DNA of 64,000 bases from NCBI RefSeq assembly GCF_022763305.1, contig NZ_JALEGT010000035.1:1-64000 (forward strand), in the 5' to 3' direction. The number at the start of each line of letters is the position of its first letter. Position 1 is the stretch's first letter. This DNA comes from Marivita sp. Lineage in GTDB: Bacteria > Pseudomonadota > Alphaproteobacteria > Rhodobacterales > Rhodobacteraceae. Below are positions 1 through 64,000 of the stretch, one piece after another. A program made the translations under genes and the position numbers. The notes under the pieces were generated by a model that searched no databases, had not been told where the DNA came from, and saw nothing but the letters and a program-made list of their open reading frames with translations.

Positions 1-28
1 AATGTTAAAGGTTCTGTTACTTCTTTTC

Positions 29-70
29 CGTTTCACATTGCTGAAACTGGGCGCTCAAAAATGTGAAACG
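29..70. repeat. Inverted repeat with 11-bp perfect arms
   Basis: Arms CGTTTCACATT (29-39) and its exact reverse complement (60-70) enclose a 20-nt spacer. It sits beyond the 3' end of the small gene at 127-393. It could be an operator or promoter-proximal dyad for a gene left of the window, or an RNA hairpin. The sequence does not decide which. Confidence 0.5.
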
Positions 71-91
71 AAATGAGGGATACGTAAAAAG

Positions 92-116
92 AAAAGGCTC
101 CCAAAATTTGGAAGCC
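92..116 (-). terminator. Rho-independent terminator after the island small gene
   Basis: Read on the minus strand, a 7-bp stem with one mismatch (96-102 with 110-116) and a 7-nt loop is followed by TTTT and a further T-rich stretch. It lies 11 bp after the stop of the 88-residue gene and fits the end of the ArdC transcript. Confidence 0.6.
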
Positions 117-126
117 CCTCGCAGAT

Positions 127-393
127 TCACTTCACGAGCTTGAGCTTTGGTCGCAATCCAGAATTCATAACTGCACTGAAATTTGCAAGTGCAACATCAA
201 GAATATCTCTGCCGTTTGCTTCAAGCTCTTCCGTTTCTTCAAAGAAATACCTTTGCAACGTTTCATCTATTTTGTCTGTGTCAACGTGACGATCTGTGAG
301 CAAACAATGCAACGCATATACTGCTTCATGGCAATAATCCTCGCGCACTTCGTCACGTGTGAGCGGTGCAAAAGGGCTTACGTAATCCTGCAT
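127..393 (-). CDS. Small hypothetical protein downstream of ardC
   Basis: An 88-residue acidic protein that I do not recognise. It begins 13 bp after the ArdC stop on the same strand, has a purine-rich ribosome site (GAGG, AGGG) just upstream of its ATG, and is followed by a terminator, so it is probably the second gene of an ArdC transcript. It has no signal peptide, membrane segment or catalytic motif. The middle is rich in Asp and Glu (a run of EETEE near residue 53), which recalls acidic DNA-mimic antirestriction proteins, but that resemblance is weak and only suggestive. Confidence 0.6.
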   Translation of the reverse strand: MQDYVSPFAPLTRDEVREDYCHEAVYALHCLLTDRHVDTDKIDETLQRYFFEETEELEANGRDILDVALANFSAVMNSGLRPKLKLVK

Positions 394-406
394 TTTCCCT
401 GCCTCT

Positions 407-1288
407 TTATGCTGCTATTTGTTGGATTGTATCTTGTGCAACCGTGATAAAATCAACAGCTTTCTGCGCTGCGCTTGCCGCTCTGAATATATATCGCTTG
501 TCATTGCGCAAGGCATTTAACCATCCGTCAACATATGCGCCGCTTTGTTCAAAATCTGGCGTTAGTCCGATCGTTGCGCATAAGATACAAGCTCCGATTT
601 CCGCAACAAGTTCTTCCTTCGCGTATTCCTCGCGGTCGCGTCCATTGCCCAACCGGTCAAGTCGGCTCTTGTGGCCAGTCCAATGGATCGTTTCGTGTGC
701 TAAAGTCGCGTAGTAGCTGTCAGCGTCAAAGAACGTCGAAACGGGCGGCATATGAATAACATCTCGTGAATGGTGGTAGAACGCTTTAGGCTCGGCGGTT
801 GTCTCGATCTGCGCTCCTGTTTCTGCGAAGAAAGCTTCGAGGATGGGATTAGACAAGGTTCCTAAGTCGCGGGCTTCCGTCGCCGCCGTCTGGTAGAATT
901 CGTCTGGCAGACCGTCGATTTGATCTGCGTTGAAAACCCGGTATCCACGCAAGTAAGGCACTTTGATCTCTTCGCCCGTAACTCTGTCTTCTGTTTCGTG
1001 CGTGTTGTAGAAAACAACGAGTGTGGATTTTTCGCCCTTCCGCACTGTGCCGCCCTTCTCCTTAGCTTGTTTGAACGTGAACCAATGCGCGGCTTCAAAG
1101 CCCTTTTGTTGCGCCGTCAACCAGAGCATGAGTGTGTTTATACCTCGGTACTGTTCACCATTGGCACGTAGTGGGAAAACCGCGCCGCCGCCTGTCCAAG
1201 GCTGCCGCCACGGTGCCGCGCCATCTTCAATCGCTTTGATGATTGCATTTGTCACATGCTGCTGGATGTCGAACTTTTCTTTAGCCAT
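407..1288 (-). CDS. ardC: ArdC-like antirestriction / zincin-like metallopeptidase domain protein
   Basis: A 293-residue protein with the two-part ArdC layout: an N-terminal ssDNA-binding domain (about residues 5-130, with the family sequence APWRQPW near residue 25) and a C-terminal zincin-like domain with the metal motif HETIH around residue 195. ArdC proteins travel on plasmids and integrative elements; they bind single-stranded DNA and are credited with protecting incoming DNA from host restriction. The metal motif is intact and the length is normal. It lies on the putative island with the integrase pointing the opposite way. A run of G residues precedes the ATG as a likely ribosome site. 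Family assignment is secure; activity against restriction is inferred. Confidence 0.9.
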   Translation of the reverse strand: MAKEKFDIQQHVTNAIIKAIEDGAAPWRQPWTGGGAVFPLRANGEQYRGINTLMLWLTAQQKGFEAAHWFTFKQAKEKGGTVRKGEKSTLVVFYNTHETEDRVTGEEIKVPYLRGYRVFNADQIDGLPDEFYQTAATEARDLGTLSNPILEAFFAETGAQIETTAEPKAFYHHSRDVIHMPPVSTFFDADSYYATLAHETIHWTGHKSRLDRLGNGRDREEYAKEELVAEIGACILCATIGLTPDFEQSGAYVDGWLNALRNDKRYIFRAASAAQKAVDFITVAQDTIQQIAA

Positions 1289-1501
1289 TTGTGGCCCCCC
1301 TAAGTCTCTTGCTACCTTCCAGAATTGGACGGGCTGGCAAGTGAGCCGCGCATCGCGCGTGTCTCTCTTGCCGGACTGGCCCTCGCCGAGAGCAGGGGGG
1401 GAACCGCCGCAATTGGAAAATCAAGCACACAAGGGAGTGGTGCGGCCGCAGCGCAGCGAGGCACGGTCCCGCAGTAAGCGCAGTATTTTCTTGTTGAGGT
1501 G

Positions 1502-1518
1502 GGGGACCGGCGGTCCCC
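1502..1518. repeat. Short GC-rich hairpin
   Basis: A perfect 7-bp stem GGGGACC/GGTCCCC with a GGC loop inside the gene-free region. No T-tract follows on either strand, so it is not a standard terminator. Confidence 0.4.
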
Positions 1519-1597
1519 TAAACGCCGCGCAAGCGGCAAACCAAGGATGGTTATCCACATGAAAATAATGAGGTTTTGAAAAAAATCAGCGATTTTC

Positions 1598-1628
1598 TTG
1601 AATATGCATCCCGAAAGTCCTCTATAGT
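1598..1628 (+). promoter_or_regulatory. Candidate sigma-70 promoter of the integrase operon
   Basis: TTGAAT (1598-1603) and TATAGT (1623-1628) are separated by 19 nt and lie 24 bp before the first small ORF of the integrase group. The spacing is a little long and nothing else supports it. Confidence 0.3.
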
Positions 1629-1652
1629 GAAAAATGTCAGAAAGGGTATTTT

Positions 1653-1790
1653 ATGACTAAAGCACAGTTTTCGCGTCATTTGGCTGCGTGGATTGCAGTT
1701 TACAAACAGCCGCCAGTCGTTGAATTGCGCAAAGATGGTACGGTTGTTTTGAAGAATTCATCAGATGTGAATTTGGAAAACGCGGAGTAA
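1653..1790 (+). CDS. 45-residue hypothetical protein of the island
   Basis: Starts MTKAQFSRHLAAWI and ends LENAE. AAGGG lies about 6 nt before the ATG. The stop is 6 bp before the next small gene, which itself overlaps the integrase start, so the three form one translation-coupled group. The function is not recognisable. Its place just before an integrase would suit an accessory or excision factor, but no helix-turn-helix or excisionase signature is visible. Confidence 0.5.
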   Translation: MTKAQFSRHLAAWIAVYKQPPVVELRKDGTVVLKNSSDVNLENAE

Positions 1791-1796
1791 TCACAG

Positions 1797-1985
1797 ATGC
1801 CGTCTCGTCCATCTCCTTCAATGCCTACCAAGCGTCAGATTGATGAAGCTTATGCCGCTGCCAGCGCCATCTGTCCCGATGTGCGCATCAAATGTATCGG
1901 TCCGGACGGAGTGACTTTTGATTATCCGGATAACACAACGTCTAAATCGAAGTGGCATGATAAGCCATTTTCGTGTGACGTATGA
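1797..1985 (+). CDS. 62-residue hypothetical protein preceding the integrase
   Basis: The protein has a short helical N-terminal half and a beta-like C-terminal half (VRIKCIGPDGVTFDYPD). Small ORFs with this kind of C-terminal beta hairpin often precede alphaproteobacterial island integrases. Its stop overlaps the integrase start by 4 bp (ATGA), and the integrase has no clear ribosome site of its own, which supports real translation and coupling. Function unknown. Confidence 0.55.
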   Translation: MPSRPSPSMPTKRQIDEAYAAASAICPDVRIKCIGPDGVTFDYPDNTTSKSKWHDKPFSCDV

Positions 1986-2986
1986 CGAAAGAAGATTATC
2001 TTCGCTCCCGCAAGCGCCGGGGCCGGTGGTTTCATTACTACCGGCGCAACGGCGTGGAAAAGTCGCTGGGCGTTCATGGCTTGGAACCTTCCGACCCGAA
2101 GGTCAAAGCTGCATATTGGGCGGAACACGCGCGTTGGCAGGACATGCCACCAGGTACCGCAACGCCGAAGGCTGGGACGTTTGCGTGGGGCTTAGATATG
2201 TACTTGTCGGGAAGCAGAAGCTGGGCCGACTATGCCGAAGGCACTAAGAAATCGCGTCTTGCTATCCTGAACAGGTATCGCAAGGCACAAGGCCATCGCC
2301 CGCTTTCAAGTATCACATCTGGCGACATTGAGGCGGCGCTGTACGCGAAAGGCGGGCACGGTGCGGCAAACGAACTGAAAGCGCTAAAGCCTGTTTTCCA
2401 TCATCTGCGGAAACTGCGGATTATTCCCAAGAACCCGGCGGCGGGTGTCGAACTGGATACGCCAGCGATTATCGGTTTCCCAACGACCGACGCGGATGAA
2501 ATCGAAGCATTTATCGAACGCTGGGAAATCGGGACTGTCGAGCGGCTGGTCTTTGATCTCGGCTTGCGTACCGGAGCCGCGCGGGTGGACCTTTGCAAAA
2601 TCGGTCGGCACAACATCCAAGGCAATCTTTTGACTTTCAATCGGAACAAGTCAACGGTCGTAACTCATGTGCCAATTACTGGGGACTTGCGGGCTGTGAT
2701 CAACCGAACTCCGGACATTGCTCCTGCATTCATTCTCAACAAATATGGCAAGCCGTTCACGGCTGAAAGCCTCGGCAATCTCTACCGGGATGCAGCGGTG
2801 GCTGCTGGGATCAAGTCCCGTCTTCATGGCCTGCGGAAAGCGTTCTGCGTGTATTGGGCTGAGGATGGCAAGACGGCTCACGAGATCATGGCTATGTCCG
2901 GCCACCTGAGCCTGTCCGAAGTGCAGCGATACACTCAAGCGGCGGACCGTAAGCGTATCATTCAGCTTATTGCAGGTGCCGCATAA
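1982..2986 (+). CDS. int: Tyrosine recombinase (site-specific integrase)
   Basis: A 334-residue phage-type integrase. An N-terminal arm-like segment (1-60) and a core-binding domain (about 65-150) precede the catalytic domain (about 165-334). The active-site set is complete: Arg201 in TGAARVDL, Lys223 in the beta hairpin, His282 and Arg285 in HGLR, His308 in SGH and the nucleophile Tyr317 in VQRYTQ. It catalyses recombination between the element and the chromosome. It ends 81 bp from the 3' terminus of tRNA-Arg(CCT), the presumed attachment site. Its start is coupled to the preceding 62-codon gene by a 4-bp overlap. All catalytic residues are present, so it looks functional. Confidence 0.93.
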   Translation: MTKEDYLRSRKRRGRWFHYYRRNGVEKSLGVHGLEPSDPKVKAAYWAEHARWQDMPPGTATPKAGTFAWGLDMYLSGSRSWADYAEGTKKSRLAILNRYRKAQGHRPLSSITSGDIEAALYAKGGHGAANELKALKPVFHHLRKLRIIPKNPAAGVELDTPAIIGFPTTDADEIEAFIERWEIGTVERLVFDLGLRTGAARVDLCKIGRHNIQGNLLTFNRNKSTVVTHVPITGDLRAVINRTPDIAPAFILNKYGKPFTAESLGNLYRDAAVAAGIKSRLHGLRKAFCVYWAEDGKTAHEIMAMSGHLSLSEVQRYTQAADRKRIIQLIAGAA

Positions 2987-3066
2987 TGGGACACGCAAAT
3001 TCTGGAGCGGGACACGTTTTCACAACCACTTGTAATCAAACAATAAAAATCACGAAAATTGGAAAG

Positions 3067-3143
3067 TGGCGATCCCGGCAGGATTCGAACCTGCAACCTG
3101 CCCCTTAGGAGGGGGCTGCTCTATCCAGTTGAGCCACGGGACC
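3067..3143 (-). tRNA. tRNA-Arg, anticodon CCT
   Basis: A 77-nt cloverleaf on the minus strand: acceptor GGTCCCG with CGGGATC, anticodon stem GCCCC/GGGGC with loop CTCCTAA (anticodon CCT), T-arm GCAGG-TTCGAAT-CCTGC, discriminator G and encoded CCA. It reads AGG codons. Its 3' end faces the integrase, the geometry expected for an att site in the T-arm/acceptor half. No second copy of this 3' segment occurs elsewhere in the window. Confidence 0.97.
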
Positions 3144-3264
3144 ACGCGTTACAGCCTTACTGGTCGAAACGCGGCTTGTCATCACTTGCTGCATTTTTTC
3201 ACAGGGGTCGCAATCGCTTGCTGGCGGATAAGAGTTTGCGATAACATCAAAATGACAATACAGG

Positions 3265-4296
3265 ATGACGCCCTTGGCCAGTGAAGACACCCGCCCTCTC
3301 ACGCTGCGCGACGTTTCGGAAGCGTCCGGCGTTTCTGAAATGACCGTCAGCCGCGTTCTGCGCAATCGTGGCGATGTGTCGGCCGCCACGCGGGAACGGG
3401 TCCTGTCGGCGGCAAAGTCTCTGGGCTACGTGCCGAACAAGATTGCCGGTGCGCTGGCCAGTCAGCGTGTGAATCTTGTTGCGGTGATCATTCCCAGCCT
3501 GCGCAACATGGTGTTCCCCGAAGTCATGTCGGGCATCAGCGCCGTTCTCGAAGAGACCGAACTGCAACCTGTGGTCGGTGTCACGGACTACCTTCCCGAA
3601 AAGGAAGAGCGTGTGCTCTACGAGATGCTGTCGTGGCGGCCCTCCGGAGTGATCATCGCGGGGCTCGAGCATACGGATGCGTCGCGCGCGATGCTTATGG
3701 CAAGCGGGATTCCGGTGGTCGAAATCATGGATGTCGATGGAACGCAGATTGATGCGATGGTAGGCATTTCCCATCGGCGCGCCGGGCGCAAAATGGCCGA
3801 GGCCATTCTGAAGGCCGGCTACCAGCGCATCGGGTTTCTTGGCACGAAAATGCCGCTCGACCATCGTGCGCGCAAACGCTTCGAAGGGTTCACCGGCGCG
3901 CTTGCCAAGAGCGGCGTGGAGGTTGCGGACCAGGAGTTCTATTCCGGCGGCTCGGCGCTCGCCAAGGGGCGGGAGATGACGGAAACCCTGCTTGCGCGGG
4001 ATCCAGAGCTTGATTTTCTGTATTACTCCAACGACATGATCGCAGCTGGCGGGCTTTTGTCCCTGCTCGAAAAGGGCATCGACATCCCCCACCAGATTGG
4101 GCTGGCGGGGTTCAATGGGGTCGAGCTGCTCGAAGGGCTGCCGCGCCAGCTGGCCACGATGGACGCATGCCGCACAGAGATCGGGCGCAAGGCGGCTGAA
4201 ATCATCTCGAACCGGGTCAATTCACCCGAAGCGGACACCCCGAAAGTCGTGGAGTTGACCCCGAAGATCACCTACGGCGACACGCTGCGCCGATAG
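3265..4296 (+). CDS. LacI-family transcriptional regulator (gluconate-repressor-like)
   Basis: A 343-residue protein with an N-terminal LacI helix-turn-helix (residues 13-60: LTLRDVSEASGVSEMTVSRV and the hinge helix) and a periplasmic-binding-protein-like effector domain for the rest. The sequence is closest in feel to the GntR/IdnR gluconate branch, but the effector cannot be read from sequence. No sugar gene lies beside it; the next genes are a minus-strand pyrimidine operon converging on it, separated by a terminator. It is the first chromosomal gene after the tRNA-linked island. Its target is therefore probably elsewhere. Confidence 0.88.
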   Translation: MTPLASEDTRPLTLRDVSEASGVSEMTVSRVLRNRGDVSAATRERVLSAAKSLGYVPNKIAGALASQRVNLVAVIIPSLRNMVFPEVMSGISAVLEETELQPVVGVTDYLPEKEERVLYEMLSWRPSGVIIAGLEHTDASRAMLMASGIPVVEIMDVDGTQIDAMVGISHRRAGRKMAEAILKAGYQRIGFLGTKMPLDHRARKRFEGFTGALAKSGVEVADQEFYSGGSALAKGREMTETLLARDPELDFLYYSNDMIAAGGLLSLLEKGIDIPHQIGLAGFNGVELLEGLPRQLATMDACRTEIGRKAAEIISNRVNSPEADTPKVVELTPKITYGDTLRR

Positions 4297-4298
4297 GC

Positions 4299-4327
4299 AA
4301 AAAAGAAGGGCCGCTTTTGGCCCTTCT
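4299..4327 (-). terminator. Terminator of the pyrimidine operon
   Basis: A perfect 9-bp stem AGAAGGGCC/GGCCCTTCT (4304-4312 with 4319-4327), 6-nt loop, followed on the minus strand by TTTTTT (4299-4304). It ends the six-gene operon and lies between two converging genes, so it may also act on the LacI gene. Confidence 0.88.
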
Positions 4328-4349
4328 CCTTGCGTTCAGATCGGCGATC

Positions 4350-5336
4350 TCAGTTCAGCGCGTCGGACACCGCATGGGTCCACGCACCATCGCCCGGATC
4401 GGCCGTGATGACCGGATCCGAGCCGCCGGCCAGCAGCGTCTGAACCGTGCGCTCGAAATCCGCCGGATCCAGCGCGCCGTTCGAACCTGCTGTCAGTTTG
4501 GCGACTTCGCCCATCATACGCTTCTGATGCGTTTCGGTCTGCGCACCGGTCTCGTCGTATTCGAGCACGATCATCGCGGCCTCATCCGGGTTTTCCTCGG
4601 CCCATTTCCAGCCTTTCATCGACGCGGCGACGAACCGCTGCATCTTGTCGACGAAGGCGGGATCGTCCAGCCAGTCCTCGAGCACGTAAAGCCCGTCTTC
4701 CAGCGTCGCGACCCCCTGATCCTCGTACTTGAACGTCACGAGGTCATCCGGGCTGACACCGGCATCGATGACCTGCCAATATTCGTTATAGGTCATGGTC
4801 GAAATGCAATCGGCCTGACGCTGCAGAAGCGGGTCCACGTTGAAGCCCTGCTTGAGAACTTCGACCCCGGTTTCGCTCTTGCCGTCGGTTGAAATGCCAA
4901 GCTGGCTCATCCACGACATGAAGGGGAATTCGTTGCCGAAGAACCAGACACCCAACGTCCGGTTGGCCAGATCATCGGGGCTTTCTATCCCGGCATCCTT
5001 CCAGCAGGTGAGCATCATGCCCGAGCTCTTGAAGGGCTGGGCGATGTTGACCAGCGGAAGGCCCTTTTCCCGCGCGGCCAAAGCTGCGGGCATCCATTCG
5101 ACCGTCACGTCGGCACCACCGCCCGCGATCACCTGCGTGGGCGCAATATCAGGACCACCCGGTTTGATGGTCACGTTGAGATCGGCTTCCTCGTAATAGC
5201 CGTTTTCAAGAGCGACGTAATAGCCTGCGAACTGGGCTTGCGTGACCCATTTCAGTTGCAGGGTGACATCGTCTGCAGCCCAGGCGGGGGCGGCCAGGCC
5301 GACAGCGGCAAGTGCCCCAATCAGTTTCGTCTTCAT
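4350..5336 (-). CDS. ABC transporter substrate-binding protein, NMT1/THI5-like
   Basis: A 328-residue periplasmic binding protein. The signal peptide is MKTKLIGALAAVGLAAPAWA with an AWA cleavage site, then the NMT1/THI5-like fold (QLKWVTQAQFAGYYVALENG). This family binds pyrimidine-type or related small aromatic ligands. I take the ATG at 5336 because GGAGG lies just before it; an ATG four codons upstream lacks one. It is the last gene of an operon whose other members degrade reduced pyrimidines, so uracil, thymine, a hydantoin or a dihydropyrimidine are the likely ligands; that is inference from context. Confidence 0.9.
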   Translation of the reverse strand: MKTKLIGALAAVGLAAPAWAADDVTLQLKWVTQAQFAGYYVALENGYYEEADLNVTIKPGGPDIAPTQVIAGGGADVTVEWMPAALAAREKGLPLVNIAQPFKSSGMMLTCWKDAGIESPDDLANRTLGVWFFGNEFPFMSWMSQLGISTDGKSETGVEVLKQGFNVDPLLQRQADCISTMTYNEYWQVIDAGVSPDDLVTFKYEDQGVATLEDGLYVLEDWLDDPAFVDKMQRFVAASMKGWKWAEENPDEAAMIVLEYDETGAQTETHQKRMMGEVAKLTAGSNGALDPADFERTVQTLLAGGSDPVITADPGDGAWTHAVSDALN

Positions 5337-5365
5337 AGTAACCTCCATGTTGTCATTGTCGTTTT

Positions 5366-6214
5366 TCAGGTCTTGCGGTGTGACGGGTGCCAGAACGTCA
5401 CCCGCTTTTCGATCCAGGCCACGAGTCCGTAGAACGCGGTGCCCGCCAAGGCGGCAACGGCGATTTCGGCCCAGACCAGATCGATCGACAGGCTTCCCAC
5501 ACCCGTCGAAATCCGGAACCCCATCCCGCGCGTGGGGGATCCGAAATATTCAGCCACGATCGCTCCGATCAGGGCAAGGGTTGTCGCGATCTTGAGCCCG
5601 TTGAACACGAAAGGCAGCGCAGCGGGCAGGCGAAGTTTGAGCAGCGTGTCGAAATAACTCGCAGCATAGGTGCGCATGAGGTCGCGCTGCATCGCATCGG
5701 TTTCGCGCAGCCCCTGCACCGTGTTCACGAGGATCGGGAAAAAGACCATCACGACGACCACCGCCGCCTTGGACTGCCAGTCAAAGCCAAACCAACTGAC
5801 GAGGATCGGCGCGATACCGACGATGGGCAGGGCGGCCACGAAATTGCCGATGGGCAGAAGACCACGGGTCAGAAAAGCCGACCGGTCGATCAGGATCGCC
5901 GTGGCAAACGCCGCCAGTACGCCAATCGCAAAGCCTGACAGTGCCCCCTTGAGAACCGTCTGGCGGAAGTCCTCCCAAAGAATGTCGGTGGAGGCTGCAA
6001 AGGTCTGGGCAACTGCAGACGGCGCAGGCAGGATGACCGGCGACACGCCGACCCCGCGCACGATCCCTTCCCAAAGAACGATCAGCGTGACGCCGAACAG
6101 AACCGGGATCAGCACGCGCACAGCCATCGTTCCGCGCCAGCGCGAATTGGCGAGCCACGTATTGAGCCCCCAGGCTCCGATCCAGAACACAAGGGCAAAG
6201 ACCAGCCAGCTCAT
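5366..6214 (-). CDS. ABC transporter permease (second of pair)
   Basis: A 282-residue inner-membrane permease of the BPD_transp_1 (SsuC/TauC/ThiX-like) family. There are about six transmembrane segments, and the cytoplasmic EAA-type loop is seen around LMRTYAASYFDTLLKLRLPA. Its start overlaps the stop of the first permease by 4 bp, so the two subunits are translation-coupled and probably form a heterodimeric channel. The binding-protein gene follows after 29 bp. Confidence 0.9.
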   Translation of the reverse strand: MSWLVFALVFWIGAWGLNTWLANSRWRGTMAVRVLIPVLFGVTLIVLWEGIVRGVGVSPVILPAPSAVAQTFAASTDILWEDFRQTVLKGALSGFAIGVLAAFATAILIDRSAFLTRGLLPIGNFVAALPIVGIAPILVSWFGFDWQSKAAVVVVMVFFPILVNTVQGLRETDAMQRDLMRTYAASYFDTLLKLRLPAALPFVFNGLKIATTLALIGAIVAEYFGSPTRGMGFRISTGVGSLSIDLVWAEIAVAALAGTAFYGLVAWIEKRVTFWHPSHRKT

Positions 6215-7143
6215 GCCTGCATCCCCATGCGCTTCAGCGTGACCCGCTGGACCAAATCCAGCAACGTGACCAGAACTCCGGCCAGGATCGCGGCAGCAAA
6301 AAGCGCCGCCCAGATCGCCAGAGGTGTGCCGAACTGATCCCCGATCAGGATGCGCGCCCCCAGACCCGAGATCGCCCCCGTCGGCAACTCGCCTACAATC
6401 GTGCCCACCAGTGCCGCAGCGATCCCGATCTTGAGCGAGGTGAAAAGATAGGGCATCGACGCAGGCAGACGCAGTTTCAGGAAGGCCTGCACTCCGGACG
6501 CGGAATAGGTCTTGAGCAGATCAAGCTGTGCCGCTCCGGGCGATCTCAATCCCTTGACCATGCCGACAAGCACCGGGAAGTAACACAGATAGGCCGAAAT
6601 GATCGCCTTCGGCACGCCCCGCCCCTCGATGCCGACCTGACTGGACAGCACGATGATCATGGGGGCCAACGCCACGATGGGGATGGTCTGGCTGATGATC
6701 GCCCAGGGCATCAGGCTCATGTCCACGACGCGGCTGTAGACGATGGCAATCGCCCCGGCCATGCCCAGAACCGTGCCCAGTGCAAAGCCCCAGAGGGTGG
6801 ATTGCAGGGTGATCCAGCCGTGATAGATCAATGACCGTTTCGACATGGGCCGCCCGTTAAGCGCCATCTCACCCGTTGTTTTCCAAAGCTCCGACCCCAC
6901 CTGCACCGGCGTCGGCAGCCGAGGACGCTCGAGGCTGTAGCCCAGCGCGATCTGTTCGGGATTGTCGAGCATCAGTCGCCAGACCGACACCTCGAACCGC
7001 GCGCGCGCTTCCGCAGGCATCACCTCGGCCCCTGCGCGTTCGGCCACATCCAGCGCTCCGCGTATGTTCATTGGCGCCACAGCCGCATACCAGAGCGCTG
7101 CCAACGCCGCGAGCACGGTCAGGATGGGAACAAGGCTTCTCAT
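6211..7143 (-). CDS. ABC transporter permease (first of pair)
   Basis: A 310-residue permease with an N-terminal membrane anchor, a periplasmic segment of about 70 residues and then the BPD_transp_1 core (EAA loop LLKTYSASGVQAFLKLRLPA). The loop resembles that of the partner permease, so the two genes look like an ancient duplication. It lies between the ATPase gene (6 bp upstream) and the partner permease (4-bp overlap). The extra N-terminal periplasmic segment is longer than in ThiX- or SsuC-like permeases. Confidence 0.9.
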   Translation of the reverse strand: MRSLVPILTVLAALAALWYAAVAPMNIRGALDVAERAGAEVMPAEARARFEVSVWRLMLDNPEQIALGYSLERPRLPTPVQVGSELWKTTGEMALNGRPMSKRSLIYHGWITLQSTLWGFALGTVLGMAGAIAIVYSRVVDMSLMPWAIISQTIPIVALAPMIIVLSSQVGIEGRGVPKAIISAYLCYFPVLVGMVKGLRSPGAAQLDLLKTYSASGVQAFLKLRLPASMPYLFTSLKIGIAAALVGTIVGELPTGAISGLGARILIGDQFGTPLAIWAALFAAAILAGVLVTLLDLVQRVTLKRMGMQA

Positions 7144-7149
7144 ACCGCC

Positions 7150-7971
7150 TCAGTCGTCATAGGCATGCCCCGCCCGCAGCCCTTCGCGCACGCGGTGCGC
7201 AATGGCGAGGAATTCCGGCGTATCGCGGATGTCGAGCGGCCGCTCCTTGGGCAGCGAGCTCTCAATCACATCGGTGATCCGACCCGGGCGCGGCGACATG
7301 ACAACGATCTTGGTCGACAGATACACCGCTTCGGGGATCGAGTGCGTGACAAACCCGATGGTCTTCTCGGTCCGCGCCCAGAGGTCGAGCAATTGCTCGT
7401 TCAGGTGGTCGCGCACAATCTCGTCCAGCGCCCCGAACGGCTCGTCCATCAGCAGGATATCCGCATCAAAGGCCAGCGCCCGCGCAATCGACGCCCGCTG
7501 CTGCATCCCACCCGAGAGTTGCCAGGGATATTTCTTCCCGAAATTCGACAGCTCCACGAGGTCCAGCACCCGCGCGATCCGCTCGTCCTGCTCGGATTTG
7601 GAATACCCCATGATCTCGAGCGGCAACGCGATGTTCTTCTCGATGGTACGCCACGGATACAGCCCCGCCGCCTGGAACACATAGCCATAGGCCCGCGCCC
7701 GCCGCGCCTCATCCGGCGACATGCCGTTCACTGTCAACGTCCCACCCGTCGGTGTCTCAAGCGCCGCAATGCACCGCAGGAAGGTGGTCTTTCCGCAACC
7801 CGACGGCCCGATGAAACTGACGAACTCGCCTTTGCCGATGTCCAGATCGACACCCGAGAGCGCATGGACCGGCCCGTCATTGGTCTGGAAGGTGAGGTCC
7901 AGCGATTTGGCGGAAATCACCGAAGTGGCTGCACTCTGATCATTGACCGGAGCGGCATGGATCGTTTGCAT
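7150..7971 (-). CDS. ABC transporter ATP-binding protein
   Basis: A 273-residue nitrate/sulfonate/pyrimidine-class ATPase. Walker A GPSGCGKTT, signature LSGGMQQR, Walker B ILLMDEPFGALDE and the switch His in FVTHSIPEA are all present. The ATG at 7971 overlaps the hydantoinase stop (TGATG), indicating coupled translation; an upstream in-frame start would run deep into the hydantoinase gene. It powers the two permeases encoded next. Confidence 0.93.
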   Translation of the reverse strand: MQTIHAAPVNDQSAATSVISAKSLDLTFQTNDGPVHALSGVDLDIGKGEFVSFIGPSGCGKTTFLRCIAALETPTGGTLTVNGMSPDEARRARAYGYVFQAAGLYPWRTIEKNIALPLEIMGYSKSEQDERIARVLDLVELSNFGKKYPWQLSGGMQQRASIARALAFDADILLMDEPFGALDEIVRDHLNEQLLDLWARTEKTIGFVTHSIPEAVYLSTKIVVMSPRPGRITDVIESSLPKERPLDIRDTPEFLAIAHRVREGLRAGHAYDD

Positions 7972-9425
7972 CAAACCCCCGTCGCCGGAATACCGGTTCG
8001 CTCCACCGGACGCGGCGCGGTCAGTTCCTTCCACGTCGACAGCGCCCGGTTTACCGTCCCGTTGCCCGGACGTTTCACGAACTTGCCATGCCCCTCCTGC
8101 GTGCGCATCTCGCCATCATGCACCGCAACATGACCACGCGTTAGCGTGAACCGCGGCAGGCCTTTGACGTGCTGTCCCTCGAACACGTTGTAGTCGATGG
8201 CCGATTGCTGCGAACTGGCGGAAATCGTCTTTTCCTTTTCAGGATCCCAGACCACCAGATCGGCATCCGCACCCACCAGAACCGCACCTTTCTTTGGGTA
8301 GCAGTTCAGGATCTTCGCGATATTGGTCGAGGTCACCGCAACAAACTCGTTCGGCGTCAGCCGCCCGGTTGCCACACCATGTGTCCAGAGCATCGGCATC
8401 CGGTCCTCAAGCCCGCCCGTGCCGTTGGGGATTTTCGAGAAATCGCCAACGCCAAACCGCTTCTGCTCGGTCGTGAAGGCACAATGGTCCGTCGCCACGA
8501 CCGACAGAGTCCCCGATTGCAGACCGGCCCAGAGGCTGTCCTGATGCTGCTTGTTGCGGAACGGTGGCGACATCACGCGGCGCGCGGCGTGGTCCCAGTC
8601 CTGATTGAAATACTCGCTTTCATCCAGCGTCAGATGCTGGATCAGCGGCTCACCCCAGACCCGCTTGCCCTGCATCTTGGCCCGCCGGATCGCCTCATGT
8701 GCCTCTTCGCAGGACGTGTGCACCACATAAAGCGGCACGCCCGCCATATCCGCAATCATGATGGCGCGGTTCGTGGCTTCGCCCTCCACCTGAGACGGCC
8801 GGGAATAGGCATGCCCCTCCGGCCCGGTATTGCCTTCGGCCAGCAGCTTTGCCGTCAGTTCCGCCACCACATCGCCGTTCTCGGCGTGGACCATCGCAAT
8901 CCCGCCCAACTCGGCCAGACGGTTGAACGAGGCATACAACTCATCGTCATTGACCATGAGCGCGCCCTTGTAGGCCATGAAGTGTTTGAACGTGTTGATC
9001 CCGCGTTCTTCGATGACAGGTTTCATCTCGTTGAACACCTGCTCACCCCACCAGGTGACCGCCATGTGAAACGAGTAATCGCAGTTCGCGCGGGTCGATT
9101 TGTTGTCCCACATCTGCAGCGCATCAAAGAGGCCCTGACCGGGGGCCGGCAGCGCGAAATCAACCACCATGGTGGTGCCCCCCGCCAGCGCGGCCCGCGT
9201 GCCACTTTCGAAATCGTCCGAGGAATAGGTGCCCATGAACGGCATCTCGAGATGCGTATGAGGGTCGATCCCGCCGGGCATGACATAACACCCTGTGGCG
9301 TCCAGTTCCGCGTCGCCCTTCAGGTTCGGCCCGATCTGGGTGATGATCCCGTTCTCGATCAGGACATCCGCCTCATAGGTCAGGTCCGCTGTGACAACCG
9401 TTCCGTTCTTGATGACTGTGGTCAT
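7971..9425 (-). CDS. hydA: Dihydropyrimidinase (D-hydantoinase)
   Basis: A 484-residue cyclic amidohydrolase. Metal ligands are visible in DPHTHLEMP (about residue 57), and the lysine expected to be carbamylated lies in FKHFMAYKG (about residue 150). It opens 5,6-dihydrouracil or dihydrothymine to the N-carbamoyl beta-amino acid, the second step of reductive pyrimidine catabolism; hydantoins are also substrates of the family. It stands between the carbamoylase (upstream) and the transporter genes in one transcript. Length and motifs are normal, and dihydropyrimidinase fits the preT/preA neighbours better than allantoinase. Confidence 0.93.
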   Translation of the reverse strand: MTTVIKNGTVVTADLTYEADVLIENGIITQIGPNLKGDAELDATGCYVMPGGIDPHTHLEMPFMGTYSSDDFESGTRAALAGGTTMVVDFALPAPGQGLFDALQMWDNKSTRANCDYSFHMAVTWWGEQVFNEMKPVIEERGINTFKHFMAYKGALMVNDDELYASFNRLAELGGIAMVHAENGDVVAELTAKLLAEGNTGPEGHAYSRPSQVEGEATNRAIMIADMAGVPLYVVHTSCEEAHEAIRRAKMQGKRVWGEPLIQHLTLDESEYFNQDWDHAARRVMSPPFRNKQHQDSLWAGLQSGTLSVVATDHCAFTTEQKRFGVGDFSKIPNGTGGLEDRMPMLWTHGVATGRLTPNEFVAVTSTNIAKILNCYPKKGAVLVGADADLVVWDPEKEKTISASSQQSAIDYNVFEGQHVKGLPRFTLTRGHVAVHDGEMRTQEGHGKFVKRPGNGTVNRALSTWKELTAPRPVERTGIPATGV

Positions 9426-9456
9426 GGTTTACTCCGTGGTCCTGATCTTCTCTGGT

Positions 9457-9508
9457 TCAAAAATACTTCGGGGGAGTCGCGCATCGCGCGACTGGGGCAG
9501 CGCCCCCG
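9457..9508. repeat. GC-rich multi-hairpin intergenic element
   Basis: The 85-bp gap between two genes of the same operon holds a nested structure: AGTCGCGC/GCGCGACT (9475-9482 with 9486-9493, 3-nt loop), GGGGC/GCCCC (9494-9498 with 9502-9506), and an outer CGGGGG (9469-9474) that can pair with CCCCCG (9503-9508). The A-rich lead followed by G- and C-runs resembles a dispersed intergenic sequence common in Rhodobacteraceae. It may stabilise or attenuate the transcript between the carbamoylase and the hydantoinase. Confidence 0.6.
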
Positions 9509-9510
9509 AT

Positions 9511-10761
9511 CTAGCTGACGATCTCCGCCGTCTCGACGACAGCATGGAAAAGAACATCGGTCCCCGCCGTCGCCCAGTCCTTGGAAATCTCTTCCGCCTC
9601 GTTGTGCGACAGCCCGTCAACGCACGGGCACATCACCATCGCCGTGGGTGCGACATCGTTGATCCAGCAGGCATCATGCCCCGCGCCGGAAACGATATCC
9701 ATGTGTGAATAACCCAAACGCTCCGCCGCATCCCGGATGGCACTGACGCAGGCGGGATCGAATGCGGGCGGATCGAATTGGCCGACGATGTGGCAGTCGA
9801 ATTCCACGCCGATCTCTTCACAGAGCTTTGGCGCACGCTCCATGAATTCATCGACCATGGCGTTCAGCTTGTCGAGAAGATGCGTGCGCATGTCGACGGT
9901 GAAAACCACCTTGCCCGGAATGATATTCCGGCTGTTGGGGTAGACGTCGATATGCCCGATGGCCCCCACCGCATTGGGCTGGTTCTTCATGGCGATCTCG
10001 TGCACCAGCTCGGTGATCAGCGCGAGGCCCCGCCCCGCGTTCTTGCGCATGTGCATCGGCGTCGAGCCGGTATGGCTTTCCTTGCCGGTCACCGTGCATT
10101 CGATCCAGCGCAGGCCCTGCCCGTGGGTGACAACGCCGATATCCTTGCCCTCGGCTTCGAGGATCGGGCCCTGTTCGATATGAAGCTCGAAGAAGGCGTG
10201 CATCTTGCGGTCCCCGACCTTTTCGGGGCCTTTCCAGCCGATCCGCTCCAACTCGTCGCCGAAGGATTTGCCCTTGGCATCGACGCGGTCATAGGCCCAT
10301 TGCAGGTCATGCTTGCCCGCGAAAACCCCGGAGGCCAGCATGGCGGGCGCAAAGCGGGTGCCTTCCTCATTGGTCCAGTTGGTGACAACGATGGGATGCT
10401 TGGTCTTGATCCCCAGATCATTGAGCGAGCGGATCACCTCGAGCCCGCCCAGCACACCCAGGACCCCGTCATATTTGCCCCCAGTTGGCTGGGTATCGAG
10501 ATGCGACCCCACATAGACCGGCAGCGCGTCGGGGTCCGCGCCCTCGCGGCGCGCGAACATGTTGCCGATCTCGTCCACACCCATGGTGCAGCCCGCAGCC
10601 TCGCACCATTTCTGAAACAAGGCGCGGCCTTCGGCATCTTCATCCGTAAGCGTCTGGCGGTTGTTGCCGCCCGCGATGCCCGGCCCGATCTTCGCCATCT
10701 CCATGAGACTGTCCCACAGGCGGTCGCCATTGATCCGCAGGTTTTCTCCGGGTGCTGCCAT
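9511..10761 (-). CDS. Zn-dependent N-carbamoyl-amino-acid hydrolase / beta-ureidopropionase
   Basis: A 416-residue M20-family amidohydrolase (HyuC/AmaB/PydC type). Metal and catalytic segments are seen in GSHLDTQPTGGKYDG, NEEGTRF, ELHIEQGP and SGAGHDA. It hydrolyses N-carbamoyl-beta-alanine or N-carbamoyl-beta-aminoisobutyrate to the beta-amino acid, CO2 and ammonia, the third step of the pathway. I use the ATG at 10761, which follows GAGGGGAAC; the open frame continues upstream through the regulator on the other strand, but that part is not coding. It is the first gene of the operon, 57 bp from the proposed operator. Confidence 0.93.
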   Translation of the reverse strand: MAAPGENLRINGDRLWDSLMEMAKIGPGIAGGNNRQTLTDEDAEGRALFQKWCEAAGCTMGVDEIGNMFARREGADPDALPVYVGSHLDTQPTGGKYDGVLGVLGGLEVIRSLNDLGIKTKHPIVVTNWTNEEGTRFAPAMLASGVFAGKHDLQWAYDRVDAKGKSFGDELERIGWKGPEKVGDRKMHAFFELHIEQGPILEAEGKDIGVVTHGQGLRWIECTVTGKESHTGSTPMHMRKNAGRGLALITELVHEIAMKNQPNAVGAIGHIDVYPNSRNIIPGKVVFTVDMRTHLLDKLNAMVDEFMERAPKLCEEIGVEFDCHIVGQFDPPAFDPACVSAIRDAAERLGYSHMDIVSGAGHDACWINDVAPTAMVMCPCVDGLSHNEAEEISKDWATAGTDVLFHAVVETAEIVS

Positions 10762-10818
10762 GTTCGTTCCCCTCGCCGCTGGCTGTCTTGCGTGACGGCA
10801 CAACAGCCGCGCAAGTTT

Positions 10819-10834
10819 TTTACCATTTGGTAAA
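10819..10834. promoter_or_regulatory. RutR-like operator 1 (pyrimidine transport/degradation operon)
   Basis: A perfect dyad TTTACCA-TT-TGGTAAA in the divergent region between the carbamoylase and the TetR-family gene. E. coli RutR binds TTGACCA-N2-TGGTCAA; size, spacing and core match. A nearly identical site precedes preT. It probably represses both the catabolic operon and the regulator gene. Confidence 0.75.
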
Positions 10835-10947
10835 GTTACGATTGCAACGCACCCCCAAGCTGTCAAGGTATGTTCTTGAAGGAAAAGTTCAGCGCAGGCC
10901 GTCACAGCGACTCCGTGCCTGCAAATGCAGCATGAGAAGGATCGCCC

Positions 10948-11562
10948 GTGACGAGCACCGCGAGAAAACCCAGTCGTATCCAGACCGAGAACCGCAAGCG
11001 GATCCGTGATGCAGCTCTCGGGTTGTTTTCGACACATGGGTTCCGGGGCACCACGCTCGACCAGATCGCCGAAGCCTGCGGCATGCACAAGCCGAACCTC
11101 ATCTACTATTACGAGAACAAGGAGGCGATCCATATCGACCTTCTCAATACCTTGATGGAAGAATGGCTGAGCCCGCTCGACGCGATGAACCCGGATGGGG
11201 ATCCTTTGGAGGAAATCCTCGGCTACATCCGGCGCAAGATGGAAATGAGCCGCCTCTATCCCCGCGAGTCCCGTCTGTTCGCCAACGAGATCGTGCAGGG
11301 GGCGCCTCGGATGCTTCCGCATCTGGAACGCACGCTGAAACCGCTGTTCGACAGGCAATGCGGGATCCTTGCGAAATGGATGAAGGACGGCAAGATCGCA
11401 GAGATGCACCCGGCGCATCTCATTTTTTCGATCTGGGCCGTCACCCAGCATTACGCGGATTTCGAAGCCCAGATTTCGGTCCTGTTGCCGGGAGACGACA
11501 AACGCGCACGGGGCGCGGACCAGTTTGTCGAGATGATGTTCCGGAAAGTGCTCACGCCGTAG
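10948..11562 (+). CDS. rutR: TetR-family regulator, RutR-like
   Basis: A 204-residue repressor with an N-terminal TetR helix-turn-helix (TTLDQIAEACGMHKPNLIYYYENKE, residues 34-58) and a C-terminal domain of the RutR/YcdC type (QRESRLFANEIVQGAP-like segment about residue 110). RutR of E. coli senses uracil and thymine and controls pyrimidine use. Here it diverges from the carbamoylase operon, and two matching dyads precede the two catabolic operons. The ligand is inferred from family and context. Confidence 0.85.
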   Translation: MTSTARKPSRIQTENRKRIRDAALGLFSTHGFRGTTLDQIAEACGMHKPNLIYYYENKEAIHIDLLNTLMEEWLSPLDAMNPDGDPLEEILGYIRRKMEMSRLYPRESRLFANEIVQGAPRMLPHLERTLKPLFDRQCGILAKWMKDGKIAEMHPAHLIFSIWAVTQHYADFEAQISVLLPGDDKRARGADQFVEMMFRKVLTP

Positions 11563-11606
11563 TGGCGTTTACCGCGCGTTAAACATACCTGGCCGACACT
11601 GACGGC

Positions 11607-11849
11607 ATGTTGATGAACACGCCCTTCGAGTCACCCACAGCCTACAACCCGGCATGGAGAGACCAATTGTTCAGCGCCGATGCGGTGCGGCGCAAAGGTG
11701 TTGTGCGCCGCAAGAAAGGTGCGATCCACAGGGAGGTCGGGTTAAGCCTTCTTCGCGCCGAAGTGCAGGCGCGCGGGTTTCAGCTTTTCGATGTCGGCAC
11801 GGATTATCTGATCGTGTGCCACTCTCAACCAATCACACGCATCGGCTGA
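11607..11849 (+). CDS. Small conserved Rhodobacterales protein
   Basis: An 80-residue basic protein. The central GVVRRKKGAIHREVG and the C-terminal RGFQLFDVGTDYLIVC resemble a family of small Rhodobacterales proteins that databases have labelled, apparently wrongly, as phosphoribosylanthranilate isomerase; it is far too short to be that enzyme. It follows the rutR-like gene by 44 bp on the same strand. No function can be assigned. Coding status rests on this remembered family pattern and on codon use. Confidence 0.55.
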   Translation: MLMNTPFESPTAYNPAWRDQLFSADAVRRKGVVRRKKGAIHREVGLSLLRAEVQARGFQLFDVGTDYLIVCHSQPITRIG

Positions 11850-11904
11850 CGACGGATCGGTCGGTCAACACTCAGTCGTCTATGATCATGGCGCGACCTG
11901 GTCG

Positions 11905-11921
11905 GCCGACTGCCAGTCGGC
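11905..11921. repeat. Hairpin GCCGACT-GCC-AGTCGGC
   Basis: A perfect 7-bp stem with a 3-nt loop in the gap between two converging genes. It has no T-tract. It may serve RNA-end protection together with the larger palindrome 42 bp away. Confidence 0.4.
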
Positions 11922-11962
11922 TTGCCGATTGCCCACACGTCCAGAATTTTATGGCGGCGTTT

Positions 11963-11986
11963 GAGAATCTTCGTACGAAGATTCTC
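11963..11986. repeat. 24-bp perfect palindrome between converging genes
   Basis: The arm GAGAATCTTCGT is followed directly by its reverse complement, centred on TTCGTACGAA. It lies between the small + gene and the preA stop, the place of a bidirectional terminator, but without a T-tract. Palindromes centred on TTCGNNCGAA appear familiar from Roseobacter intergenic regions. Confidence 0.65.
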
Positions 11987-12036
11987 AGGCCACCCCATAA
12001 TATTCTATTAAGCGCGTGCAGAAAACGGCTCGCGCT

Positions 12037-13344
12037 CTACTCAGCCGCCTGACGCACTGCCGGATTGTTCGGATGCGTTGTCCAATCCCCATGCTCCGCC
12101 GCAACGGGCCGACCGGTCCGCTCGTCCACAACACCGACGTCCAGCCGTTCCATTGTGATGCAGTCCTCGACCGGGCAGACATTGACGCACAGGTTGCAGG
12201 CCACGCATTCGTCATCCTTCACGGTGAACACCCGATCCTCGGACATGGCAATCGCCTGATGCGACGTGTCTTCACAGGCCGCAAAGCAGCGCCCACAGGA
12301 GATGCACAGGTCCTGATTGATCCGGGCCTTGGCGATGTAGTTCAGGTTCAGATGCTGCCAGTCGCTGACATTCGGCACGGCGCGGCCGATCAGATCCGAA
12401 GTCGATTGAAGCCCCTTGTCATCCAGATACTGGGACAGACCGGAAATCATCTCCTGTACGATCTTGAACCCATAGGTCATTGCAGCGGTGCAGACCTGAA
12501 CATTCCCCGCGCCCAGCGCCATGAACTCGGCCGCGTCCTTCCACGTGGTCACGCCTCCGATCCCCGAAATCGGCAGGCCCCGCATCTCGGGCGTGCGCGC
12601 AATCTCGGCCACCATGTTGAGCGCAATCGGCTTGACCGCAGGCCCACAATAGCCGCCATGCGCACCTTTGCCGTCAATTGTCGGCTCCGGAGCGAACAGA
12701 TCCAGATCGACCGAGGTGATGGAGTTGATCGTGTTGATCAGGCTCACCGCGTCCGCGCCACCTGCGTGGGCGGCCATCGCGGGTTTCCGGATGTCGGTGA
12801 TGTTCGGCGTCAGCTTCACGATACAGGGCATGCGGGTGTTCTGCTTCACCCAGCGCGTCACCATCTCGATATATTCGGGCACCTGCCCCACCGCGCTGCC
12901 CATGCCGCGTTCCGACATGCCATGTGGGCAGCCGAAATTCAGCTCAGCCCCATCCGCGCCGGTTTCCTCGACCAGCGGCAGGATCGCCTTCCACGCCTCC
13001 TCGACGCAAGGCACCATGAGTGACACGACCATCGCGCGGTCGGGGTAGTCCCGCTTGACCGCCTTGATCTCGCGCAGGTTCACCTCCAGGGGCCGGTCGG
13101 TGATCAGCTCGATATTGTTGAGGCCCAAGAGCCGCCGGTCCGCCCCCCAGATCGCGCCGTAACGCGGCCCGTTGACGTTCACGATGGGTGGCCCCGCCTC
13201 GCCCAGCGTTTTCCAGACGACGCCGCCCCACCCCGCCTCAAAGGCGCGGCGGACGTTGTATTCCTTGTCCGTCGGCGGCGCCGAGGCGAGCCAGAACGGG
13301 TTTGGGCTCTTGATGCCCACGAAGTCGGTTGTCAGGTCAGCCAT
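12037..13344 (-). CDS. preA: NAD-dependent dihydropyrimidine dehydrogenase subunit PreA
   Basis: A 435-residue subunit that reduces uracil and thymine to the dihydro forms with PreT. The FMN-binding dihydroorotate-dehydrogenase-like barrel occupies about residues 1-330, with the catalytic-loop Cys in NFGCPHGMSERG. A two-[4Fe-4S] ferredoxin domain follows (CISCGRCFAAC and CVACNLCVNVCP). The ATG at 13344 has GGGAGG 7 nt upstream; a TTG two codons earlier is not needed. It follows preT by 16 bp. This is the first enzyme of the reductive pathway whose later steps are encoded at 7971-10761. Confidence 0.95.
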   Translation of the reverse strand: MADLTTDFVGIKSPNPFWLASAPPTDKEYNVRRAFEAGWGGVVWKTLGEAGPPIVNVNGPRYGAIWGADRRLLGLNNIELITDRPLEVNLREIKAVKRDYPDRAMVVSLMVPCVEEAWKAILPLVEETGADGAELNFGCPHGMSERGMGSAVGQVPEYIEMVTRWVKQNTRMPCIVKLTPNITDIRKPAMAAHAGGADAVSLINTINSITSVDLDLFAPEPTIDGKGAHGGYCGPAVKPIALNMVAEIARTPEMRGLPISGIGGVTTWKDAAEFMALGAGNVQVCTAAMTYGFKIVQEMISGLSQYLDDKGLQSTSDLIGRAVPNVSDWQHLNLNYIAKARINQDLCISCGRCFAACEDTSHQAIAMSEDRVFTVKDDECVACNLCVNVCPVEDCITMERLDVGVVDERTGRPVAAEHGDWTTHPNNPAVRQAAE

Positions 13345-13360
13345 TCTCAATCCTCCCGGA

Positions 13361-14686
13361 TCAGGCGCGCATCAGCGCGGCGTGGATGTCTTCGGCGGCG
13401 TCCCGCCCTTCAGCAACGGCAGTCACCGTCAGGTCTTCCCCACCAGCGGCGCAATCGCCGCCGGCCCAGACACCTTTGACCGAGGTGCGGCCCGGACCGG
13501 TCACGGCAATCTTGCGCCCGTCGAGATCAGGCAGGTCATCGCCGGTCAGCGTCTGACCGATCGCCTTGAACACCTGATCGGCGGCAAGCCGGAAGGTCTG
13601 GCCGGTGGGGGTCAGGTCATCATCGGTGAATTCGAACTCGATCTCGCGCACGGCCCCGTTGCCATGCACCGCGATGGGCGAGGCATTGGTGATGATCCGC
13701 ACGCCCTTTGCAGCAGCCAGATCCTGTTCCCACACGCTCGCATTCATCCGGTCGCGACCCCGGCGATAGACGATCGTCACGTTCAACGCGCCCAGAAGTT
13801 TCGACTGAACCGCCGCATCCACGGCCGTCATGCCACCGCCGATCACGACAACGTCACGGCCCACGGGCAGAGTGCTGAGGTCCGCGCATTGCCGCAGATC
13901 AGCGATGAAGCCCACTGCATCCAGCACGCCCTCCTTGTCGGCCCCCGGTGCCGTCAGCGCGTTGACGCCCCCCAGACCCATGCCAAGGAACACCGCGTCA
14001 TAATCCGACTGAAGGTCAGCCATCGTCACATCACGGCCCAGCGCCATGTTGTTGCGGATTTCAATTCCGCCGATCTGCAGGAGCCAGTCGACTTCGCGCG
14101 CTGCAAAATCCTCGGTGCTCTTGTACGCGGCAATGCCGTATTCATTGAGACCACCAGCCTTGGGCCGCGCGTCAAAGACCACCACGTCATGCCCGTGCAT
14201 CGCCAGACGGTGCGCACAAGCCAACCCTGCCGGACCGGCCCCGACAACGGCAATACGCTTGCCGGTCGAGGCCGCCCGGGAGAAAGGATGCACCCCTTGC
14301 TCCATCAGCGTGTCGGTCGCGTAACGCTGCAGGCGGCCGATCTGGACCGGCTCTCCTTCGGCGGCTTCGCGCACACAGGCCTGTTCGCACAGGGTTTCGG
14401 TTGGGCAGACACGCGCGCACATGCCGCCCATGATATTCTGCGTCAGGATCGTCTTGGCCGACGCTTCGGGGGTTCCAGTGGCGATCTGGCGGATGAAGAG
14501 CGGGATGTCGATGTCGGTGGGGCAGGCGGTGATGCAGGGCGCATCGTGGCAAAAGTAGCAGCGGTCTGCCGCCACCAGGGCTTCGTGATCACTCAGGGGG
14601 GCGTGCAGGTCGGCAAATCCGGCACTGAGCGCGTCAGGGTCCAAACGGCCCGAAACTATGCCTTCTTTCAATGCTCTGGCGTCCAT
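13361..14686 (-). CDS. preT: NAD-dependent dihydropyrimidine dehydrogenase subunit PreT
   Basis: A 441-residue FAD/NADH subunit. The N-terminal Fe-S region has the cysteines RCYFCHDAPCITACP and MCARVCPTETLCEQACV, followed by an FAD Rossmann motif [12 protein letters not shown] and an NAD(P) motif VIGGGMTAVDAA, as in the glutamate synthase small-subunit family. It passes electrons from NADH to PreA. The ATG at 14686 is chosen because GGAG lies 7 nt upstream; a GTG two codons before lies against the GGAG. First gene of preT-preA, 56 bp after the second operator. Confidence 0.94.
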   Translation of the reverse strand: MDARALKEGIVSGRLDPDALSAGFADLHAPLSDHEALVAADRCYFCHDAPCITACPTDIDIPLFIRQIATGTPEASAKTILTQNIMGGMCARVCPTETLCEQACVREAAEGEPVQIGRLQRYATDTLMEQGVHPFSRAASTGKRIAVVGAGPAGLACAHRLAMHGHDVVVFDARPKAGGLNEYGIAAYKSTEDFAAREVDWLLQIGGIEIRNNMALGRDVTMADLQSDYDAVFLGMGLGGVNALTAPGADKEGVLDAVGFIADLRQCADLSTLPVGRDVVVIGGGMTAVDAAVQSKLLGALNVTIVYRRGRDRMNASVWEQDLAAAKGVRIITNASPIAVHGNGAVREIEFEFTDDDLTPTGQTFRLAADQVFKAIGQTLTGDDLPDLDGRKIAVTGPGRTSVKGVWAGGDCAAGGEDLTVTAVAEGRDAAEDIHAALMRA

Positions 14687-14742
14687 CGTCACACTCCGAA
14701 ATCAGGTTGTCCGTTGCCGAAACGGTCTCACGGGTCGAAAAT

Positions 14743-14758
14743 TTTATCAACTGGTAAA
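14743..14758. promoter_or_regulatory. RutR-like operator 2 (preT-preA)
   Basis: TTTATCA-AC-TGGTAAA, extended to ATTTTATCA...TGGTAAAAT, with one mismatch between arms. It matches operator 1 at 13 of 14 arm positions and lies at the same distance from its gene start (57 against 58 bp). The shared geometry points to one regulator. Confidence 0.72.
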
Positions 14759-14903
14759 ATTTTTGCTCGGCCTGTTTTTGAGAATGCTGCGCTGCGGCGT
14801 TATGCATTTTCAGCGTGGCGGGTATTCCAAACCAGAGCTACTCAGCGCGATTTCAACCACTTAGATCATGATGTGTAATTTTTGAGCAATTCAGAGGCAT
14901 ATC

Positions 14904-15119
14904 ATGGCACTGACACAGACATACCAAGGCCAGAAGCCTGGTTTCTTCTCCAGCCTGCTTGATGGCCTGACTCGCGGTTTGAGCCAGGTCGCAGAGGCAA
15001 ACTCGCGGATCCGCGAAGTCGAGCGTCTTCAGGCGCTGTCGGACGAAGCACTGGCTGCCAAGGGCATCCGTCGTGACGACATCGTGCGCCACGTCTTCCG
15101 GGATCTCTACTGGCTGTAA
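14904..15119 (+). CDS. DUF1127 domain protein
   Basis: A 71-residue protein with a C-terminal YjiS-like DUF1127 segment (LQALSDEALAAKGIRRDDIVRHVFRD). Members of this family are small arginine-rich proteins; some bind RNA or link phosphate and carbon metabolism in alphaproteobacteria. The N-terminal half (FFSSLLDGLTRGL) is amphipathic. The ATG is preceded by GAGG. The gene stands alone between the preT promoter and a strong terminator. Confidence 0.88.
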   Translation: MALTQTYQGQKPGFFSSLLDGLTRGLSQVAEANSRIREVERLQALSDEALAAKGIRRDDIVRHVFRDLYWL

Positions 15120-15147
15120 TCGGCACGCCCTTTTGGGACCGATTGGA

Positions 15148-15178
15148 AAAAAGGCTGCGCTGATTGCGCGGCCTTTTT
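15148..15178 (+). terminator. Terminator of the DUF1127 gene
   Basis: AAAAAGGC-T-GCGC pairs with GCGC-G-GCCTTTTT across a TGATT loop, followed by further T residues. It is 28 bp after the DUF1127 stop. Confidence 0.88.
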
Positions 15179-15220
15179 CTTTTGCCTTGGGCACTGACGC
15201 CTGCCAATCCACCAAACGAA

Positions 15221-15245
15221 AAAGCCGCCCCCAAGGGACGGCTTT
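15221..15245 (-). terminator. Terminator of rpsD
   Basis: On the minus strand AAAGCCG pairs with CGGCTTT around an inner CCC/GGG, followed by TTTTTCG. It lies 55 bp beyond the rpsD stop. Confidence 0.82.
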
Positions 15246-15268
15246 GAAACGTACGGACCGAAGGACCG

Positions 15269-15293
15269 AGGCGTACGGATGAACCGTACGCCT
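15269..15293. repeat. Perfect hairpin in the rpsD 3' untranslated region
   Basis: AGGCGTACGG and CCGTACGCCT (10 bp) flank a 5-nt loop only 8 bp after the rpsD stop and before the true terminator. A third GTACGG copy lies at 15251. Likely protects the mRNA 3' end or is an extra termination structure. Confidence 0.55.
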
Positions 15294-15300
15294 GCCCGGA

Positions 15301-15921
15301 TCAGTTCTGAGCGTAGTATTCGATGACGAGGTTCGGTTCCATCATCACCGGGTACGGCACATCGCTAAGACCCGGCGTGCGGACGAAGGTCGCCTTCATC
15401 TTGGAGTGATCGGCTTCGATGTAATCGGGCACATCACGCTCGGGCAACTGGGTTGCTTCGAGAACAACCGCGATCTGTTTGGACTTGTCGCGGACCTCGA
15501 TCACGTCGCCTTCCTTGACGCGGTAGGACGGGATGTTCACGCGCTGGCCGTTGACGGTCACGTGGCCGTGGTTCACGAACTGACGGGCGGCAAAGATCGT
15601 CGGCACGAATTTCGCGCGGTAGACGACGGCGTCCAGACGGCGCTCGAGCAGGCCGATCAGTTGCTCACCGGTGTCGCCGCGCAGACGTTCGGCTTCGGCG
15701 AAGATGCGGCGGAACTGCTTTTCTGTCAGGTCGCCGTAATAGCCCTTCAGCTTCTGCTTGGCGCGGAGCTGCAGGCCGAAGTCGGACATCTTGCCCTTGC
15801 GGCGCTGGCCGTGCTGGCCGGGGCCGTATTCGCGGCGGTTGACGGGGGATTTCGGACGGCCCCAGATGTTTTCGCCCATCCGGCGGTCGATTTTGTACTT
15901 GGCAGACGTGCGTTTTGTCAC
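15301..15921 (-). CDS. rpsD: 30S ribosomal protein S4
   Basis: A 206-residue S4, the usual alphaproteobacterial length. The N-terminal S4 domain starts [20 protein letters not shown], and the S4 RNA-binding fold follows (about residues 95-160, [21 protein letters not shown]). It binds 16S rRNA early in 30S assembly. The start is a GTG at 15921 with AAGGAG 7-8 nt upstream; longer frames begin with non-conserved residues. It is monocistronic here, away from the alpha ribosomal operon, as in other Rhodobacteraceae. Confidence 0.97.
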
Positions 15922-16149
15922 GGCTGATCTCCTTCTTGGGTCGACGCCCCGGGGGGCGACTATGAAGGGCGTTGTCCTTTTGGGTGCGATACCCATGACA
16001 GGCATCCCCTTGCGGGGGCCACCAACACCAATGAAGCCGCGCTTATACGGCGGCTCATGACAGAGTCAACAGACGAATTCCGCACCCGCATTAAGGCTTG
16101 TTTAAGACGGATGTCCGACACTGCCCTCGATACTGGAAATGAGGGTTTC

Positions 16150-16977
16150 ATGCCGCACCGTGCCGTTCGCAAGACACTTGGTCCATCGCCGCTGGATGCG
16201 GCGGCACAGACGCGGGATCTGAACATCCTCGGCATTGTCGAAGAGGCGATCCGGCACCGCGAGGTGCGGCTGGCGTATCAGCCCGTGGTCCAGGCCCGGC
16301 AACAGGATCAGGTCGCGTTTTACGAAGGGCTGATCCGGGTCGTTGATCCGACCGGGCGCATCATACCCGCCGGGCAGTTTATTGAGGCGATCGAAGAACG
16401 CGAAAGCGGGCGTCTTCTGGATTGCCTTGCGCTCGAGCATGGGCTGCGGATGCTCGGGAAAAGTCCGGGCCTGCGTCTGGCGATCAACCTGTCGGCGCGG
16501 TCGATCGGCTATCCCAAATGGCGCAAGGTGCTGGAGCGCGGGATGGCGCGTGATCCCTCCGCTGCAGAGCGCCTGATCCTCGAAATCACTGAAGCCTCGG
16601 CCATGCTGGTGCCGGAACTTGTGGTGCAGGCGATGCGTGATCTGCAGCGTCTGGGCATCAGTTTCGCGCTTGATGATTTCGGGGCGGGCTATACCGCGCT
16701 GCGCTACCTGCGGGAATTCCAGTTCGACATTCTCAAGATAGACGGTCAATTCATACGCGGCATCGCAACGGACACCGACAATCAGGTGCTGACCCGGGCC
16801 ATTCTCGCCATTGCACAGCAATTCGACATGTTCACCGTTGCCGAATTCGTCGAATCCGAGTCGGATGCGCACATGCTTGGCCAGTTGGGTGTCGATCTGC
16901 TTCAGGGCTACTATTTCGGGGCACCCACAGTCGATCCCCCCTGGCGCCCGGTCGAGGCACGCCGCGTCATGCACTGA
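16150..16977 (+). CDS. EAL-domain cyclic-di-GMP phosphodiesterase
   Basis: A stand-alone EAL protein of about 275 residues. The signature Glu is in YEGLIRV (EGL instead of EAL), with further catalytic segments NLSAR, LEITE, LDDFGAGY, ILKIDG, FVESE and LQGYYFG. With this set, hydrolysis of cyclic di-GMP is likely. I favour the ATG at 16150, which has GAGG 5 nt upstream; ATGs at 16057 and 16111 would add up to 31 residues. No sensor or GGDEF domain is attached. It diverges from rpsD. Confidence 0.88.
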   Translation: MPHRAVRKTLGPSPLDAAAQTRDLNILGIVEEAIRHREVRLAYQPVVQARQQDQVAFYEGLIRVVDPTGRIIPAGQFIEAIEERESGRLLDCLALEHGLRMLGKSPGLRLAINLSARSIGYPKWRKVLERGMARDPSAAERLILEITEASAMLVPELVVQAMRDLQRLGISFALDDFGAGYTALRYLREFQFDILKIDGQFIRGIATDTDNQVLTRAILAIAQQFDMFTVAEFVESESDAHMLGQLGVDLLQGYYFGAPTVDPPWRPVEARRVMH

Positions 16978-17165
16978 TCCCACCAACCGGCGCCATGACC
17001 CTACGTCAACTCCGCCATGCGCAAACGGCCTGAGACACCCTGTCCGGTATGCGACAGTCCACCATTCCGATAGGAGGGCGCGAGAAGGGGTCTGGGGCCA
17101 TGGACGCAAATCCGCGATAATCGCCATGGAATCACATCTGGACCATGACTTTGGTGGAGGGACAC

Positions 17166-18341
17166 ATGACCAACGTCGTTATCGCATCCGCCGCTCGGAC
17201 AGCCGTTGGCTCGTTCGGCGGTTCTTTTGCAAACACACCGGCACATGATCTGGGCGCAGCCGTGCTGAACGCGCTGATCGAACGCGCGGGCATCGAGAAG
17301 GAAGCTGTTTCCGAGACGATCCTCGGTCAGGTTCTTACTGCGGCGCAGGGTCAGAACCCGGCGCGTCAGGCGCATATCAATGCCGGTCTGCCGCAGGAAA
17401 GCGCGGCCTGGGGCATCAACCAGGTCTGCGGATCGGGCCTGCGGGCCGTTGCACTGGGCGCGCAGCACATCATGCTGGGCGATGCGGACGTGGTCTGCGC
17501 CGGTGGTCAGGAAAACATGACGCTGTCGCCCCATGCCGCGCATCTGCGCGCCGGTCACAAGATGGGTGATGTCAGCTACATCGACACGATGATCCGTGAC
17601 GGTCTTTGGGACGCGTTCAACGGCTACCACATGGGCCAGACCGCCGAAAACGTCGCCGAGAAATGGCAGATCAGCCGCGAACAGCAGGACGAGTTCGCTG
17701 TCGCGTCGCAGAACAAGGCCGAAGCCGCGCAGAAAGCGGGCAAGTTCGACGACGAGGTGATCGCCTTCACCATCAAGACCCGCAAGGGCGACATCGTGGT
17801 CGACAAGGATGAATACATCCGCCACGGCGCAACCATCGAAGCAATGCAGAAACTGCGCCCCGCCTTCACCAAGGACGGTTCGGTCACAGCCGCCAACGCC
17901 TCGGGCCTGAATGACGGTGCAGCAGGCGTTCTTCTGATGAGCGAAGAAAACGCGGCCAAGCGCGGCATCACACCGATGGCCCGCATCGCATCTTACGCGA
18001 CCGCCGGTCTTGACCCGGCAATCATGGGCGTCGGCCCGATCCATGCCTCGCGCAAGGCGCTCGAGAAAGCCGGTTGGTCGGTTGGCGATCTGGACCTGGT
18101 CGAAGCCAACGAAGCCTTCGCGGCGCAGGCCTGTGCCGTGAACAAGGACATGGGCTGGGATCCGGCCATCGTGAACGTCAACGGCGGCGCGATTGCCATC
18201 GGCCACCCGATCGGCGCATCCGGCGCCCGCGTTCTGAACACGCTGCTGTTCGAAATGCAGCGCCGCGATGCCAAGAAGGGTCTGGCGACCCTGTGCATCG
18301 GTGGCGGCATGGGCGTTGCCCTCTGCGTCGAGCGGGGCTGA
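17166..18341 (+). CDS. phaA: Acetyl-CoA C-acetyltransferase (beta-ketothiolase)
   Basis: A 391-residue biosynthetic thiolase. The acylated Cys is in [10 protein letters not shown] (residue 88), the His in [12 protein letters not shown] (about 348) and the second Cys in [10 protein letters not shown] (about 378). It condenses two acetyl-CoA to acetoacetyl-CoA, the first step of polyhydroxybutyrate synthesis. GGAGG lies 5 nt before the ATG at 17166. phaB follows after 157 bp, with a terminator between, so the two are separate transcripts or partly coupled by read-through. Confidence 0.96.
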
Positions 18342-18365
18342 TCCGGCACGCTGGACCACCACATC

Positions 18366-18392
18366 AGGGGCGCCGTTGTGCGCCCCTTTTTT
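18366..18392 (+). terminator. Terminator of phaA
   Basis: AGGGGCGC pairs with GCGCCCCT across a 6-nt loop, followed by TTTTTT. It separates phaA from phaB, 24 bp after the phaA stop. Confidence 0.9.
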
Positions 18393-18414
18393 CTGGCCCG
18401 CTACAAAATGACCC

Positions 18415-18448
18415 GCATGCATTGCGCAATAATGTTGCGCATCCATGC
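18415..18448. promoter_or_regulatory. TGC-rich dyad upstream of phaB, candidate PhaR site
   Basis: TGCGCAA (18423-18429) and TTGCGCA (18435-18441) form a perfect dyad around TAATG, inside a wider imperfect one with outer arms GCATG and CATGC. It lies 58 bp before the phaB start. PhaR repressors of PHB genes bind TGC-rich sites, so this is a candidate. No phaR gene is in the window. Confidence 0.4.
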
Positions 18449-18498
18449 GCGGATATATAACAACCTTACTTGAACAGACCACCCGAGAGGAGATTTCC

Positions 18499-19221
18499 AT
18501 GGCACGTGTAGCACTCGTCACCGGCGGCAGCCGCGGCATCGGCGAAGCCATTTCCAAAGCACTCAAGGCCGAAGGCTATGACGTCGCAGCCACCTATGCC
18601 GGCAACGATGAAAAGGCCGCCGCCTTTACAGCGGAGACCGGCATCAAGACCTACAAATGGAACGTGGCCGATTACGAGTCGTCCAAGGCCGGCATCGCGC
18701 AAGTGGAGGCCGATCTGGGCCCAATCGACATCGTGGTCGCCAACGCGGGCATCACCCGTGACGCGCCATTCCACAAGATGACCCCCGAGGCGTGGAAAGA
18801 GGTGATCGACACCAACCTGACCGGCGTGTTCAACACCGTGCACCCCGTCTGGCCCGGCATGCGCGAGCGCAAGTTCGGCCGCGTAATCGTCATTTCCTCG
18901 ATCAACGGTCAGAAGGGCCAGTTCGGTCAGGTGAACTATGCCGCGACCAAGGCGGGCGATCTGGGCATCGTCAAGTCGCTGGCACAGGAAGGCGCGCGCG
19001 CCGGTATCACCGCGAACGCGATCTGCCCGGGCTATATCGCCACGGAAATGGTCATGGCGATCCCCGAAGAGGTGCGCCAGAAGATCGTCGCGGGCATCCC
19101 GGCGGGCCGTCTGGGCGAACCCGAGGAAATCGCGCGCTGCGTCGTGTTCCTTGCGTCCGAGCAGTCGGGCTTCATCAACGGCTCGACCATTTCGGCCAAC
19201 GGGGCGCAGTTCTTCGTCTGA
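18499..19221 (+). CDS. phaB: Acetoacetyl-CoA reductase
   Basis: A 240-residue short-chain dehydrogenase, exactly the usual PhaB size. It has the cofactor loop TGGSRGIG, NAGI, the catalytic Ser in VISSINGQKGQFGQ and the YxxxK-type segment NYAATKAG. It reduces acetoacetyl-CoA to (R)-3-hydroxybutyryl-CoA with NADPH for PHB synthase. The ATG at 18499 has GAGGAG 6-7 nt upstream; an earlier in-frame ATG lies in the regulatory region. The polymerase phaC is not in the window. Confidence 0.96.
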   Translation: MARVALVTGGSRGIGEAISKALKAEGYDVAATYAGNDEKAAAFTAETGIKTYKWNVADYESSKAGIAQVEADLGPIDIVVANAGITRDAPFHKMTPEAWKEVIDTNLTGVFNTVHPVWPGMRERKFGRVIVISSINGQKGQFGQVNYAATKAGDLGIVKSLAQEGARAGITANAICPGYIATEMVMAIPEEVRQKIVAGIPAGRLGEPEEIARCVVFLASEQSGFINGSTISANGAQFFV

Positions 19222-19241
19222 GCCACGCTTTCGGTTTTCGG

Positions 19242-19275
19242 AAAGGCCCGCCTGCTGCGCGGGCCTTTTCTTTTT
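19242..19275 (+). terminator. Terminator of phaB
   Basis: A 10-bp stem AAAGGCCCGC/GCGGGCCTTT with a 7-nt loop, followed by TTCTTTTT. It lies 20 bp after the phaB stop. Confidence 0.92.
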
Positions 19276-19299
19276 CTGCGGCGCGGATTAGCGGAAGAC

Positions 19300-20163
19300 A
19301 TGACCCGCGCCACCGCCACAGCCATCGGATTTGTCGCCGTCCTGCTTTGGGCGCTTCTGGCGCTGTTCACCGCCGGATCGGCCCCGGTTCCGCCCTTTCT
19401 GCTCAACGCGTTGACCTTTGCCATTGGCGGCGCGGTGGGCGTGGTCTGGGTGGTCGCGCGGGGGCGGATGGCGGTGCTGCGCATGGTGCCGTGGACCGTC
19501 TACGCCTTCGGAACGGCGGGCTTGTTCGGCTATCACGCGCTTTACTATTCGGCGCTGCGCCTTGCTCCGCCCGCCGAAGCGGGGTTGATCGCGTATCTCT
19601 GGCCCTTGTTCATCGTGCTGTTTTCCGGGCTGTTGCCGGGGGAGCGGTTGCGCATGGGACATATCGTGGGCGCGCTGGTGTCTTTCGCTGGAGCCGCGCT
19701 TATTGTCTTACGCAACGGGTTCAGCTTTGAGGCATCGGCCACACCCGGCCTGATCCTTGCCGGGTTCTGCGCGCTGACATGGAGCAGCTATTCCGTCCTT
19801 TCGCGCCGCCTTGGCACCACACCGACCGAAGCCGTCGCGGTGTTCTGCGTGCTGACGGCGATCCTGTCTGTTCCCCCACATCTGATCTTTGAAACAACCG
19901 TCTGGCCGAGCAGTGCGTTCGGCTGGGTGTCGGTGGTGGCGTTGGGCCTTGGTCCGGTGGGGTTGGCGTTCTACGTCTGGGACATCGGCGTCAAAAAGGG
20001 TGACATTCAGGTTCTGGGGGTCGCAAGCTATGCCGCGCCCTTGCTGTCGACGCTGGTTCTGATCGTGGCGGGGTTTGCGGTCTCGTCTTGGCAACTGGTG
20101 GCGGCCGCGGTGCTGATCACTGTCGGTGCCGGGATCGCAGCGCTGGCATCGCGCCGGGTTTAA
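19300..20163 (+). CDS. EamA/DMT-family transporter (aromatic amino acid exporter YddG-like)
   Basis: A 287-residue inner-membrane protein with about ten hydrophobic segments arranged as two EamA repeats (roughly 5-135 and 150-285). The motif YLWPLFIVLFSGLLPGERL after the fourth segment recalls YddG-like exporters. The substrate cannot be read. It stands alone between phaB and the dioxygenase pair, on the same strand, 104 bp before the next gene. Export of a metabolite or aromatic compound is a guess from family. Confidence 0.85.
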   Translation: MTRATATAIGFVAVLLWALLALFTAGSAPVPPFLLNALTFAIGGAVGVVWVVARGRMAVLRMVPWTVYAFGTAGLFGYHALYYSALRLAPPAEAGLIAYLWPLFIVLFSGLLPGERLRMGHIVGALVSFAGAALIVLRNGFSFEASATPGLILAGFCALTWSSYSVLSRRLGTTPTEAVAVFCVLTAILSVPPHLIFETTVWPSSAFGWVSVVALGLGPVGLAFYVWDIGVKKGDIQVLGVASYAAPLLSTLVLIVAGFAVSSWQLVAAAVLITVGAGIAALASRRV

Positions 20164-20266
20164 GTGCGGATTTGCACAAAATTGGCGCGCTGACGGGTAT
20201 TTATGTGCGCTGAGTTGCAGCTAGATACGGATCCGAACAGAAACGCGGACAAACGGGAGACCCGAC

Positions 20267-21199
20267 ATGATCACCCAGATCAACGGACTTCATCACGTGA
20301 CCTCAATCGCCAGCGGGGCACAATCGAACAACGATTTCTTTACCAAGACGCTGGGCCTGCGCCGGATCAAGAAGACGGTCAATTTCGACGCGCCCGAAGT
20401 GTATCACCTCTATTACGGCGATGAGGCGGGCACGCCCGGCACCGTGATGACCTATTTCCCCTTCCCCAACGCACGGCGCGGCCGCCCCGGCACGGGCGAA
20501 GTGGGGATCACCGGCTTTGCGGTGCCCAAGGGCAGCCTGCCCTACTGGCAGGAGCGGCTGGCGACGTTCGACGTCAAAAACATGCAGACCGAAACCACGT
20601 TCGGCGAAAACCGCTTGCGCTTTGACGGGCCGGACGGTGACGGGTTTGTTCTGGTGGAAACCGAGGACGATGCCCGCGACCCGTGGACCAACAACGGTGT
20701 GCCCGCCGATGCGGCCATCCGGGGCTTCCACAGCGCCGACATGCGCCTGCGCGATGCAGCGGCCAGTGCCGAACTGCTGAAATACATGGGCTACGAAGAA
20801 CTGGATCGACAGGACAACGTTACCCGCTTTCACGTGCCCGGCGGCAATGAGGCCAACGTGATCGACATCACGCAGGTCAATGCGCCCGGTGCGGATCAGG
20901 GAGCCGGATCGGTGCACCACATCGCGTTTTCCGTCGATAATCGGGAAAAGCAGCTTGAGGTGCGCAAGGCTCTGATGGACACGGGCTATCAGGTGACGCC
21001 TGTGATCGACCGCGATTACTTCTACGCGATCTATTTCCGCACGCCCGGCGGGGTGCTGTTCGAAGTCGCCACCAACGAGCCGGGCTTTGACAGGGACGAG
21101 GATACGGCCCATCTGGGCGAAGCGCTCAAGCTGCCGACGCAGCATGAACATCTGCGTCAGGTTCTGGAAGAAAAGTATCTGGAGCCGATCGTTGACTGA
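20267..21199 (+). CDS. Ring-cleaving dioxygenase, MhqO/MhqE-like (two VOC domains)
   Basis: A 310-residue protein with two vicinal-oxygen-chelate modules (about 1-130 and 150-280). Metal-ligand candidates lie in GLHHVTSIA near the N-terminus, SVHHIAFSV in the second module and the Glu in GVLFEVATNEPGF. The family includes Bacillus MhqA/E/O, induced by hydroquinones and thought to open the ring, and bacterial hydroquinone dioxygenases. The next gene overlaps it and encodes a carboxylesterase of MhqD type, the same pairing as in Bacillus. The substrate is inferred. Confidence 0.88.
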   Translation: MITQINGLHHVTSIASGAQSNNDFFTKTLGLRRIKKTVNFDAPEVYHLYYGDEAGTPGTVMTYFPFPNARRGRPGTGEVGITGFAVPKGSLPYWQERLATFDVKNMQTETTFGENRLRFDGPDGDGFVLVETEDDARDPWTNNGVPADAAIRGFHSADMRLRDAAASAELLKYMGYEELDRQDNVTRFHVPGGNEANVIDITQVNAPGADQGAGSVHHIAFSVDNREKQLEVRKALMDTGYQVTPVIDRDYFYAIYFRTPGGVLFEVATNEPGFDRDEDTAHLGEALKLPTQHEHLRQVLEEKYLEPIVD

Positions 21200-21788
21200 C
21201 TACATCATACGCGAAACCAAGGGCACGTCCGGCGCGCCCCTGGTGTTTACCTTCCACGGAACAGGGGGCGACGAAACACAGTTTCACGGCCTCGCCGAAC
21301 AGCTTTGGCCGGGGGCGCATGTGGTGTCGCCGCGCGGTGACGTGTCGGAACACGGGATGAACCGGTATTTCCGACGCACAGGCGAAGGTGTCTATGACAT
21401 GGACGATCTGGCCAAGCGGCGCGCGGCGATGGCCGGATTCATCCGGTCCAGGATTTCCGAGACCGGGGCGACGCGCGTGATCGCGCTTGGCTATTCCAAC
21501 GGCGCGAATATCGCGGCGGCGGTGGCCTTTGTAGACCCTGATCTGTTCACCGATGTGATCGCCATGCACCCGCTGATCCCGTGGACCCCTGCCCCGCAAC
21601 CGGGCCTGGCGGCAACACGCTGGCTGATCACGGCAGGCGAACGCGACACGATCTGCCCTGCACCGCTGACACGGTCCCTGACCGAGTACCTTCGTGCGCA
21701 AGGGGCTGATGTAACCGAACACTGGCACCCCGGAGGACACGAATTGGTGCACTCCGAGGTTCAGGCGATTCAGGATTTTCAGATATGA
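21192..21788 (+). CDS. Alpha/beta hydrolase, MhqD-like phospholipase/carboxylesterase
   Basis: A 198-residue serine hydrolase. The nucleophile is in GYSNGANIA, an oxyanion segment in FHGTGGDE, the acid in ITAGERD and the His near the C-terminus in PGGHELV. The only start that keeps the conserved N-terminus (TDYIIRETKGTSG) is a TTG at 21192, preceded by GGAG 7 nt upstream and overlapping the dioxygenase stop by 8 bp. The pair therefore looks translation-coupled, probably acting on quinone-derived products or esters. A terminator follows at once. Confidence 0.86.
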   Translation: MTDYIIRETKGTSGAPLVFTFHGTGGDETQFHGLAEQLWPGAHVVSPRGDVSEHGMNRYFRRTGEGVYDMDDLAKRRAAMAGFIRSRISETGATRVIALGYSNGANIAAAVAFVDPDLFTDVIAMHPLIPWTPAPQPGLAATRWLITAGERDTICPAPLTRSLTEYLRAQGADVTEHWHPGGHELVHSEVQAIQDFQI

Positions 21789-21813
21789 AAAAGCCCGGGG
21801 GGAGACCCGGGCT
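21788..21813. terminator. Bidirectional terminator between mhqD-like gene and ydcH
   Basis: AGCCCGGG (21792-21799) pairs with CCCGGGCT (21806-21813) over 6 nt. An A-run on the left supplies a T-tract for the minus-strand ydcH transcript. The two genes converge on it. Confidence 0.82.
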
Positions 21814-21821
21814 GTCACCAT

Positions 21822-21983
21822 TTACGAGAGGCGTTCGATTTCTTCTTTGAGTCGGAGTTTCTGCTTTTTCAGCGACGCGATCATCAGGTCATCCGTTCCT
21901 GGTGCGCGTTGGGCCTGTTCGACCTCTTCAGACAGGGTTTGGTGCTTCCGCTTCAGTTCCTGAAGATGTGAAGTCAAGCTCAT
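21822..21983 (-). CDS. YdcH family (DUF465) small coiled-coil protein
   Basis: A 53-residue, highly charged, helical protein starting MSLTSHLQELKRKHQTLSEE, with heptad-like leucines throughout and ending EEIERLS. This matches the YdcH/DUF465 family of short coiled coils, found in nearly all alphaproteobacteria with unknown role. AGGAGGAC stands just before the ATG at 21983. The gene is alone and ends at the shared terminator. Confidence 0.88.
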   Translation of the reverse strand: MSLTSHLQELKRKHQTLSEEVEQAQRAPGTDDLMIASLKKQKLRLKEEIERLS

Positions 21984-22064
21984 GAAGTCCTCCTGTGACT
22001 GATTGGATCTTCAGTCGATCACAGTTTTACAAATCTGTCACGCTGCACCCGCACGGTTGGTAAA

Positions 22065-22871
22065 TTATAGCCGATTGCGCCGCATCTGATGGCTCTTTAG
22101 GTCGGGAAACGGCAACGATTGGGGCGACCTCAAGACTTTTGACACGGTCTCGGTATACGAATCGGCATCGCGCTCGTGGTTGTCACCCCGATGCAGAACC
22201 AGCGGGGGGTGTGCGACGAAGGCCGCCCTGCGTTCCTTGCGTCCCCGCAAGAGGACAAGCCGCGCCGGACGCAAACTGCGCGGGTGGATCGGCCAAAGCT
22301 CAAGCGCACCCAGACAGCCGAAGAACGCGCTCATCAGTTCGGGCAATCGGTCTGCCCGCTGGATGAAGGTCGCCGCCCCACCCGGCTTGAGCCGCTTCGA
22401 CGCAACGCTCACCCATGTCTCGAGCGGCAGTGCGCCAGCGCGGGACACGGCACGTTCGTGGGATCGGGGCGCCACCGCGCGGAAATTCTCGAAATAGGGC
22501 GGGTTGGCGATCACATGATCGAAGCGCTGGGATTTCACGTCTGCGGGAAGGTTGGACAGATCGGCACAGTACACGGACCCGGCCAAACGGTTGTCATCCA
22601 GATTGCGCTGCGCCAGCGCGGCGTAGGCAGGTTGCATTTCAATGCCGGTGCAGTTGAGACCGGGCACCCGCGTCGCAAGGCAGGCCAGCGCGGCACCGCC
22701 CCCACATCCAAGTTCCAGCACCGTCTCCCCGGCTTTTGCCGGGATGGATGCGGCCAGAAGCACCGGATCAACCCCGGCGCGATACCCATCTTTCGGTTGC
22801 CACAGACGCACCGCGCCACCCAGAAAATCGTCGCGGGACAGTTCCTCCCCCGCGAAGGGTTCAGTCCTCAA
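22065..22871 (-). CDS. tRNA1(Val) (adenine37-N6)-methyltransferase-like protein (TrmN6 family)
   Basis: A class I SAM-dependent methyltransferase of about 268 residues. The SAM motif is LELGCGGGAALACLA and the adenine-N6 catalytic motif is NPPY (in HVIANPPYFENF). The family methylates A37 of a tRNA or related positions. I propose the TTG at 22871, which puts FLGGAVRLWQPKDGYRAG near the N-terminus as in relatives; it overlaps the DUF2007 stop by 11 bp. A start up to 14 codons upstream is possible. The C-terminal 45 residues (from about VLHRGD) are the usual poorly conserved tail. Confidence 0.84.
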   Translation of the reverse strand: MRTEPFAGEELSRDDFLGGAVRLWQPKDGYRAGVDPVLLAASIPAKAGETVLELGCGGGAALACLATRVPGLNCTGIEMQPAYAALAQRNLDDNRLAGSVYCADLSNLPADVKSQRFDHVIANPPYFENFRAVAPRSHERAVSRAGALPLETWVSVASKRLKPGGAATFIQRADRLPELMSAFFGCLGALELWPIHPRSLRPARLVLLRGRKERRAAFVAHPPLVLHRGDNHERDADSYTETVSKVLRSPQSLPFPDLKSHQMRRNRL

Positions 22872-23076
22872 ACTTGACACCGTACTCGCGCAAGACACGT
22901 CTTGCGTCATCAATCTCGTCGCTGCGCACCATCAGGCGGCGCGGCAAGATGCCGATAGACCCTTCGAGGACGCTCATGTTTACGTCCAATTCAAAGCTGT
23001 CTATACCCTCGTCCTCAAGCACGGCTCGGGCGAGCGGTATCAGTGTGATGTCATTGGTGCGCAAAAGCTCTTCCAT
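22861..23076 (-). CDS. DUF2007 domain protein
   Basis: A 71-residue protein, MEELLRTNDITLIPLARAVLEDEGI at the N-terminus, with a conserved centre MSVLEGSIGILPRRLMV. This is the DUF2007 fold, called a putative signal-transducing protein from its PII-like shape; no function is proven. The start at 23076 is chosen because relatives begin M-x-E-L; an ATG two codons upstream is equally placed and neither has a clear ribosome site. It overlaps the methyltransferase gene and diverges from the polyprenyl synthase. Confidence 0.85.
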   Translation of the reverse strand: MEELLRTNDITLIPLARAVLEDEGIDSFELDVNMSVLEGSIGILPRRLMVRSDEIDDARRVLREYGVKFED

Positions 23077-23132
23077 GACCATGATGTAGGAACACCGGGC
23101 CCGCTTTGTCGAGCCTTCCTGAAGGAATGGTG

Positions 23133-24131
23133 ATGATGTTGGATAAACCAAGTCAGAAACCGCATGATCGTCTGGCAGAGGCGTTGGCGGATGATATGGC
23201 GCATGTGAACGCTCTGATCCGAACGCGTATGGCCTCGGAACATGCGCCGCGCATTCCGGAAGTCACCGCGCATCTGGTCGAGGCGGGCGGCAAGCGTCTG
23301 CGTCCGATGCTGACCCTGGCCGCTGCGCGCATGTGCGGCTACGAGGGCGACAACCATGTGAAACTTGCCGCAACGGTTGAGTTCATCCACACAGCGACGC
23401 TGTTGCATGACGACGTGGTGGACGAGAGCGAAAAGCGACGGGGACGGCCCACGGCGAACCTGCTGTGGGACAACAAATCCAGCGTTCTGGTCGGCGACTA
23501 CCTGTTCGCGCGGTCCTTCCAGTTGATGACCGAGACCAACAATATCCGCGTGCTGCGCATCCTGTCCGATGCGGCGGCCACCATTGCGGAAGGCGAGGTC
23601 TTGCAGATGACGGCGGCGCAGGATCTGCGCACGACCGAGGCGATTTACCTCCAAGTCGTGCGCGGCAAGACGGCAGCGCTGTTTTCGGCGGCGACCGAAG
23701 TGGGCGGCGTGATTGCCGATATGGACGACGCGCAGGTGAAGGCGCTGTTCGACTACGGCGATGCGTTGGGGATCGCGTTCCAGATCGTCGATGACCTTCT
23801 GGATTACTGGGGGTCCGATGCGACGGGCAAAAACGTGGGCGACGATTTCCGCGAGCGCAAGCTGACGTTGCCGGTGATCAAGGCGGTGGCCCTGGGCGAC
23901 GACGAAGAGCGTGCGTTCTGGAAGCGGACCATCGAAAAGGGCCGTCAGGAAGACGGCGATCTCGAACACGCCATTGAGCTCTTGACCAAGCACGGAACGC
24001 TCGAGGCGACACGGGCGGAAGCGAATGACTGGATCGCCAAGGCGCGTACGGCTCTGGCCAGCCTGCCCGCGCATCCGATCCGCGATATGCTCGACGATCT
24101 GGCCGATTACGTGGTGGCGCGGGTCAACTGA
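23133..24131 (+). CDS. Long-chain polyprenyl diphosphate synthase (octa/decaprenyl)
   Basis: A 332-residue trans-prenyltransferase. The first Asp-rich motif is LLHDDVVDES, the second IVDDLLDYWG, with GGKRLRP before them. Small residues (Thr-Ala-Thr) stand before the first DD motif, consistent with a long product, so the likely role is the ubiquinone side chain (C50 in this group). GAAGGA lies 6 nt before the ATG at 23133; neighbouring ATGs at 23127 and 23136 are alternatives. The 3' end overlaps ispE on the other strand by 8 nt. Confidence 0.92.
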   Translation: MMLDKPSQKPHDRLAEALADDMAHVNALIRTRMASEHAPRIPEVTAHLVEAGGKRLRPMLTLAAARMCGYEGDNHVKLAATVEFIHTATLLHDDVVDESEKRRGRPTANLLWDNKSSVLVGDYLFARSFQLMTETNNIRVLRILSDAAATIAEGEVLQMTAAQDLRTTEAIYLQVVRGKTAALFSAATEVGGVIADMDDAQVKALFDYGDALGIAFQIVDDLLDYWGSDATGKNVGDDFRERKLTLPVIKAVALGDDEERAFWKRTIEKGRQEDGDLEHAIELLTKHGTLEATRAEANDWIAKARTALASLPAHPIRDMLDDLADYVVARVN

Positions 24132-24927
24132 TCTCTGCGCCAAAAGTTTGCGTTGCGACCACCCACCAGTCGGGACGCGACGCGGATATGCGTGTCTGTG
24201 CAGCGCTTGCTGCATCCTTATCCGGGTAGATGCCGAAGCAGGTCGACCCCGAACCGGACATGCGCGCAAGCTGTGCATCCTCCAGCGCGGCAAGCGCCTC
24301 GGATATGACGGGTGCATAGGCGATTGCCGGGTCTTGCAGATCGTTGCGTTGGGCGGCCAGCCAAGCGAGCCAGTCACCTTTCGTGGGCAGCGAGTCCATC
24401 GGCGGATTGTCCTTACGGATCAATGCGCCAAAGACATCCACAGTCGGAACATGCGCGCCGGGATTGACCAGCACCAGCCAAAAGCGGGGGCATGTGGGAA
24501 TGTCGGTCAGCACATCACCGATCCCCTGCATGCGCTGCGGGCCCTGTCCCAGACAGACCGGCACATCCGCTCCTAGGCCCGGCGCCAGGTCTGGCCGTCC
24601 AATCGCCCGCAGGATCGCCGCCGCGTCCGATGATCCGCCCCCGATCCCGGCCCCGTGCGGAAGGTTCTTGGTCAAGGACACCTCGGCGGTCACTCCCGCA
24701 CGATCCAGCGCTTTCCAGACAAGGTTGCGTGCATCTTCGGGCACACCCGAGGAGAACGGTCCATCAACGGTCAAAGACATCCGTTCTGCTGGAAGAACCG
24801 ACAGAACGTCGCCGACATCGGCAAAGACCACCAGTGAATCAAGCAGGTGATAGCCATTGGCCTGCTGGCCGGTCACATGCAGGGCAAGGTTGATCTTGGC
24901 GGGCGCGAATTCAGTCGCTGCTGTCAT
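24124..24927 (-). CDS. ispE: 4-diphosphocytidyl-2-C-methyl-D-erythritol kinase
   Basis: A 267-residue GHMP kinase of the MEP isoprenoid pathway. It shows the start motif FAPAKINLALHVTGQQANGYH and the ATP-binding loop LPHGAGIGGGSSDAAA, with the third motif MSGSGSTCFG near the C-terminus. It phosphorylates CDP-methylerythritol. The ATG at 24927 overlaps the end of the TPR gene by 17 nt, so it is the second gene of that transcript. It converges with the polyprenyl synthase, another isoprenoid gene, with an 8-nt overlap. Confidence 0.95.
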   Translation of the reverse strand: MTAATEFAPAKINLALHVTGQQANGYHLLDSLVVFADVGDVLSVLPAERMSLTVDGPFSSGVPEDARNLVWKALDRAGVTAEVSLTKNLPHGAGIGGGSSDAAAILRAIGRPDLAPGLGADVPVCLGQGPQRMQGIGDVLTDIPTCPRFWLVLVNPGAHVPTVDVFGALIRKDNPPMDSLPTKGDWLAWLAAQRNDLQDPAIAYAPVISEALAALEDAQLARMSGSGSTCFGIYPDKDAASAAQTRISASRPDWWVVATQTFGAEIS

Positions 24928-26638
24928 TCGCCACCTGCAGCGGCGGCGCGCCTTCATCCGCAAGGACCTGATCCAGACCGACATCCAGCTTGGCACGGAT
25001 CCGGTCGGAATCGACCTCTTCCGCCGTGGTGCCATAGACGGTAAAGGACAGCGCCCGCCGCCACTGGAACCGCGCCTCGGTCTTGCGGCCTACTGCCCAG
25101 TACACATCACCCAGATGGTCATTCACCACGGGATCGACCGGCATCAACTCTGCGGCCCGCTCCATGAGAACCACGGCTTCCTCGTAACGCCCCAGCCGGT
25201 AGAGCACCCAGCCGAGACTGTCGATGATGTAGCCGCTGTCCGGCCGTGCTGCTGCGGCGCGTTCGATCATGTCGAGCGCCTCGTCTAGCTTGATCTTTTT
25301 CTCGACCAGCGAATAACCAAGGTAATTCAACACCTGCGGTTGTTCGGGATTGAGCGCCAATGCCGCACGGAAATCGGCTTCGGCCTCGTCCCAGCGGTCA
25401 AGTCGCTCGTAGGAGATCGCACGTGCGTAGTGCAGGAACCACTGGTTCTGGGTTTCTTCCTCAAACAGGCTCAGCGCCTTGGTATAGGCGTCGATCGCTT
25501 CCTCGTACCGTTCCAGCTGGCGCATCGTGTCGCCCAGCGTCGAATGCACGACGGGCTGATCGCCATGTGTCTTTGACAGGCGCTGCAACACCTCGACCGC
25601 CGCATCCACCTTGTCGCTGTCTCGCAGAGCAGCGGCACGGCCCAGTTCGGCGGCGTGATAGGCGGGATGATCCTCGGGCACCTCGGCATAGGCTTTGACG
25701 GCAAGCTCGGACTGACCCATGTCGTCCAGCAGGCTCGCGGTCAGAAGGATGGCGTCGATATGCCCCGGGCGGAGATGTTCCGCGATCCGTGTGTAAAGCA
25801 GAGTGAATTCGTCATTCGCTTCGTTCGCAAGCGCGGCTGCCAATGTGTAGAACACCTCGGCCAGACCATCCCGCGCGCCCCGGATATGTGTGAACGGGAT
25901 CGCCTCACCCGTTTCAAGTGCAGCGCGCATCTGGCTCAGACCGGGGTCCAGCTCGGCCCCGAAAGCGGTTTCGATCAGGGTCAGCGCATCCTCATTGCGA
26001 TCCAGCTGGCTGAGCACTTCGACATGGGCCATGATCCCCCGACGCGTCAGCTGCATCCCACCGGTGCCCGCATCTTCGAGAATGGCGGCAGAGCTTTCGA
26101 AATCGCCGACCGACGCTAGTGCCAACGCCTTGTGATACATGGCAAAATTGCGCATGCCCTGTTGGTTTGCCAGCTCATCGAACTGCACCAGTGCAGCCGA
26201 CATGTCCCCCAGACCAAGCTGTGACCACGCCAGCAACAACCCGTCGACCAGCGGGCCGACGCCCCGGTCGTCATTCACCTGAGCGATCAGCGCATCGTAA
26301 TCTTCGGCTGCGGCCACCTCGGCCACAAGCGCCATCTGCGCAACTTGGCTGCGGTGCCCGTCATTGGCCAGCTTCGTGGCCAACGCCGCGGCGCGCTCGA
26401 CATCGCCCAGCGAAATCTCGGCCAAAGCTGCCCGCTCAAGCAGCACCGGGTTCTGCGGATCATACATCACCGCGCGCCCGTAATATGTGGCAGCCGCCTG
26501 GATGTCGCCTGCGAAACTCGCCTGCCGTCCGGCAAGGTAATCGCCGGCCAGACCACTGGCAAAGGCACCGCCGGGGGCCATCAGACAGAGCGCAAGCGCC
26601 GCCGATCCCAGAAGCCGCTTCATGCTCGAATGCGCCAT
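24911..26638 (-). CDS. Secreted tetratricopeptide-repeat protein
   Basis: About 575 residues with an N-terminal signal peptide (MKRLLGSAALALCLMAPGGAFASG) and many TPR units from about residue 35 to the end; the clearest pair is ALNPEQPQVLNYLGYSLVEK and ARPDSGYIIDSLGWVLYRLG in the C-terminal third. Such periplasmic or outer-membrane-associated TPR proteins scaffold complexes; no enzyme motif is present. AAGGAG precedes two adjacent ATGs; I take the second (26638) for spacing. It is co-transcribed with ispE, a common arrangement in this family. Confidence 0.88.
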   Translation of the reverse strand: MAHSSMKRLLGSAALALCLMAPGGAFASGLAGDYLAGRQASFAGDIQAAATYYGRAVMYDPQNPVLLERAALAEISLGDVERAAALATKLANDGHRSQVAQMALVAEVAAAEDYDALIAQVNDDRGVGPLVDGLLLAWSQLGLGDMSAALVQFDELANQQGMRNFAMYHKALALASVGDFESSAAILEDAGTGGMQLTRRGIMAHVEVLSQLDRNEDALTLIETAFGAELDPGLSQMRAALETGEAIPFTHIRGARDGLAEVFYTLAAALANEANDEFTLLYTRIAEHLRPGHIDAILLTASLLDDMGQSELAVKAYAEVPEDHPAYHAAELGRAAALRDSDKVDAAVEVLQRLSKTHGDQPVVHSTLGDTMRQLERYEEAIDAYTKALSLFEEETQNQWFLHYARAISYERLDRWDEAEADFRAALALNPEQPQVLNYLGYSLVEKKIKLDEALDMIERAAAARPDSGYIIDSLGWVLYRLGRYEEAVVLMERAAELMPVDPVVNDHLGDVYWAVGRKTEARFQWRRALSFTVYGTTAEEVDSDRIRAKLDVGLDQVLADEGAPPLQVANDSSD

Positions 26639-26706
26639 CATCTTCTCCTTGCAAAAGGCGAATTTTCGAAAGCGTAGCGCGCCCTTGAACCACGCGCAAC
26701 CAAAGC

Positions 26707-26732
26707 AAAAGGCCGGGCGTTTGCCCGGCCTT
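26707..26732 (-). terminator. Terminator of the ETF-QO gene
   Basis: AAGGCCGGGC (26709-26718) pairs with GCCCGGCCTT (26723-26732) over a GTTT loop; on the minus strand a T-tract follows. It lies 6 bp after the gene stop. Confidence 0.88.
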
Positions 26733-26738
26733 GTCACG

Positions 26739-28388
26739 TTACATATTCGGGTAGTTCGGACCGTCCCCGCCCTGCGGCACCGTCCAGTTGATATTCTGGC
26801 TTGGGTCCTTGATATCGCAGGTCTTGCAGTGGACGCAGTTCTGGAAGTTGATGACGAATTTGTCGTCGCCCTTTTCGTCCTTCACGAACTCGTAAACCCC
26901 TGCCGGGCAATACCGCGCCGACGGTCCGCCGTATTTCGGCAGGTTCACCGACACCGGGATCGACGGGTCCTTGAGCTTGAGATGCGCAGGCTGGCTTTCC
27001 TCGTGGTTGGTCGCGGCGAAGGACACGTTGGTCAGGCGATCGAAGGACAGCTTGCCATCGGGCTTCGGATAGTCGATCGGCTTGAAGTTCTTGGCTTCGC
27101 CGGTCGCTTCGGCGTCGGACTTGCCGTGACCCAGAGTGCCAAGCAGCGAGAAGCCCAGCGTGTTGGTCCACATGTCGAACCCGCCCATGGTGAGCGAGGC
27201 CAGAAGTCCGCGCTTGGACCAGAGCGGTTTGACATTGCGCACCTTCATGAGGTCCTGACCGATTGCACCCTCACGCACTTCGGTTTCATAGGCGGCCAGC
27301 TCATCCGACGCGCGCCCGTCCAGGATGGCGGCGTAGGCGGCTTCCGCCGCAGCCTTGCCCGACAGCATCGCGTTGTGGTTGCCCTTGATGCGCGGCACGT
27401 TGACCATGCCCACGGAACAGCCCAGCAGCGCCACGCCCGGTGCCACCATCTTGGGCATCGACTGGTAGCCACCTTCCGAGATGGCGCGCGCGCCGTACGC
27501 CACGCGCTTGCCGCCCTTGAGCAGTTCGGCCACCATAGGGTGATGCTTGAAGCGCTGGAACTCCATGTAGGGGTAAAGGTGCGGGTTTTCGTAGTTCAGG
27601 TGAACGACGAAGCCGACATAGACCTGATTGTTGTCGAGGTGGTAGATGAACGACCCGCCACCCGCGTTCGACCCCAGCGGCCAGCCCATCGTGTGGGTGA
27701 CAGAGCCTTCCTTGTGCTTGGCCGGGTCGATCTCCCAGATCTCTTTCATGCCAAGGCCGAATTTCTGCGGCTCCTTGCCCTTGGACAGGTCGTACTTTGC
27801 GATCACTTCCTTGGCGAGGCTGCCGCGCACGCCTTCGCTCAGGAAGACGTACTTGCCATGCAGTTCCATTCCCGGTTCATAGCCCGGCCCCGGTGTGCCG
27901 TCGGCGTTCTTGCCGAATTCACCGGCGACCACGCCTTTGACTTCGCCATTGTCGCCGTAGACGATTTCGGAACAGGCCATGCCCGGGAAAATCTCGACGC
28001 CCAGTTCCTCAGCCTGCTCGGCCATCCAGCGACAGACATTGCCCATCGACACGATGTAATTGCCGTGGTTGTTCATCAGCGGCGGCATCGGCCAGTTGGG
28101 GATGCGGATCTGGCCCGCCTCGCCCAGCATATAGAAGTTGTCATCCTTCACAGGCACGTTGAGCGGTGCGCCCTTTGCCTTCCAATCGGGGATCAGCGCA
28201 TCGAGACCGCAGGGGTCCAGAACCGCACCCGACAGGATATGCGCGCCCACTTCCGACCCCTTTTCGAGAACGACCACGTTCAGGTCCGCGTCGAGTTGTT
28301 TCAGACGGATCGCGGCGGACAGGCCGGCAGGGCCTGCGCCAACGATGACAACATCATATTCCATCGCTTCGCGCGTGTGTTCGCTCAT
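26739..28388 (-). CDS. etfD: Electron-transfer flavoprotein:ubiquinone oxidoreductase
   Basis: A 549-residue inner-membrane-associated flavoprotein. The FAD motif is [17 protein letters not shown] at residue 10, and a C-terminal [4Fe-4S] ferredoxin-like domain carries [13 protein letters not shown] with the [11 protein letters not shown] signature. It moves electrons from fatty-acid and amino-acid dehydrogenases, through ETF, to ubiquinone. I take the ATG at 28388 ([12 protein letters not shown]) because relatives start there; a GTG eight codons upstream would only add unconserved residues. The gene is monocistronic and diverges from greA. Confidence 0.96.
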
Positions 28389-28662
28389 GTCGGGCTCTTT
28401 CCTCAATGTCACCAGTCGAAAACCTGCTGGGTCACGTAACCTGCAGGTCAGGCTCGGTCAATTGCGACACGGCGTTACAACCCGGTTTGGTCGGGAAATG
28501 CTGCAATTTCATGCGCCACCCGATGCCGAGCAGGTGCAACCCCTCTTGCCTTTCGATTGCGGGTCAGGTCACTGTTGCGCCAACGCAAGTGACATGTTTA
28601 GACCGCGCCGAGTTGAACAGGCGCCAGAGTTTTCGCTCTGCCGACCAAGAGGGAACCGTCCC

Positions 28663-29133
28663 ATGGAAAAGCTACCGATGACCCGCGCGGGCCACGCCGC
28701 GCTGGAATCCGAATTGAAACAGCTCAAGTCCGAAGAGCGGCCCGCCGTGATCAAGGCGATCGCCGAAGCGCGCGAATTGGGCGACCTCAAGGAGAACGCG
28801 GAATATCATTCAGCCCGCGAAAAGCAGGGCTTCATCGAAGGCCGCATCAAGGAACTTGAAGGCGTGCTCAGCCTTGTCGAGGTGATTGACCCGACCAAGC
28901 TTTCTGGTCCGATCAAGTTCGGCGCGACCGTGACCTTGGTGGACGAGGACACCGACGAAGAGAAAACCTGGCAGATCGTCGGAGAGCACGAGGCCAATAT
29001 CGAAAAGGGTCTGCTCAACATCAAGTCACCCATCGCCCGGGCGCTGATCGGCAAGGAGGAAGGCGACAGCGTCGAGGTGCGTACGCCCGGCGGCGACAAG
29101 ACCTACGAAGTGCTGAAGATCGAATACATCTGA
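28663..29133 (+). CDS. greA: Transcription elongation factor GreA
   Basis: A 156-residue protein of standard GreA length. An N-terminal coiled coil ([20 protein letters not shown] to about residue 75, with the acidic tip DLKENAEYH) is followed by an FKBP-like C-terminal domain. It rescues backtracked RNA polymerase by stimulating transcript cleavage. GAGGGAA precedes the ATG. The next gene begins at once, so they share a transcript. Confidence 0.97.
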
Positions 29134-29150
29134 TGGGTCGAGGCCCTGCC

Positions 29151-30152
29151 ATGCCACAGCAAACAGACGCCAAGTCCGTTCCGATCCCACCCCGCCCCGG
29201 AGAGACCACCCGCGGCCTGAGCGGGATCGAACTGACGGCCGCCGCGCTTAGCGTGGTGTGGCTCGTCATTTCGGCAGCGTTCTTCCTCTTCTCCGGAAAT
29301 GACGGCGCCGATGGCCTGCGCTTCCTGCTGACGCTGATGGTGATCTTCTTTCCCGTCGGCATGATCTGGGTGGCGGCCCTTGGCGCACGGTCCTCGCGGA
29401 TCATGCGCGAAGAAAGCACCCGTCTGCAGACAGCCATCGATGCCATCCGACACGCCTATATCACCCAGAACCAGGCCGGAGGCCGCGATCAGCCGCCGCA
29501 TCCCTCCATCTTGAAGAAACTCGACGAGATCGCGGATGCGCAGAAGAAGGCCGAGACGACACTGGCCATGTTCACGTCGACCCGTGCCGCGCAGATCGCG
29601 GTTCAGGCCGCTGCGCCTGACCCGGAAACCGGGGACCAGCCGACACTCGCGCTTGGCACACCTGCAGAAGCCCTGAACCCGCCCCTGTCGAACGCGGACT
29701 TCATCCGCGCCCTGCATTTTCCGGAAACCGCCGACGATCAGGAAGGGTTTGCCGCGCTGCGCCGCGCTCTGAGGGACCGGCCATCCGCACAACTGGTTCA
29801 GGCTGCGCAAGATGTGCTGACCCTGCTCAGCCAGGACGGCATATACATGGACGATCTGCGCCCGGACATGGCCCGCCCCGAAATGTGGCGACGCTTTGCC
29901 AAGGGCGAGCGCGGACGCACCATTGCCGCACTTGGAGGCGTGCGGGACCGTTCGTCCCTGGCGCTGACGGCGGGGCGCATGAAGCAGGATCCGATTTTCC
30001 GGGATGCGGCGCACCATTTCCTGCGGCTGTTCGACAAGGGATTTGCGCGGTTTGAAAGCACCGCGACCGATGCCGAGATTTCGGATTTGGCCGGCACCCG
30101 CACCGCCCGCGCCTTTATGCTCCTCGGACGTGTGACAGGCACGTTCGACTGA
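29151..30152 (+). CDS. Hypothetical membrane protein downstream of greA
   Basis: About 333 residues that I do not recognise beyond a Rhodobacterales flavour. Two transmembrane helices (about LTAAALSVVWLVISAAFFLF and LMVIFFPVGMIWVAAL) are followed by a long cytoplasmic helical region with a possible coiled coil (ILKKLDEIADAQKKAETTLA) and a C-terminal globular part. It lacks catalytic motifs. The ATG at 29151 has GAGG 7 nt upstream; an earlier ATG at 29133 overlaps the greA stop and would add six residues. It ends before a strong palindrome. Confidence 0.75.
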   Translation: MPQQTDAKSVPIPPRPGETTRGLSGIELTAAALSVVWLVISAAFFLFSGNDGADGLRFLLTLMVIFFPVGMIWVAALGARSSRIMREESTRLQTAIDAIRHAYITQNQAGGRDQPPHPSILKKLDEIADAQKKAETTLAMFTSTRAAQIAVQAAAPDPETGDQPTLALGTPAEALNPPLSNADFIRALHFPETADDQEGFAALRRALRDRPSAQLVQAAQDVLTLLSQDGIYMDDLRPDMARPEMWRRFAKGERGRTIAALGGVRDRSSLALTAGRMKQDPIFRDAAHHFLRLFDKGFARFESTATDAEISDLAGTRTARAFMLLGRVTGTFD

Positions 30153-30206
30153 TCTCCGCTGGCGGTCATAGAACCTTAACGGTTTTCTGTAACTTTCTTC
30201 GCGGGC

Positions 30207-30231
30207 CCCGATTTTTCGCCGAAAAATCGGG
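30207..30231. repeat. Perfect palindrome between converging genes
   Basis: Arms CCCGATTTTTCG and CGAAAAATCGGG flank one central C. It lies between two converging genes (stops at 30152 and 30244) and is the only structured element there, so a bidirectional terminator role is likely. AT-rich stem ends with T/A runs inside the stem are unusual for a terminator. Confidence 0.65.
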
Positions 30232-30243
30232 CGCGCGGAAAAA

Positions 30244-32364
30244 CTACAGGTTGAAGGCAGCGTAAGGGATAAACCGCACGGGATCGCCGGGACGCACCTG
30301 AGCAGCACCGTCGGGCAGTTCGACCAGACCTTCCGCCCAACTCAGCCCGCTGATCCGCCCGGACCCTTCGGACTTGAACACTTCGGCGGCCCCGTCCCGG
30401 ATGCGCGCGCGAAGATATTCCCGCCGACCCGGTTTCTTGCGCTTGTCGAACGCGGCCGGCACCGTGAACCCCTGCGGTTCGCTCCAGCCAGCGCCCGCCA
30501 GGGCGCCCATGGCCGGCCGCGCGAAGACCAGCGTACAGACCAGAGCTGCCACGGGGTTTCCAGGCAACCCGAAGACCGGGACCTCTTCCCAAAGCCCGAG
30601 GGCAAGCGGTCGGCCAGGTTTCAGCGCGATCCGCCATTCCTGCATCGCGCCAGTCTCTCTCAAAAGAGCCGAGACGTGATCCTCGTCACCTGCCGAGGCT
30701 CCACCGGACGTCAGGATCACGTCAGCCTTGGCCGCTGCAGCGTCAAGGGATGCGCGCACGGCGTCTCGCGCGTCCGGCGCACGTCCCATATCCACGACCT
30801 CGAACCCGAACCCGGCGCAAAGGCTCAGGAGCATCGGGCGGTTGGCATCGAAGATTTGCCCGGGCGCCGCGTCGGCCCCCGGTTCGACAATTTCATCACC
30901 GGTCGACAGAATCGCAACGCGCAACCGCTTGCGGACGACCAACGCGCCATGGCCGACCGCGGCGGCCAGTGCGAGATCCGCGGGCGTCAGAACGCGACCG
31001 GCTTGAAGTGCCATGTCCCCCTGCGCCACATCCTCGCCGGCCTTGCGCGTATTCGCGCCGCGCTTCAACGGGCCATGAAAAGCGATCCGCCCTGCACCGA
31101 CACGCACATCTTCGTCGAGCACCACGGTGTCCACCCCCGCGGGCAGGTCCGCACCGGTCAGAACACGCACCGCATGCCCCTCCGGCACCACACCGGCAAA
31201 CGGCGCGCCGGCTGCCGCGCGCCCCTCGACAAGCGGCAAGTTCTGCGGGCCGTCACCAATGACAGCCCCAGCAAACCCATAGCCATCCACAGCCGTATTC
31301 GGATGTGGTGGATTCGACCGTTTCGCCACAAGATCCTGCGCCAGCACACGCCCAGCAGCCTGCATCAGCGGCACGGTCTCGACACCCACGACCGGAGTCA
31401 TCCGGTCACGCAGCAGTGCCAGCGCGTCGTCCACCGGCGTCCAATCCACGCCCGCAGGCAAGGCGAAACAGTCGTTGCGCAGAGGTGGCGGCTGCAGCGT
31501 CACCTGACCCCGCGCCGCAGCAATGAGCTCAGCCTCATGTCCGGCACCAAGGATCCACGCCTCCTCCTTCGCCTCTGGCCCCGCATCGGCCAACAGCGCC
31601 GTCAATCGGTCGGCCGACAACCCGGCCAGAGCCCGGGCCAGAAGACGCACCTGCGCCGCATCGCGGATCTCGTCGCCCTGCACCGCCTTCACGGCAGGCT
31701 CGATCAGGCCCGGCCAGATCTCGACCAGCACGGCCTGCGCCTCGGCCCAGTCTTCAAAAGGCCAGACCGCGACACCCGCGCGCCGCCGCAACCTCGCGAG
31801 CATGGGCAGACCCATCAAGGCCTGACTTCCCACAGAATTTGGATACGCCAGTTGAAAGCATGAGGACGCCGCCTTGGCAGCAAGATCGCAGGCTCGTCGT
31901 TCAGCGAAGCCGTAGAACCGAACAGCCTCTTTCTTGTAAGGAATGAACGGCCAATTCGTGGCATGCGTCTTGCCCCAGAACGGCCCCGGTCCGTCGAACA
32001 GGCGGTTGATCTGCGACGCAACATCAAAGCGGTTGTTCTCGCCCGCCTCATTGTCCGTGATCCGCGCCTCGAGCCAGTCCCAGAACACCAGCGGATCATC
32101 TGATCCTGTCACATGACGCACGAAACCGCGCGGGTAGCCGAACGGGAAATCGAACCCGATCAGCACGCGCCGCCCGGCCTGCGCCTCGGCATCGAGGAAC
32201 GCGGTCAACCATGCCTCGGCCTCGATCCGCGATCTGCAATACACCGGCTCCTGCTCTGCGCCCTCGCGCGCAACCCCGATCCAGATCGCATCCTTCTTCG
32301 GGCTGGGAGTCTTACGTTTGCCCGCCGACCAGTCGACAATCGCAATCGTGTCGAAGCCTGTCAA
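30244..32364 (-). CDS. moeA: Fusion of an unknown domain to molybdopterin molybdotransferase MoeA
   Basis: A 706-residue protein. Residues about 305-706 are a complete MoeA: start VDDALALLRDRMTPVVG, PHPNTAVDGYGF, TSGGASAGDEDHV and GLPGNPVAALV. MoeA inserts molybdate into adenylylated molybdopterin. Residues 1-283 form a separate domain beginning TIAIVDWSAGK, with IGFDFPFGYPRGF, NRLFDGPGPFWG and YPNSVGSQALMGLPML; I do not recognise its function. The first strand plus Asp is reminiscent of an RNase H-like fold. The gene is last in a four-gene cofactor operon and overlaps mobB by 4 bp. The fusion is continuous with no frame break. Confidence 0.88.
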   Translation of the reverse strand: MTGFDTIAIVDWSAGKRKTPSPKKDAIWIGVAREGAEQEPVYCRSRIEAEAWLTAFLDAEAQAGRRVLIGFDFPFGYPRGFVRHVTGSDDPLVFWDWLEARITDNEAGENNRFDVASQINRLFDGPGPFWGKTHATNWPFIPYKKEAVRFYGFAERRACDLAAKAASSCFQLAYPNSVGSQALMGLPMLARLRRRAGVAVWPFEDWAEAQAVLVEIWPGLIEPAVKAVQGDEIRDAAQVRLLARALAGLSADRLTALLADAGPEAKEEAWILGAGHEAELIAAARGQVTLQPPPLRNDCFALPAGVDWTPVDDALALLRDRMTPVVGVETVPLMQAAGRVLAQDLVAKRSNPPHPNTAVDGYGFAGAVIGDGPQNLPLVEGRAAAGAPFAGVVPEGHAVRVLTGADLPAGVDTVVLDEDVRVGAGRIAFHGPLKRGANTRKAGEDVAQGDMALQAGRVLTPADLALAAAVGHGALVVRKRLRVAILSTGDEIVEPGADAAPGQIFDANRPMLLSLCAGFGFEVVDMGRAPDARDAVRASLDAAAAKADVILTSGGASAGDEDHVSALLRETGAMQEWRIALKPGRPLALGLWEEVPVFGLPGNPVAALVCTLVFARPAMGALAGAGWSEPQGFTVPAAFDKRKKPGRREYLRARIRDGAAEVFKSEGSGRISGLSWAEGLVELPDGAAQVRPGDPVRFIPYAAFNL

Positions 32365-32852
32365 AGCCCCACCTCTGACAGGATGAAATCCGCAATCGCC
32401 GTGGTGTCGTTCAGGTCAAACACCGGACGGTCAAGGTCCATCGGCGTGTCGCTGGCCACGGCCTGAATGGTCGGATCACCCTGCGCGATCAGGTCATTTC
32501 CGGTCTCGGCGCGGAAGGCCTCTACCTTGGGATGGCGGTCGCGCTTGTAGCCTTCGACCAGAACCAGATCGACCGGCGTCAACTTGGACAGCAGCTCGTC
32601 CAGCGTCGGTTCGGCCTCCTCCCGCAGTTCGTGCATCAGCGCAAAACGGTTGCGCGACGCCAGAAGCACCTCGGTCGCCCCGGCAACACGGTGCCGGTGG
32701 CTGTCCTTGCCGGGATGGTCCACGTCAAAGGTGTGATGGGCATGTTTGACAGTCGACACGGTGATCCCACGCCCGGTGATCTCGGTCACCAGCCGTTCCA
32801 TCAACCCGGTCTTGCCGGCGTTCTTCCAGCCTGTAACGCCGTAAATCCTCAT
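32361..32852 (-). CDS. mobB: Molybdopterin-guanine dinucleotide biosynthesis protein MobB
   Basis: A 163-residue GTPase-like protein with the P-loop GWKNAGKTGLMERL near the N-terminus and VKHAHHTFDVDHPGKDS after it. MobB assists MobA in forming the bis-MGD cofactor of DMSO-reductase-family enzymes such as formate dehydrogenase. It overlaps mobA upstream and the MoeA fusion downstream by 4 bp each. Length and motifs are normal. Confidence 0.94.
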   Translation of the reverse strand: MRIYGVTGWKNAGKTGLMERLVTEITGRGITVSTVKHAHHTFDVDHPGKDSHRHRVAGATEVLLASRNRFALMHELREEAEPTLDELLSKLTPVDLVLVEGYKRDRHPKVEAFRAETGNDLIAQGDPTIQAVASDTPMDLDRPVFDLNDTTAIADFILSEVGL

Positions 32853-33481
32853 ACCATCGCCTCTGCTGCCTCAAGGTCTTCGGGTGTGTTCACGTTGAAG
32901 AACGGATCGCTATTGTCCGTGTCGAACACCGCCTCGCGCCCGCCGTGTTTTTCGGTCCAGATCACCACTTTCTTGATCCCCTCCTCCAACGCCGCGCGCA
33001 GATCGTCGCGCAGGGCCACCGGCCAAAGGCCAAAGGTCGGGTGTCGGATGAGGCCGGAACGGCTCATCGACCTGGTCTTTTCCTCCCCCCGTGGCGTGGC
33101 GGCAAGAACCAGCGGGTGGGCCATACCTTGGGCGGTGTCCTGCAACACCGCGACCAGATCGGTGGGAAAGAACGGCGTGTCGGCGGCCACGGTCACAATC
33201 GCCTCGGCCCCCTGCCCCGCCGCCCAATCCAGACCCGCCAGAACACCCGCCAGCGGTCCGGGGTAACCGGCGATGCTGTCGGGCAGGACCGGCAGACCAA
33301 ACCCTTGAAACCGTGCCGCATCCCCGTTCGCATTGAGCGCCATGCCCGTAACCTGCGGCTCCAACCGGTCGATCACACGGGCAAGAAGCGTCTGCCCCCC
33401 GACCTGCAACAGCGCCTTGTCGCCGCCGCCCATGCGGGTCGCCAGCCCCCCGGCAAGGATCACTCCCAAAGGCAGGCTCAT
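32849..33481 (-). CDS. mobA: Molybdenum cofactor guanylyltransferase MobA
   Basis: A 210-residue nucleotidyltransferase starting SLPLGVILAGGLATRMGGGDKALL, the GTP-binding signature of MobA. It attaches GMP to molybdopterin. Further segments TVAADTPFFP and PLAGVLAGLDWA fit the family. ATGA overlaps link it to fdhD upstream and mobB downstream, giving tight coupling. Confidence 0.94.
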   Translation of the reverse strand: MSLPLGVILAGGLATRMGGGDKALLQVGGQTLLARVIDRLEPQVTGMALNANGDAARFQGFGLPVLPDSIAGYPGPLAGVLAGLDWAAGQGAEAIVTVAADTPFFPTDLVAVLQDTAQGMAHPLVLAATPRGEEKTRSMSRSGLIRHPTFGLWPVALRDDLRAALEEGIKKVVIWTEKHGGREAVFDTDNSDPFFNVNTPEDLEAAEAMV

Positions 33482-34365
33482 TCCGCACTCTTCCTGCGGC
33501 TCTTGCGGCTTTCTTCGGGCACGCTCTCGGGATCCATGTCGCGCACCAGCCTTTCCTCACCCGAAAGACAGACAAACCGCTTGCCGCGCATCCGCCCGAT
33601 ACAGGTCAGGCCCACCTGCCGCGCGATTTCGACCCCCCAGGCGGTAAAGCCCGAGCGCGAGGCCAGCACCGGGATGCCCATCAGCGCCGTCTTGATCACC
33701 ATCTCCGAGGTCAGCCGCCCGGTGGTGTAGAGGATCTTGTCCTCCGGCCCGACCCCTTCCTGAAACATCCAGCCCGCGATCTTGTCCACCGCGTTGTGAC
33801 GGCCCACGTCTTCCATATAGACCAGCGGCCGGTCCTCCTGACACAGGACCGTGCCGTGAATGGCCCCCGCCTCTAGGTACAGCGAAGGCGTCGTGTTGAT
33901 CTTGTGCGCAAGCGCATAGAGCCAAGATGTCCGCAGCTCCACCGGTGGCAGCACCACCTTGTCGAGCCCTTCCATCATGTCGCCGAACACCGTTCCCACG
34001 GCACAGCCGCTGGTACGGGTCTTCTTCTTGACCTTCTCCTCGTATGTCGTCTGCCGCTCGGTGCGCACCACGACAACTTCAAGGTCGTCGTCATACTCGA
34101 CCTTGGTGACCACATCGTCATCCCGCAGCATGCCCTGATTGCGCAGAAACCCGACCGCGAGGTATTCGGGATAATCCCCGATCGTCATCGCCGTCACGAT
34201 TTCCTGACTGTTCAGGAAAATCGTCAATGGCCGCTCCTCGACGACGCTGATCTCGGTCTCGGCCCCGGTGTGGTCGGTGCCCACTACACGGCGCGTCAGC
34301 CGCGGCGCGCCCGGCTCGGGCGCGATGAGGTAGTCGCGCAGCACATCATCCGGCATGGATTGCAT
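33478..34365 (-). CDS. fdhD: Formate dehydrogenase accessory sulfurtransferase FdhD
   Basis: A 295-residue FdhD. It transfers sulfur to the bis-MGD cofactor before its insertion into formate dehydrogenase. Conserved parts are NSQEIVTAMTIGDYPEYLAVGFL, EDVGRHNAVDKIAGW and TTGRLTSEMVIKTA. The cysteine loop reads TSGCAVGTVFG: the first Cys of the usual CxxC is present, but the second is Gly. Start at 34365, with GAGGGGAG just before; an ATG three codons later is the alternative. First gene of the fdhD-mobA-mobB-moeA operon. No formate dehydrogenase subunit is in the window. Confidence 0.92.
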   Translation of the reverse strand: MQSMPDDVLRDYLIAPEPGAPRLTRRVVGTDHTGAETEISVVEERPLTIFLNSQEIVTAMTIGDYPEYLAVGFLRNQGMLRDDDVVTKVEYDDDLEVVVVRTERQTTYEEKVKKKTRTSGCAVGTVFGDMMEGLDKVVLPPVELRTSWLYALAHKINTTPSLYLEAGAIHGTVLCQEDRPLVYMEDVGRHNAVDKIAGWMFQEGVGPEDKILYTTGRLTSEMVIKTALMGIPVLASRSGFTAWGVEIARQVGLTCIGRMRGKRFVCLSGEERLVRDMDPESVPEESRKSRRKSAE

Positions 34366-34418
34366 CTCCCCTCGTCCAAAGCTACGTCCGGTCCGAACAC
34401 AGCAGACGAGGCACAGTG

Positions 34419-35126
34419 ATGGCGGCAGGGACCGCAATGTCAAGCTACTGGCGGGGCCTTCGCGACGGCTTGCCCTTCCTTGCCGTCGTCGGCCCCTTTG
34501 CCATGCTGTTCGGCGTGCTGGCAACGGAATCGGGCCTTGCCCTGCACGAAACCATGGGCTTTTCCGTCGTGGTGATCGCCGGTGCCGCGCAGTTCACCGC
34601 GCTGCAGCTGATCAACGAAAGCGCCCCCACACTGGTGGTCATCGCCTCCGCTCTCGCCGTCAACCTGCGAATGGCGATGTATTCGGCGTCGATCACCCCG
34701 CATCTGGGCCCGCTGCCACTCTGGAAGCGCGCGATTGCCGCCTATTTCCTTGTCGATCAGACCTATGCGCAGTCCGTTCTCGACTATGAACGCAACCCGG
34801 ATCAGACCGCGGCCGAGAAATTCGCCTACTTCCTCGGAGTGATGACCCCGATCTGCCCGCCCTGGTATCTGTTCACCTTCCTCGGCGCATCGCTGGGAGA
34901 ACGCATCCCGCCCAGCCTCGGGCTTGATTTCGCGCTGCCCATTGCCTTTCTGGCGATGGTCGGCCCGATGCTGCGCACCCCGGCGCACCGGATCGCCGCG
35001 CTGGCCGCTGTCGTTCTGGCTCTCGCGTTCGCTTGGGTGCCCTACAATCTGGGCCTGCTCGTGGCCGGTCTGGGCGGCATGATCGCCGGTGCGCAGGCGG
35101 AAACGCGTTTGGGAATCAAACCATGA
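34419..35126 (+). CDS. azlC: AzlC-family branched-chain amino acid exporter large subunit
   Basis: A 235-residue membrane protein with several transmembrane helices and the AzlC signature region (IAGAAQFTALQLI, LAVNLRMAMYSASI). With AzlD it exports leucine analogues and branched-chain amino acids. GAGG lies 7 nt before the ATG at 34419; a GTG one codon earlier is possible. It overlaps azlD by 4 bp and diverges from the fdhD operon. Confidence 0.9.
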   Translation: MAAGTAMSSYWRGLRDGLPFLAVVGPFAMLFGVLATESGLALHETMGFSVVVIAGAAQFTALQLINESAPTLVVIASALAVNLRMAMYSASITPHLGPLPLWKRAIAAYFLVDQTYAQSVLDYERNPDQTAAEKFAYFLGVMTPICPPWYLFTFLGASLGERIPPSLGLDFALPIAFLAMVGPMLRTPAHRIAALAAVVLALAFAWVPYNLGLLVAGLGGMIAGAQAETRLGIKP

Positions 35127-35446
35127 CCGACACAACGCAGCTCTGGATCATCATCATTGCGCTTGGGCTGGGCAGCTTTGGCCTGCGCTTTGCCTTTCTC
35201 GGTCTTGTGGGCGACCGGGCGATGCCCGAATGGGTGCTGCGCCACCTGCGCTATACCGCCGTTGCGGTGATCCCTGCGCTGGTCGCGCCGCTGGTGATCT
35301 GGCCAACTGCCACGGGTGGTGAACCGGACCCCACGCGGCTGGCTGCCGCAGCGGCGACCTTTGCCGTCGGATATCTCACGAAGAATGTGTTTGCTGCGAT
35401 GGGGGTCGGAGCGACGGTACTGGTGTCGCTCAGCCTTCTGTTCTGA
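35123..35446 (+). CDS. azlD: AzlD-family branched-chain amino acid exporter small subunit
   Basis: A 107-residue protein with about four hydrophobic helices, including LWIIIIALGLGSFGLRFAFL and the C-terminal AAATFAVGYLTKN. This is the usual AzlD partner. Its ATG lies in the azlC stop (ATGA). It ends only 6 bp from the stop of the converging lipoprotein gene, so there is no room for a terminator. Confidence 0.9.
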   Translation: MTDTTQLWIIIIALGLGSFGLRFAFLGLVGDRAMPEWVLRHLRYTAVAVIPALVAPLVIWPTATGGEPDPTRLAAAAATFAVGYLTKNVFAAMGVGATVLVSLSLLF

Positions 35447-35452
35447 TCCGGG

Positions 35453-36079
35453 TCACTGGGCGCGCAGGGATTGTTCGTACTGCGCAATCGCGACCGACTT
35501 GTCGTCGCTGTCATTTTCGAAGATTTTCTGCGTCCGCACGCCAGGCAGCTCTGCGAAATCATCCATCAGGCGTTTCGGGAACCAAGTGGAGCCGACGCTC
35601 TCGAACCCCGGCAGCTGACGCAGAATCGCCGCCGTGCTCAGCGCGCATTGCGCGGATGCAACCGGTCCGTTGGCAATCGCAAGCCGCAGGGCACGTTCCG
35701 CCACCTCGGGCGAGACTTCGATGGTCTGCATCACCACGTGATAGGTTTCCCGCGCATGGGCCCGCGCGTAGAAATCGGCCACACCCGGTGTGATACCGTA
35801 AAGAACATCCCCACGCTGCGGGACCGCGCTCAGCCGGACGGACCCGGCAGGATCGAAGATGACCCTCTGAGACCCATTGATCATCAGGCTGGTATGGGCA
35901 CCTGCGCCTGAGCGATTGTTGATCATGGTGAACAGCGTCAACGCCGGCGGCCCGGGGTGACGATAGGAGGCGCTGCTGATCACCTCGGGTGATGCATCGG
36001 GACGCAATTCCGCGCCCGCGCCGCAGCCCACCAAGGCCAACATGGCCAGTCCGGCAAGGATCCGAGACATCAGGGTCAT
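35453..36079 (-). CDS. Hypothetical lipoprotein
   Basis: A 208-residue exported protein with a lipoprotein signal: hydrophobic LAGLAMLALVGCG, Cys acylation site near residue 19. The mature part contains HTSLMINGSQRVIFDPAGSVRL and YGITPGVADFYARAHARETYHVV, which resembles papain-like or NlpC-like folds but with no complete Cys-His-Asp set that I can assign, although the HTSL His and a later CALSTAAIL Cys are candidates. The function is not recognised. GAGG stands 5 nt before the ATG. Confidence 0.75.
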   Translation of the reverse strand: MTLMSRILAGLAMLALVGCGAGAELRPDASPEVISSASYRHPGPPALTLFTMINNRSGAGAHTSLMINGSQRVIFDPAGSVRLSAVPQRGDVLYGITPGVADFYARAHARETYHVVMQTIEVSPEVAERALRLAIANGPVASAQCALSTAAILRQLPGFESVGSTWFPKRLMDDFAELPGVRTQKIFENDSDDKSVAIAQYEQSLRAQ

Positions 36080-36110
36080 GTTAGCCTCTGGTCAGGTGTG
36101 AGTGTCGATC

Positions 36111-36245
36111 TCAGGAATTGAAGATCGCGAGGAAGATCAGAACCCCGATCGAAAAGATCGCAACGCGCGTGGACCAGCGGATGAACCCGTCAAAGGTCTT
36201 TTCCTGCGTGGTGATATCCATTGAACCGTGCTTGTGTTCCGCCAT
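36111..36245 (-). CDS. aa3-type cytochrome c oxidase subunit IV
   Basis: A 44-residue one-helix protein: MAEHKHGSMDITTQEKTFDG, then a transmembrane helix VAIFSIGVLIFLAIF. The N-terminal hydrophilic tail with HG-x-MD and the Phe-x-x-Phe run match the small fourth subunit found in alphaproteobacterial aa3 oxidases (Paracoccus, Rhodobacter). It is not adjacent to other oxidase genes, as is common in this group. Confidence 0.85.
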   Translation of the reverse strand: MAEHKHGSMDITTQEKTFDGFIRWSTRVAIFSIGVLIFLAIFNS

Positions 36246-36331
36246 TTGAGACATCCCTTACAAATGTTTTCGTGTCGGTACCCGATTTGCCCGACACTGT
36301 CACCCATGCCAAGCGCGCAGTGTGTCGCGGT

Positions 36332-36790
36332 TTACGCGTCCTGTTCCAATTCTGCCGCAAGCTGAAACCCTATCCGACGCGGCTCGACATGGTCGCGCAG
36401 AATCGGCATCGCCCGAAGCGCCACGTTGAGCTGTGAGACATGCTGGATCAGCTGCATCCGCACCCCGTCGCCATCGGTACCGTAGAAGGTGACGATGTCG
36501 GGGTCGAAATATCCCAGCCCCTCGATCCGCAGCACGCCGGTCTGATTCCCGGCAAAGCCCATCGCCACCTCGTGTTCGTTGTCGAGCTGTTCCTCGAAAT
36601 TCTGGATGTAGAGGATCAGCCGCTCATAGGCCCATTCAGCGTCGCTTTTCTGCTTCAGGGGCTTCCGGGTCAGGGCGTGCGGCAGGCGTTTCTGCCCGGT
36701 CTCGCCCGACCCTGCAGCATGGCTTTCCACCTTGCGTGGCAAAGCAGCGCCTTCGACCGCTTCGGCCGTGGTGCGAATCTCGTCGCTCAT
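36332..36790 (-). CDS. DUF6173 family protein
   Basis: A 152-residue soluble protein. The C-terminal 100 residues hold the conserved pattern WAYERLILYIQNFEEQLDNE, GFAGNQTGVLRIEGLGYFDP and QLIQHVSQLNVALRA, a conserved family of unknown function (DUF6173). The N-terminal 45 residues are low in complexity and poorly conserved. It is 13 bp downstream of the Lrp gene and probably co-transcribed. No role is known to me. Confidence 0.82.
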   Translation of the reverse strand: MSDEIRTTAEAVEGAALPRKVESHAAGSGETGQKRLPHALTRKPLKQKSDAEWAYERLILYIQNFEEQLDNEHEVAMGFAGNQTGVLRIEGLGYFDPDIVTFYGTDGDGVRMQLIQHVSQLNVALRAMPILRDHVEPRRIGFQLAAELEQDA

Positions 36791-36803
36791 GGCTCTCCCC
36801 TTC

Positions 36804-37268
36804 TCAGATCGGCAGGGCCGTGGTTTCCTTGATCTCTTCCATAACGAAACTGGCCGAAATATCCGAGAGCGGAATCCGCGCGATCACACGCTTGTAAAAG
36901 GCGTCATAGGCCGGAACATCGGCCACCCGCACGCGCAGCAGGTAATCCAGATCTCCGGTCATGCGGTAGGCGCCCACCACCTCGGGCATGGTGCGCACCG
37001 CCTTGTGAAAGCTGTCGAGCCAGTCCGCATCGTGTCGCCCGGCACGGATCATCACCATCACCTCCAGCGGACAGCCCAGCTTGGCCGGATCGGTCAGCGC
37101 CACCCGGCCCGTGATGATCCCCGCCTGCTCCATCGCCTTGATCCGCCGCCAGCAAGCGTTGCGCGACAGCGCGACCTGATCGGCGATGGTCTCGACACTC
37201 AGGCTGGCATCGCGTTGCAGGATGCGCAGGATTGCCTTGTCGAATTGATCCAGTTCCGCAGGGGTCAT
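36804..37268 (-). CDS. Lrp/AsnC-family transcriptional regulator
   Basis: A 154-residue regulator with an N-terminal winged helix-turn-helix (VETIADQVALSRNACWRRIKAMEQAGII) and a C-terminal RAM effector domain (LRVRVADVPAYDAFYKRVI). It would bind an amino acid or related ligand and control nearby or distant genes. The adjacent DUF6173 gene is its only operon partner. The target is unknown. Confidence 0.92.
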   Translation of the reverse strand: MTPAELDQFDKAILRILQRDASLSVETIADQVALSRNACWRRIKAMEQAGIITGRVALTDPAKLGCPLEVMVMIRAGRHDADWLDSFHKAVRTMPEVVGAYRMTGDLDYLLRVRVADVPAYDAFYKRVIARIPLSDISASFVMEEIKETTALPI

Positions 37269-37320
37269 GAGAATTTATCCCAACCGAAGGGCAGTTTGAC
37301 AAGAGATGTGCCTTCCCGGA

Positions 37321-37363
37321 CGTGTTTCCGTCAACGGAAACACGCGATGCGTCGACGCATCGC
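37321..37363. repeat. Composite palindromic element, copy 1
   Basis: Two perfect palindromes fused end to end: arm CGTGTTTCCGT, centre CA, complementary arm (37321-37344); then GCGATGCGTCGACGCATCGC (37344-37363). The reverse complement of the same composite recurs at 43984-44026 with paired base changes. It lies between rmuC and the Lrp gene, both on the minus strand. Confidence 0.75.
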
Positions 37364-37385
37364 CCGCGCAAATGGCTAACAAAAG

Positions 37386-37407
37386 GTTAAAAGGACCGAT
37401 GCGGTCC
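37386..37407 (-). terminator. Terminator of mutL-rmuC
   Basis: On the minus strand GGACCG pairs with CGGTCC over CAT (37393-37407) and is followed by TTTTAACC. It ends the mutL-rmuC transcript, 40 bp after the rmuC stop. Confidence 0.7.
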
Positions 37408-37410
37408 CAT

Positions 37411-37428
37411 TGTTTCGCGCGCGAAACA
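37411..37428. repeat. 18-bp perfect palindrome after rmuC
   Basis: TGTTTCGCGCGCGAAACA, self-complementary, 19 bp after the rmuC stop and directly before the terminator stem. It contains the TTTCG...CGAAA core seen in other intergenic palindromes of the window. Confidence 0.6.
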
Positions 37429-37447
37429 TTGCGGCACGTGTACTGAC

Positions 37448-38614
37448 CTATTCCCCCGGCGGTTTCGCCAGCCGCACGACCGGAGTCGGATCGTCCTTGG
37501 CCAGTTCCTCGAAATCGAAATTGTCCAGCCTCCGCGCCCGACGCCCGGCCTTGTCGGCGCTGATCTTGATGTCGGCGATGTCCTTGGCCGCCTGCCCGAA
37601 ATGTCGGTCGAGGTTCTCGACCCGGCTGCCCAGACGGTCCACATCCGCGTAAAGCAGGCTCAGTTCCTTGCGGATCGCCCCTGCCTGTTCGCGCATCCGC
37701 GCATCCTTGAGAATCGCCCGCATCGTGTTCAGCGTCGCCATGCAGGTGGTCGGAGACACGATCCAGACCCGCGCATTGAACCCTTCGCGCACCACCTCGG
37801 GAAAGTTCGCGTGCAGTTCCGCATAGACCGCCTCGGAGGGCAGGAACATCAGCGCACCATCGGCGGTCTCGCCTTCGATGATGTACCGTTCGGATATGTC
37901 CCTGATGTGCTTTCGCAGCGAAAGCCGAAGCTGCTGCGCCGCGCGGTTGAGATGCTCCTGCGTATCGGCGCGGCGAAGCTGTTCGTAGGCTTCCAAAGGG
38001 AACTTGCTGTCGATGGCAATCGGTCCCGGCGGGTTCGGCAGGTGGATCAGACAGTCCGCCCGCTTCCCGTTCGACAACGTCGCCTGCAGCGTGTAGCTGT
38101 CCTTGGGCAGCGCCTTGCCGACGATGTCGGTCAACTGGATCTCCCCGAACGCGCCGCGCGTCTGCTTGTTCGACAGGATGTCCTGCAGCGACAGCACGTC
38201 GCCTGACAGCTTGGTGATGTTCTCCTGCGCCTTGTCGATGCTCTGGAGCCGCTGCTGCAACTCGCCAAGGGATTGCGCCGTACGGCGGGCCGATCCGTGC
38301 AGGTTCTCGTTCATCTGCTCCTGCACCTGCGCCAGCCGCCGCTCCATCAGTTGCAGCATCGCGGTCTGGCTTTGTGCCTGCGCCTCGGAAACGTGGGTAA
38401 GACCGCCTGACAGGCGTTCCTGTCCGTCGGACAGGGCCTGCACCCGCTGCCCGACCTGCGCGAGCTGGTAGACCAGAGGCTCGCTCAGTTTCGCTGCGCG
38501 ACGCGCGGACAACAGCGACATGATGAGCAGCAGCAGAACCAAGGCCCCCAGAGCCAAGCCCAGCAGAACGACCGGATCGCTCAGGTCGAGGACAAGATCA
38601 CCGATCTGGATCAT
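37448..38614 (-). CDS. rmuC: DNA recombination protein RmuC
   Basis: A 388-residue protein with an N-terminal membrane helix (VVLLGLALGALVLLLLIMSL), a long coiled coil (about 40-150) and the RmuC nuclease-like core (QTRGAFGEIQL, AIDSKFPLEAYEQL, ALMFLPSEAVYAEL). RmuC limits DNA inversions and is thought to act with or near recombination and repair machinery. Its start overlaps the mutL stop by 4 bp, so the two repair genes are coupled. Confidence 0.93.
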   Translation of the reverse strand: MIQIGDLVLDLSDPVVLLGLALGALVLLLLIMSLLSARRAAKLSEPLVYQLAQVGQRVQALSDGQERLSGGLTHVSEAQAQSQTAMLQLMERRLAQVQEQMNENLHGSARRTAQSLGELQQRLQSIDKAQENITKLSGDVLSLQDILSNKQTRGAFGEIQLTDIVGKALPKDSYTLQATLSNGKRADCLIHLPNPPGPIAIDSKFPLEAYEQLRRADTQEHLNRAAQQLRLSLRKHIRDISERYIIEGETADGALMFLPSEAVYAELHANFPEVVREGFNARVWIVSPTTCMATLNTMRAILKDARMREQAGAIRKELSLLYADVDRLGSRVENLDRHFGQAAKDIADIKISADKAGRRARRLDNFDFEELAKDDPTPVVRLAKPPGE

Positions 38615-40452
38615 GTGCGGCCAAACAGGCGTTCAATGTCGCTGAGTTTCAGTTCGACATAGGTGGGCCGGCCATGGTTGCACTGACCGGAATACGGGGT
38701 CGCTTCCATTTCCCTTAACAGAGCGTTCATCTCTTCCGCCCGCATCTGACGGCCCGAGCGGATGGAGCCATGACAAGCCACCCGGCTCAGGATCGCTTCG
38801 ATCCGGTCCTGCACCGCGCGCGCCTCGCCTTGGTCGTCCAACTCGTCAAGGATGTCGCGCAGGAGGGCATGGGAATTGACCTCGCCAAGGATCGCTGGTG
38901 TCTCGCGCACTACGACCGCGCCTTTGCCGAAGGGTTCGATGGTCAGCCCCATTCTGGCGAGGTCGTCCGAAAGGTCGAACAAGCGGGCCGCGTCGCTGTC
39001 GCTCATCTCGACCACATCGGGGATCAGCAGCGCCTGTGCGGGAACGCCGTTCTGCGTCATCTGGGTCTTGAGTTTCTCATACACCAACCGCTCATGCGCC
39101 GCGTGCTGATCGACGATGACGATGCCATCCTCGGTCTGGGCAATGATGTAATTCTCGTGCACCTGCCCCCGCGCGGCGCCCAGCGGTCGGTATTCGCGGG
39201 GGGTCTCATCGGTCTCTTGCGAGACCTCTTCGACCTCGACCATACGTCCGGAATAGGTGGTCTGCATGTCGGCGAAACCGGGGGATTGCATCGAGTACGC
39301 GGTCTGTCGCGCTGCGAAACTCGGGCGGTCCATCTGGTAGACGCGCGGCGGGTGCGGCTGTTCGGGGCGCATGGCACCCAGCGTCGCGCCTGCGACGGTG
39401 GTGGAGGCACGATGCCCCGCCTCGGCCAAGGCATGACGGAGGGCGGATACGATCAGCCCACGCACCAGACCAGGATCGCGGAAGCGCACTTCGGATTTCG
39501 CGGGATGCACATTCACATCCACCTTGTGCGGGTCGCAATCGATGAACAGCGCCACCGCCGGATGGCGGTCGCGGCTGAGGAAATCGGCATAGGCCCCGCG
39601 CAATGCGCCGATCAGCAGCTTGTCACGCACAGGACGTCCGTTGACGAAGAGGAACTGCGCCACCGCAGCGCCGCGTGAATAGGTGGGCAACCCGGCCAGA
39701 CCGGTGAGGCGGATGCCTTCGCGGTCGGCGTCGATGGGTACGGCATTGTCGGTGAACTCGCGACCCATCACCTGCGTGAGCCGTCCACGCAAGGCATCGA
39801 AGAGATCACCCGTCACCGCATCGGCGCGGAAGATCACGCGGCCCTCACCGCCGCCGGACACATCGCGCAGGGTGAAGCTGACCGAGGGTTCGGCCATGGC
39901 AAGGCGTTTGATCACATCGGTGATCGCCTGCATCTCGGCCCGGTCGGAGCGGAGGAACTTCAGGCGCGCGGGCGTTGCGAAAAAGAGGTTGCGCAGGGTA
40001 ACCACGGTGCCGCGCGAAAGGGCGGCGGGTTTGACCGGGTCGATCTTTCCGCCGGTGACCGACAGTTCAGCGGCATCGTGCCCCTCGGCGCGGCTGGTCA
40101 GGGTCAGACGCCCCACCGCGCCCAGCGAGGCAAGCGCTTCGCCGCGAAACCCGAAGCTGTGGATGTTGAGCAGGTCAGACCCGTCTATCTTGGAGGTGGC
40201 GTGGCGCGCAATCGCCAGCGGCAGTTCGTCGGGCGGGATACCGCAGCCATCGTCGGTGACGCGGATCAATGTCTTGCCACCGTCGGCGATGGCCACGTCA
40301 ACGCGCGTGGCCCCGGCATCGACGGCGTTCTCGACCAGTTCCTTGACGGCAGAGGCTGGACGCTCGACCACCTCACCCGCCGCGATGCGGTTGATGGCGC
40401 TTTCCTCAAGCGGTTGAATGGAGGCACGTATCTTGGGGGCGTGGGAGTTCAT
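38611..40452 (-). CDS. mutL: DNA mismatch repair protein MutL
   Basis: A 613-residue MutL. The N-terminal GHKL ATPase shows KELVENAVDAGATRVD, VTDDGCGI and SFGFRGEALASLG. The C-terminal part contains DQHAAHERLVYE, which fits the endonuclease motif DQHA(x)2E(x)4E, as expected in bacteria without MutH. The linker (about 350-430) is not conserved. It coordinates mismatch repair. It starts 61 bp from the small membrane gene and leads into rmuC. Confidence 0.96.
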   Translation of the reverse strand: MNSHAPKIRASIQPLEESAINRIAAGEVVERPASAVKELVENAVDAGATRVDVAIADGGKTLIRVTDDGCGIPPDELPLAIARHATSKIDGSDLLNIHSFGFRGEALASLGAVGRLTLTSRAEGHDAAELSVTGGKIDPVKPAALSRGTVVTLRNLFFATPARLKFLRSDRAEMQAITDVIKRLAMAEPSVSFTLRDVSGGGEGRVIFRADAVTGDLFDALRGRLTQVMGREFTDNAVPIDADREGIRLTGLAGLPTYSRGAAVAQFLFVNGRPVRDKLLIGALRGAYADFLSRDRHPAVALFIDCDPHKVDVNVHPAKSEVRFRDPGLVRGLIVSALRHALAEAGHRASTTVAGATLGAMRPEQPHPPRVYQMDRPSFAARQTAYSMQSPGFADMQTTYSGRMVEVEEVSQETDETPREYRPLGAARGQVHENYIIAQTEDGIVIVDQHAAHERLVYEKLKTQMTQNGVPAQALLIPDVVEMSDSDAARLFDLSDDLARMGLTIEPFGKGAVVVRETPAILGEVNSHALLRDILDELDDQGEARAVQDRIEAILSRVACHGSIRSGRQMRAEEMNALLREMEATPYSGQCNHGRPTYVELKLSDIERLFGRT

Positions 40453-40513
40453 GCCACGAGATGTAGCATGGGTTTTGCGATTCTTCTATGGGAGGATCAC
40501 GGGTTTGATGCGG

Positions 40514-40681
40514 TCAGACGAATTTCAGCAGGATGCCCATCGCGCTGACATATGCGGCCATGAGAACCCAAAACCGGTATTTCATGTTTTGATTGATCTC
40601 GGACGTTTCAGCGACGAGCTTCGCAATCTCGGCGCGCATCTTGTCGTCTGCGAGGGCCTGTTCTGTATGTGTCATTGGCAT
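40514..40681 (-). CDS. Small single-helix membrane protein
   Basis: About 55 residues: a charged helix (EQALADDKMRAEIAKLVAET) and a C-terminal transmembrane helix (FWVLMAAYVSAMGILLKFV). The pattern EIAKLxAETxxIN before a membrane helix recurs in small bacterial proteins of unknown role. Two ATGs (40681, 40675) are possible starts. It lies upstream of mutL on the same strand. Confidence 0.55.
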   Translation of the reverse strand: MPMTHTEQALADDKMRAEIAKLVAETSEINQNMKYRFWVLMAAYVSAMGILLKFV

Positions 40682-40804
40682 GTTCCGTGCAAACCTCCAC
40701 ACCGCCAACAATATAGAGATTAAATTCCTTTCTGTCGACTTAACCAGACCAACAAAGGCCGTTGTGCAATTGACGCGGCTGCCCTCCGTGGTAACAGGTT
40801 TGTC

Positions 40805-41731
40805 ATGCTGGCCATCTTCCTTCAGACCCTGCCGTTTTTCGCCCTGATCGCCGTGGGTTACGGTGCAGGCAAGACCGGGTTCTTCACCGAGGAAGCTACC
40901 GCCTATCTGACCAAGTTCGTGTTTTACTTTGCCCTGTCGGCGATGCTCTTCCGGTTTTCCGCGAACCTGTCGATTGCCGAGATCTTCGACTGGCGGATCG
41001 CGGCGGGGTATCTGTGGGGCACGGCCTTTGTCTATGGGATCGGCATGGCGGTGGGATTCCTGCGCGGCATGAACACCGAAACCGCCGCGTTCGAGGGGCA
41101 GGTCGCGGCCATCGGGAACACCGGTTTCCTGGGCGTGCCGATGCTGGCGCTGCTGATGGGACAGGAGGCTGTAGGACCGATCATTCTTGTCCTGACCATC
41201 GACCTCGTGGTGTTTTCGTCGCTGATCGTCATCCTTGTGGTGGGATCGCGCGAAGGGCGGATGTCGCTGCGGATTTTCAAGACGGTGGGGATCGGGTTGC
41301 TCAAGAACCCGATGATCGTTTCGATCGTTGCCGGGTTCATGGTTTCGGCGACCGGTGCGCCCATTCCCGAACCGGTCAACCAGTTCCTGTCGATCCTGGG
41401 AGCGGCTGCGACACCCGGGGCGCTGTTTGCCATCGGTGCCTCACTGGCCAGCAAATCGGCAGAGCGTCTGACGATTGCGGGCTGGTTGAGTTTCTGTAAA
41501 CTGATCATCCACCCGGCCGCCGTCGCGGTGGGTGTTTACATGCTGTTTCCGTCCGATCCGTACAAGGCGGGCGTGGTTGTCGCGGCAGCGTCCTTGCCGG
41601 TGGCGGGCAATGTCTTCATCCTCGCACAGCATTACAAGGTGGCCCCACAACGGGTGTCCGCCGCCATTCTGATCTCGACCGCCGTCAGCATCCTGACCGT
41701 GTCGTTCGTGATCAGCCAGGTCCTGATTTAA
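40805..41731 (+). CDS. AEC-family (auxin efflux carrier-like) transporter
   Basis: A 308-residue inner-membrane protein with about ten helices in the AEC arrangement; conserved bits include GYGAGKTGFF, NTGFLGVPM and SLPVAGNVFILAQ. Family members export malonate, malate or other organic acids. The substrate is unknown. fghA follows after 14 bp, so the two may be co-transcribed. Confidence 0.88.
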   Translation: MLAIFLQTLPFFALIAVGYGAGKTGFFTEEATAYLTKFVFYFALSAMLFRFSANLSIAEIFDWRIAAGYLWGTAFVYGIGMAVGFLRGMNTETAAFEGQVAAIGNTGFLGVPMLALLMGQEAVGPIILVLTIDLVVFSSLIVILVVGSREGRMSLRIFKTVGIGLLKNPMIVSIVAGFMVSATGAPIPEPVNQFLSILGAAATPGALFAIGASLASKSAERLTIAGWLSFCKLIIHPAAVAVGVYMLFPSDPYKAGVVVAAASLPVAGNVFILAQHYKVAPQRVSAAILISTAVSILTVSFVISQVLI

Positions 41732-41745
41732 GGAAAGGGAGCGTC

Positions 41746-42576
41746 ATGGAAACCGTTTCGGAGAACAGATGTTTTGATGGGGTTCAGGGCGTGTACCGAC
41801 ATGCGTCGGACGCGTGCGGCTGTGACATGACCTTCGGGCTTTATCTGCCGCCGCAGGCCACGGACGGGCCGGTGCCGGTGCTGTGGTACCTGTCCGGGCT
41901 GACCTGCACGCATGAGAACGCTATGACCAAAGCGGCGGCGCAGGGCTTTGCCGCAGAGGCGGGAATGGCGGTGGTGTTCCCCGACACGTCCCCGCGTGGC
42001 GATGCGGTGGCGGACGATGACGCCTATGATCTTGGCAAAGGGGCCGGGTTCTATGTGAACGCGACGCAAGATCCCTGGGCGCCGCATTTCAGGATGTGGG
42101 ATTACGTGGCAGATGAATTGCCCGCACTGTTGGGCAGGGCATTCACCGTTGATCTGGAGCGGCAGGCGATCACCGGGCATTCGATGGGTGGTCATGGCGC
42201 GCTGACGCTTGCGATGGCGCATCCGGGGCGGTTTGCCTCGGTGTCGGCCTTTGCGCCGATTGCAAACCCGAGCCAAAGCGACTGGGGCCGCAAGCAATTG
42301 TCGGCCTATCTGGGTGACAACGAGACCACATGGTTGAGGCATGACGCGACAGTGCAGATGCAGGAGGTCGGGTTCGACGGGCCGGTTCTGGTGGATCAGG
42401 GTGGGTCGGATCAGTTCCTCGAGCTGCTCAAACCCGAAGCGCTGAGCCACGCGATGGCCGCGCGGCGTCAGGAGGGGACGTTCCGCATGCAGAAGGGCTA
42501 CGATCACTCGTATTTCTTTGTCTCGACCTTCATCCCCGATCACATCGCGTTCCACGCTGGCGCGCTGGGGCTGTGA
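41746..42576 (+). CDS. fghA: S-formylglutathione hydrolase
   Basis: A 276-residue esterase-D-like serine hydrolase. The nucleophile is in [10 protein letters not shown], the oxyanion region in [13 protein letters not shown], and the His in the C-terminal segment GYDHSYFF. It turns S-formylglutathione into formate and glutathione, the last step of glutathione-dependent formaldehyde oxidation. GGAAAGGGAG precedes the ATG. It overlaps the DUF188 gene by 4 bp (GTGA). The formaldehyde dehydrogenase gene is not in the window. Confidence 0.95.
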
Positions 42577-43034
42577 CCCGGCTTTTCGTCGATGCCGATG
42601 CCTGCCCGGTTAAAGCCGAGGCAGAGCGGGTTGCGACCCGGCACAAGGCGCAGATGTATCTGGTGTCGAACGGGGGGCTGCGGATGTCGGAAAACCCGTT
42701 TGTCGAGGTGGTCGTGGTGCCCGACGGGCCGGATGTGGCCGATATGTGGATCGCGGAGCGTGCGGGACCCGGCGATGTGGTGATCACCGGGGACATTCCG
42801 CTGGCGGCACGCTGCGTGGAAAACGGAGCACGGGTGCTCAAGCACAATGGCGAGCGTCTTGATGCGCGCAATATCGGGCAGGTGCTGGCGACGCGGGATC
42901 TCATGGCGGATCTGCGTGCGGCGGACCCGTTCCGGCAGGGCGGCGGGCGTCCGTTTTCCAAGGCGGATCGGTCGCGGTTTCTGGATGCGCTGGAGCGCGA
43001 GATGCGGGCGGCGGCGCAGGATGTGCCGCGTTAG
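42573..43034 (+). CDS. YaiI/YqxD family protein (DUF188)
   Basis: A 153-residue protein with the family signature [13 protein letters not shown] at the N-terminus, [23 protein letters not shown] and [14 protein letters not shown]188 proteins have a NYN/PIN-like fold and are suspected nucleases; no activity is established. The start is GTG at 42573, in the fghA stop, so translation is coupled. Confidence 0.92.
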
Positions 43035-43055
43035 GATTTGAGGGGAGAGGCAGCG

Positions 43056-43973
43056 ATGACGACACCGGAGATCATTCCGTTTGCGGATGGTGAAGCGCAG
43101 CTTGACTGGATCGGCCTGACCGATGCGTTGGCGGCGGGGCATGACCTGCCGAAAGCCGAGATCGCGGACAGTTTCCTCTATCGCGGGGGTGATACGCTTT
43201 TGAACCGGGCGGCGTGGATCGACGGGCTGGGGCTGGCGGTGAAGTCGGCGACGATCTTTCCGGGCAATGCCGGTCTTGGGAAAGCGGCGGTGAACGGTGG
43301 GGTGTCGGTCTATTCCGATGTCGACGGGACGCTGGAAGCGATTGTCGATTTTCACCTTGTGACCAAGTGGAAAACCGCAGGCGACAGTCTTCTGGCGGCG
43401 CGGCGACTGGCGCGGGCGGACAGTGCGGTGATCCTGATTGTCGGGGCTGGCACGGTGGCGCGGTCGCTGGTCGAGGCCTATTCGGCGGCGTTCTCCGAGG
43501 CGCGGTTTCTGATCTGGAACCGGACCGGGGCCAAGGCGCAGGAGTTGGCGGAGGCGTTTGCGCATGTGACGGCGGCTGGGGATTTGGCCGAGGCGGTGGG
43601 ACAGGCGGACATCGTCAGTTGCGCCACCATGTCGACCGAACCGGTTCTGAACGGCGCATGGCTGCGGCCGGGGACGCATGTGGACCTGATCGGTGCCTAC
43701 CGTCCCGATATGCGCGAGGCGGATGATGCGGTGCTGACGCGCGGGCGGCTGTTCGTGGATTCTCTGGATACAACCGTGGGGCATATCGGAGAGATCAAGG
43801 ACCCGATTGCGCGGGGAGTGATCCGAGAGGCGGACATCGTTGCGGATTACTACGATCTAGGAGCCTTTGGGCGGCAGTCCGAGCATGAGATCACGGTGTT
43901 CAAGAATGGCGGCGGGGCGCATCTGGACCTGATGGTCAGCCGCTACATTCTGGACCGTTGGCGCAGCCGGTAG
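43056..43973 (+). CDS. Ornithine cyclodeaminase family protein
   Basis: A 305-residue NAD(P)-dependent enzyme of the ornithine cyclodeaminase/mu-crystallin family. The catalytic Lys region is LAVKSATIFPGN, the Rossmann motif ILIVGAGTVARSLVEAY, and the Asp region DLIGAYRPDMRE. Members act on ornithine, L-alanine, lysine or imino acids, so the precise reaction is open. GGGGAGAGG lies before the ATG at 43056. It follows the DUF188 gene by 21 bp and ends at the composite repeat. Confidence 0.88.
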   Translation: MTTPEIIPFADGEAQLDWIGLTDALAAGHDLPKAEIADSFLYRGGDTLLNRAAWIDGLGLAVKSATIFPGNAGLGKAAVNGGVSVYSDVDGTLEAIVDFHLVTKWKTAGDSLLAARRLARADSAVILIVGAGTVARSLVEAYSAAFSEARFLIWNRTGAKAQELAEAFAHVTAAGDLAEAVGQADIVSCATMSTEPVLNGAWLRPGTHVDLIGAYRPDMREADDAVLTRGRLFVDSLDTTVGHIGEIKDPIARGVIREADIVADYYDLGAFGRQSEHEITVFKNGGGAHLDLMVSRYILDRWRSR

Positions 43974-43983
43974 GGCCGGGACA

Positions 43984-44026
43984 CGATGCGTCGACGCATC
44001 GCGCGTGTCGGTTGACCGAAACGCGC
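43984..44026. repeat. Composite palindromic element, copy 2 (inverted)
   Basis: CGATGCGTCGACGCATCG (43984-44001, perfect) is joined to a second dyad, arms GCGCGTGTCGGT and ACCGAAACGCGC about TG (44001-44026, one mismatch). It is the reverse complement arrangement of the element at 37321. It lies between converging genes (stops at 43973 and 44032). Confidence 0.75.
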
Positions 44027-44031
44027 CCCTG

Positions 44032-45276
44032 TCAGGCGGCGAGCGGGACGGGCTGGCGTTTCTCGCGAATGGGCAGATGCACAAGTGCGCTGAAGGCTCC
44101 GACGCCGACACCGATCCACCAGACCAGCGTGTAATCGCCGTGAATGTCGTACATGCGGCCACCGAGCCAGACGCCCATGAAGCTTCCCAATTGGTGGCTG
44201 AAGAACACGATCCCATAAAGCGTGCCCATGTAGCGCAGCCCGTAGATATGCGCGATCAGCCCCGAGGTGAGCGGCACCGTGGCAAGCCAGAGTGACCCCA
44301 TCGCGGCGGAAAAGAGGATCACCGATGTGGGGGTGATCGGCAACATGATGAAGAGCGCGGCAATGATCGTGCGGCCGGTGTAGATGCCCGCGAGCAGGTA
44401 TTTCTTGGACCAGCGGTTGCCCGCCCATCCCGCGGTGAGCGTGCCCACGATGTTCATCAGCCCGATGAGCGAGATTGACACGGCGCCCAGCGCGGAAGTG
44501 GTGGTGATGCCCATGCTGTGCAGCACTCCGCCCGGCTGGATCGGACCGCAGAGTTCGGTCACGAAGGCCGGGAAATGCGCGGTGACGAAGGCAAGCTGAT
44601 AGCCGCAGCTGAAGAAGCCCAGAAAGATCAGCGTATAGGACGGATCGCGGAAGGCACGGATCAGGATCGTGCCCATGCTTTCCTCAAGCTCTGCCCGGCT
44701 GGCCGGGGGTGTGGGCGAGCGCATGAAAGGCAGCACCATCAGCACCGCAAGGATGGCGACCGCGAACCAGAGGAACACCATCTGCCAGTTCATCAGCGTC
44801 AGCATCCATTCCGCGACGGGCGCGCCGAACACCTGACCTGCGCTGCCCGCCGCAGTGGCGATGGCAAGGCTCATGGAGCGGTTCGCATCCGAACTGGCCC
44901 GCCCGACAACGGCGAGGATGACGCCAAAGCCGGTGCCCGCAACGCCGAACCCCACGAGGATCTCGTAAAACTGATGCGCCGTGGGTGTGACCGCGAAGGA
45001 GGACAGCACCAGACCGGCGGCATAGGTCAGCGCGCCAAGAATGATGGCCTTCCGATCCCCGATCTTTTCCGCCAGCGCCCCGAAAAGCGGCTGACCGATG
45101 CCCCAGGCGAGGTTCTGGATCGCGATGGCCAGAGAGAACTCGGCGCGGAGCCAGCCGAATTCCTCGGCAATCGGGATCTGGAACACGCCAAAGCTGGCGC
45201 GGATGGCGAAGGACACGAGGATGATGATGCACCCGCCGATCAGAACCGGCGTGAAGATCGAGGCGCGGGCTTGCAT
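44032..45276 (-). CDS. MFS transporter
   Basis: A 414-residue protein with twelve predicted helices and the MFS inter-helix segment FGALAEKIGDRKAIILGA after helix 2. The type resembles OFA/monocarboxylate-like transporters (start VSFAIRASFGVFQIPIAEEFGW). The substrate is unknown. It is followed after 28 bp upstream by the NlpC/P60 gene on the same strand, so the operon may be M17 peptidase - NlpC/P60 - MFS. Confidence 0.87.
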   Translation of the reverse strand: MQARASIFTPVLIGGCIIILVSFAIRASFGVFQIPIAEEFGWLRAEFSLAIAIQNLAWGIGQPLFGALAEKIGDRKAIILGALTYAAGLVLSSFAVTPTAHQFYEILVGFGVAGTGFGVILAVVGRASSDANRSMSLAIATAAGSAGQVFGAPVAEWMLTLMNWQMVFLWFAVAILAVLMVLPFMRSPTPPASRAELEESMGTILIRAFRDPSYTLIFLGFFSCGYQLAFVTAHFPAFVTELCGPIQPGGVLHSMGITTTSALGAVSISLIGLMNIVGTLTAGWAGNRWSKKYLLAGIYTGRTIIAALFIMLPITPTSVILFSAAMGSLWLATVPLTSGLIAHIYGLRYMGTLYGIVFFSHQLGSFMGVWLGGRMYDIHGDYTLVWWIGVGVGAFSALVHLPIREKRQPVPLAA

Positions 45277-45304
45277 AGGGAAGGCTCCGGAAAAGATGTC
45301 GCGA

Positions 45305-46183
45305 TTAGACGCCTTTTTTGCCGGGGGTCAAGCGGGCGTGGCGGAGGACCGGATCGCCCTGCGCCGCAATCCGCGCGATGGCCGCTTGCAGCGGCTCGCG
45401 GGTGACAGACATCGCATAGGCGTTGGCATGCAGTAGCGTGTCCGGGTCTGCGATCCAGCCGACATGGCCTTTCCAGAACAGCAGATCTCCGCGTTCTGGC
45501 GGCGTGCCGGGATCAAGGGTTTCCCCCAGTTGCGCCATTTGCTGATCGCTGTCACCGGGACAGGGGATGCCGCAGGCGTGGCAGGCGATTTGAACGAGGC
45601 CGGAACAGTCTATGCCAAAGGCGGAGTTGCCACCCCAGAGATAGGGTGTGCCGAGCAGGCGTTCGGCGATGGTAACCGGGTCGGAGTCCTTTGTGTCGAT
45701 GGGGCAAAGATGCAGGGAGGGGACGAAAAGATCGCTTGTCTGAGGCCCGTCCGTCCACGCAATACGCGACCACCCGTCGGTTTGATCGCGCATGTGCACT
45801 TCGCTGCCCATCGACAGCGGTGTGACGGCACCGGGGGTCTTCAGACCGCCGGTTGTCTTGGCGTAGGTCGCGCGAACCATGACGCGGTGCGACGGTTTCG
45901 CGTCGGGATATGTGTCCAGCCCCGCCGTTTCGATCCAGCCGGAATAGCCATCCACCACCGTTTCGCCGAAGGCCCAGCCCGTGTCCGTCATGGCGCGGAC
46001 GACAAAAGCCTGACCGCGCAACATCTGCCGGTCTCTTGCGCCTGCGGGGGCGGCACAGAGATCGGTGACGGGGCGCGACATGCGCCGGGTCTGGGCAGGC
46101 ACGATCCGCGCGCCGTGATCTGCGCAGACCTGCGCGATCTCTTCCGGTGAGACCGTGGACCAGAAGCGGCGTCTGTCCGTCAT
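45305..46183 (-). CDS. NlpC/P60 (C40) family cysteine peptidase with SH3-like region
   Basis: A 292-residue protein. The C-terminal catalytic domain carries the Cys in GNSAFGIDCSGLVQ, the His in WKGHVGWI and a third polar His in LLHANAYAM; upstream, about residues 50-155, lies a bacterial SH3-like region (FVVRAMTDTGWAFGE). Such enzymes cut D-Glu-meso-DAP linkages in peptidoglycan fragments. No signal peptide is evident, so it may act on recycled peptides. It is coupled by 4 bp to an M17 aminopeptidase, as in many alphaproteobacteria. Confidence 0.9.
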   Translation of the reverse strand: MTDRRRFWSTVSPEEIAQVCADHGARIVPAQTRRMSRPVTDLCAAPAGARDRQMLRGQAFVVRAMTDTGWAFGETVVDGYSGWIETAGLDTYPDAKPSHRVMVRATYAKTTGGLKTPGAVTPLSMGSEVHMRDQTDGWSRIAWTDGPQTSDLFVPSLHLCPIDTKDSDPVTIAERLLGTPYLWGGNSAFGIDCSGLVQIACHACGIPCPGDSDQQMAQLGETLDPGTPPERGDLLFWKGHVGWIADPDTLLHANAYAMSVTREPLQAAIARIAAQGDPVLRHARLTPGKKGV

Positions 46184-47565
46184 AGATCGAGGATGACGGG
46201 CAGTGACTCGAACAATGCGCGCGCCCCTTGCAGGGCGCCGCCTTTGGGTCTGCCCGGCGCGGCGGACGGTTGCCAGCCATAGATGTCGAAATGGATGTAG
46301 CGGTCGTGTTCGCTGACAAAGCGGCGCAGGAAGAGGGCTGCGGTGATGGAGCCTGCAAAGCCTCCCTTCGGCGCATTGTCGAGATCGGCGATGCCCGGTT
46401 CGATCATCGCCTCGTAGGGGTCATGGAACGGCATGCGCCAGACGGGATCGGCCATGCGGCGTGCGGACAGATCCAGCGAGGTCGCGACCACGTCGTCATC
46501 TGTGTAATACGGCGCAAGGTCCGGACCAACTGCCACGCGGGCGGCCCCGGTCAGGGTGGCCATCGACACGATCAGGTCGGGTTTACCCTCGGACCCGTAG
46601 GTCAGCGCGTCGGCAAGCACGAGGCGGCCTTCGGCATCGGTGTTGTTGATCTCGACCGTGAGGCCCTTGCGCGAGGTCAGGATGTCCTGCGGGCGGAAGC
46701 TGTTGCCGCTGACCGCGTTTTCGACCGCCGGGATCAGCACGCGCAGGCGCACATCAAGACCGGACGCCATGATCATATGCGCGAGACCCAGAACATTCGC
46801 GGCACCGCCCATGTCTTTTTTCATGAGACCCATGGAACTGCCGGGCTTGATGTTGAGACCCCCGGTGTCGAAACAGACGCCCTTGCCGACAAGCGTGATC
46901 TTCGGGCCACGACTGCCCCAGGTCAGGTCGATGAGCCGGGGTGCGCGATCCGAGGCGCGACCGACTGTGTGGATCATCGGGAAATTGTCGGCGAGCAGCG
47001 CGTCGCCCGTGGTCACGGTGATCTTGGCCTTGTGTTGTTTCGCAAGAGCGCGCGCGGCAGCCTCAAGGTCTTCCGGGCCCATGTCAGAGGCCGGGGTGTT
47101 GATCAGGTCTCGCGTGAGGAACTCCGCCTCGGCCAGAATGGACAGGCGGGCCGGATCGACACCCTCCGGGGTGACAAGCGTGGGATGCTCTGCCGCGCTG
47201 TCGCGGTACCGGGTGAAGCTGTAGCAGGCCAGAAGCCACCCCAAGGTTTCCTGCTCGATCTGGTCGGCCTCGATCCCGCTCTCGATGCGGTACGTCCCGG
47301 GGGCCAGTTTGGGCAGACTTGCCGCCAGCGCGAAGCGATCGCGCCTGCGCGAGGCGGGTGTGCCATAGCCGACCAGCGCCATCTCGGGATGACCTGCCTC
47401 GTCCGGGATCATGAGCACCGCGCCGATGCCCCCCTTGAAACCGCTTGCGTCGACCCATGTGCGGATGCGGTCGCTTTGCTGCCCCGCCCAGAGGGCAACA
47501 TCCTCGGTCCCCAGAACGTATATCGGCACAGCCTTGGTGCCCGCAGGCGCGAGTGAAACGGTCAT
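46180..47565 (-). CDS. Leucyl aminopeptidase family (M17) metallopeptidase
   Basis: A 461-residue cytosolic aminopeptidase. The metal-binding and active-site segments are VGKGVCFDTGGLNIKPG, MKKDMGGAA and the family signature NTDAEGRLVLAD. The N-terminal domain is shorter than in PepA. It removes N-terminal residues from peptides; with the C40 peptidase next to it, murein-peptide degradation is likely. First gene of the pair. Confidence 0.93.
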   Translation of the reverse strand: MTVSLAPAGTKAVPIYVLGTEDVALWAGQQSDRIRTWVDASGFKGGIGAVLMIPDEAGHPEMALVGYGTPASRRRDRFALAASLPKLAPGTYRIESGIEADQIEQETLGWLLACYSFTRYRDSAAEHPTLVTPEGVDPARLSILAEAEFLTRDLINTPASDMGPEDLEAAARALAKQHKAKITVTTGDALLADNFPMIHTVGRASDRAPRLIDLTWGSRGPKITLVGKGVCFDTGGLNIKPGSSMGLMKKDMGGAANVLGLAHMIMASGLDVRLRVLIPAVENAVSGNSFRPQDILTSRKGLTVEINNTDAEGRLVLADALTYGSEGKPDLIVSMATLTGAARVAVGPDLAPYYTDDDVVATSLDLSARRMADPVWRMPFHDPYEAMIEPGIADLDNAPKGGFAGSITAALFLRRFVSEHDRYIHFDIYGWQPSAAPGRPKGGALQGARALFESLPVILDL

Positions 47566-47625
47566 GAAGCTCCCCTTTTATGGTGGAGCAGAGGGTACGC
47601 CCTTGGGCAGGCGCTGCAAGCGGAA

Positions 47626-48006
47626 TCAGAGCGATAGATCCGTGCCCATGTCCGCGCAGGCGATGGCGGTTTCGCCCCAGCGCAGGAACCGGCACAGCGT
47701 CGCAGAGAGCGCAACCGGGTCGGCCTGATCAAGACAGGTCAGAACATCGCGTCCGATGCGGGACAGGCCGGGCAAGCCGATCTGGGCCGCGATAGGAATG
47801 ACCGCGTGTACGGACTTGCGCAGGGCCTGGTGGTTGCCGGTCCCATATTCCTCGCGGATCTGGGCAAAGCGGATCGCGATGTCTTCGAGCGCGCGGCAGA
47901 GGATGTTTTCGGCCACGGACGGACCAAGATCCCGGCTGAGACCATCGAGGGTGCCCATGTCGAATGACGCGATGTCGCGCGGATGCAAAATCGAGATTGT
48001 CTGCAT
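47626..48006 (-). CDS. Hpt-like domain protein (degenerate)
   Basis: A 126-residue all-helical protein. The segment LRKSVHAVIPIAAQIGLPGL resembles the phosphorylated helix of Hpt domains (H-x-x-x-G-x-x-x-x-x-G), with a His in place but the following Gly not conserved, so phosphotransfer is doubtful. No partner kinase is near. It starts MQTISILHPRDIASFD. Classified from this similarity only. Confidence 0.6.
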   Translation of the reverse strand: MQTISILHPRDIASFDMGTLDGLSRDLGPSVAENILCRALEDIAIRFAQIREEYGTGNHQALRKSVHAVIPIAAQIGLPGLSRIGRDVLTCLDQADPVALSATLCRFLRWGETAIACADMGTDLSL

Positions 48007-48152
48007 CGTGATATGTCCTTTCTCACCCCAACCCGGCGGACGGTATCGCAGAGCTGCCTTTCAAATTGGTAAGCCCGCGACGGTTTTTTCCCTCGAATTC
48101 CGATCAAATTCGACGTATCCCGCAGAAAACGACCGAGGAGGCGGAGGATTTC

Positions 48153-48803
48153 ATGAACGCCGCGAAGCCGCTGCCCGCATATCTCATCCAACGATATCAA
48201 GGCTGGAAGGCCACCACCTATTCGGACAACCGGGCGTGGTACAAACGTCTGGCGACCGAAGGACAGCGTCCGCGTGCAATGGTGATTTCCTGTTGTGACA
48301 GCCGGGTGCATGTGACGTCCATCTTCGGCGCGGATCAGGGCGAATTCTTCATTCACCGCAATATCGCCAATCTTGTGCCGCCCTACGAGCCGGACGGCGA
48401 CCACCACGGCACGTCAGCGGCTGTGGAATACGCGGTGACGGCGCTGAATGTCGCGCATCTGATCGTGCTGGGGCATTCCAATTGCGGAGGTGTTCAGGGC
48501 TGTCTCGACATGTGTTCCGGCAATGCGCCGCATCTGGAAGAACAGTCGAGCTTTGTCGGGCGCTGGATGGATATTCTGCGCCCCGGTTATGAGCGTGTTA
48601 CGGCGTCAAACGCGCCGGAGGGCCAATTGCGGGCTCTGGAGAAAGAAGCTGTGATCGTGTCGCTCGAGAACCTGATGACGTTTCCATTCATCCGCGAAGC
48701 GGTCGAGCAGGACCTTCTAACGCTTCACGGTCTGTGGACGGATATCGGCGAAGGCGGGTTGGAGTATTTCGAACCCAAGAGCCGGTCGTTCCACCCGGTC
48801 TGA
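48153..48803 (+). CDS. Beta-class carbonic anhydrase
   Basis: A 216-residue enzyme. Zinc ligands: Cys in ISCCDSRV, with Asp and Arg of the same motif, then His and Cys in LGHSNCGGV. It interconverts CO2 and bicarbonate. GGAGG lies 5 nt before the ATG at 48153; the frame extends upstream into the intergenic region without coding sense. Its stop is directly followed by the stop of the minus-strand gene (48804), with no bases between. Confidence 0.94.
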   Translation: MNAAKPLPAYLIQRYQGWKATTYSDNRAWYKRLATEGQRPRAMVISCCDSRVHVTSIFGADQGEFFIHRNIANLVPPYEPDGDHHGTSAAVEYAVTALNVAHLIVLGHSNCGGVQGCLDMCSGNAPHLEEQSSFVGRWMDILRPGYERVTASNAPEGQLRALEKEAVIVSLENLMTFPFIREAVEQDLLTLHGLWTDIGEGGLEYFEPKSRSFHPV

Positions 48804-49130
48804 TCAGTTCCGCAGCGTCGCGCTGGCGCCCGAGCAATCGGTCCGCAGCTTCGGACGTCCGAGGCGTTCGGCCAGACGCGCCAGAGGAGAGCCGATCATG
48901 GAACCGGTGCAGACCGGTTTGCCGGTGTCATCCGCAAGAACAAGATGCCCGTTGCGAAAGGTGATCTCGTACCCTTTGGACGCGAGGCGGGCGCATAGAT
49001 CACCCCAGCTTGTCGCGCGTTCGAAATGCGGCAGCAACACGGTGCGCAGAAGCATCGCCGTTTCACTGTCGAGAGGCATGGGCATGCCGTTTTCTGCATG
49101 GGCGGAGAATGGGACAGATTGGACTGCCAT
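48804..49130 (-). CDS. Small conserved protein, paralogue of the split gene at 53341
   Basis: About 108 residues starting MAVQSVPFSAHAENG, with AAGG upstream of the ATG; an ATG 15 codons later is possible. The core TSWGDLCARLASKGYEITFR, then LVLADDTGKPVC and a C-terminal SPLARLAERLGRP aligns with the gene at 53341-53760. This kind of domain I have seen linked to relaxase-like or DNA-mobilisation proteins, but that is recollection, not proof. The function is unknown. Confidence 0.65.
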   Translation of the reverse strand: MAVQSVPFSAHAENGMPMPLDSETAMLLRTVLLPHFERATSWGDLCARLASKGYEITFRNGHLVLADDTGKPVCTGSMIGSPLARLAERLGRPKLRTDCSGASATLRN

Positions 49131-49337
49131 CTTGGGGACCTTTACTGTTTTTGCGGCACATCCCGAAAGGGTGCGAGCCAATTGCGGCAAGAATGGGGCA
49201 GGCCAACGCCCGCTCCGATAGTGTGAAGAACACGCAACACCCCAGAGGGTTCCCCGCGGTTTGTCGCGTCGTGAGAAACAATCAGGCGATGGCGCATTGC
49301 CCCGAACAGGGCAGCGCCGGTGCACAGAGGCACTCGG

Positions 49338-50102
49338 TCAGCCGACCGCGACAAGGCGTTGGTCCATCTGACGGGATGGTCCCTGATCATAATCGAGGAT
49401 CGGAATCGCGCCGAGCGACTCGAGTTGTCGCCGGAACCGGCGGGTCTGTCCGTTCAGAAGGCTTTCCATCAAGGGACGCAAGTGCCCCCGGTCGCGCAGG
49501 TGCGCGGCGACCCGGTGGTCCGTGCCCGGCATGATATAGTGGAGGATGCCCGGTGCGTGCGGGAACCGCAGCGCGTGCGCCAGTTCGCGGTGTTCATCGC
49601 CGTGGAAGATGAAGTACCGCGTGGTCTTGGGGCTGAGCTGTTCGACCCGTGGAAACGGAAAGGACTTGATCTGCTTGCGGAAAAAGAACCAGCGGTCTTC
49701 TTCCGGCACTTCGCCCGGCAGAACGGAATATTGCGGCGTGAAGGCGATCACCCGGTCGAACTCGAACAGCCGCGACAGGTGCAGCGCCATCGTTCCCCCC
49801 ATCGAGTTGCCGATGGCGACGGCGCGTTGGGCACCGATATGGCTGGCCGTGGCGTTCAGACAACACAGGATCTGCGATGCGAGGCCTTCGCCGTTGAGCC
49901 AGCTGCGCGACAGATCGCTTACGAAAAGAACGTGGTTCTGGCCCTGCGCCGAGGCGATTCCGGGAAACTCGGGGGGTGGTTCGGAATGGCGCTGCGTGCC
50001 GACGCCGGAAAAGCTGACGACAAGGTCCGTGCCTTCGCCCTTGAGATATCTGATCCGCAAGGGACCCTTTTCGAACAGCAGCGGGATTTCAGCATGCGTC
50101 AT
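49338..50102 (-). CDS. Alpha/beta hydrolase-like protein
   Basis: A 254-residue protein with a Ser nucleophile elbow GNSMGGTMAL about residue 100, an Asp-containing HGDEHRELA and a later His in MPGTDHRV. The rest is diverged from classical esterases; length and order match an alpha/beta fold. It has no signal peptide. Neighbours do not suggest a substrate. Preceded by 207 bp without a gene. Confidence 0.75.
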   Translation of the reverse strand: MTHAEIPLLFEKGPLRIRYLKGEGTDLVVSFSGVGTQRHSEPPPEFPGIASAQGQNHVLFVSDLSRSWLNGEGLASQILCCLNATASHIGAQRAVAIGNSMGGTMALHLSRLFEFDRVIAFTPQYSVLPGEVPEEDRWFFFRKQIKSFPFPRVEQLSPKTTRYFIFHGDEHRELAHALRFPHAPGILHYIMPGTDHRVAAHLRDRGHLRPLMESLLNGQTRRFRRQLESLGAIPILDYDQGPSRQMDQRLVAVG

Positions 50103-50259
50103 GTGTCCGACCCGTTCACATTCCTGATGTCATCAAGATTGGATACGGGTGGAATCCACCGATAATTAGGCCGCAATAAGAAGAATAAAGACAATTCCGT
50201 GCAGCAGGGGCGACCGCTCATCGGTCTCAAGCTGCGGAATCCGGCCTGTCGTCAGATGC

Positions 50260-50287
50260 AAAAAAGGCGCCGCAGACGTGCGGCGCC
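50260..50287 (-). terminator. Terminator of asd
   Basis: GGCGCCGC pairs with GCGGCGCC over AGACGT; on the minus strand TTTTTT follows. It lies 22 bp beyond the asd stop. Confidence 0.9.
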
Positions 50288-50308
50288 CTTGAGTGAGACA
50301 GACGTCGT

Positions 50309-51331
50309 TCAGCCCTTCTTGAGGACTTCGCGACCCAGCACTTCGGCGATCTGCACTGCGTTCAGGGCCGCGCCCTTGCGCAGGTTGTCGGACACGCACC
50401 ACAGGTTGATGCCGTTGTCGATCGTGCTGTCCTGACGGATGCGGCTGATGAAGGTTGCGTAATCGCCGACACATTCCTTCGGCGTCACGTAGCCACCGGG
50501 TTCGCGCTTGTCGATCACCATGATACCCGGCGCTTCGCGCAGGATGTCGCGGGCTTCGTCTTCATCGAGGTGGTCTTCGAATTCGATGTTGATCGCTTCG
50601 GAGTGCCCCACGAAGACCGGAACACGCACGCAGGTTGCCGTGACCTTGATCGACGGATCGACAATCTTTTTCGTCTCGGCGACCATCTTCCACTCTTCCT
50701 TGGTGGAACCGTCTTCGAGGAAAACGTCGATATGCGGGATCACGTTGAACGCGATGTCCTTGGGGTAGACCTTGCGCTCGTAATTGTCGGTCGGGTTGTA
50801 GACCGCCTTGGTCTGATCCCACAGCTCGTCAATCGCCTCTTTGCCGGACCCGGACACCGACTGATAGGTGCTGACCACAACGCGCTTGATGCGGGCGCGG
50901 TCGTGCAGCGGCTTGAGCGCGACAACCATCTGAGCGGTCGAGCAGTTCGGGTTGGCGATGATGTTCTTCTTGGAATAGCCGTGGATCGCCTGTGCGTTCA
51001 CTTCGGGAACGATCAGCGGCACGTCGGGGTCGTAGCGGTAGAGCGACGAGTTGTCGATCACCACGCAGCCTGCCTTCGCGGCGATGGGCGCGTAGGTCTT
51101 GGTCGCTTCCGACCCCACAGCGAACAGCGCGAAATCCCAGCCCGTGAAGTCGAACGTATCGAGATCCTGCGTCTTCAGCGTCTTGTCGCCAAAGCTGACC
51201 TCCGTACCCAGCGACCGGCGCGACGCAAGCGCGGCGATCTCGTCAACGGGGAACTGGCGCTCGGCCAGGATGTTCAGCATTTCGCGGCCCACATTCCCTG
51301 TGGCACCGGCAACGACGACTCTGTAGCCCAT
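50309..51331 (-). CDS. asd: Aspartate-semialdehyde dehydrogenase
   Basis: A 340-residue enzyme. NADP motif AGATGNVGREML at the N-terminus; the catalytic Cys in NPNCSTAQMV (about residue 130); His in the C-terminal domain (PVFVGHSEAI). It reduces aspartyl phosphate to aspartate semialdehyde for lysine/diaminopimelate, threonine and methionine. dapD and dapE lie 2.5 and 7.1 kb away on the other strand. Preceded by an AGGAG-type ribosome site. Confidence 0.96.
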   Translation of the reverse strand: MGYRVVVAGATGNVGREMLNILAERQFPVDEIAALASRRSLGTEVSFGDKTLKTQDLDTFDFTGWDFALFAVGSEATKTYAPIAAKAGCVVIDNSSLYRYDPDVPLIVPEVNAQAIHGYSKKNIIANPNCSTAQMVVALKPLHDRARIKRVVVSTYQSVSGSGKEAIDELWDQTKAVYNPTDNYERKVYPKDIAFNVIPHIDVFLEDGSTKEEWKMVAETKKIVDPSIKVTATCVRVPVFVGHSEAINIEFEDHLDEDEARDILREAPGIMVIDKREPGGYVTPKECVGDYATFISRIRQDSTIDNGINLWCVSDNLRKGAALNAVQIAEVLGREVLKKG

Positions 51332-51471
51332 GTGGCTCTCCTTTCACTTGCCAGCCCCGGTGTCGTGTCCGGCGCTGGACTGAGCGTGGCTCTTACAGGA
51401 GTTGCTGCGTCTGCGAAAGGGTGTAGCCGAGATCTGATCGGTGGGGTGACGGATCGCCCGCCGAAAGGATG

Positions 51472-52314
51472 TCAGCGACCGGGAATGTCGCTGCGCGGCG
51501 GTGCCGGTTCCCAGTTCTCGATGATCCCCGCCGCCTCTTCGGCGGTTTCGACAAAGCGGAACAGGTCCAGGTCCTCGGGGCTAATCGTGCCTGCGTCGGC
51601 CAGCGCGTCCCAGTTGATGATCTTTTCCCAGAAGGCGCGGCCAAAGAGCAGGAACGGCACGCGCTGCATGCGACCGGTCTGGATCAGGGTCAGCGATTCG
51701 AACATTTCGTCCAGGGTGCCGAACCCGCCGGGAAAGACGCAGATCGCGCGGGCGCGCATCAGGAAATGCATCTTGCGGATCGCGAAGTAGTGGAAGTTGA
51801 AGCACAGCTCGGGCGTGACGTATTCGTTCGGCGCCTGTTCATGCGGGAGCACGATGTTCAGCCCGATGGATTTGCCGCCCTCGTCGGCGGCCCCGCGATT
51901 GCCGGCTTCCATCACACCCGGACCACCGCCCGTCACCACGACGAATTCGCGGCCCTGGCTGTTGTTGGACTTGCGCGTCATCAGCCGGGCAAAGCTGCGG
52001 GCCTCGTCGTAGAAATGAGCGAGATCGGCCAGCGTTTGGGTGCGGGCCTTGTCGGCGTCGGACGGGCGCGGGATACGCGCGCCTCCAAAGAGCACAATCG
52101 TGCTTTCGATCTGATGCTCGTCAAGCATGAGTTGCGGTTTGAGGAGTTCAAGCTGAAGCCGCACAGGGCGGAGTTCCTCGCGGCAGAGGAATTCGTCATC
52201 GGCAAAAGCCAGTCGATAGGATGGAGACCGCGTTTGCGCCGTCTCGGGCACATGGCTGGCGGTGCTGCGGTCAAGACCGGCATCGCGAAACGGGCTGTTG
52301 CGGTGATCATTCAT
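51472..52314 (-). CDS. LOG-family protein (TIGR00730)
   Basis: A 280-residue protein. Signature segments are TGGGPGVMEAGNRGA and FPGGFGTLDEMFE, the motifs of the family formerly called lysine decarboxylases and now known to include cytokinin nucleotide phosphoribohydrolases (LOG). An N-terminal extension of about 75 residues precedes the core. Whether it hydrolyses nucleotide 5'-monophosphates here is unproven. It follows 71 bp before the divergent threonine dehydratase-like gene. Confidence 0.9.
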   Translation of the reverse strand: MNDHRNSPFRDAGLDRSTASHVPETAQTRSPSYRLAFADDEFLCREELRPVRLQLELLKPQLMLDEHQIESTIVLFGGARIPRPSDADKARTQTLADLAHFYDEARSFARLMTRKSNNSQGREFVVVTGGGPGVMEAGNRGAADEGGKSIGLNIVLPHEQAPNEYVTPELCFNFHYFAIRKMHFLMRARAICVFPGGFGTLDEMFESLTLIQTGRMQRVPFLLFGRAFWEKIINWDALADAGTISPEDLDLFRFVETAEEAAGIIENWEPAPPRSDIPGR

Positions 52315-52386
52315 GGGCTCGGGTTCCTTGTTCGCCTGCTCCGAGACCTATAGCGTCCGGATCGAAGTGACCAGAGAGGCAACGCC

Positions 52387-53316
52387 ATGCAGTGGCAGGA
52401 CGAGATCAGGGCGGCGCAGGATCGCATCACCGGGCAGGTCGTGAAAACGCCCGTTTTCAAAAGCGACGCCTTCGGGCCGACCGTCGCGTTCAAGCTCGAA
52501 CAGATGCAACACACCGGCAGTTTCAAGACCCGAGGCGCGTTCAACACCTTGATCGCGTCGGAGGTGCCCGAGGCAGGAGTTGTGGCGGCCTCGGGCGGCA
52601 ATCACGGGGCGGCGGTGGCCTTTGCCGCCCGGCAGTTGGGACACCGGGCGCGGATCTTCGTGCCCGAGATCGCAGGACCGGCAAAGATCGAGCTGATCGA
52701 ACGGACCAGGGCCGAATTGACGGTGGTGCCCGGCGAATACGCCAACGCGCTTGAACTTGCGGAACGCGAGGCGTCGGAAAGCGGGGCGATGCAGGTCCAT
52801 GCCTATGATGCGCCGCTCACCGTCGCCGGGCAGGGCACGGTGATGCTCGAGTGGGAAGCACAGGGCCTCGACGCGGACACGGTTCTGATCGCCGTGGGCG
52901 GAGGCGGCCTGATCGGCGGGGCGCTGGCATGGCTTGGCGGACGAGTGAAGGTGGTGGCGGTCGAGCCGATGACATCCTGTGCCCTGCATGAGGCGCTCGC
53001 CAAGGGCGCGCCGGTGGATGTGCCGGTCTCCGGTGTCGCCGCCAATGCCTTGGGAGCCCGGCGCATCGGGCGCATCTGTTTCGCCCTCGCCAAGGGCGGC
53101 GCGGTGCACAGCGTTCTGGTCTCGGACAGCGCGATCGTCGAAGCACAGCAGTCCCTGTGGCAGGCGCACCGACAGTTGGTCGAACCCGCCGGAGCGACGG
53201 CACTGGCCGCCCTGCTGTCAGGTGCCTACACACCCGAGGACGGCGAGCGCGTGGCGGTTCTGGTCTGCGGCGGGAACATCGCGCCGGAGCCGGTGTTCGA
53301 GTTAACCCGTACTTAA
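52387..53316 (+). CDS. Threonine/serine dehydratase-like PLP enzyme
   Basis: A 309-residue fold-type II PLP enzyme. The Schiff-base Lys is in TGSFKTRGAFN, the phosphate loop in AVGGGGLIGG and the substrate loop SGGNHGAA. It probably eliminates water from threonine, serine or a hydroxy-aspartate. It is short, without an ACT regulatory domain, so a catabolic or threo-3-hydroxyaspartate-like dehydratase is possible. The next small gene follows after 24 bp. Confidence 0.9.
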   Translation: MQWQDEIRAAQDRITGQVVKTPVFKSDAFGPTVAFKLEQMQHTGSFKTRGAFNTLIASEVPEAGVVAASGGNHGAAVAFAARQLGHRARIFVPEIAGPAKIELIERTRAELTVVPGEYANALELAEREASESGAMQVHAYDAPLTVAGQGTVMLEWEAQGLDADTVLIAVGGGGLIGGALAWLGGRVKVVAVEPMTSCALHEALAKGAPVDVPVSGVAANALGARRIGRICFALAKGGAVHSVLVSDSAIVEAQQSLWQAHRQLVEPAGATALAALLSGAYTPEDGERVAVLVCGGNIAPEPVFELTRT

Positions 53317-53340
53317 CCAGGGGACGCGAAGGTCACATCC

Positions 53341-53760
53341 ATGCCTGATGTGATCTGTCCCCTTGATTCCCAAACATATCTAGCCCTGATCCAGATCGCG
53401 GATGACGAGCAAAGCGATATCGCCTCGGTGATCCGTGACGCAATCCGCCGCGATCTGTTCCGCCGCACCCGCGCAAAGAAGGCCGTGAGGCCTGATGAGC
53501 GGCTCGTCGCGCCCTTGCGGGCGCTTCTCGCGGAGGATTTCGCCTAAGCCGTCAGCTGGTCGGACCTGCAATCGCGGCTGCGCGCCAAGGGTTACGCCTT
53601 GCGCGAGGCCGGGGCGGGCCTCGCGCTTGTGCGGCTTCCGGAAAACCTGCGTGTCGCCAAGGCGTCGGATCTCGGATACAGCTACAGTCGGTTGATGCGC
53701 CGCGTCAACGCCCCCTTTCCCGGACATTCCCACCGCTATCTCTTCACGAAGGACGACTGA
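53341..53760 (+). pseudogene. Small conserved gene split by an in-frame TAA
   Basis: An N-terminal part of 68 codons (MPDVICPLDSQTYLALIQ ... LLAEDFA) ends at TAA (53545-53547); the same frame then continues without a start codon for 70 codons ([20 protein letters not shown] ... [10 protein letters not shown]). The intact paralogue at 48804 aligns across the stop without a gap (LRTVLLPHFERATSW against [10 protein letters not shown]-stop-AVSW), so this is one gene with a nonsense change or a sequencing error. The N-terminal part is helical and ribbon-helix-helix-like. Confidence 0.75.
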
Positions 53761-53837
53761 GCGCATGCGTTGCGCCTTGGCGCAGGGCAGCTTATAGGCA
53801 AAGCGATTTCGGGGAAAACGACGTGAGGAGCGCATCC

Positions 53838-54665
53838 ATGTCAAACGCACAGCTTGAAGCCGCCATCGAAGCCGCGTGGGACGCGCGCGACACGGTCACG
53901 CCGTCCACCGGCGGCGAGACCCGCGAGGCGATTGAGGCCACGCTCAACGCGCTGGACAGCGGATCGCTGCGGGTGGCTGAAAAGCAGGCTGATGGCAGCT
54001 GGCATGTAAACCAGTGGGCCAAGAAGGCCGTGCTGCTGGGGTTCCGGATCAAGGACATGGAACAGCATGACGGTGGCCCGCAAGGCGGCGGCTGGTGGGA
54101 CAAGGTGGACAGCAAGTTCAAAGGCTGGGGCGACACCGAATGGCGCACGGCAGGCTTTCGCGCGGTGCCGAACTGTGTGGTGCGCAAATCGGCCTATATC
54201 GCGCCCGGCGTGGTGTTGATGCCATCCTTCGTGAACCTGGGTGCCTATGTCGACGAAGGCACGATGGTCGACACATGGGCCACCGTCGGGTCCTGCGCGC
54301 AGATCGGCAAGAACGTGCACCTGTCGGGCGGCGTGGGCATCGGCGGCGTGCTGGAGCCGATGCAGGCGGGCCCGACCATCATCGAGGACAACTGCTTCAT
54401 CGGTGCTCGTTCGGAAGTGGTCGAGGGCTGCATCGTGCGCGAAGGTTCCGTTCTGGGGATGGGCGTGTTCATCGGCAAATCGACCAAGATCGTCGACCGC
54501 GAGACCGGCGAAGTGATGTATGGCGAAGTGCCGCCCTATTCGGTGGTGGTGGCCGGGTCGATGCCGTCGAAGAACAACATCAACCTCTATTGCGCGGTGA
54601 TCGTGAAGCGGGTGGATGAAAAGACCCGCTCCAAGACCGGCATCAACGAATTGCTGCGCGATTGA
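53838..54665 (+). CDS. dapD: 2,3,4,5-tetrahydropyridine-2,6-dicarboxylate N-succinyltransferase
   Basis: A 275-residue trimeric acyltransferase with left-handed beta-helix hexapeptide repeats from about residue 105 ([46 protein letters not shown]). It succinylates tetrahydrodipicolinate in the lysine/meso-DAP pathway. The ATG at 53838 has GAGGAG 7 nt upstream; an earlier ATG adds five residues. dapE lies 3.8 kb downstream on the same strand. Confidence 0.97.
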
Positions 54666-54672
54666 TCGTGAT

Positions 54673-54692
54673 GGTGCGTGCCAGCACGCACC
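54673..54692. repeat. Perfect palindrome between dapD and the rhodanese gene
   Basis: Arm GGTGCGTGC, centre CA, complementary arm GCACGCACC. It fills the space between two converging stops (54665 and 54693) exactly, ending 1 nt before the rhodanese stop. A structural role in ending both transcripts is likely. Confidence 0.65.
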
Positions 54693-55088
54693 CTAAGCTT
54701 TCTTGGCGGGCTTCTCACCCACCGGGCCGCCCGCCTTTTTCCAGCCTCCGAACCCGTCGGTGATGTGGCTGACATTCTCCAGCCCCATCTCCTGGGCGAC
54801 TTTCGCCGACAGAGCGGATCGCCAGCCCGAGGCGCAATAGAAGACAAACCGGTTGCTCGTCTGGAACTGCGGTTTGGCATAGGGGCTTTCCGGGTCGATC
54901 CAGAATTCCAGCATGCCGCGCGGGCAGTGGAACGCGCCGGGGATCATGCCATCACGCTCAAGTTCGCGCGGATCGCGAAGATCAACGAAGGTGACGTCGT
55001 CCTTCCCGTGCAACGCCATCATCTCGGACGCCGGGGCGTGTTCAACCTCCGCGTTGGCCGCCGCGACCATATCCTTGACCGATTTCAT
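54693..55088 (-). CDS. Rhodanese-like domain protein
   Basis: A 131-residue single-domain rhodanese. It shows FVDLRDPRELERDGMIPGAF and the active-site loop FYCASGWRSALSA, with Cys present. It may transfer sulfane sulfur or act as a redox sensor. GGGAGGGAC precedes the ATG at 55088. The longer open frame upstream crosses into another gene and is not coding. Confidence 0.9.
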   Translation of the reverse strand: MKSVKDMVAAANAEVEHAPASEMMALHGKDDVTFVDLRDPRELERDGMIPGAFHCPRGMLEFWIDPESPYAKPQFQTSNRFVFYCASGWRSALSAKVAQEMGLENVSHITDGFGGWKKAGGPVGEKPAKKA

Positions 55089-55199
55089 ATCGTCCCTCCC
55101 TTTGCCCGGCAGTATGCCGATGTCTGGCACGGCAACAACCCTCGACCTGCGGCAGGTTTCGTGGCAGATGCGAGACACGGAACACAGGCAGGCCCCAGC

Positions 55200-55550
55200 A
55201 TGAGCGACACGCAGAAGAAGCCCAAGAAACCGCATTCGGTTTACACGCTGGTCGTCGAGGTCGGACGCAAATCCGGGGATGGCTTGCCCAAGGGGGCGAC
55301 CGGCGCGGCACTGATGTGCTATGCGTCGGGCGTGGACGAGGCCGAGGCGGTGCGCGAAACCGTGGCGATCCTCAAGCAGGCGGACATGGCGCCGCTTGAC
55401 GTGACGGGTTACGGCACACTTGAAGACCGGCGGGAGCAGGGTCACGAGATCGAGGATGACGAGATCGCGCTGATGCAGCAGGCGTTGGACGAAAACGCCG
55501 TGATCGTGGCGCAGGTGACTCCGTATTTCAGCGACGACGATCGGGATTAA
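55200..55550 (+). CDS. Hypothetical protein
   Basis: A 116-residue, mostly acidic protein starting MSDTQKKPKKPHSVYTLVVE with TGAALMCYASGVDEAEAVRET and a C-terminal NAVIVAQVTPYFSDDDRD. The helix-plus-strand pattern suggests a small alpha/beta ferredoxin-like fold. I do not recognise a family. Its TAA shares bases with the TAA of the converging Hint gene (TTAA at 55547-55550). Confidence 0.7.
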   Translation: MSDTQKKPKKPHSVYTLVVEVGRKSGDGLPKGATGAALMCYASGVDEAEAVRETVAILKQADMAPLDVTGYGTLEDRREQGHEIEDDEIALMQQALDENAVIVAQVTPYFSDDDRD

Positions 55551-56626
55551 GCCGCGCGGGCTTCGGCCAGAGTGATCGCCTCGAAAGCGCGGAGCACCTG
55601 GTATCCGGCGCGGTGATGTTCCGGCAAGAGAGCGCGGGGCAAATCGCTGAGAACGGAGGCGGAAAACAGGCACTTGTCGCGCCGCATCCGGCCAATATAG
55701 AGCGATTCGAGTGCAGCATCGGGAATTCGCACCGCATCATGATGTGGCAGCAGCAACTGATGATAGGTCACAAAGCGCGGAGCCGGCTCGAAATGCCCGG
55801 CATAGCCGTTGACCAGCGCAGAGGCCGGGATCAGCACCTCTTCGCGGCCAAAAAGATATTCGACCTCGGGCCCGCTGACCAGAAGACGCTGGTGCCGGGA
55901 CACGACGACATCCTGGGTCAACCCGAAATACGGCGCGCGCAGGCGCACCGGACGGAACGAGCCCAGCGCGGGAACCGTCCGGGAGACCGCGTGCAGGACC
56001 GGCACCAGCGTGCCATCCGCCGAGCGCACGACGTCGCCCTGTTGCAGGCTCATGGCAAGACAGATGCCCTGCGCGGTTTCGATCGGCACCGAGGGCGACA
56101 GCGTCGGCATCGGCCCGACCGGTTCGATGTCGGTAGAGAGCGCCACGAAGATCACGTCCGGGTCGATCTGGGTCAGGCCCTTGGGACAGGCCAGCGCCAC
56201 GAGGTCCGACAAGAGCGGTGCGCGTGACATGGCGAAATGCCGGATCAGGACATGTTCGGTTTCGGGGCGCGCCACCACAAGGCGTCCCAGCTGCTTGTGC
56301 ACATCCCAGCTGATCGTGACCTGAAGTGTGTCCGTTCGCGCCTCGCGGCCCCGCTCGAGCACTTCATGCACCACCTCGTCGCCCTGCGCGATCACCAGCA
56401 CCACGCTGCCATGGGGCGTCGACATGAGCGAGAAACTGGATGTGGACGTGCCTTCCCGTTTGAAGCTGACAAGCGCCTGAGGGCGGCCTTCGGGAGAAAG
56501 CCGCGTTTCCAGAACGACCGACCCACGCGGCACGCAGGCACGCGGACGGCGGTCAAGGATGTCCTCGACCTCGTCGCGCACCCAGGCTTCGCGGGTTTCG
56601 GGATTGTAGAGAGCGAACCAGCTCAT
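55547..56626 (-). CDS. Hint-domain protein (second of pair)
   Basis: A 359-residue protein. The C-terminal half (about 185-345) is a divergent Hint_2 domain: CLAMSLQQGDVVRSADGTLVPV, FGLTQDVVVSRHQRLLVSGP and ASALVNGY. The first half is rich in beta-strand-like sequence and unrecognised. It overlaps the first Hint gene by 4 bp. Hint_2 proteins of Rhodobacteraceae are usually secreted; self-cleavage is possible but the block is degenerate. Confidence 0.8.
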   Translation of the reverse strand: MSWFALYNPETREAWVRDEVEDILDRRPRACVPRGSVVLETRLSPEGRPQALVSFKREGTSTSSFSLMSTPHGSVVLVIAQGDEVVHEVLERGREARTDTLQVTISWDVHKQLGRLVVARPETEHVLIRHFAMSRAPLLSDLVALACPKGLTQIDPDVIFVALSTDIEPVGPMPTLSPSVPIETAQGICLAMSLQQGDVVRSADGTLVPVLHAVSRTVPALGSFRPVRLRAPYFGLTQDVVVSRHQRLLVSGPEVEYLFGREEVLIPASALVNGYAGHFEPAPRFVTYHQLLLPHHDAVRIPDAALESLYIGRMRRDKCLFSASVLSDLPRALLPEHHRAGYQVLRAFEAITLAEARAA

Positions 56627-58194
56627 GCAGCGGCCCCGAAGAGCATCTGCGCCTCGTGCTTCTTGAGGATCTGCCGGGCGGCCACGCCATAACCGCGACC
56701 GGTCTCGGGATCGAGTTCCGGGAACAGGCCGACGATTTCCTCGATGATGTCGTCCTCGAACGCGTCGAGGGTCTGGGGTCCGGGCAGAAAGCTTTCTGTG
56801 GCCAGACCGTTCGACAGGATGATCTCGTGCCGGTCAAACAGCAGGTGGACATAGGTTACCGTGCCGCCCTCGATGGTCTGGATGCTGCGGCCGTTCACAA
56901 GATGCTTGGCGGCGACCAGAACCTCTGGTGTGTCGAACACCAGATCGGCCAGAGGGTCGCGCACAAGAATGCGGTGCTGTGGCGATAACATCAGCGCGCC
57001 GTGATCGCCAAAGGTCCGGGCAGCCACCCGCACCGGCGCGTAATTTCCGACAGCGGCGACCGTGCGCTGCCCGCTCCAGCGCAGGGGCTGCAGCCCGCGA
57101 TCCAGAGTCCAGACCATGTCGCCGGGTTCAAGCTCCTCGACGCGGCGCGGCCCGGTTTCGGTTTCGATCAAGGTGCCCGCCACGAAACAGGGCACGGTGG
57201 CGATGGTAACGAAACCGGTGTCCACCTCCCCGTTGGCCGCAGCAACGTCATAGGTGAAATTGACGGTTTCGAAATCGCCGTCCGACGTCACAGACAGGGT
57301 GCCGTCGGCGTTCAGCGTCACCACCTGCCCGGTGCCCAGCGTGACACTGTCCCCGACGCTGACCGCGATCCCGTTGATATGGGTGATGAACATCACCCCG
57401 CCGGTCAGGTTGATGTCATTGTCGAGAACGTCCAGAACCTTGGTCCGGTCCGTGAACATGCTCACGATATCGGAACGGGCGACGAGTTCGGTCTGCACCG
57501 AGTCGCCGGCGATCAGCAGGTTCGAATCGTAGCTGCTGTCCGCCACATCGGCGATCCCGATGCGGATGGAATTCACCTCGCCGGGATTGACCAGCATGGT
57601 CATCGTCAGCGTGACGGTGAACCCGTCCATCTCGGTGTTGTAATCGTCTCCGGTATTGTCCTTGAACAGGTTGATATTGGCGGTGGTGTTCAGGTTTGCG
57701 GGATCGACATCACCGTCCCCGGCCACAATCTCGACCTGCTGACCGTTGATCCAGACGCCGACGAAGTCCTGATAGATCGAGTTCGTGAACTCCGGGTATT
57801 CCTCGGACGAGAACACGAACCGCATCGTCATCACGTCGTTTTCCGGAACGAAGTCGACGTCCAGATAGCTGGCGTCATAGGTGTTCGTGCCTGCGGCTGC
57901 GTTGAAGTTCGGGTTGTTGTTCTGCCCGCCGCTGCTTGTCGTTGTCGAGGCGCTGCGGTTGGGATCGCCGCCGCTCTGGGTGAACGCCCGCACCTGACCC
58001 GTAGACAGGATCACACCCGTATCCGAAGGGGTCACATCCGGGGCTAAGGCATCACCGTTGCTGTAGATCGCAGAGGACCGGCTGTCGCCCGTATAGCTCG
58101 CGCCAACGACGGTGACGCCGCTTCCGAAGATCGCGTTGGCCATCGCAATCGCGCTGGCACCGGTGTTGTATGTAAGCTCCGCGCCTGTTGCCAT
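56623..58194 (-). CDS. Choice-of-anchor L domain protein with C-terminal Hint domain
   Basis: A 523-residue protein. The N-terminal part (about 15-235) has the choice-of-anchor L pattern: FGSGVTVVGASYTGDSRSSA, then FVFSSEEYPEFTNSIYQDFV. A middle region has DNI and beta-rich repeats (VLDVLDNDINLTGG). The C-terminal third begins PCFVAGTLIETETGPRRVEE, the Hint start with Cys, and continues HRILVRDPLADLVFDTPEV. It is probably exported by a type I system, perhaps as a surface or biofilm protein. The ATG at 58194 has GAGG 5 nt upstream; a TTG seven codons upstream lacks one. Confidence 0.85.
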   Translation of the reverse strand: MATGAELTYNTGASAIAMANAIFGSGVTVVGASYTGDSRSSAIYSNGDALAPDVTPSDTGVILSTGQVRAFTQSGGDPNRSASTTTSSGGQNNNPNFNAAAGTNTYDASYLDVDFVPENDVMTMRFVFSSEEYPEFTNSIYQDFVGVWINGQQVEIVAGDGDVDPANLNTTANINLFKDNTGDDYNTEMDGFTVTLTMTMLVNPGEVNSIRIGIADVADSSYDSNLLIAGDSVQTELVARSDIVSMFTDRTKVLDVLDNDINLTGGVMFITHINGIAVSVGDSVTLGTGQVVTLNADGTLSVTSDGDFETVNFTYDVAAANGEVDTGFVTIATVPCFVAGTLIETETGPRRVEELEPGDMVWTLDRGLQPLRWSGQRTVAAVGNYAPVRVAARTFGDHGALMLSPQHRILVRDPLADLVFDTPEVLVAAKHLVNGRSIQTIEGGTVTYVHLLFDRHEIILSNGLATESFLPGPQTLDAFEDDIIEEIVGLFPELDPETGRGYGVAARQILKKHEAQMLFGAAA

Positions 58195-58465
58195 CTCTGC
58201 CTCGATGAGGCCCAAGGCACATGCCCAGACGCGGATGATATCCGGCCGGTGTTTTCACCGTGCCGACCTCGCTGCCTGGGTTCTGCTCTGCCTCGAGCCG
58301 TTTTATCATTGTTGATAAAGGGTTATCACGAAAGTGCGGCGCGGGCATACTTTCGATAGCAAATCTATCGTTAGGATAAGGATCAATTGAGTCCTTTTCG
58401 CCACATTTGCCTCTGCCTTCGGCACGCGGTAGCCAAGGCCGGACACTGACCCAAGGACCGAGACC

Positions 58466-59614
58466 ATGACGCAAACCGACCCCGTAGACCTGACCGCCGC
58501 CCTTGTCCGCTGTCCGTCGGTCACGCCCAAAGAGGGCGGCGCGCTGGTCTTGTTGCAAGAGTTGCTGGACAGCGCTGGCTTCACCTGCACCCGCGTGGAT
58601 CGGGCTGGTGTGTCCAACCTGTTCGCCCGCTGGGGCGACAAAGGCCATACCCGCACGTTCGGGTTCAACGGGCACACGGATGTTGTACCGCTGGGCAATC
58701 CGGACGCGTGGACGATGCCGCCCTTCGGAGCCGAGATCAAAGACGGCATGATGTATGGCCGCGGCACGACCGACATGAAATCCGGGGTCGCTGCCTTTGC
58801 GGCTGCTGCGGTGGATTTCGTTCGGACCACACCCCCGGACGGTGCAGTGATCCTGACCATTACAGGCGACGAGGAGGGCGATGCGATTGACGGCACAACG
58901 GCGCTGCTTGACTGGATGAAGACCCAAGGCGAACGGATGAGTGTCTGTCTGGTCGGCGAACCCACATGCCCCAATCACATGGGCGAGATGATGAAGATCG
59001 GCCGTCGCGGGTCGATGAACGCGTGGTTCACCGTCACAGGCAAACAGGGGCATTCCGCGTATCCGCACCGCGCCCTGAACCCGATGCCCGCAATAGCGCG
59101 GCTGATGGACAGGCTGGCCTCGTGCGAGTTGGATCAGGGCACCGATCACTTCGACGCTTCGACGCTCGCGGTTGTGACCATCGACACCGGCAATGCGGCA
59201 ACCAACGTGATCCCGGCGGAAACGCGCGCCTGCATCAACATCCGCTTCAACGACATTCACACAGGCGAAGGCCTGTACTATTGGCTGCGCGATCAGGCCG
59301 CCAAGGTGGATGCCGAGTTCGGCACCAAGACCGAGGTAAAGATCAAGATCTCAGGCGAAGCATTCCTGACCCCACCGGGGCCGCTGTCTGATCTGGTGGC
59401 CAATGCGGTGGAGGCGGAAACGGGTGTCATGCCGGAGCTGTCCACATCCGGTGGAACATCCGACGCGCGCTTCGTCAAGAACCATTGCCCGGTGGTGGAA
59501 TTCGGGCTGGTCGGCCAGACGATGCACGCGGTCGATGAACGGGTGTCCGTCGAGCAGATCAGACAGCTCAAGGCAATCTACACCCGCATCCTTCAGGACT
59601 ATTTCGCGCAATGA
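58466..59614 (+). CDS. dapE: Succinyl-diaminopimelate desuccinylase
   Basis: A 382-residue M20 metallopeptidase. Metal-binding segments: [35 protein letters not shown] and the C-terminal GTSDARF...[10 protein letters not shown]. It releases succinate from N-succinyl-LL-DAP, giving the diaminopimelate needed for lysine and cell wall. It overlaps the GNAT gene by 4 bp. asd and dapD complete the partial set seen in the window. Confidence 0.96.
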
Positions 59615-60039
59615 CCGTGACGGTGTCGCGGGTGTCGGACCCGGCAGAGTGCTATGCGATCCGATACGAGGTCTTTGTCGGAGAACAGAACGTGCCGCTT
59701 GATCTTGAACGGGACGATCTGGACGACACGGCGATTCACCTTCTCGCACGTGAAGGCGACCAGCCCGTCGGTGCGGCGCGGATCGTGATCAAGGGGGACA
59801 CCGGCAAGATCGGTCGCGTCTGCGTTCTGAAACAGGCGCGGGGCACCGGCCTTGGCGCGGCATTGATCCGCGAAGCTCTGGTGATCCTGCGGGGCACGCC
59901 CGGCATCACCCGCGCCGCTTTGGGCGCACAGATCGACGCCTTGGGGTTCTACGAGAAACTCGGCTTCACCGCCTATGGCGAGGTGTTCGACGATGCCGGG
60001 ATCGATCATCGGATGATGGAGCTGCGCTTCGACACCTGA
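59611..60039 (+). CDS. GNAT-family N-acetyltransferase
   Basis: A 142-residue acetyltransferase: acetyl-CoA loop [13 protein letters not shown] (Q/R-x-x-G-x-G/A) about residue 75, and the C-terminal [22 protein letters not shown] seen in the ElaA/YjcF-like subfamily. The substrate is unknown. Start ATG lies in the dapE stop region (ATGA), so it is translated with dapE; a role in the DAP pathway is not implied. Confidence 0.88.
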
Positions 60040-60087
60040 CGCGACTTTCGCCATGACGCGCCACATTGCCCGTGCTACCTGATGCAC

Positions 60088-62376
60088 ATGAGCAAATTGC
60101 CGACCAAGGCGGACATCCTCGACTGGATCGCCGCCAACCCGACCCTCACCGCGAAACGCGACATCGCCAAGGCCTTTGGCATCAAGGGTGCCGCGCGGAT
60201 CGACCTCAAGCGCCTGCTGAAAGAGCTGGAGGCCGAGGGTCATCTAGAGAAGCGCAAGAAGACGTACCGTGACCCGGATCGTTTACCGCCTGTGAGCGTG
60301 TTGCAAGTGAAGGCACCGACGCCGGATGGCGATCTCTATGCCCGTGCGTTGGAATGGCACGGCGAAGGGGTAGAGCCGATCATCCTCGTGATCCCCCGCG
60401 CCTCAGACCCTGCCTTGGGCGAAGGCGACCGTATCCTTGCGCGGCTTCAGGTCGTGCATGAGGAAGACCACAATTACGAAGCCCGCCTGATCCGCCGCAT
60501 CGGCACGAACCCCCGCAAGGTGGTGGGCATCTTTGCCAAATCCTCGGAAGGTGGGCGGATCAAGCCGATCGACAAAGGGTCGGACAAGGAATGGGTAGTG
60601 GCACCAGACGCCACCGGTGGGGCCAGGGACGGCGAACTGGTCGAGGCGGAACAGGCCGGGCCAGCAGGCCGCATGGGCCTGCCCCGCGCGCGCATCGTCG
60701 AACGGCTGGGTGACCCAAGCGCACCGCGCGCGGTGTCGCTGATCGCCATCCATCAGCACGGCATCCCCGACGATTTCCCCGACGACGTGATCACCGAAGC
60801 GGACGCGATGAAACCGGCGGGGCTCAAGGGCCGGACCGACATGCGGGACATGCCGCTGATCACCATCGACCCGGTCGATGCCCGCGACCGCGACGATGCC
60901 TGCCTTGCCTATCCCGACGATGATCCGAAGAACGAGGGCGGCCACGTGATCTGGATCGCCATCGCGGATGTGGCCCATTACGTGACCTCAGGATCGGCGC
61001 TCGACCAGGAGGCTCGCAAGCGCGGCAATTCCAGCTATTTCCCCGACCGCGTGGTACCAATGCTGCCCGACCGTCTGTCTGGCGATCTGTGTTCGTTGCA
61101 CGAAGGGGTGCCACGTGCCTGTGTGGCGGTGCGCATGGTGATCGACGCGCATGGCAACAAGATCAGCCACAGCTTTCAGCGCGGGTTGATGCGCTCGGTC
61201 GCGTCGCTCGACTATCGCACTGTTCAAGACGCGATGGACGGCACCCCGAACGACAAGACAGCGCCGTTGATGGACGACGTGATCCGCCCGCTTTACGCCG
61301 CCTATGCCGCGCTGCGCGAGGCGCGGAACCGGCGTCAGCCGCTCGATCTTGATCTGCCGGAACGCAAGATCATCCTGGCCGAGGATGGCACGGTACAGTC
61401 CGTCAATTTTGCCGACCGACTTGATGCGCACCGGCTGATCGAGGAATTCATGGTGCTCGCCAATGTCTGCGCCGCCGAAACCCTGATCGCCAAGCGCACG
61501 CCGCTTCTCTTCCGCGTGCACGAAGAACCGCCGCCCGAGAAGATGGAAAGCCTGCGCGAAACCGCCGAAGCGGCGGGGCTGACGCTGGCCAAGGGGCAGG
61601 TGCTCAAGACCGCGCAACTCAACCGACTGCTGCACGACGCTGCCGGATCGGACGAGGCGGAGCTGATCAACCTCGCCACGCTGCGGTCCATGACGCAGGC
61701 CTATTACAGCCCCGCGAATTTCGGGCATTTCGGCCTCGCGCTACAGAACTACGCGCATTTCACCTCGCCCATCCGGCGCTATTCCGACCTGATTGTGCAC
61801 CGCGCCCTGATCAAGGCGCATGGCTGGGGCGACGATGGCCTGACGCCCGAAGACATCGAGCGGCTCGAGGCGACAGCGCAGCACATCAGCGACACCGAAC
61901 GCCGGTCGATGATGGCCGAACGCGACACCACCGACCGCTATCTGGCCGCCTTCCTGTCGGACCGCATCGGGGCCGAATTTACCGGCCGGATCAGCGGCAT
62001 CGCCCGCTTTGGCGTCTTTGTGAAGCTGGACGAAACCGGGGCCGACGGGCTGATCCCGATCCGGTCGCTGGGCAACGAGTATTTCCATTTCGACGCCGAT
62101 GCCGGAACGCTCATGGGGTCCGACACCGGCGTGATGATCGGGCTGGGCCAGCGCGTGACCGTCAAACTGGTCGAGGCGGCTCCGGTGACTGGCGGAATCG
62201 GGCTTGAACTGCTGACGCTTCAGGACGCCGAATTGCCCAGCGGATCAGGCAAGGGCCGCATGGGGCGCGGCACCCGCCCCAAGGGCAAGGGCGGCCCGAA
62301 GCGCAAGCTGGCCAAGGCAAAGAAGAAAGACGCCAAGACCAAACGCAAGATCACGCGGCGGCGGCGGAACGGGTGA
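60088..62376 (+). CDS. rnr: Ribonuclease R
   Basis: A 762-residue 3'-5' exoribonuclease. N-terminal helix-turn-helix-like part (KRDIAKAFGIKGAARIDLKRL), cold-shock-like domains, the RNB catalytic domain with ITIDPVDARDRDDACLA holding the Asp cluster, an S1 domain near the C-terminus, and a Lys/Arg-rich tail after residue 720. It degrades structured RNA. Start at 60088 (MSKLPTKADI) matches relatives; an ATG two codons upstream is possible. Its 3' end overlaps the converging GST gene by 26 bp. Confidence 0.95.
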   Translation: MSKLPTKADILDWIAANPTLTAKRDIAKAFGIKGAARIDLKRLLKELEAEGHLEKRKKTYRDPDRLPPVSVLQVKAPTPDGDLYARALEWHGEGVEPIILVIPRASDPALGEGDRILARLQVVHEEDHNYEARLIRRIGTNPRKVVGIFAKSSEGGRIKPIDKGSDKEWVVAPDATGGARDGELVEAEQAGPAGRMGLPRARIVERLGDPSAPRAVSLIAIHQHGIPDDFPDDVITEADAMKPAGLKGRTDMRDMPLITIDPVDARDRDDACLAYPDDDPKNEGGHVIWIAIADVAHYVTSGSALDQEARKRGNSSYFPDRVVPMLPDRLSGDLCSLHEGVPRACVAVRMVIDAHGNKISHSFQRGLMRSVASLDYRTVQDAMDGTPNDKTAPLMDDVIRPLYAAYAALREARNRRQPLDLDLPERKIILAEDGTVQSVNFADRLDAHRLIEEFMVLANVCAAETLIAKRTPLLFRVHEEPPPEKMESLRETAEAAGLTLAKGQVLKTAQLNRLLHDAAGSDEAELINLATLRSMTQAYYSPANFGHFGLALQNYAHFTSPIRRYSDLIVHRALIKAHGWGDDGLTPEDIERLEATAQHISDTERRSMMAERDTTDRYLAAFLSDRIGAEFTGRISGIARFGVFVKLDETGADGLIPIRSLGNEYFHFDADAGTLMGSDTGVMIGLGQRVTVKLVEAAPVTGGIGLELLTLQDAELPSGSGKGRMGRGTRPKGKGGPKRKLAKAKKKDAKTKRKITRRRRNG

Positions 62377-63073
62377 ATTTCGGATAGATCGCCGCCCTCC
62401 CGCGTTCGATATACGCCATCAGTGTCTTGTTACCCCGTACCGCGCGCCGAATTGCGGTATCGGCGGGCAGGCCTGCCAGCATGCTGAGCACGGGAACAGC
62501 GGTCGTATCCGGCGCGGTGGGGTGATCGGCGAGCAGGAACGGCTTGTCCCACAGCAGGTCGGTCAGACAGTCAAGGTCCGGAGTCAGGCATTGCATGCGC
62601 TGGTCTTCGGTCATGCGGGCAAAGCCCTGCCCTTTCAGCCCGTTCCGAACCTGACGCCGCACCATCGTCGCCACGACGCCGCGCATCGGCAATGGCACGC
62701 TCCCGAAGGCTCGGGGCACGAGTTCCGACCAGCACCGATCATCAAGCCACCGGTCATGTGCCACCGCAACGCGAAGATGTTCCTCGACCATGCGGATCAG
62801 GGCATGGCCCAGCACCCGGTCCCTGGATGACAGGCCGGGATAGAAGTCCGCGCCGCGCTTTTCCAGATAGGTCTGGATGAACCCGCTTTCCGGGATGATG
62901 CCATCCGGCGTGCGCAGCGCGGGCAGGCGTCCAAGCGGTGCGTCAGAGGGCATGCTGACATATTCGGGACGCCACTCTTCGCCAGACATCTCGAGTTGGA
63001 TCATCGTCTTGACGCAGAACGGGCTCAGGCTGGGTTCATCGAATCCGCCGGGGTAGGTGATCAGTGTTAGCAT
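62351..63073 (-). CDS. Glutathione S-transferase-like protein
   Basis: A 240-residue protein with an N-terminal thioredoxin-like part (LITYPGGFDEPSLSPFCVKTMIQLEM) and a C-terminal all-helical domain (HDRWLDDRCWSELVPRAFG, a metaxin-type feature). Family members bind glutathione; the first-helix Cys/Ser context is SPFCVK. The role is unclear. Its tail overlaps RNase R on the other strand. It diverges from the frameshifted WYL gene by 83 bp. Confidence 0.85.
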   Translation of the reverse strand: MLTLITYPGGFDEPSLSPFCVKTMIQLEMSGEEWRPEYVSMPSDAPLGRLPALRTPDGIIPESGFIQTYLEKRGADFYPGLSSRDRVLGHALIRMVEEHLRVAVAHDRWLDDRCWSELVPRAFGSVPLPMRGVVATMVRRQVRNGLKGQGFARMTEDQRMQCLTPDLDCLTDLLWDKPFLLADHPTAPDTTAVPVLSMLAGLPADTAIRRAVRGNKTLMAYIERGRAAIYPKFTRSAAAA

Positions 63074-63156
63074 CGGGTCTCTCCGGAATGTTTCTGGGAT
63101 CGGAGTAGATCGAAATACTGTCAGTTTTTGTCAGCATGACGTAGAATGCTCTGATC

Positions 63157-63863
63157 ATGAGCCGCACCCATCGCCTGTTCCAATTGATGCAAGCGCTGCG
63201 CAGTTTGCCTGCGCCAGTGACTGCCCTGCAATTGGCCGAGGCGACAGGGGTCTCGCCACGCACGCTCTACCGAGACATCGACACCCTGCGCGAGCTTGGC
63301 GCGGTGATCGACGGTGAGGCCGGGTTTGGCTACACGCTGATCGAGGACGCGCATTTGCCACCCTTGGGATTCAAGGATGACGAGCTTGAAGCGCTGGTTC
63401 TTGGCCTGCGCGAGGTTGCCGCAGTCGGCGACCCGGCACTGGCCGACGCTGCCCGGAGCGCCCTGACCAAGCTGCGCGCCCGACTGCCGGAACGACAGGC
63501 CCACCGCCTTCGACACTCGGTTCTTGTGGCGCATCGCTTCCATCCGCCCGCTTTGCCCCAGATCGACTCAGGCACCCTCCGTGAAGCGTGCTGGGAAGAG
63601 CGGATTGTCGGTTTCGCTATACCGACAAACAAGGGGCCTCGACCCAGCGCGAGGTCAAACCGCTGAGCATCATGCTTTTCGATCAATCGCACTGCCTTCT
63701 GGCCTGGTGCCTCAAGCGCGATGATTACCGGGCGTTCCGGTTGGATCGCATGTCAGACCTGCACGTGACCGACCGGTCCTTCCGCCCAGGACGGGTGCCG
63801 TTGCTCAAGACCTACCTCGACAATCTCAATGAAGCGGCAGGAGACCGCTTGGTGCGCTTTTGA
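63157..63863 (+). pseudogene. YafY/WYL-domain regulator with a one-base frameshift
   Basis: Reads in frame from MSRTHRLFQLMQALRSLPAP (winged HTH: TALQLAEATGVSPRTLYRDI) up to CWEERIV near 63608; the rest of the WYL domain (RFRYTDKQGASTQREVK ... GDRLVRF) continues in another frame to 63863. One missing base around 63608-63609 explains both halves; restored, the protein is about 235 residues, the normal size. The break removes the ligand-binding domain from the HTH. It could be a true mutation or an assembly error. Confidence 0.75.
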
Positions 63864-63941
63864 TCCCTTCGCAAAAAGCCCGAGTCGCGCTAAGATTGAG
63901 AAAAGTCCGGAAAACGGACACGAGCAGCAGGGGTTGAAGAC

Positions 63942-64000
63942 ATGCGGTATCTGGTGATCGCCTCGGTATTGGCAGTGACGGGGTCCATGGCCCCGGCTCA
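63942..64000 (+). CDS. Secreted protein, N-terminal fragment
   Basis: The window ends inside a gene. The visible 19 codons read MRYLVIASVLAVTGSMAPA, a signal peptide with an Ala-x-Ala-like end. An AGGGG-type ribosome site precedes the ATG. Nothing of the mature protein is visible. Confidence 0.6.
   Translation, partial: MRYLVIASVLAVTGSMAPA

Follow-up and report, generated by a model that had tools for sequence, protein, structure and literature searches.

Pyrimidine-breakdown operators and a conserved genome-wide palindrome set in Marivita as candidate targets of a RutR-type protein

Introduction

Do two matched dyads beside the pyrimidine-breakdown genes of Marivita mark a local regulon, or are they part of something larger? 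The question is raised by a 64 kb stretch of a Marivita genome (the window), in which a preliminary description had seen RutR-like operators that place the enzymatic steps of pyrimidine degradation and a transporter under one regulator. A RutR regulon of pyrimidine catabolism is known from comparative reconstruction, as outlined in an extract of Leyn et al. 2016 (PMC5343134). Here, we follow the dyads from the locus to related genomes and to the rest of the Marivita chromosome.

Results

The locus comprises the following features; the profile scan covered the ORFs given here, leaving aside a small one at 11608-11847.

5366..6214, minus strand: ABC transporter permease (matches below curated cut-offs)
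6211..7143, minus strand: ABC transporter permease (matches below curated cut-offs)
7150..8034, minus strand: ABC transporter ATP-binding protein, nitrate/taurine/sulfonate-like (matches below curated cut-offs); coordinates from the ORF list, the gene model starting at 7920
7971..9425, minus strand: dihydropyrimidinase (TIGR02033, 606 bits, cut-off 393)
9511..10761, minus strand: M20 carbamoylase (hydantoinase/carbamoylase family), for the final step of reductive pyrimidine degradation (TIGR01879, 389 bits, and NF006769, 696 bits, both above cut-off)
10819..10834, no strand: putative operator 1, TTTACCATTTGGTAAA, a perfect 7-2-7 dyad in the interval between the carbamoylase gene and rutR
10948..11562, plus strand: RutR-type TetR-family regulator of 204 aa, candidate binder (PF08362, 152.4 bits, cut-off 25)
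12037..13344, minus strand: PreA, NAD-dependent dihydropyrimidine dehydrogenase subunit (NF006183, 722 bits, cut-off 335)
13361..14686, minus strand: PreT-type NAD(P)-binding subunit (NF009410, 300 bits, below the cut-off of 516), named preT because it adjoins preA
14743..14758, no strand: putative operator 2, TTTATCAACTGGTAAA, a dyad preceding preT

The layout first described for the dyads was largely right: both lie at the positions given, 13 of their 14 arm bases are identical and the RutR-like gene runs divergently from operator 1. The gaps to the ATG codons of the carbamoylase gene and of preT, given as 58 and 57 bp, are close but measure 57 and 56 bp, one base having been counted extra. 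With up to two mismatches allowed, operators 1 and 2 are the sole matches to TTTAYCANNTGGTAAA in the 64 kb window (2 observed vs a mean of 0.07 in dinucleotide shuffles), and the operator before the pyrimidine-breakdown genes fits the TTGACCA-N2-TGGTCAA type, of which this genome has a T/A variant.

The RutR-type protein combines a TetR N-terminal domain with a TetR_C_3 (YcdC-like) C-terminal domain, is the only TetR_C_3 match in the Marivita genome (PF08362 profile search) and aligns over residues 4-180 with the E. coli RutR structures 3loc, 4jyk and 4xk4 (phmmer, E 9.1e-50). Its scores fall below the NCBIfam equivalog cut-offs (TIGR03613, 198.6 vs 368 bits; NF011584, 183.3 vs 230 bits) and it is therefore filed as RutR-type, not as an equivalog. 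All five residues through which E. coli RutR contacts uracil (W77, Y97, W167, Q171, Q179') are identical in the Marivita protein by ungapped alignment, and these contacts (W73, Y93, W163, Q167, Q175) are conserved in all 15 Marivita rows and all 65 others. In the recognition helix, the residue preceding the base-contacting Lys is His in every one of the 15 Marivita rows and Ser in all 65 others. Searching the TetR-type proteins of the Marivita genome G000, we found no second RutR-like reading head: next best are four proteins at 33-34% identity, two of which are readable at the recognition helix and both of these differ from RutR there. RutR shows a weak rate excess in Marivita, with p 0.014 for one comparison but 0.058, 0.13 and 0.59 for the others, and the same test on dihydropyrimidinase gave results that are significant yet contradictory. 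The ‘fast RutR stem’ of our first trees was discarded, because closer outgroups left a modest excess that is not robust; the enzyme tree leaves the branching within Marivita unresolved.

Of 80 family loci, 63 could be scored at preT and 74 at the carbamoylase gene; a matching dyad stands upstream of the former in 62 and of the latter in 67. Operator-2 dyads have T/A in both arms in 57 of 62 cases, and among the 67 operator-1 dyads G/C occupies both arms in 40, T/A in 24 and a mixture in 3, the T/A form occurring in Marivita and Salipiger as well as some other genera. This contradicts the earlier view that T/A takes the place of G/C in an alphaproteobacterial form, since 40 of the 67 are E. coli-like in both arms. 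From these comparisons, operators 1 and 2 are very probably operators of the RutR-type protein, and the pyrimidine part (the dyads before preT and the carbamoylase gene) is an already known kind of regulon. It shares with the RutR regulon a TetR_C_3 regulator near pyrimidine-breakdown genes, a 16 bp 7-2-7 palindrome and the uracil contacts; unlike in E. coli, where the rutA-G route is controlled, it is the reductive Pre/hydantoinase route in Marivita. Further differences are the sub-threshold equivalog scores and dozens of additional conserved sites, mostly intragenic.

Perfect TTKACCRNNYGGTMAA palindromes, operator 1 among them, occur 40 times in this Marivita genome compared with 2 for the reversed control, a roughly twentyfold excess. 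Perfect sites number 13-46 in 14 of 17 Marivita genomes (reversed control 0-3), that is, 12 to 45 further places beyond the operator, and 0-6 (control 0-5) in each of 392 genomes from other genera of the family. The one Marivita genome lacking a RutR ortholog has no sites, and G011 and G014 have only 3 and 4, respectively. Thus the statement that no other copy exists holds in the window for this form, but is misleading genome-wide. Likewise, the idea of a single-regulator pyrimidine regulon survives insofar as the dyads are kept before orthologous genes and the regulator retains its uracil contacts; since the TTKACCRNNYGGTMAA word recurs about 40 times, mostly within genes, the sites nonetheless define more than a pyrimidine regulon.

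Around the core TTKACCRNNYGGTMAA, the extended form of the palindrome is WTTTKACCRNNYGGTMAAAW; information is held within about 22 palindromic bp, flanks are near random, and length, spacing and degeneracy equal those of the family's RutR operators. A repeated mobile element was rejected as the source of the sites (dissimilar flanks, three reading frames used), and so was an RNA hairpin, as a facing T/C breaks the third arm pair at many sites. Judged on sequence, we have little doubt that the genome-wide sites are selected protein-binding sites. Among the matches listed from open-licence literature, there is no paper on a Marivita palindrome family.

By class, which is approximate with gene models of retrieved stretches made by a simple script, 23 of the 40 sites are coding, 6 lie between convergent genes, 8 between tandem genes and 1 between divergent genes, while 2 are unclassed. 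Convergent intervals make up 1.0% of the sequence and would be expected to hold about 0.4 sites, tandem intervals about 2.7. Placement is mostly outside promoter regions, unlike in an ordinary transcription-factor regulon. That sites avoid promoters, however, was rejected on a recount, up to 8 of 40 (operator 1 and seven tandem sites) having a called gene start no more than 300 bp downstream. The 23 coding sites are scattered in relative position within their genes, with two at the gene start (0.01 and 0.04), and use all three reading frames (14, 6 and 3). Some of the promoter-proximal and gene-start sites may be ordinary operators. Several sites sit 2-7 bp downstream of a stop codon. Pfam scans of 22 of the 23 site-bearing coding genes returned mostly unrelated functions (lipoyl ligase, NAD synthase, Dxs, Rpe, MoeA and others); purine-metabolism genes are among the site genes (urate oxidase, adenine deaminase, XdhC) and purH adjoins a site, which would fit a metabolic regulon. 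As a separate observation at the locus itself, TTTACCGCGCGTTAAA at 11568..11583 (strandless) is the genome-wide word with one mismatch, 5 bp past the rutR stop codon.

Site positions are fixed across species while the free bases vary. M. geojedonensis (G007) keeps at least 29 of the 40 sites in place (8.3 expected, P 3e-12) and G016 at least 20 (operator 1 included; 6.0 expected), both counts being lower bounds, as loci were compared only where a perfect site exists, and both expectations coming from a null built on alignments of conserved loci. M. hallyeonensis (G015) shares 13 of 18 sites, or 12 of 17 excluding the operator. Even the few sites of G011 and G014 are mostly shared with other genomes (2 of 3 and 4 of 4, operator included). 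Comparison covered 11 of the 26 sites in G012 and one position of the 13 sites in G006; for G001-G005, G009 and G013, it covered four places only.

Discussion

At slightly less than even confidence, we favor a joint reading in which the pyrimidine operators and the genome-wide sites are both bound by an altered RutR with a chromosome-wide role. By analogy with E. coli RutR, its dimer would occupy both dyads when uracil is absent and block transcription of preT-preA and the genes for dihydropyrimidinase, carbamoylase and the ABC transporter (reductive pyrimidine breakdown), and uracil would release it from both. Marivita's altered RutR would bind the genome-wide palindromes as well, which may act at the level of the whole chromosome (folding, positioning or segregation) more than at single promoters, giving one uracil-sensing protein two jobs. 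The components of this reading differ in strength. We propose that the network is bound by RutR or by a protein reading the same word; that the binder is RutR itself seems probable. Whether the role of the sites is mainly structural or positional is evenly balanced to our minds, an estimate we lowered a little after the recount of promoter-proximal sites (up to 8 of 40). In its fullest form, a uracil-sensing repressor turned chromosome organizer would, on some 40 selected and mostly intragenic palindromes, tie folding, positioning or segregation to the pyrimidine pool, through a network as old as the genus and since eroded in two lineages that kept RutR for its metabolic task; as a whole, this scenario is unlikely.

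G011 and G014 retain RutR (86% and 84% identity, respectively), including the His, together with both operators, yet have few sites. RutR by itself is therefore not enough to maintain the network, which requires either a partner since lost or another binder. The latter would be provided by an ordinary RutR regulon coexisting with genome-wide palindromes of another Marivita DNA-binding protein that has a near-identical word, a model also in line with the few remaining sites being mostly shared ones. We consider it rather unlikely: the sites match family RutR operators in length, spacing and degeneracy, the profile search gave a single TetR_C_3 match, the TetR-type search of G000 revealed no second RutR-like reading head, and the genome without RutR is devoid of sites. 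Another option is that each site controls transcription in its own neighborhood: some would be operators of the genes that follow, and at others, within genes or where convergent genes meet, bound RutR would be a roadblock to read-through, many genes being tied to pyrimidine status in this way. Excess in convergent and tandem intervals, sites close behind stop codons, the seven tandem sites upstream of genes and the purine-metabolism genes all speak for it, but with 23 of 40 sites intragenic at scattered relative positions and site genes that are mostly unrelated, it appears improbable.

Least probable of all is that the intragenic sites are inert or decoys, left by drift or kept as titration sites, as for E. 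coli PhoB. Extracts of the literature give this idea some footing: E. coli RutR was reported to bind within genes, apparently without effect on transcripts (PMC6397444, citing Shimada et al. 2008), and intragenic PhoB sites have been described and argued to be inert (PMC10294691). The latter extract, however, has PhoB sites as mostly not conserved, whereas those of Marivita are kept at fixed positions (at least 29 of 40, at least 20 of 40, 13 of 18), and unlike the E. coli RutR case they far exceed the reversed control and belong to one genus among those sampled. The PhoB-type argument for inertness thereby meets a sequence-level counter-example, a one-genus set (among those sampled) that stays in place more than control windows do. 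As close relatives without the set, or having lost it, stand beside site-rich Marivita genomes, the recruitment of a local metabolic repressor to a genome-wide job is testable now, and so is the question of whether one protein joins nucleotide supply to chromosome handling.

Returning to the joint reading, a precedent for combining a chromosome role with control of a catabolic operon is SlmA of Vibrio: this nucleoid occlusion protein of the TetR family also activates the chb operon, according to an extract of PMC5519180. Caulobacter ZapT was rejected as a parallel, being of the MerR family and having no motif in the extract of PMC7188993. The sites of SlmA and of Noc are commoner close to the origin, as stated in part of PMC4117426. 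Specific sites spread along the chromosome are a likeness to both, and SlmA is a TetR protein like RutR; in contrast to them, Marivita sites look depleted near dnaA, with 1 site within 240 kb vs 9.5 expected over six related, non-independent genomes, none of them individually significant. The DNA word of SlmA/Noc also differs from the Marivita palindrome. GC skew of the sampled G012 contigs was too weak and noisy to arrange them along an origin-to-terminus axis. MatP/matS, which organizes the terminus macrodomain, has a few dozen palindromes per chromosome that are confined to one short region. Marivita resembles it in the number of palindromes, but a terminus-only macrodomain was rejected, as the sites of G000 spread over 24 of its 121 contigs (unordered along the chromosome) and 10 sites of G012 extend across 1.1 Mb of one contig.

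Operators of pyrimidine breakdown

Both dyads that the preliminary description had placed in the window were recovered by pattern scan and, as it held, they are near-identical (a single arm base differs) and have no third copy there at up to two mismatches (chance expectation 0.07 matches). Gene content around them, ABC transporter genes included, also agrees with what had been described:

9511-10761, minus strand: carbamoylase gene (M20)
10819-10834: operator 1, 57 bp from the carbamoylase start codon
10948-11562, plus strand: rutR, the divergent RutR-like gene
13361-14686, minus strand: preT, PreT-type subunit, adjacent to operator 2
14743-14758: operator 2, 56 bp from the preT start codon
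dihydropyrimidinase gene (TIGR02033, 606 bits)
PreA gene (NF006183, 722 bits)

A 71-aa ORF (14904-15119) diverges from preT across operator 2; it had no match in an NCBIfam scan at E 0.001.

Before orthologous operons, where the preliminary description had suggested looking, the dyads are kept. In the best 80 of 241 regulator-gene loci from the family, and calling a dyad at 12 or more of 14 arm bases of any of three forms no more than 200 bp upstream of the gene, we found one before preT in 62/63 and before the carbamoylase gene in 67/74 scorable loci, at median distances to the start of 56 and 58 bp, respectively; shuffling a sample of the scored upstream regions gave zero dyads. Conserved in this way, the two operators appear real and old. 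What did not hold is that T/A replaces G/C in the arm as an alphaproteobacterial change: G/C stands on both arms of operator 1 in 40/67 family loci, T/A in 24/67 (Marivita, Salipiger, some other genera) and a mixed pair in 3/67, while operator 2 has T/A on both arms in 57/62 and the form TTTATCA-NN-TGGTAAA in 48/62. Since both pairs occur in operator 1 dyads, the choice between them is free. This is in line with Leyn et al. 2016 (PMC5343134), who list RutR regulons for 68 proteobacterial genomes and note that the RutR motif changes from taxon to taxon. The earlier observation is correct and its meaning largely right, but operators of pyrimidine breakdown are a known kind of regulon and, taken alone, ordinary.

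Further dyads and related words were seen. Many family loci (L088-L167) carry a second, weaker word, TTGCCCATCTGGTCNA or near variants, about 250 bp from operator 1, upstream of it viewed from rutR and apparently within the carbamoylase coding sequence, which may reflect codon constraint or an internal operator. Four loci (L108, L115, L137, L146) have no dyad next to rutR; some 735-815 bp before it, a pair of RutR-like dyads spaced by about 32 bp suggests tandem operators after insertion between the genes. The window's genome (G000) has three more dyads of operator 2 form (C24:24569, C48:107550, C57:8107; loci L037-L039), adjoining ABC transporter genes, a tex gene and a glucose/sorbosone dehydrogenase gene.

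A conserved palindrome set expanded in Marivita

What goes beyond the ordinary is a family of RutR-type palindromes, mostly intragenic, that is conserved and, among the genera sampled, specific to Marivita. G000 has 40 perfect matches to TTKACCRNNYGGTMAA, operator 1 among them, against 2 for the reversed pattern used as control. Over 17 Marivita genomes (control 0-3) the counts are 40, 46, 39, 39, 33, 32, 13, 38, 0 (G000-G008) and 42, 21, 3, 26, 31, 4, 18, 26 (G009-G016). A family draw of 394 genomes included 2 of Marivita; the 392 from other genera have 0-6 matches each (control 0-5), and 24 non-Marivita genomes of family and class have 0-3. From these counts, the expansion is a property of Marivita alone among the genera sampled.

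Aligned on both strands, the 40 sites hold information over about 22 bp, WTTTKACCRNNYGGTMAAAW, with near-random flanks and a T immediately outside the core in 72/80 half-sites.

Placing of the 40 sites in G000 (classes from our own gene models; share of fetched sequence in brackets)
Coding: 23/40 (89.1%)
Between convergent genes: 6/40 (1.0%)
Between tandem genes: 8/40 (6.7%)
Between divergent genes: 1/40, operator 1 (3.3%)
Unclassed: 2/40

Sites also stand conserved in place. At least 29/40 are perfect at the same place in M. geojedonensis (G007) and at least 20/40 in M. cryptomonadis (G016), operator 1 included in both; these are lower bounds, as only site-bearing loci of the two were fetched. 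In control windows of these alignments, equivalent positions are retained at probabilities of 0.207 and 0.150, so that 8.3 (P 3e-12) and 6.0 (P 2e-7) conserved sites would be predicted. In reverse, G000 has perfect counterparts for 29/38 G007 and 21/26 G016 sites. Simple freezing of the surroundings does not account for this, since the two free central bases changed at 11/58 and 12/40 positions and the flanks differ by 0.141 and 0.160, respectively. M. hallyeonensis (G015), which with G006 falls outside the other 13 Marivita rows of the RutR tree (support 98/92; an enzyme tree did not resolve Marivita branching), has 13/18 sites (12/17 without the operator) coinciding with perfect ones of at least one of G000, G007 and G016, the flanks being about 67-86% identical and degenerate positions often exchanged; five coincide with none of these. 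Of four sites traced across the genus, one intragenic site is intact in 12/13 aligned genomes, with two mismatches marking its decay in G011. Among the others, G015 and G008 lack the first, which has one mismatch in G010; G016 has lost the second, and G011 and G012 the third; in traced intergenic sites inner bases vary and the palindrome is often retained.

Possible role and candidate binder

Taken together, the 40 sites are unlike a promoter regulon. Intragenic ones fall in all three reading frames (14, 6, 3), so a protein motif cannot explain them, and the 22 site-bearing coding genes scanned are mostly unrelated, site genes including lipoyl ligase, NAD synthase, Dxs, Rpe, MoeA, a histidine-kinase-like protein, urate oxidase, adenine deaminase, XdhC and others. 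Several sites lie 2-7 bp past a stop codon, as does, 5 bp past that of rutR, a one-mismatch copy of the word in the window (11568-11583). A purely non-promoter reading is weakened by operator 1, by 7/8 tandem sites that lie at most 300 bp before the start of a called gene (in one case a doubtful 37-codon ORF) and by two coding sites at the very start of their genes; up to 8/40, operator 1 included, could be promoter sites. With most sites inside or behind unrelated genes and kept in place, a structural or positional role would be the likeliest single one, to which we give an even chance, slightly lowered in view of the possible promoter sites. Vibrio SlmA (PMC5519180) offers a precedent for one TetR protein combining such a role with catabolic operon control, and E. 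coli intragenic PhoB sites, in contrast to those of Marivita, are described as mostly unconserved and without regulation (PMC10294691). Literature matches listed gave no described function for such a palindrome set. A terminus-only system is countered by ten sites spread between 76 and 1210 kb of a 1.44 Mb G012 contig. Within 240 kb of dnaA, six genomes have 1 non-operator site against 9.5 expected, although they share sites by descent and none is significant singly; if this trend holds, the network is not a copy of SlmA or Noc, whose sites are reported as more prevalent near the origin (PMC4117426).

The candidate binder, encoded by rutR, is a 204-aa TetR-family protein (TetR_C_3, 152 bits) that scores under the NCBI RutR equivalog cut-offs, hence our name RutR-type. 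Its alignment with E. coli RutR is gapless over residues 4-180 and keeps the five uracil contacts reported there (Q171, W167, W77, Y97, partner-chain Q179') and the equivalents of K52 and K62, two lysines whose acetylation prevents the E. coli protein from binding DNA (PMC10891134). The case for RutR on the genome-wide sites is circumstantial. It is favoured by a word with the same degeneracy as family RutR operators, by the one TetR_C_3 match in G000, and by the residue preceding the base-contacting lysine, His in 15/15 Marivita rows and Ser in 65/65 others. A DNA-binding-domain search found no second similar domain (next best 33-34% identity); two of these four matches are readable at the recognition helix and both differ there. 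G008, with zero sites, lacks a RutR ortholog (best match E 1.6e-7). The strongest counterpoint to RutR alone keeping the network is that G011 and G014 (Marivita sp. SBSPR1 and SBSPR2; loci L099, L102) retain RutR and both operators with 3 and 4 perfect sites. Site-rich species share 2/3 and 4/4 of these, counting the operator, and both genomes fall inside the 13-row clade, so site loss is the simplest reading; a lost partner might be sought in these two genomes.
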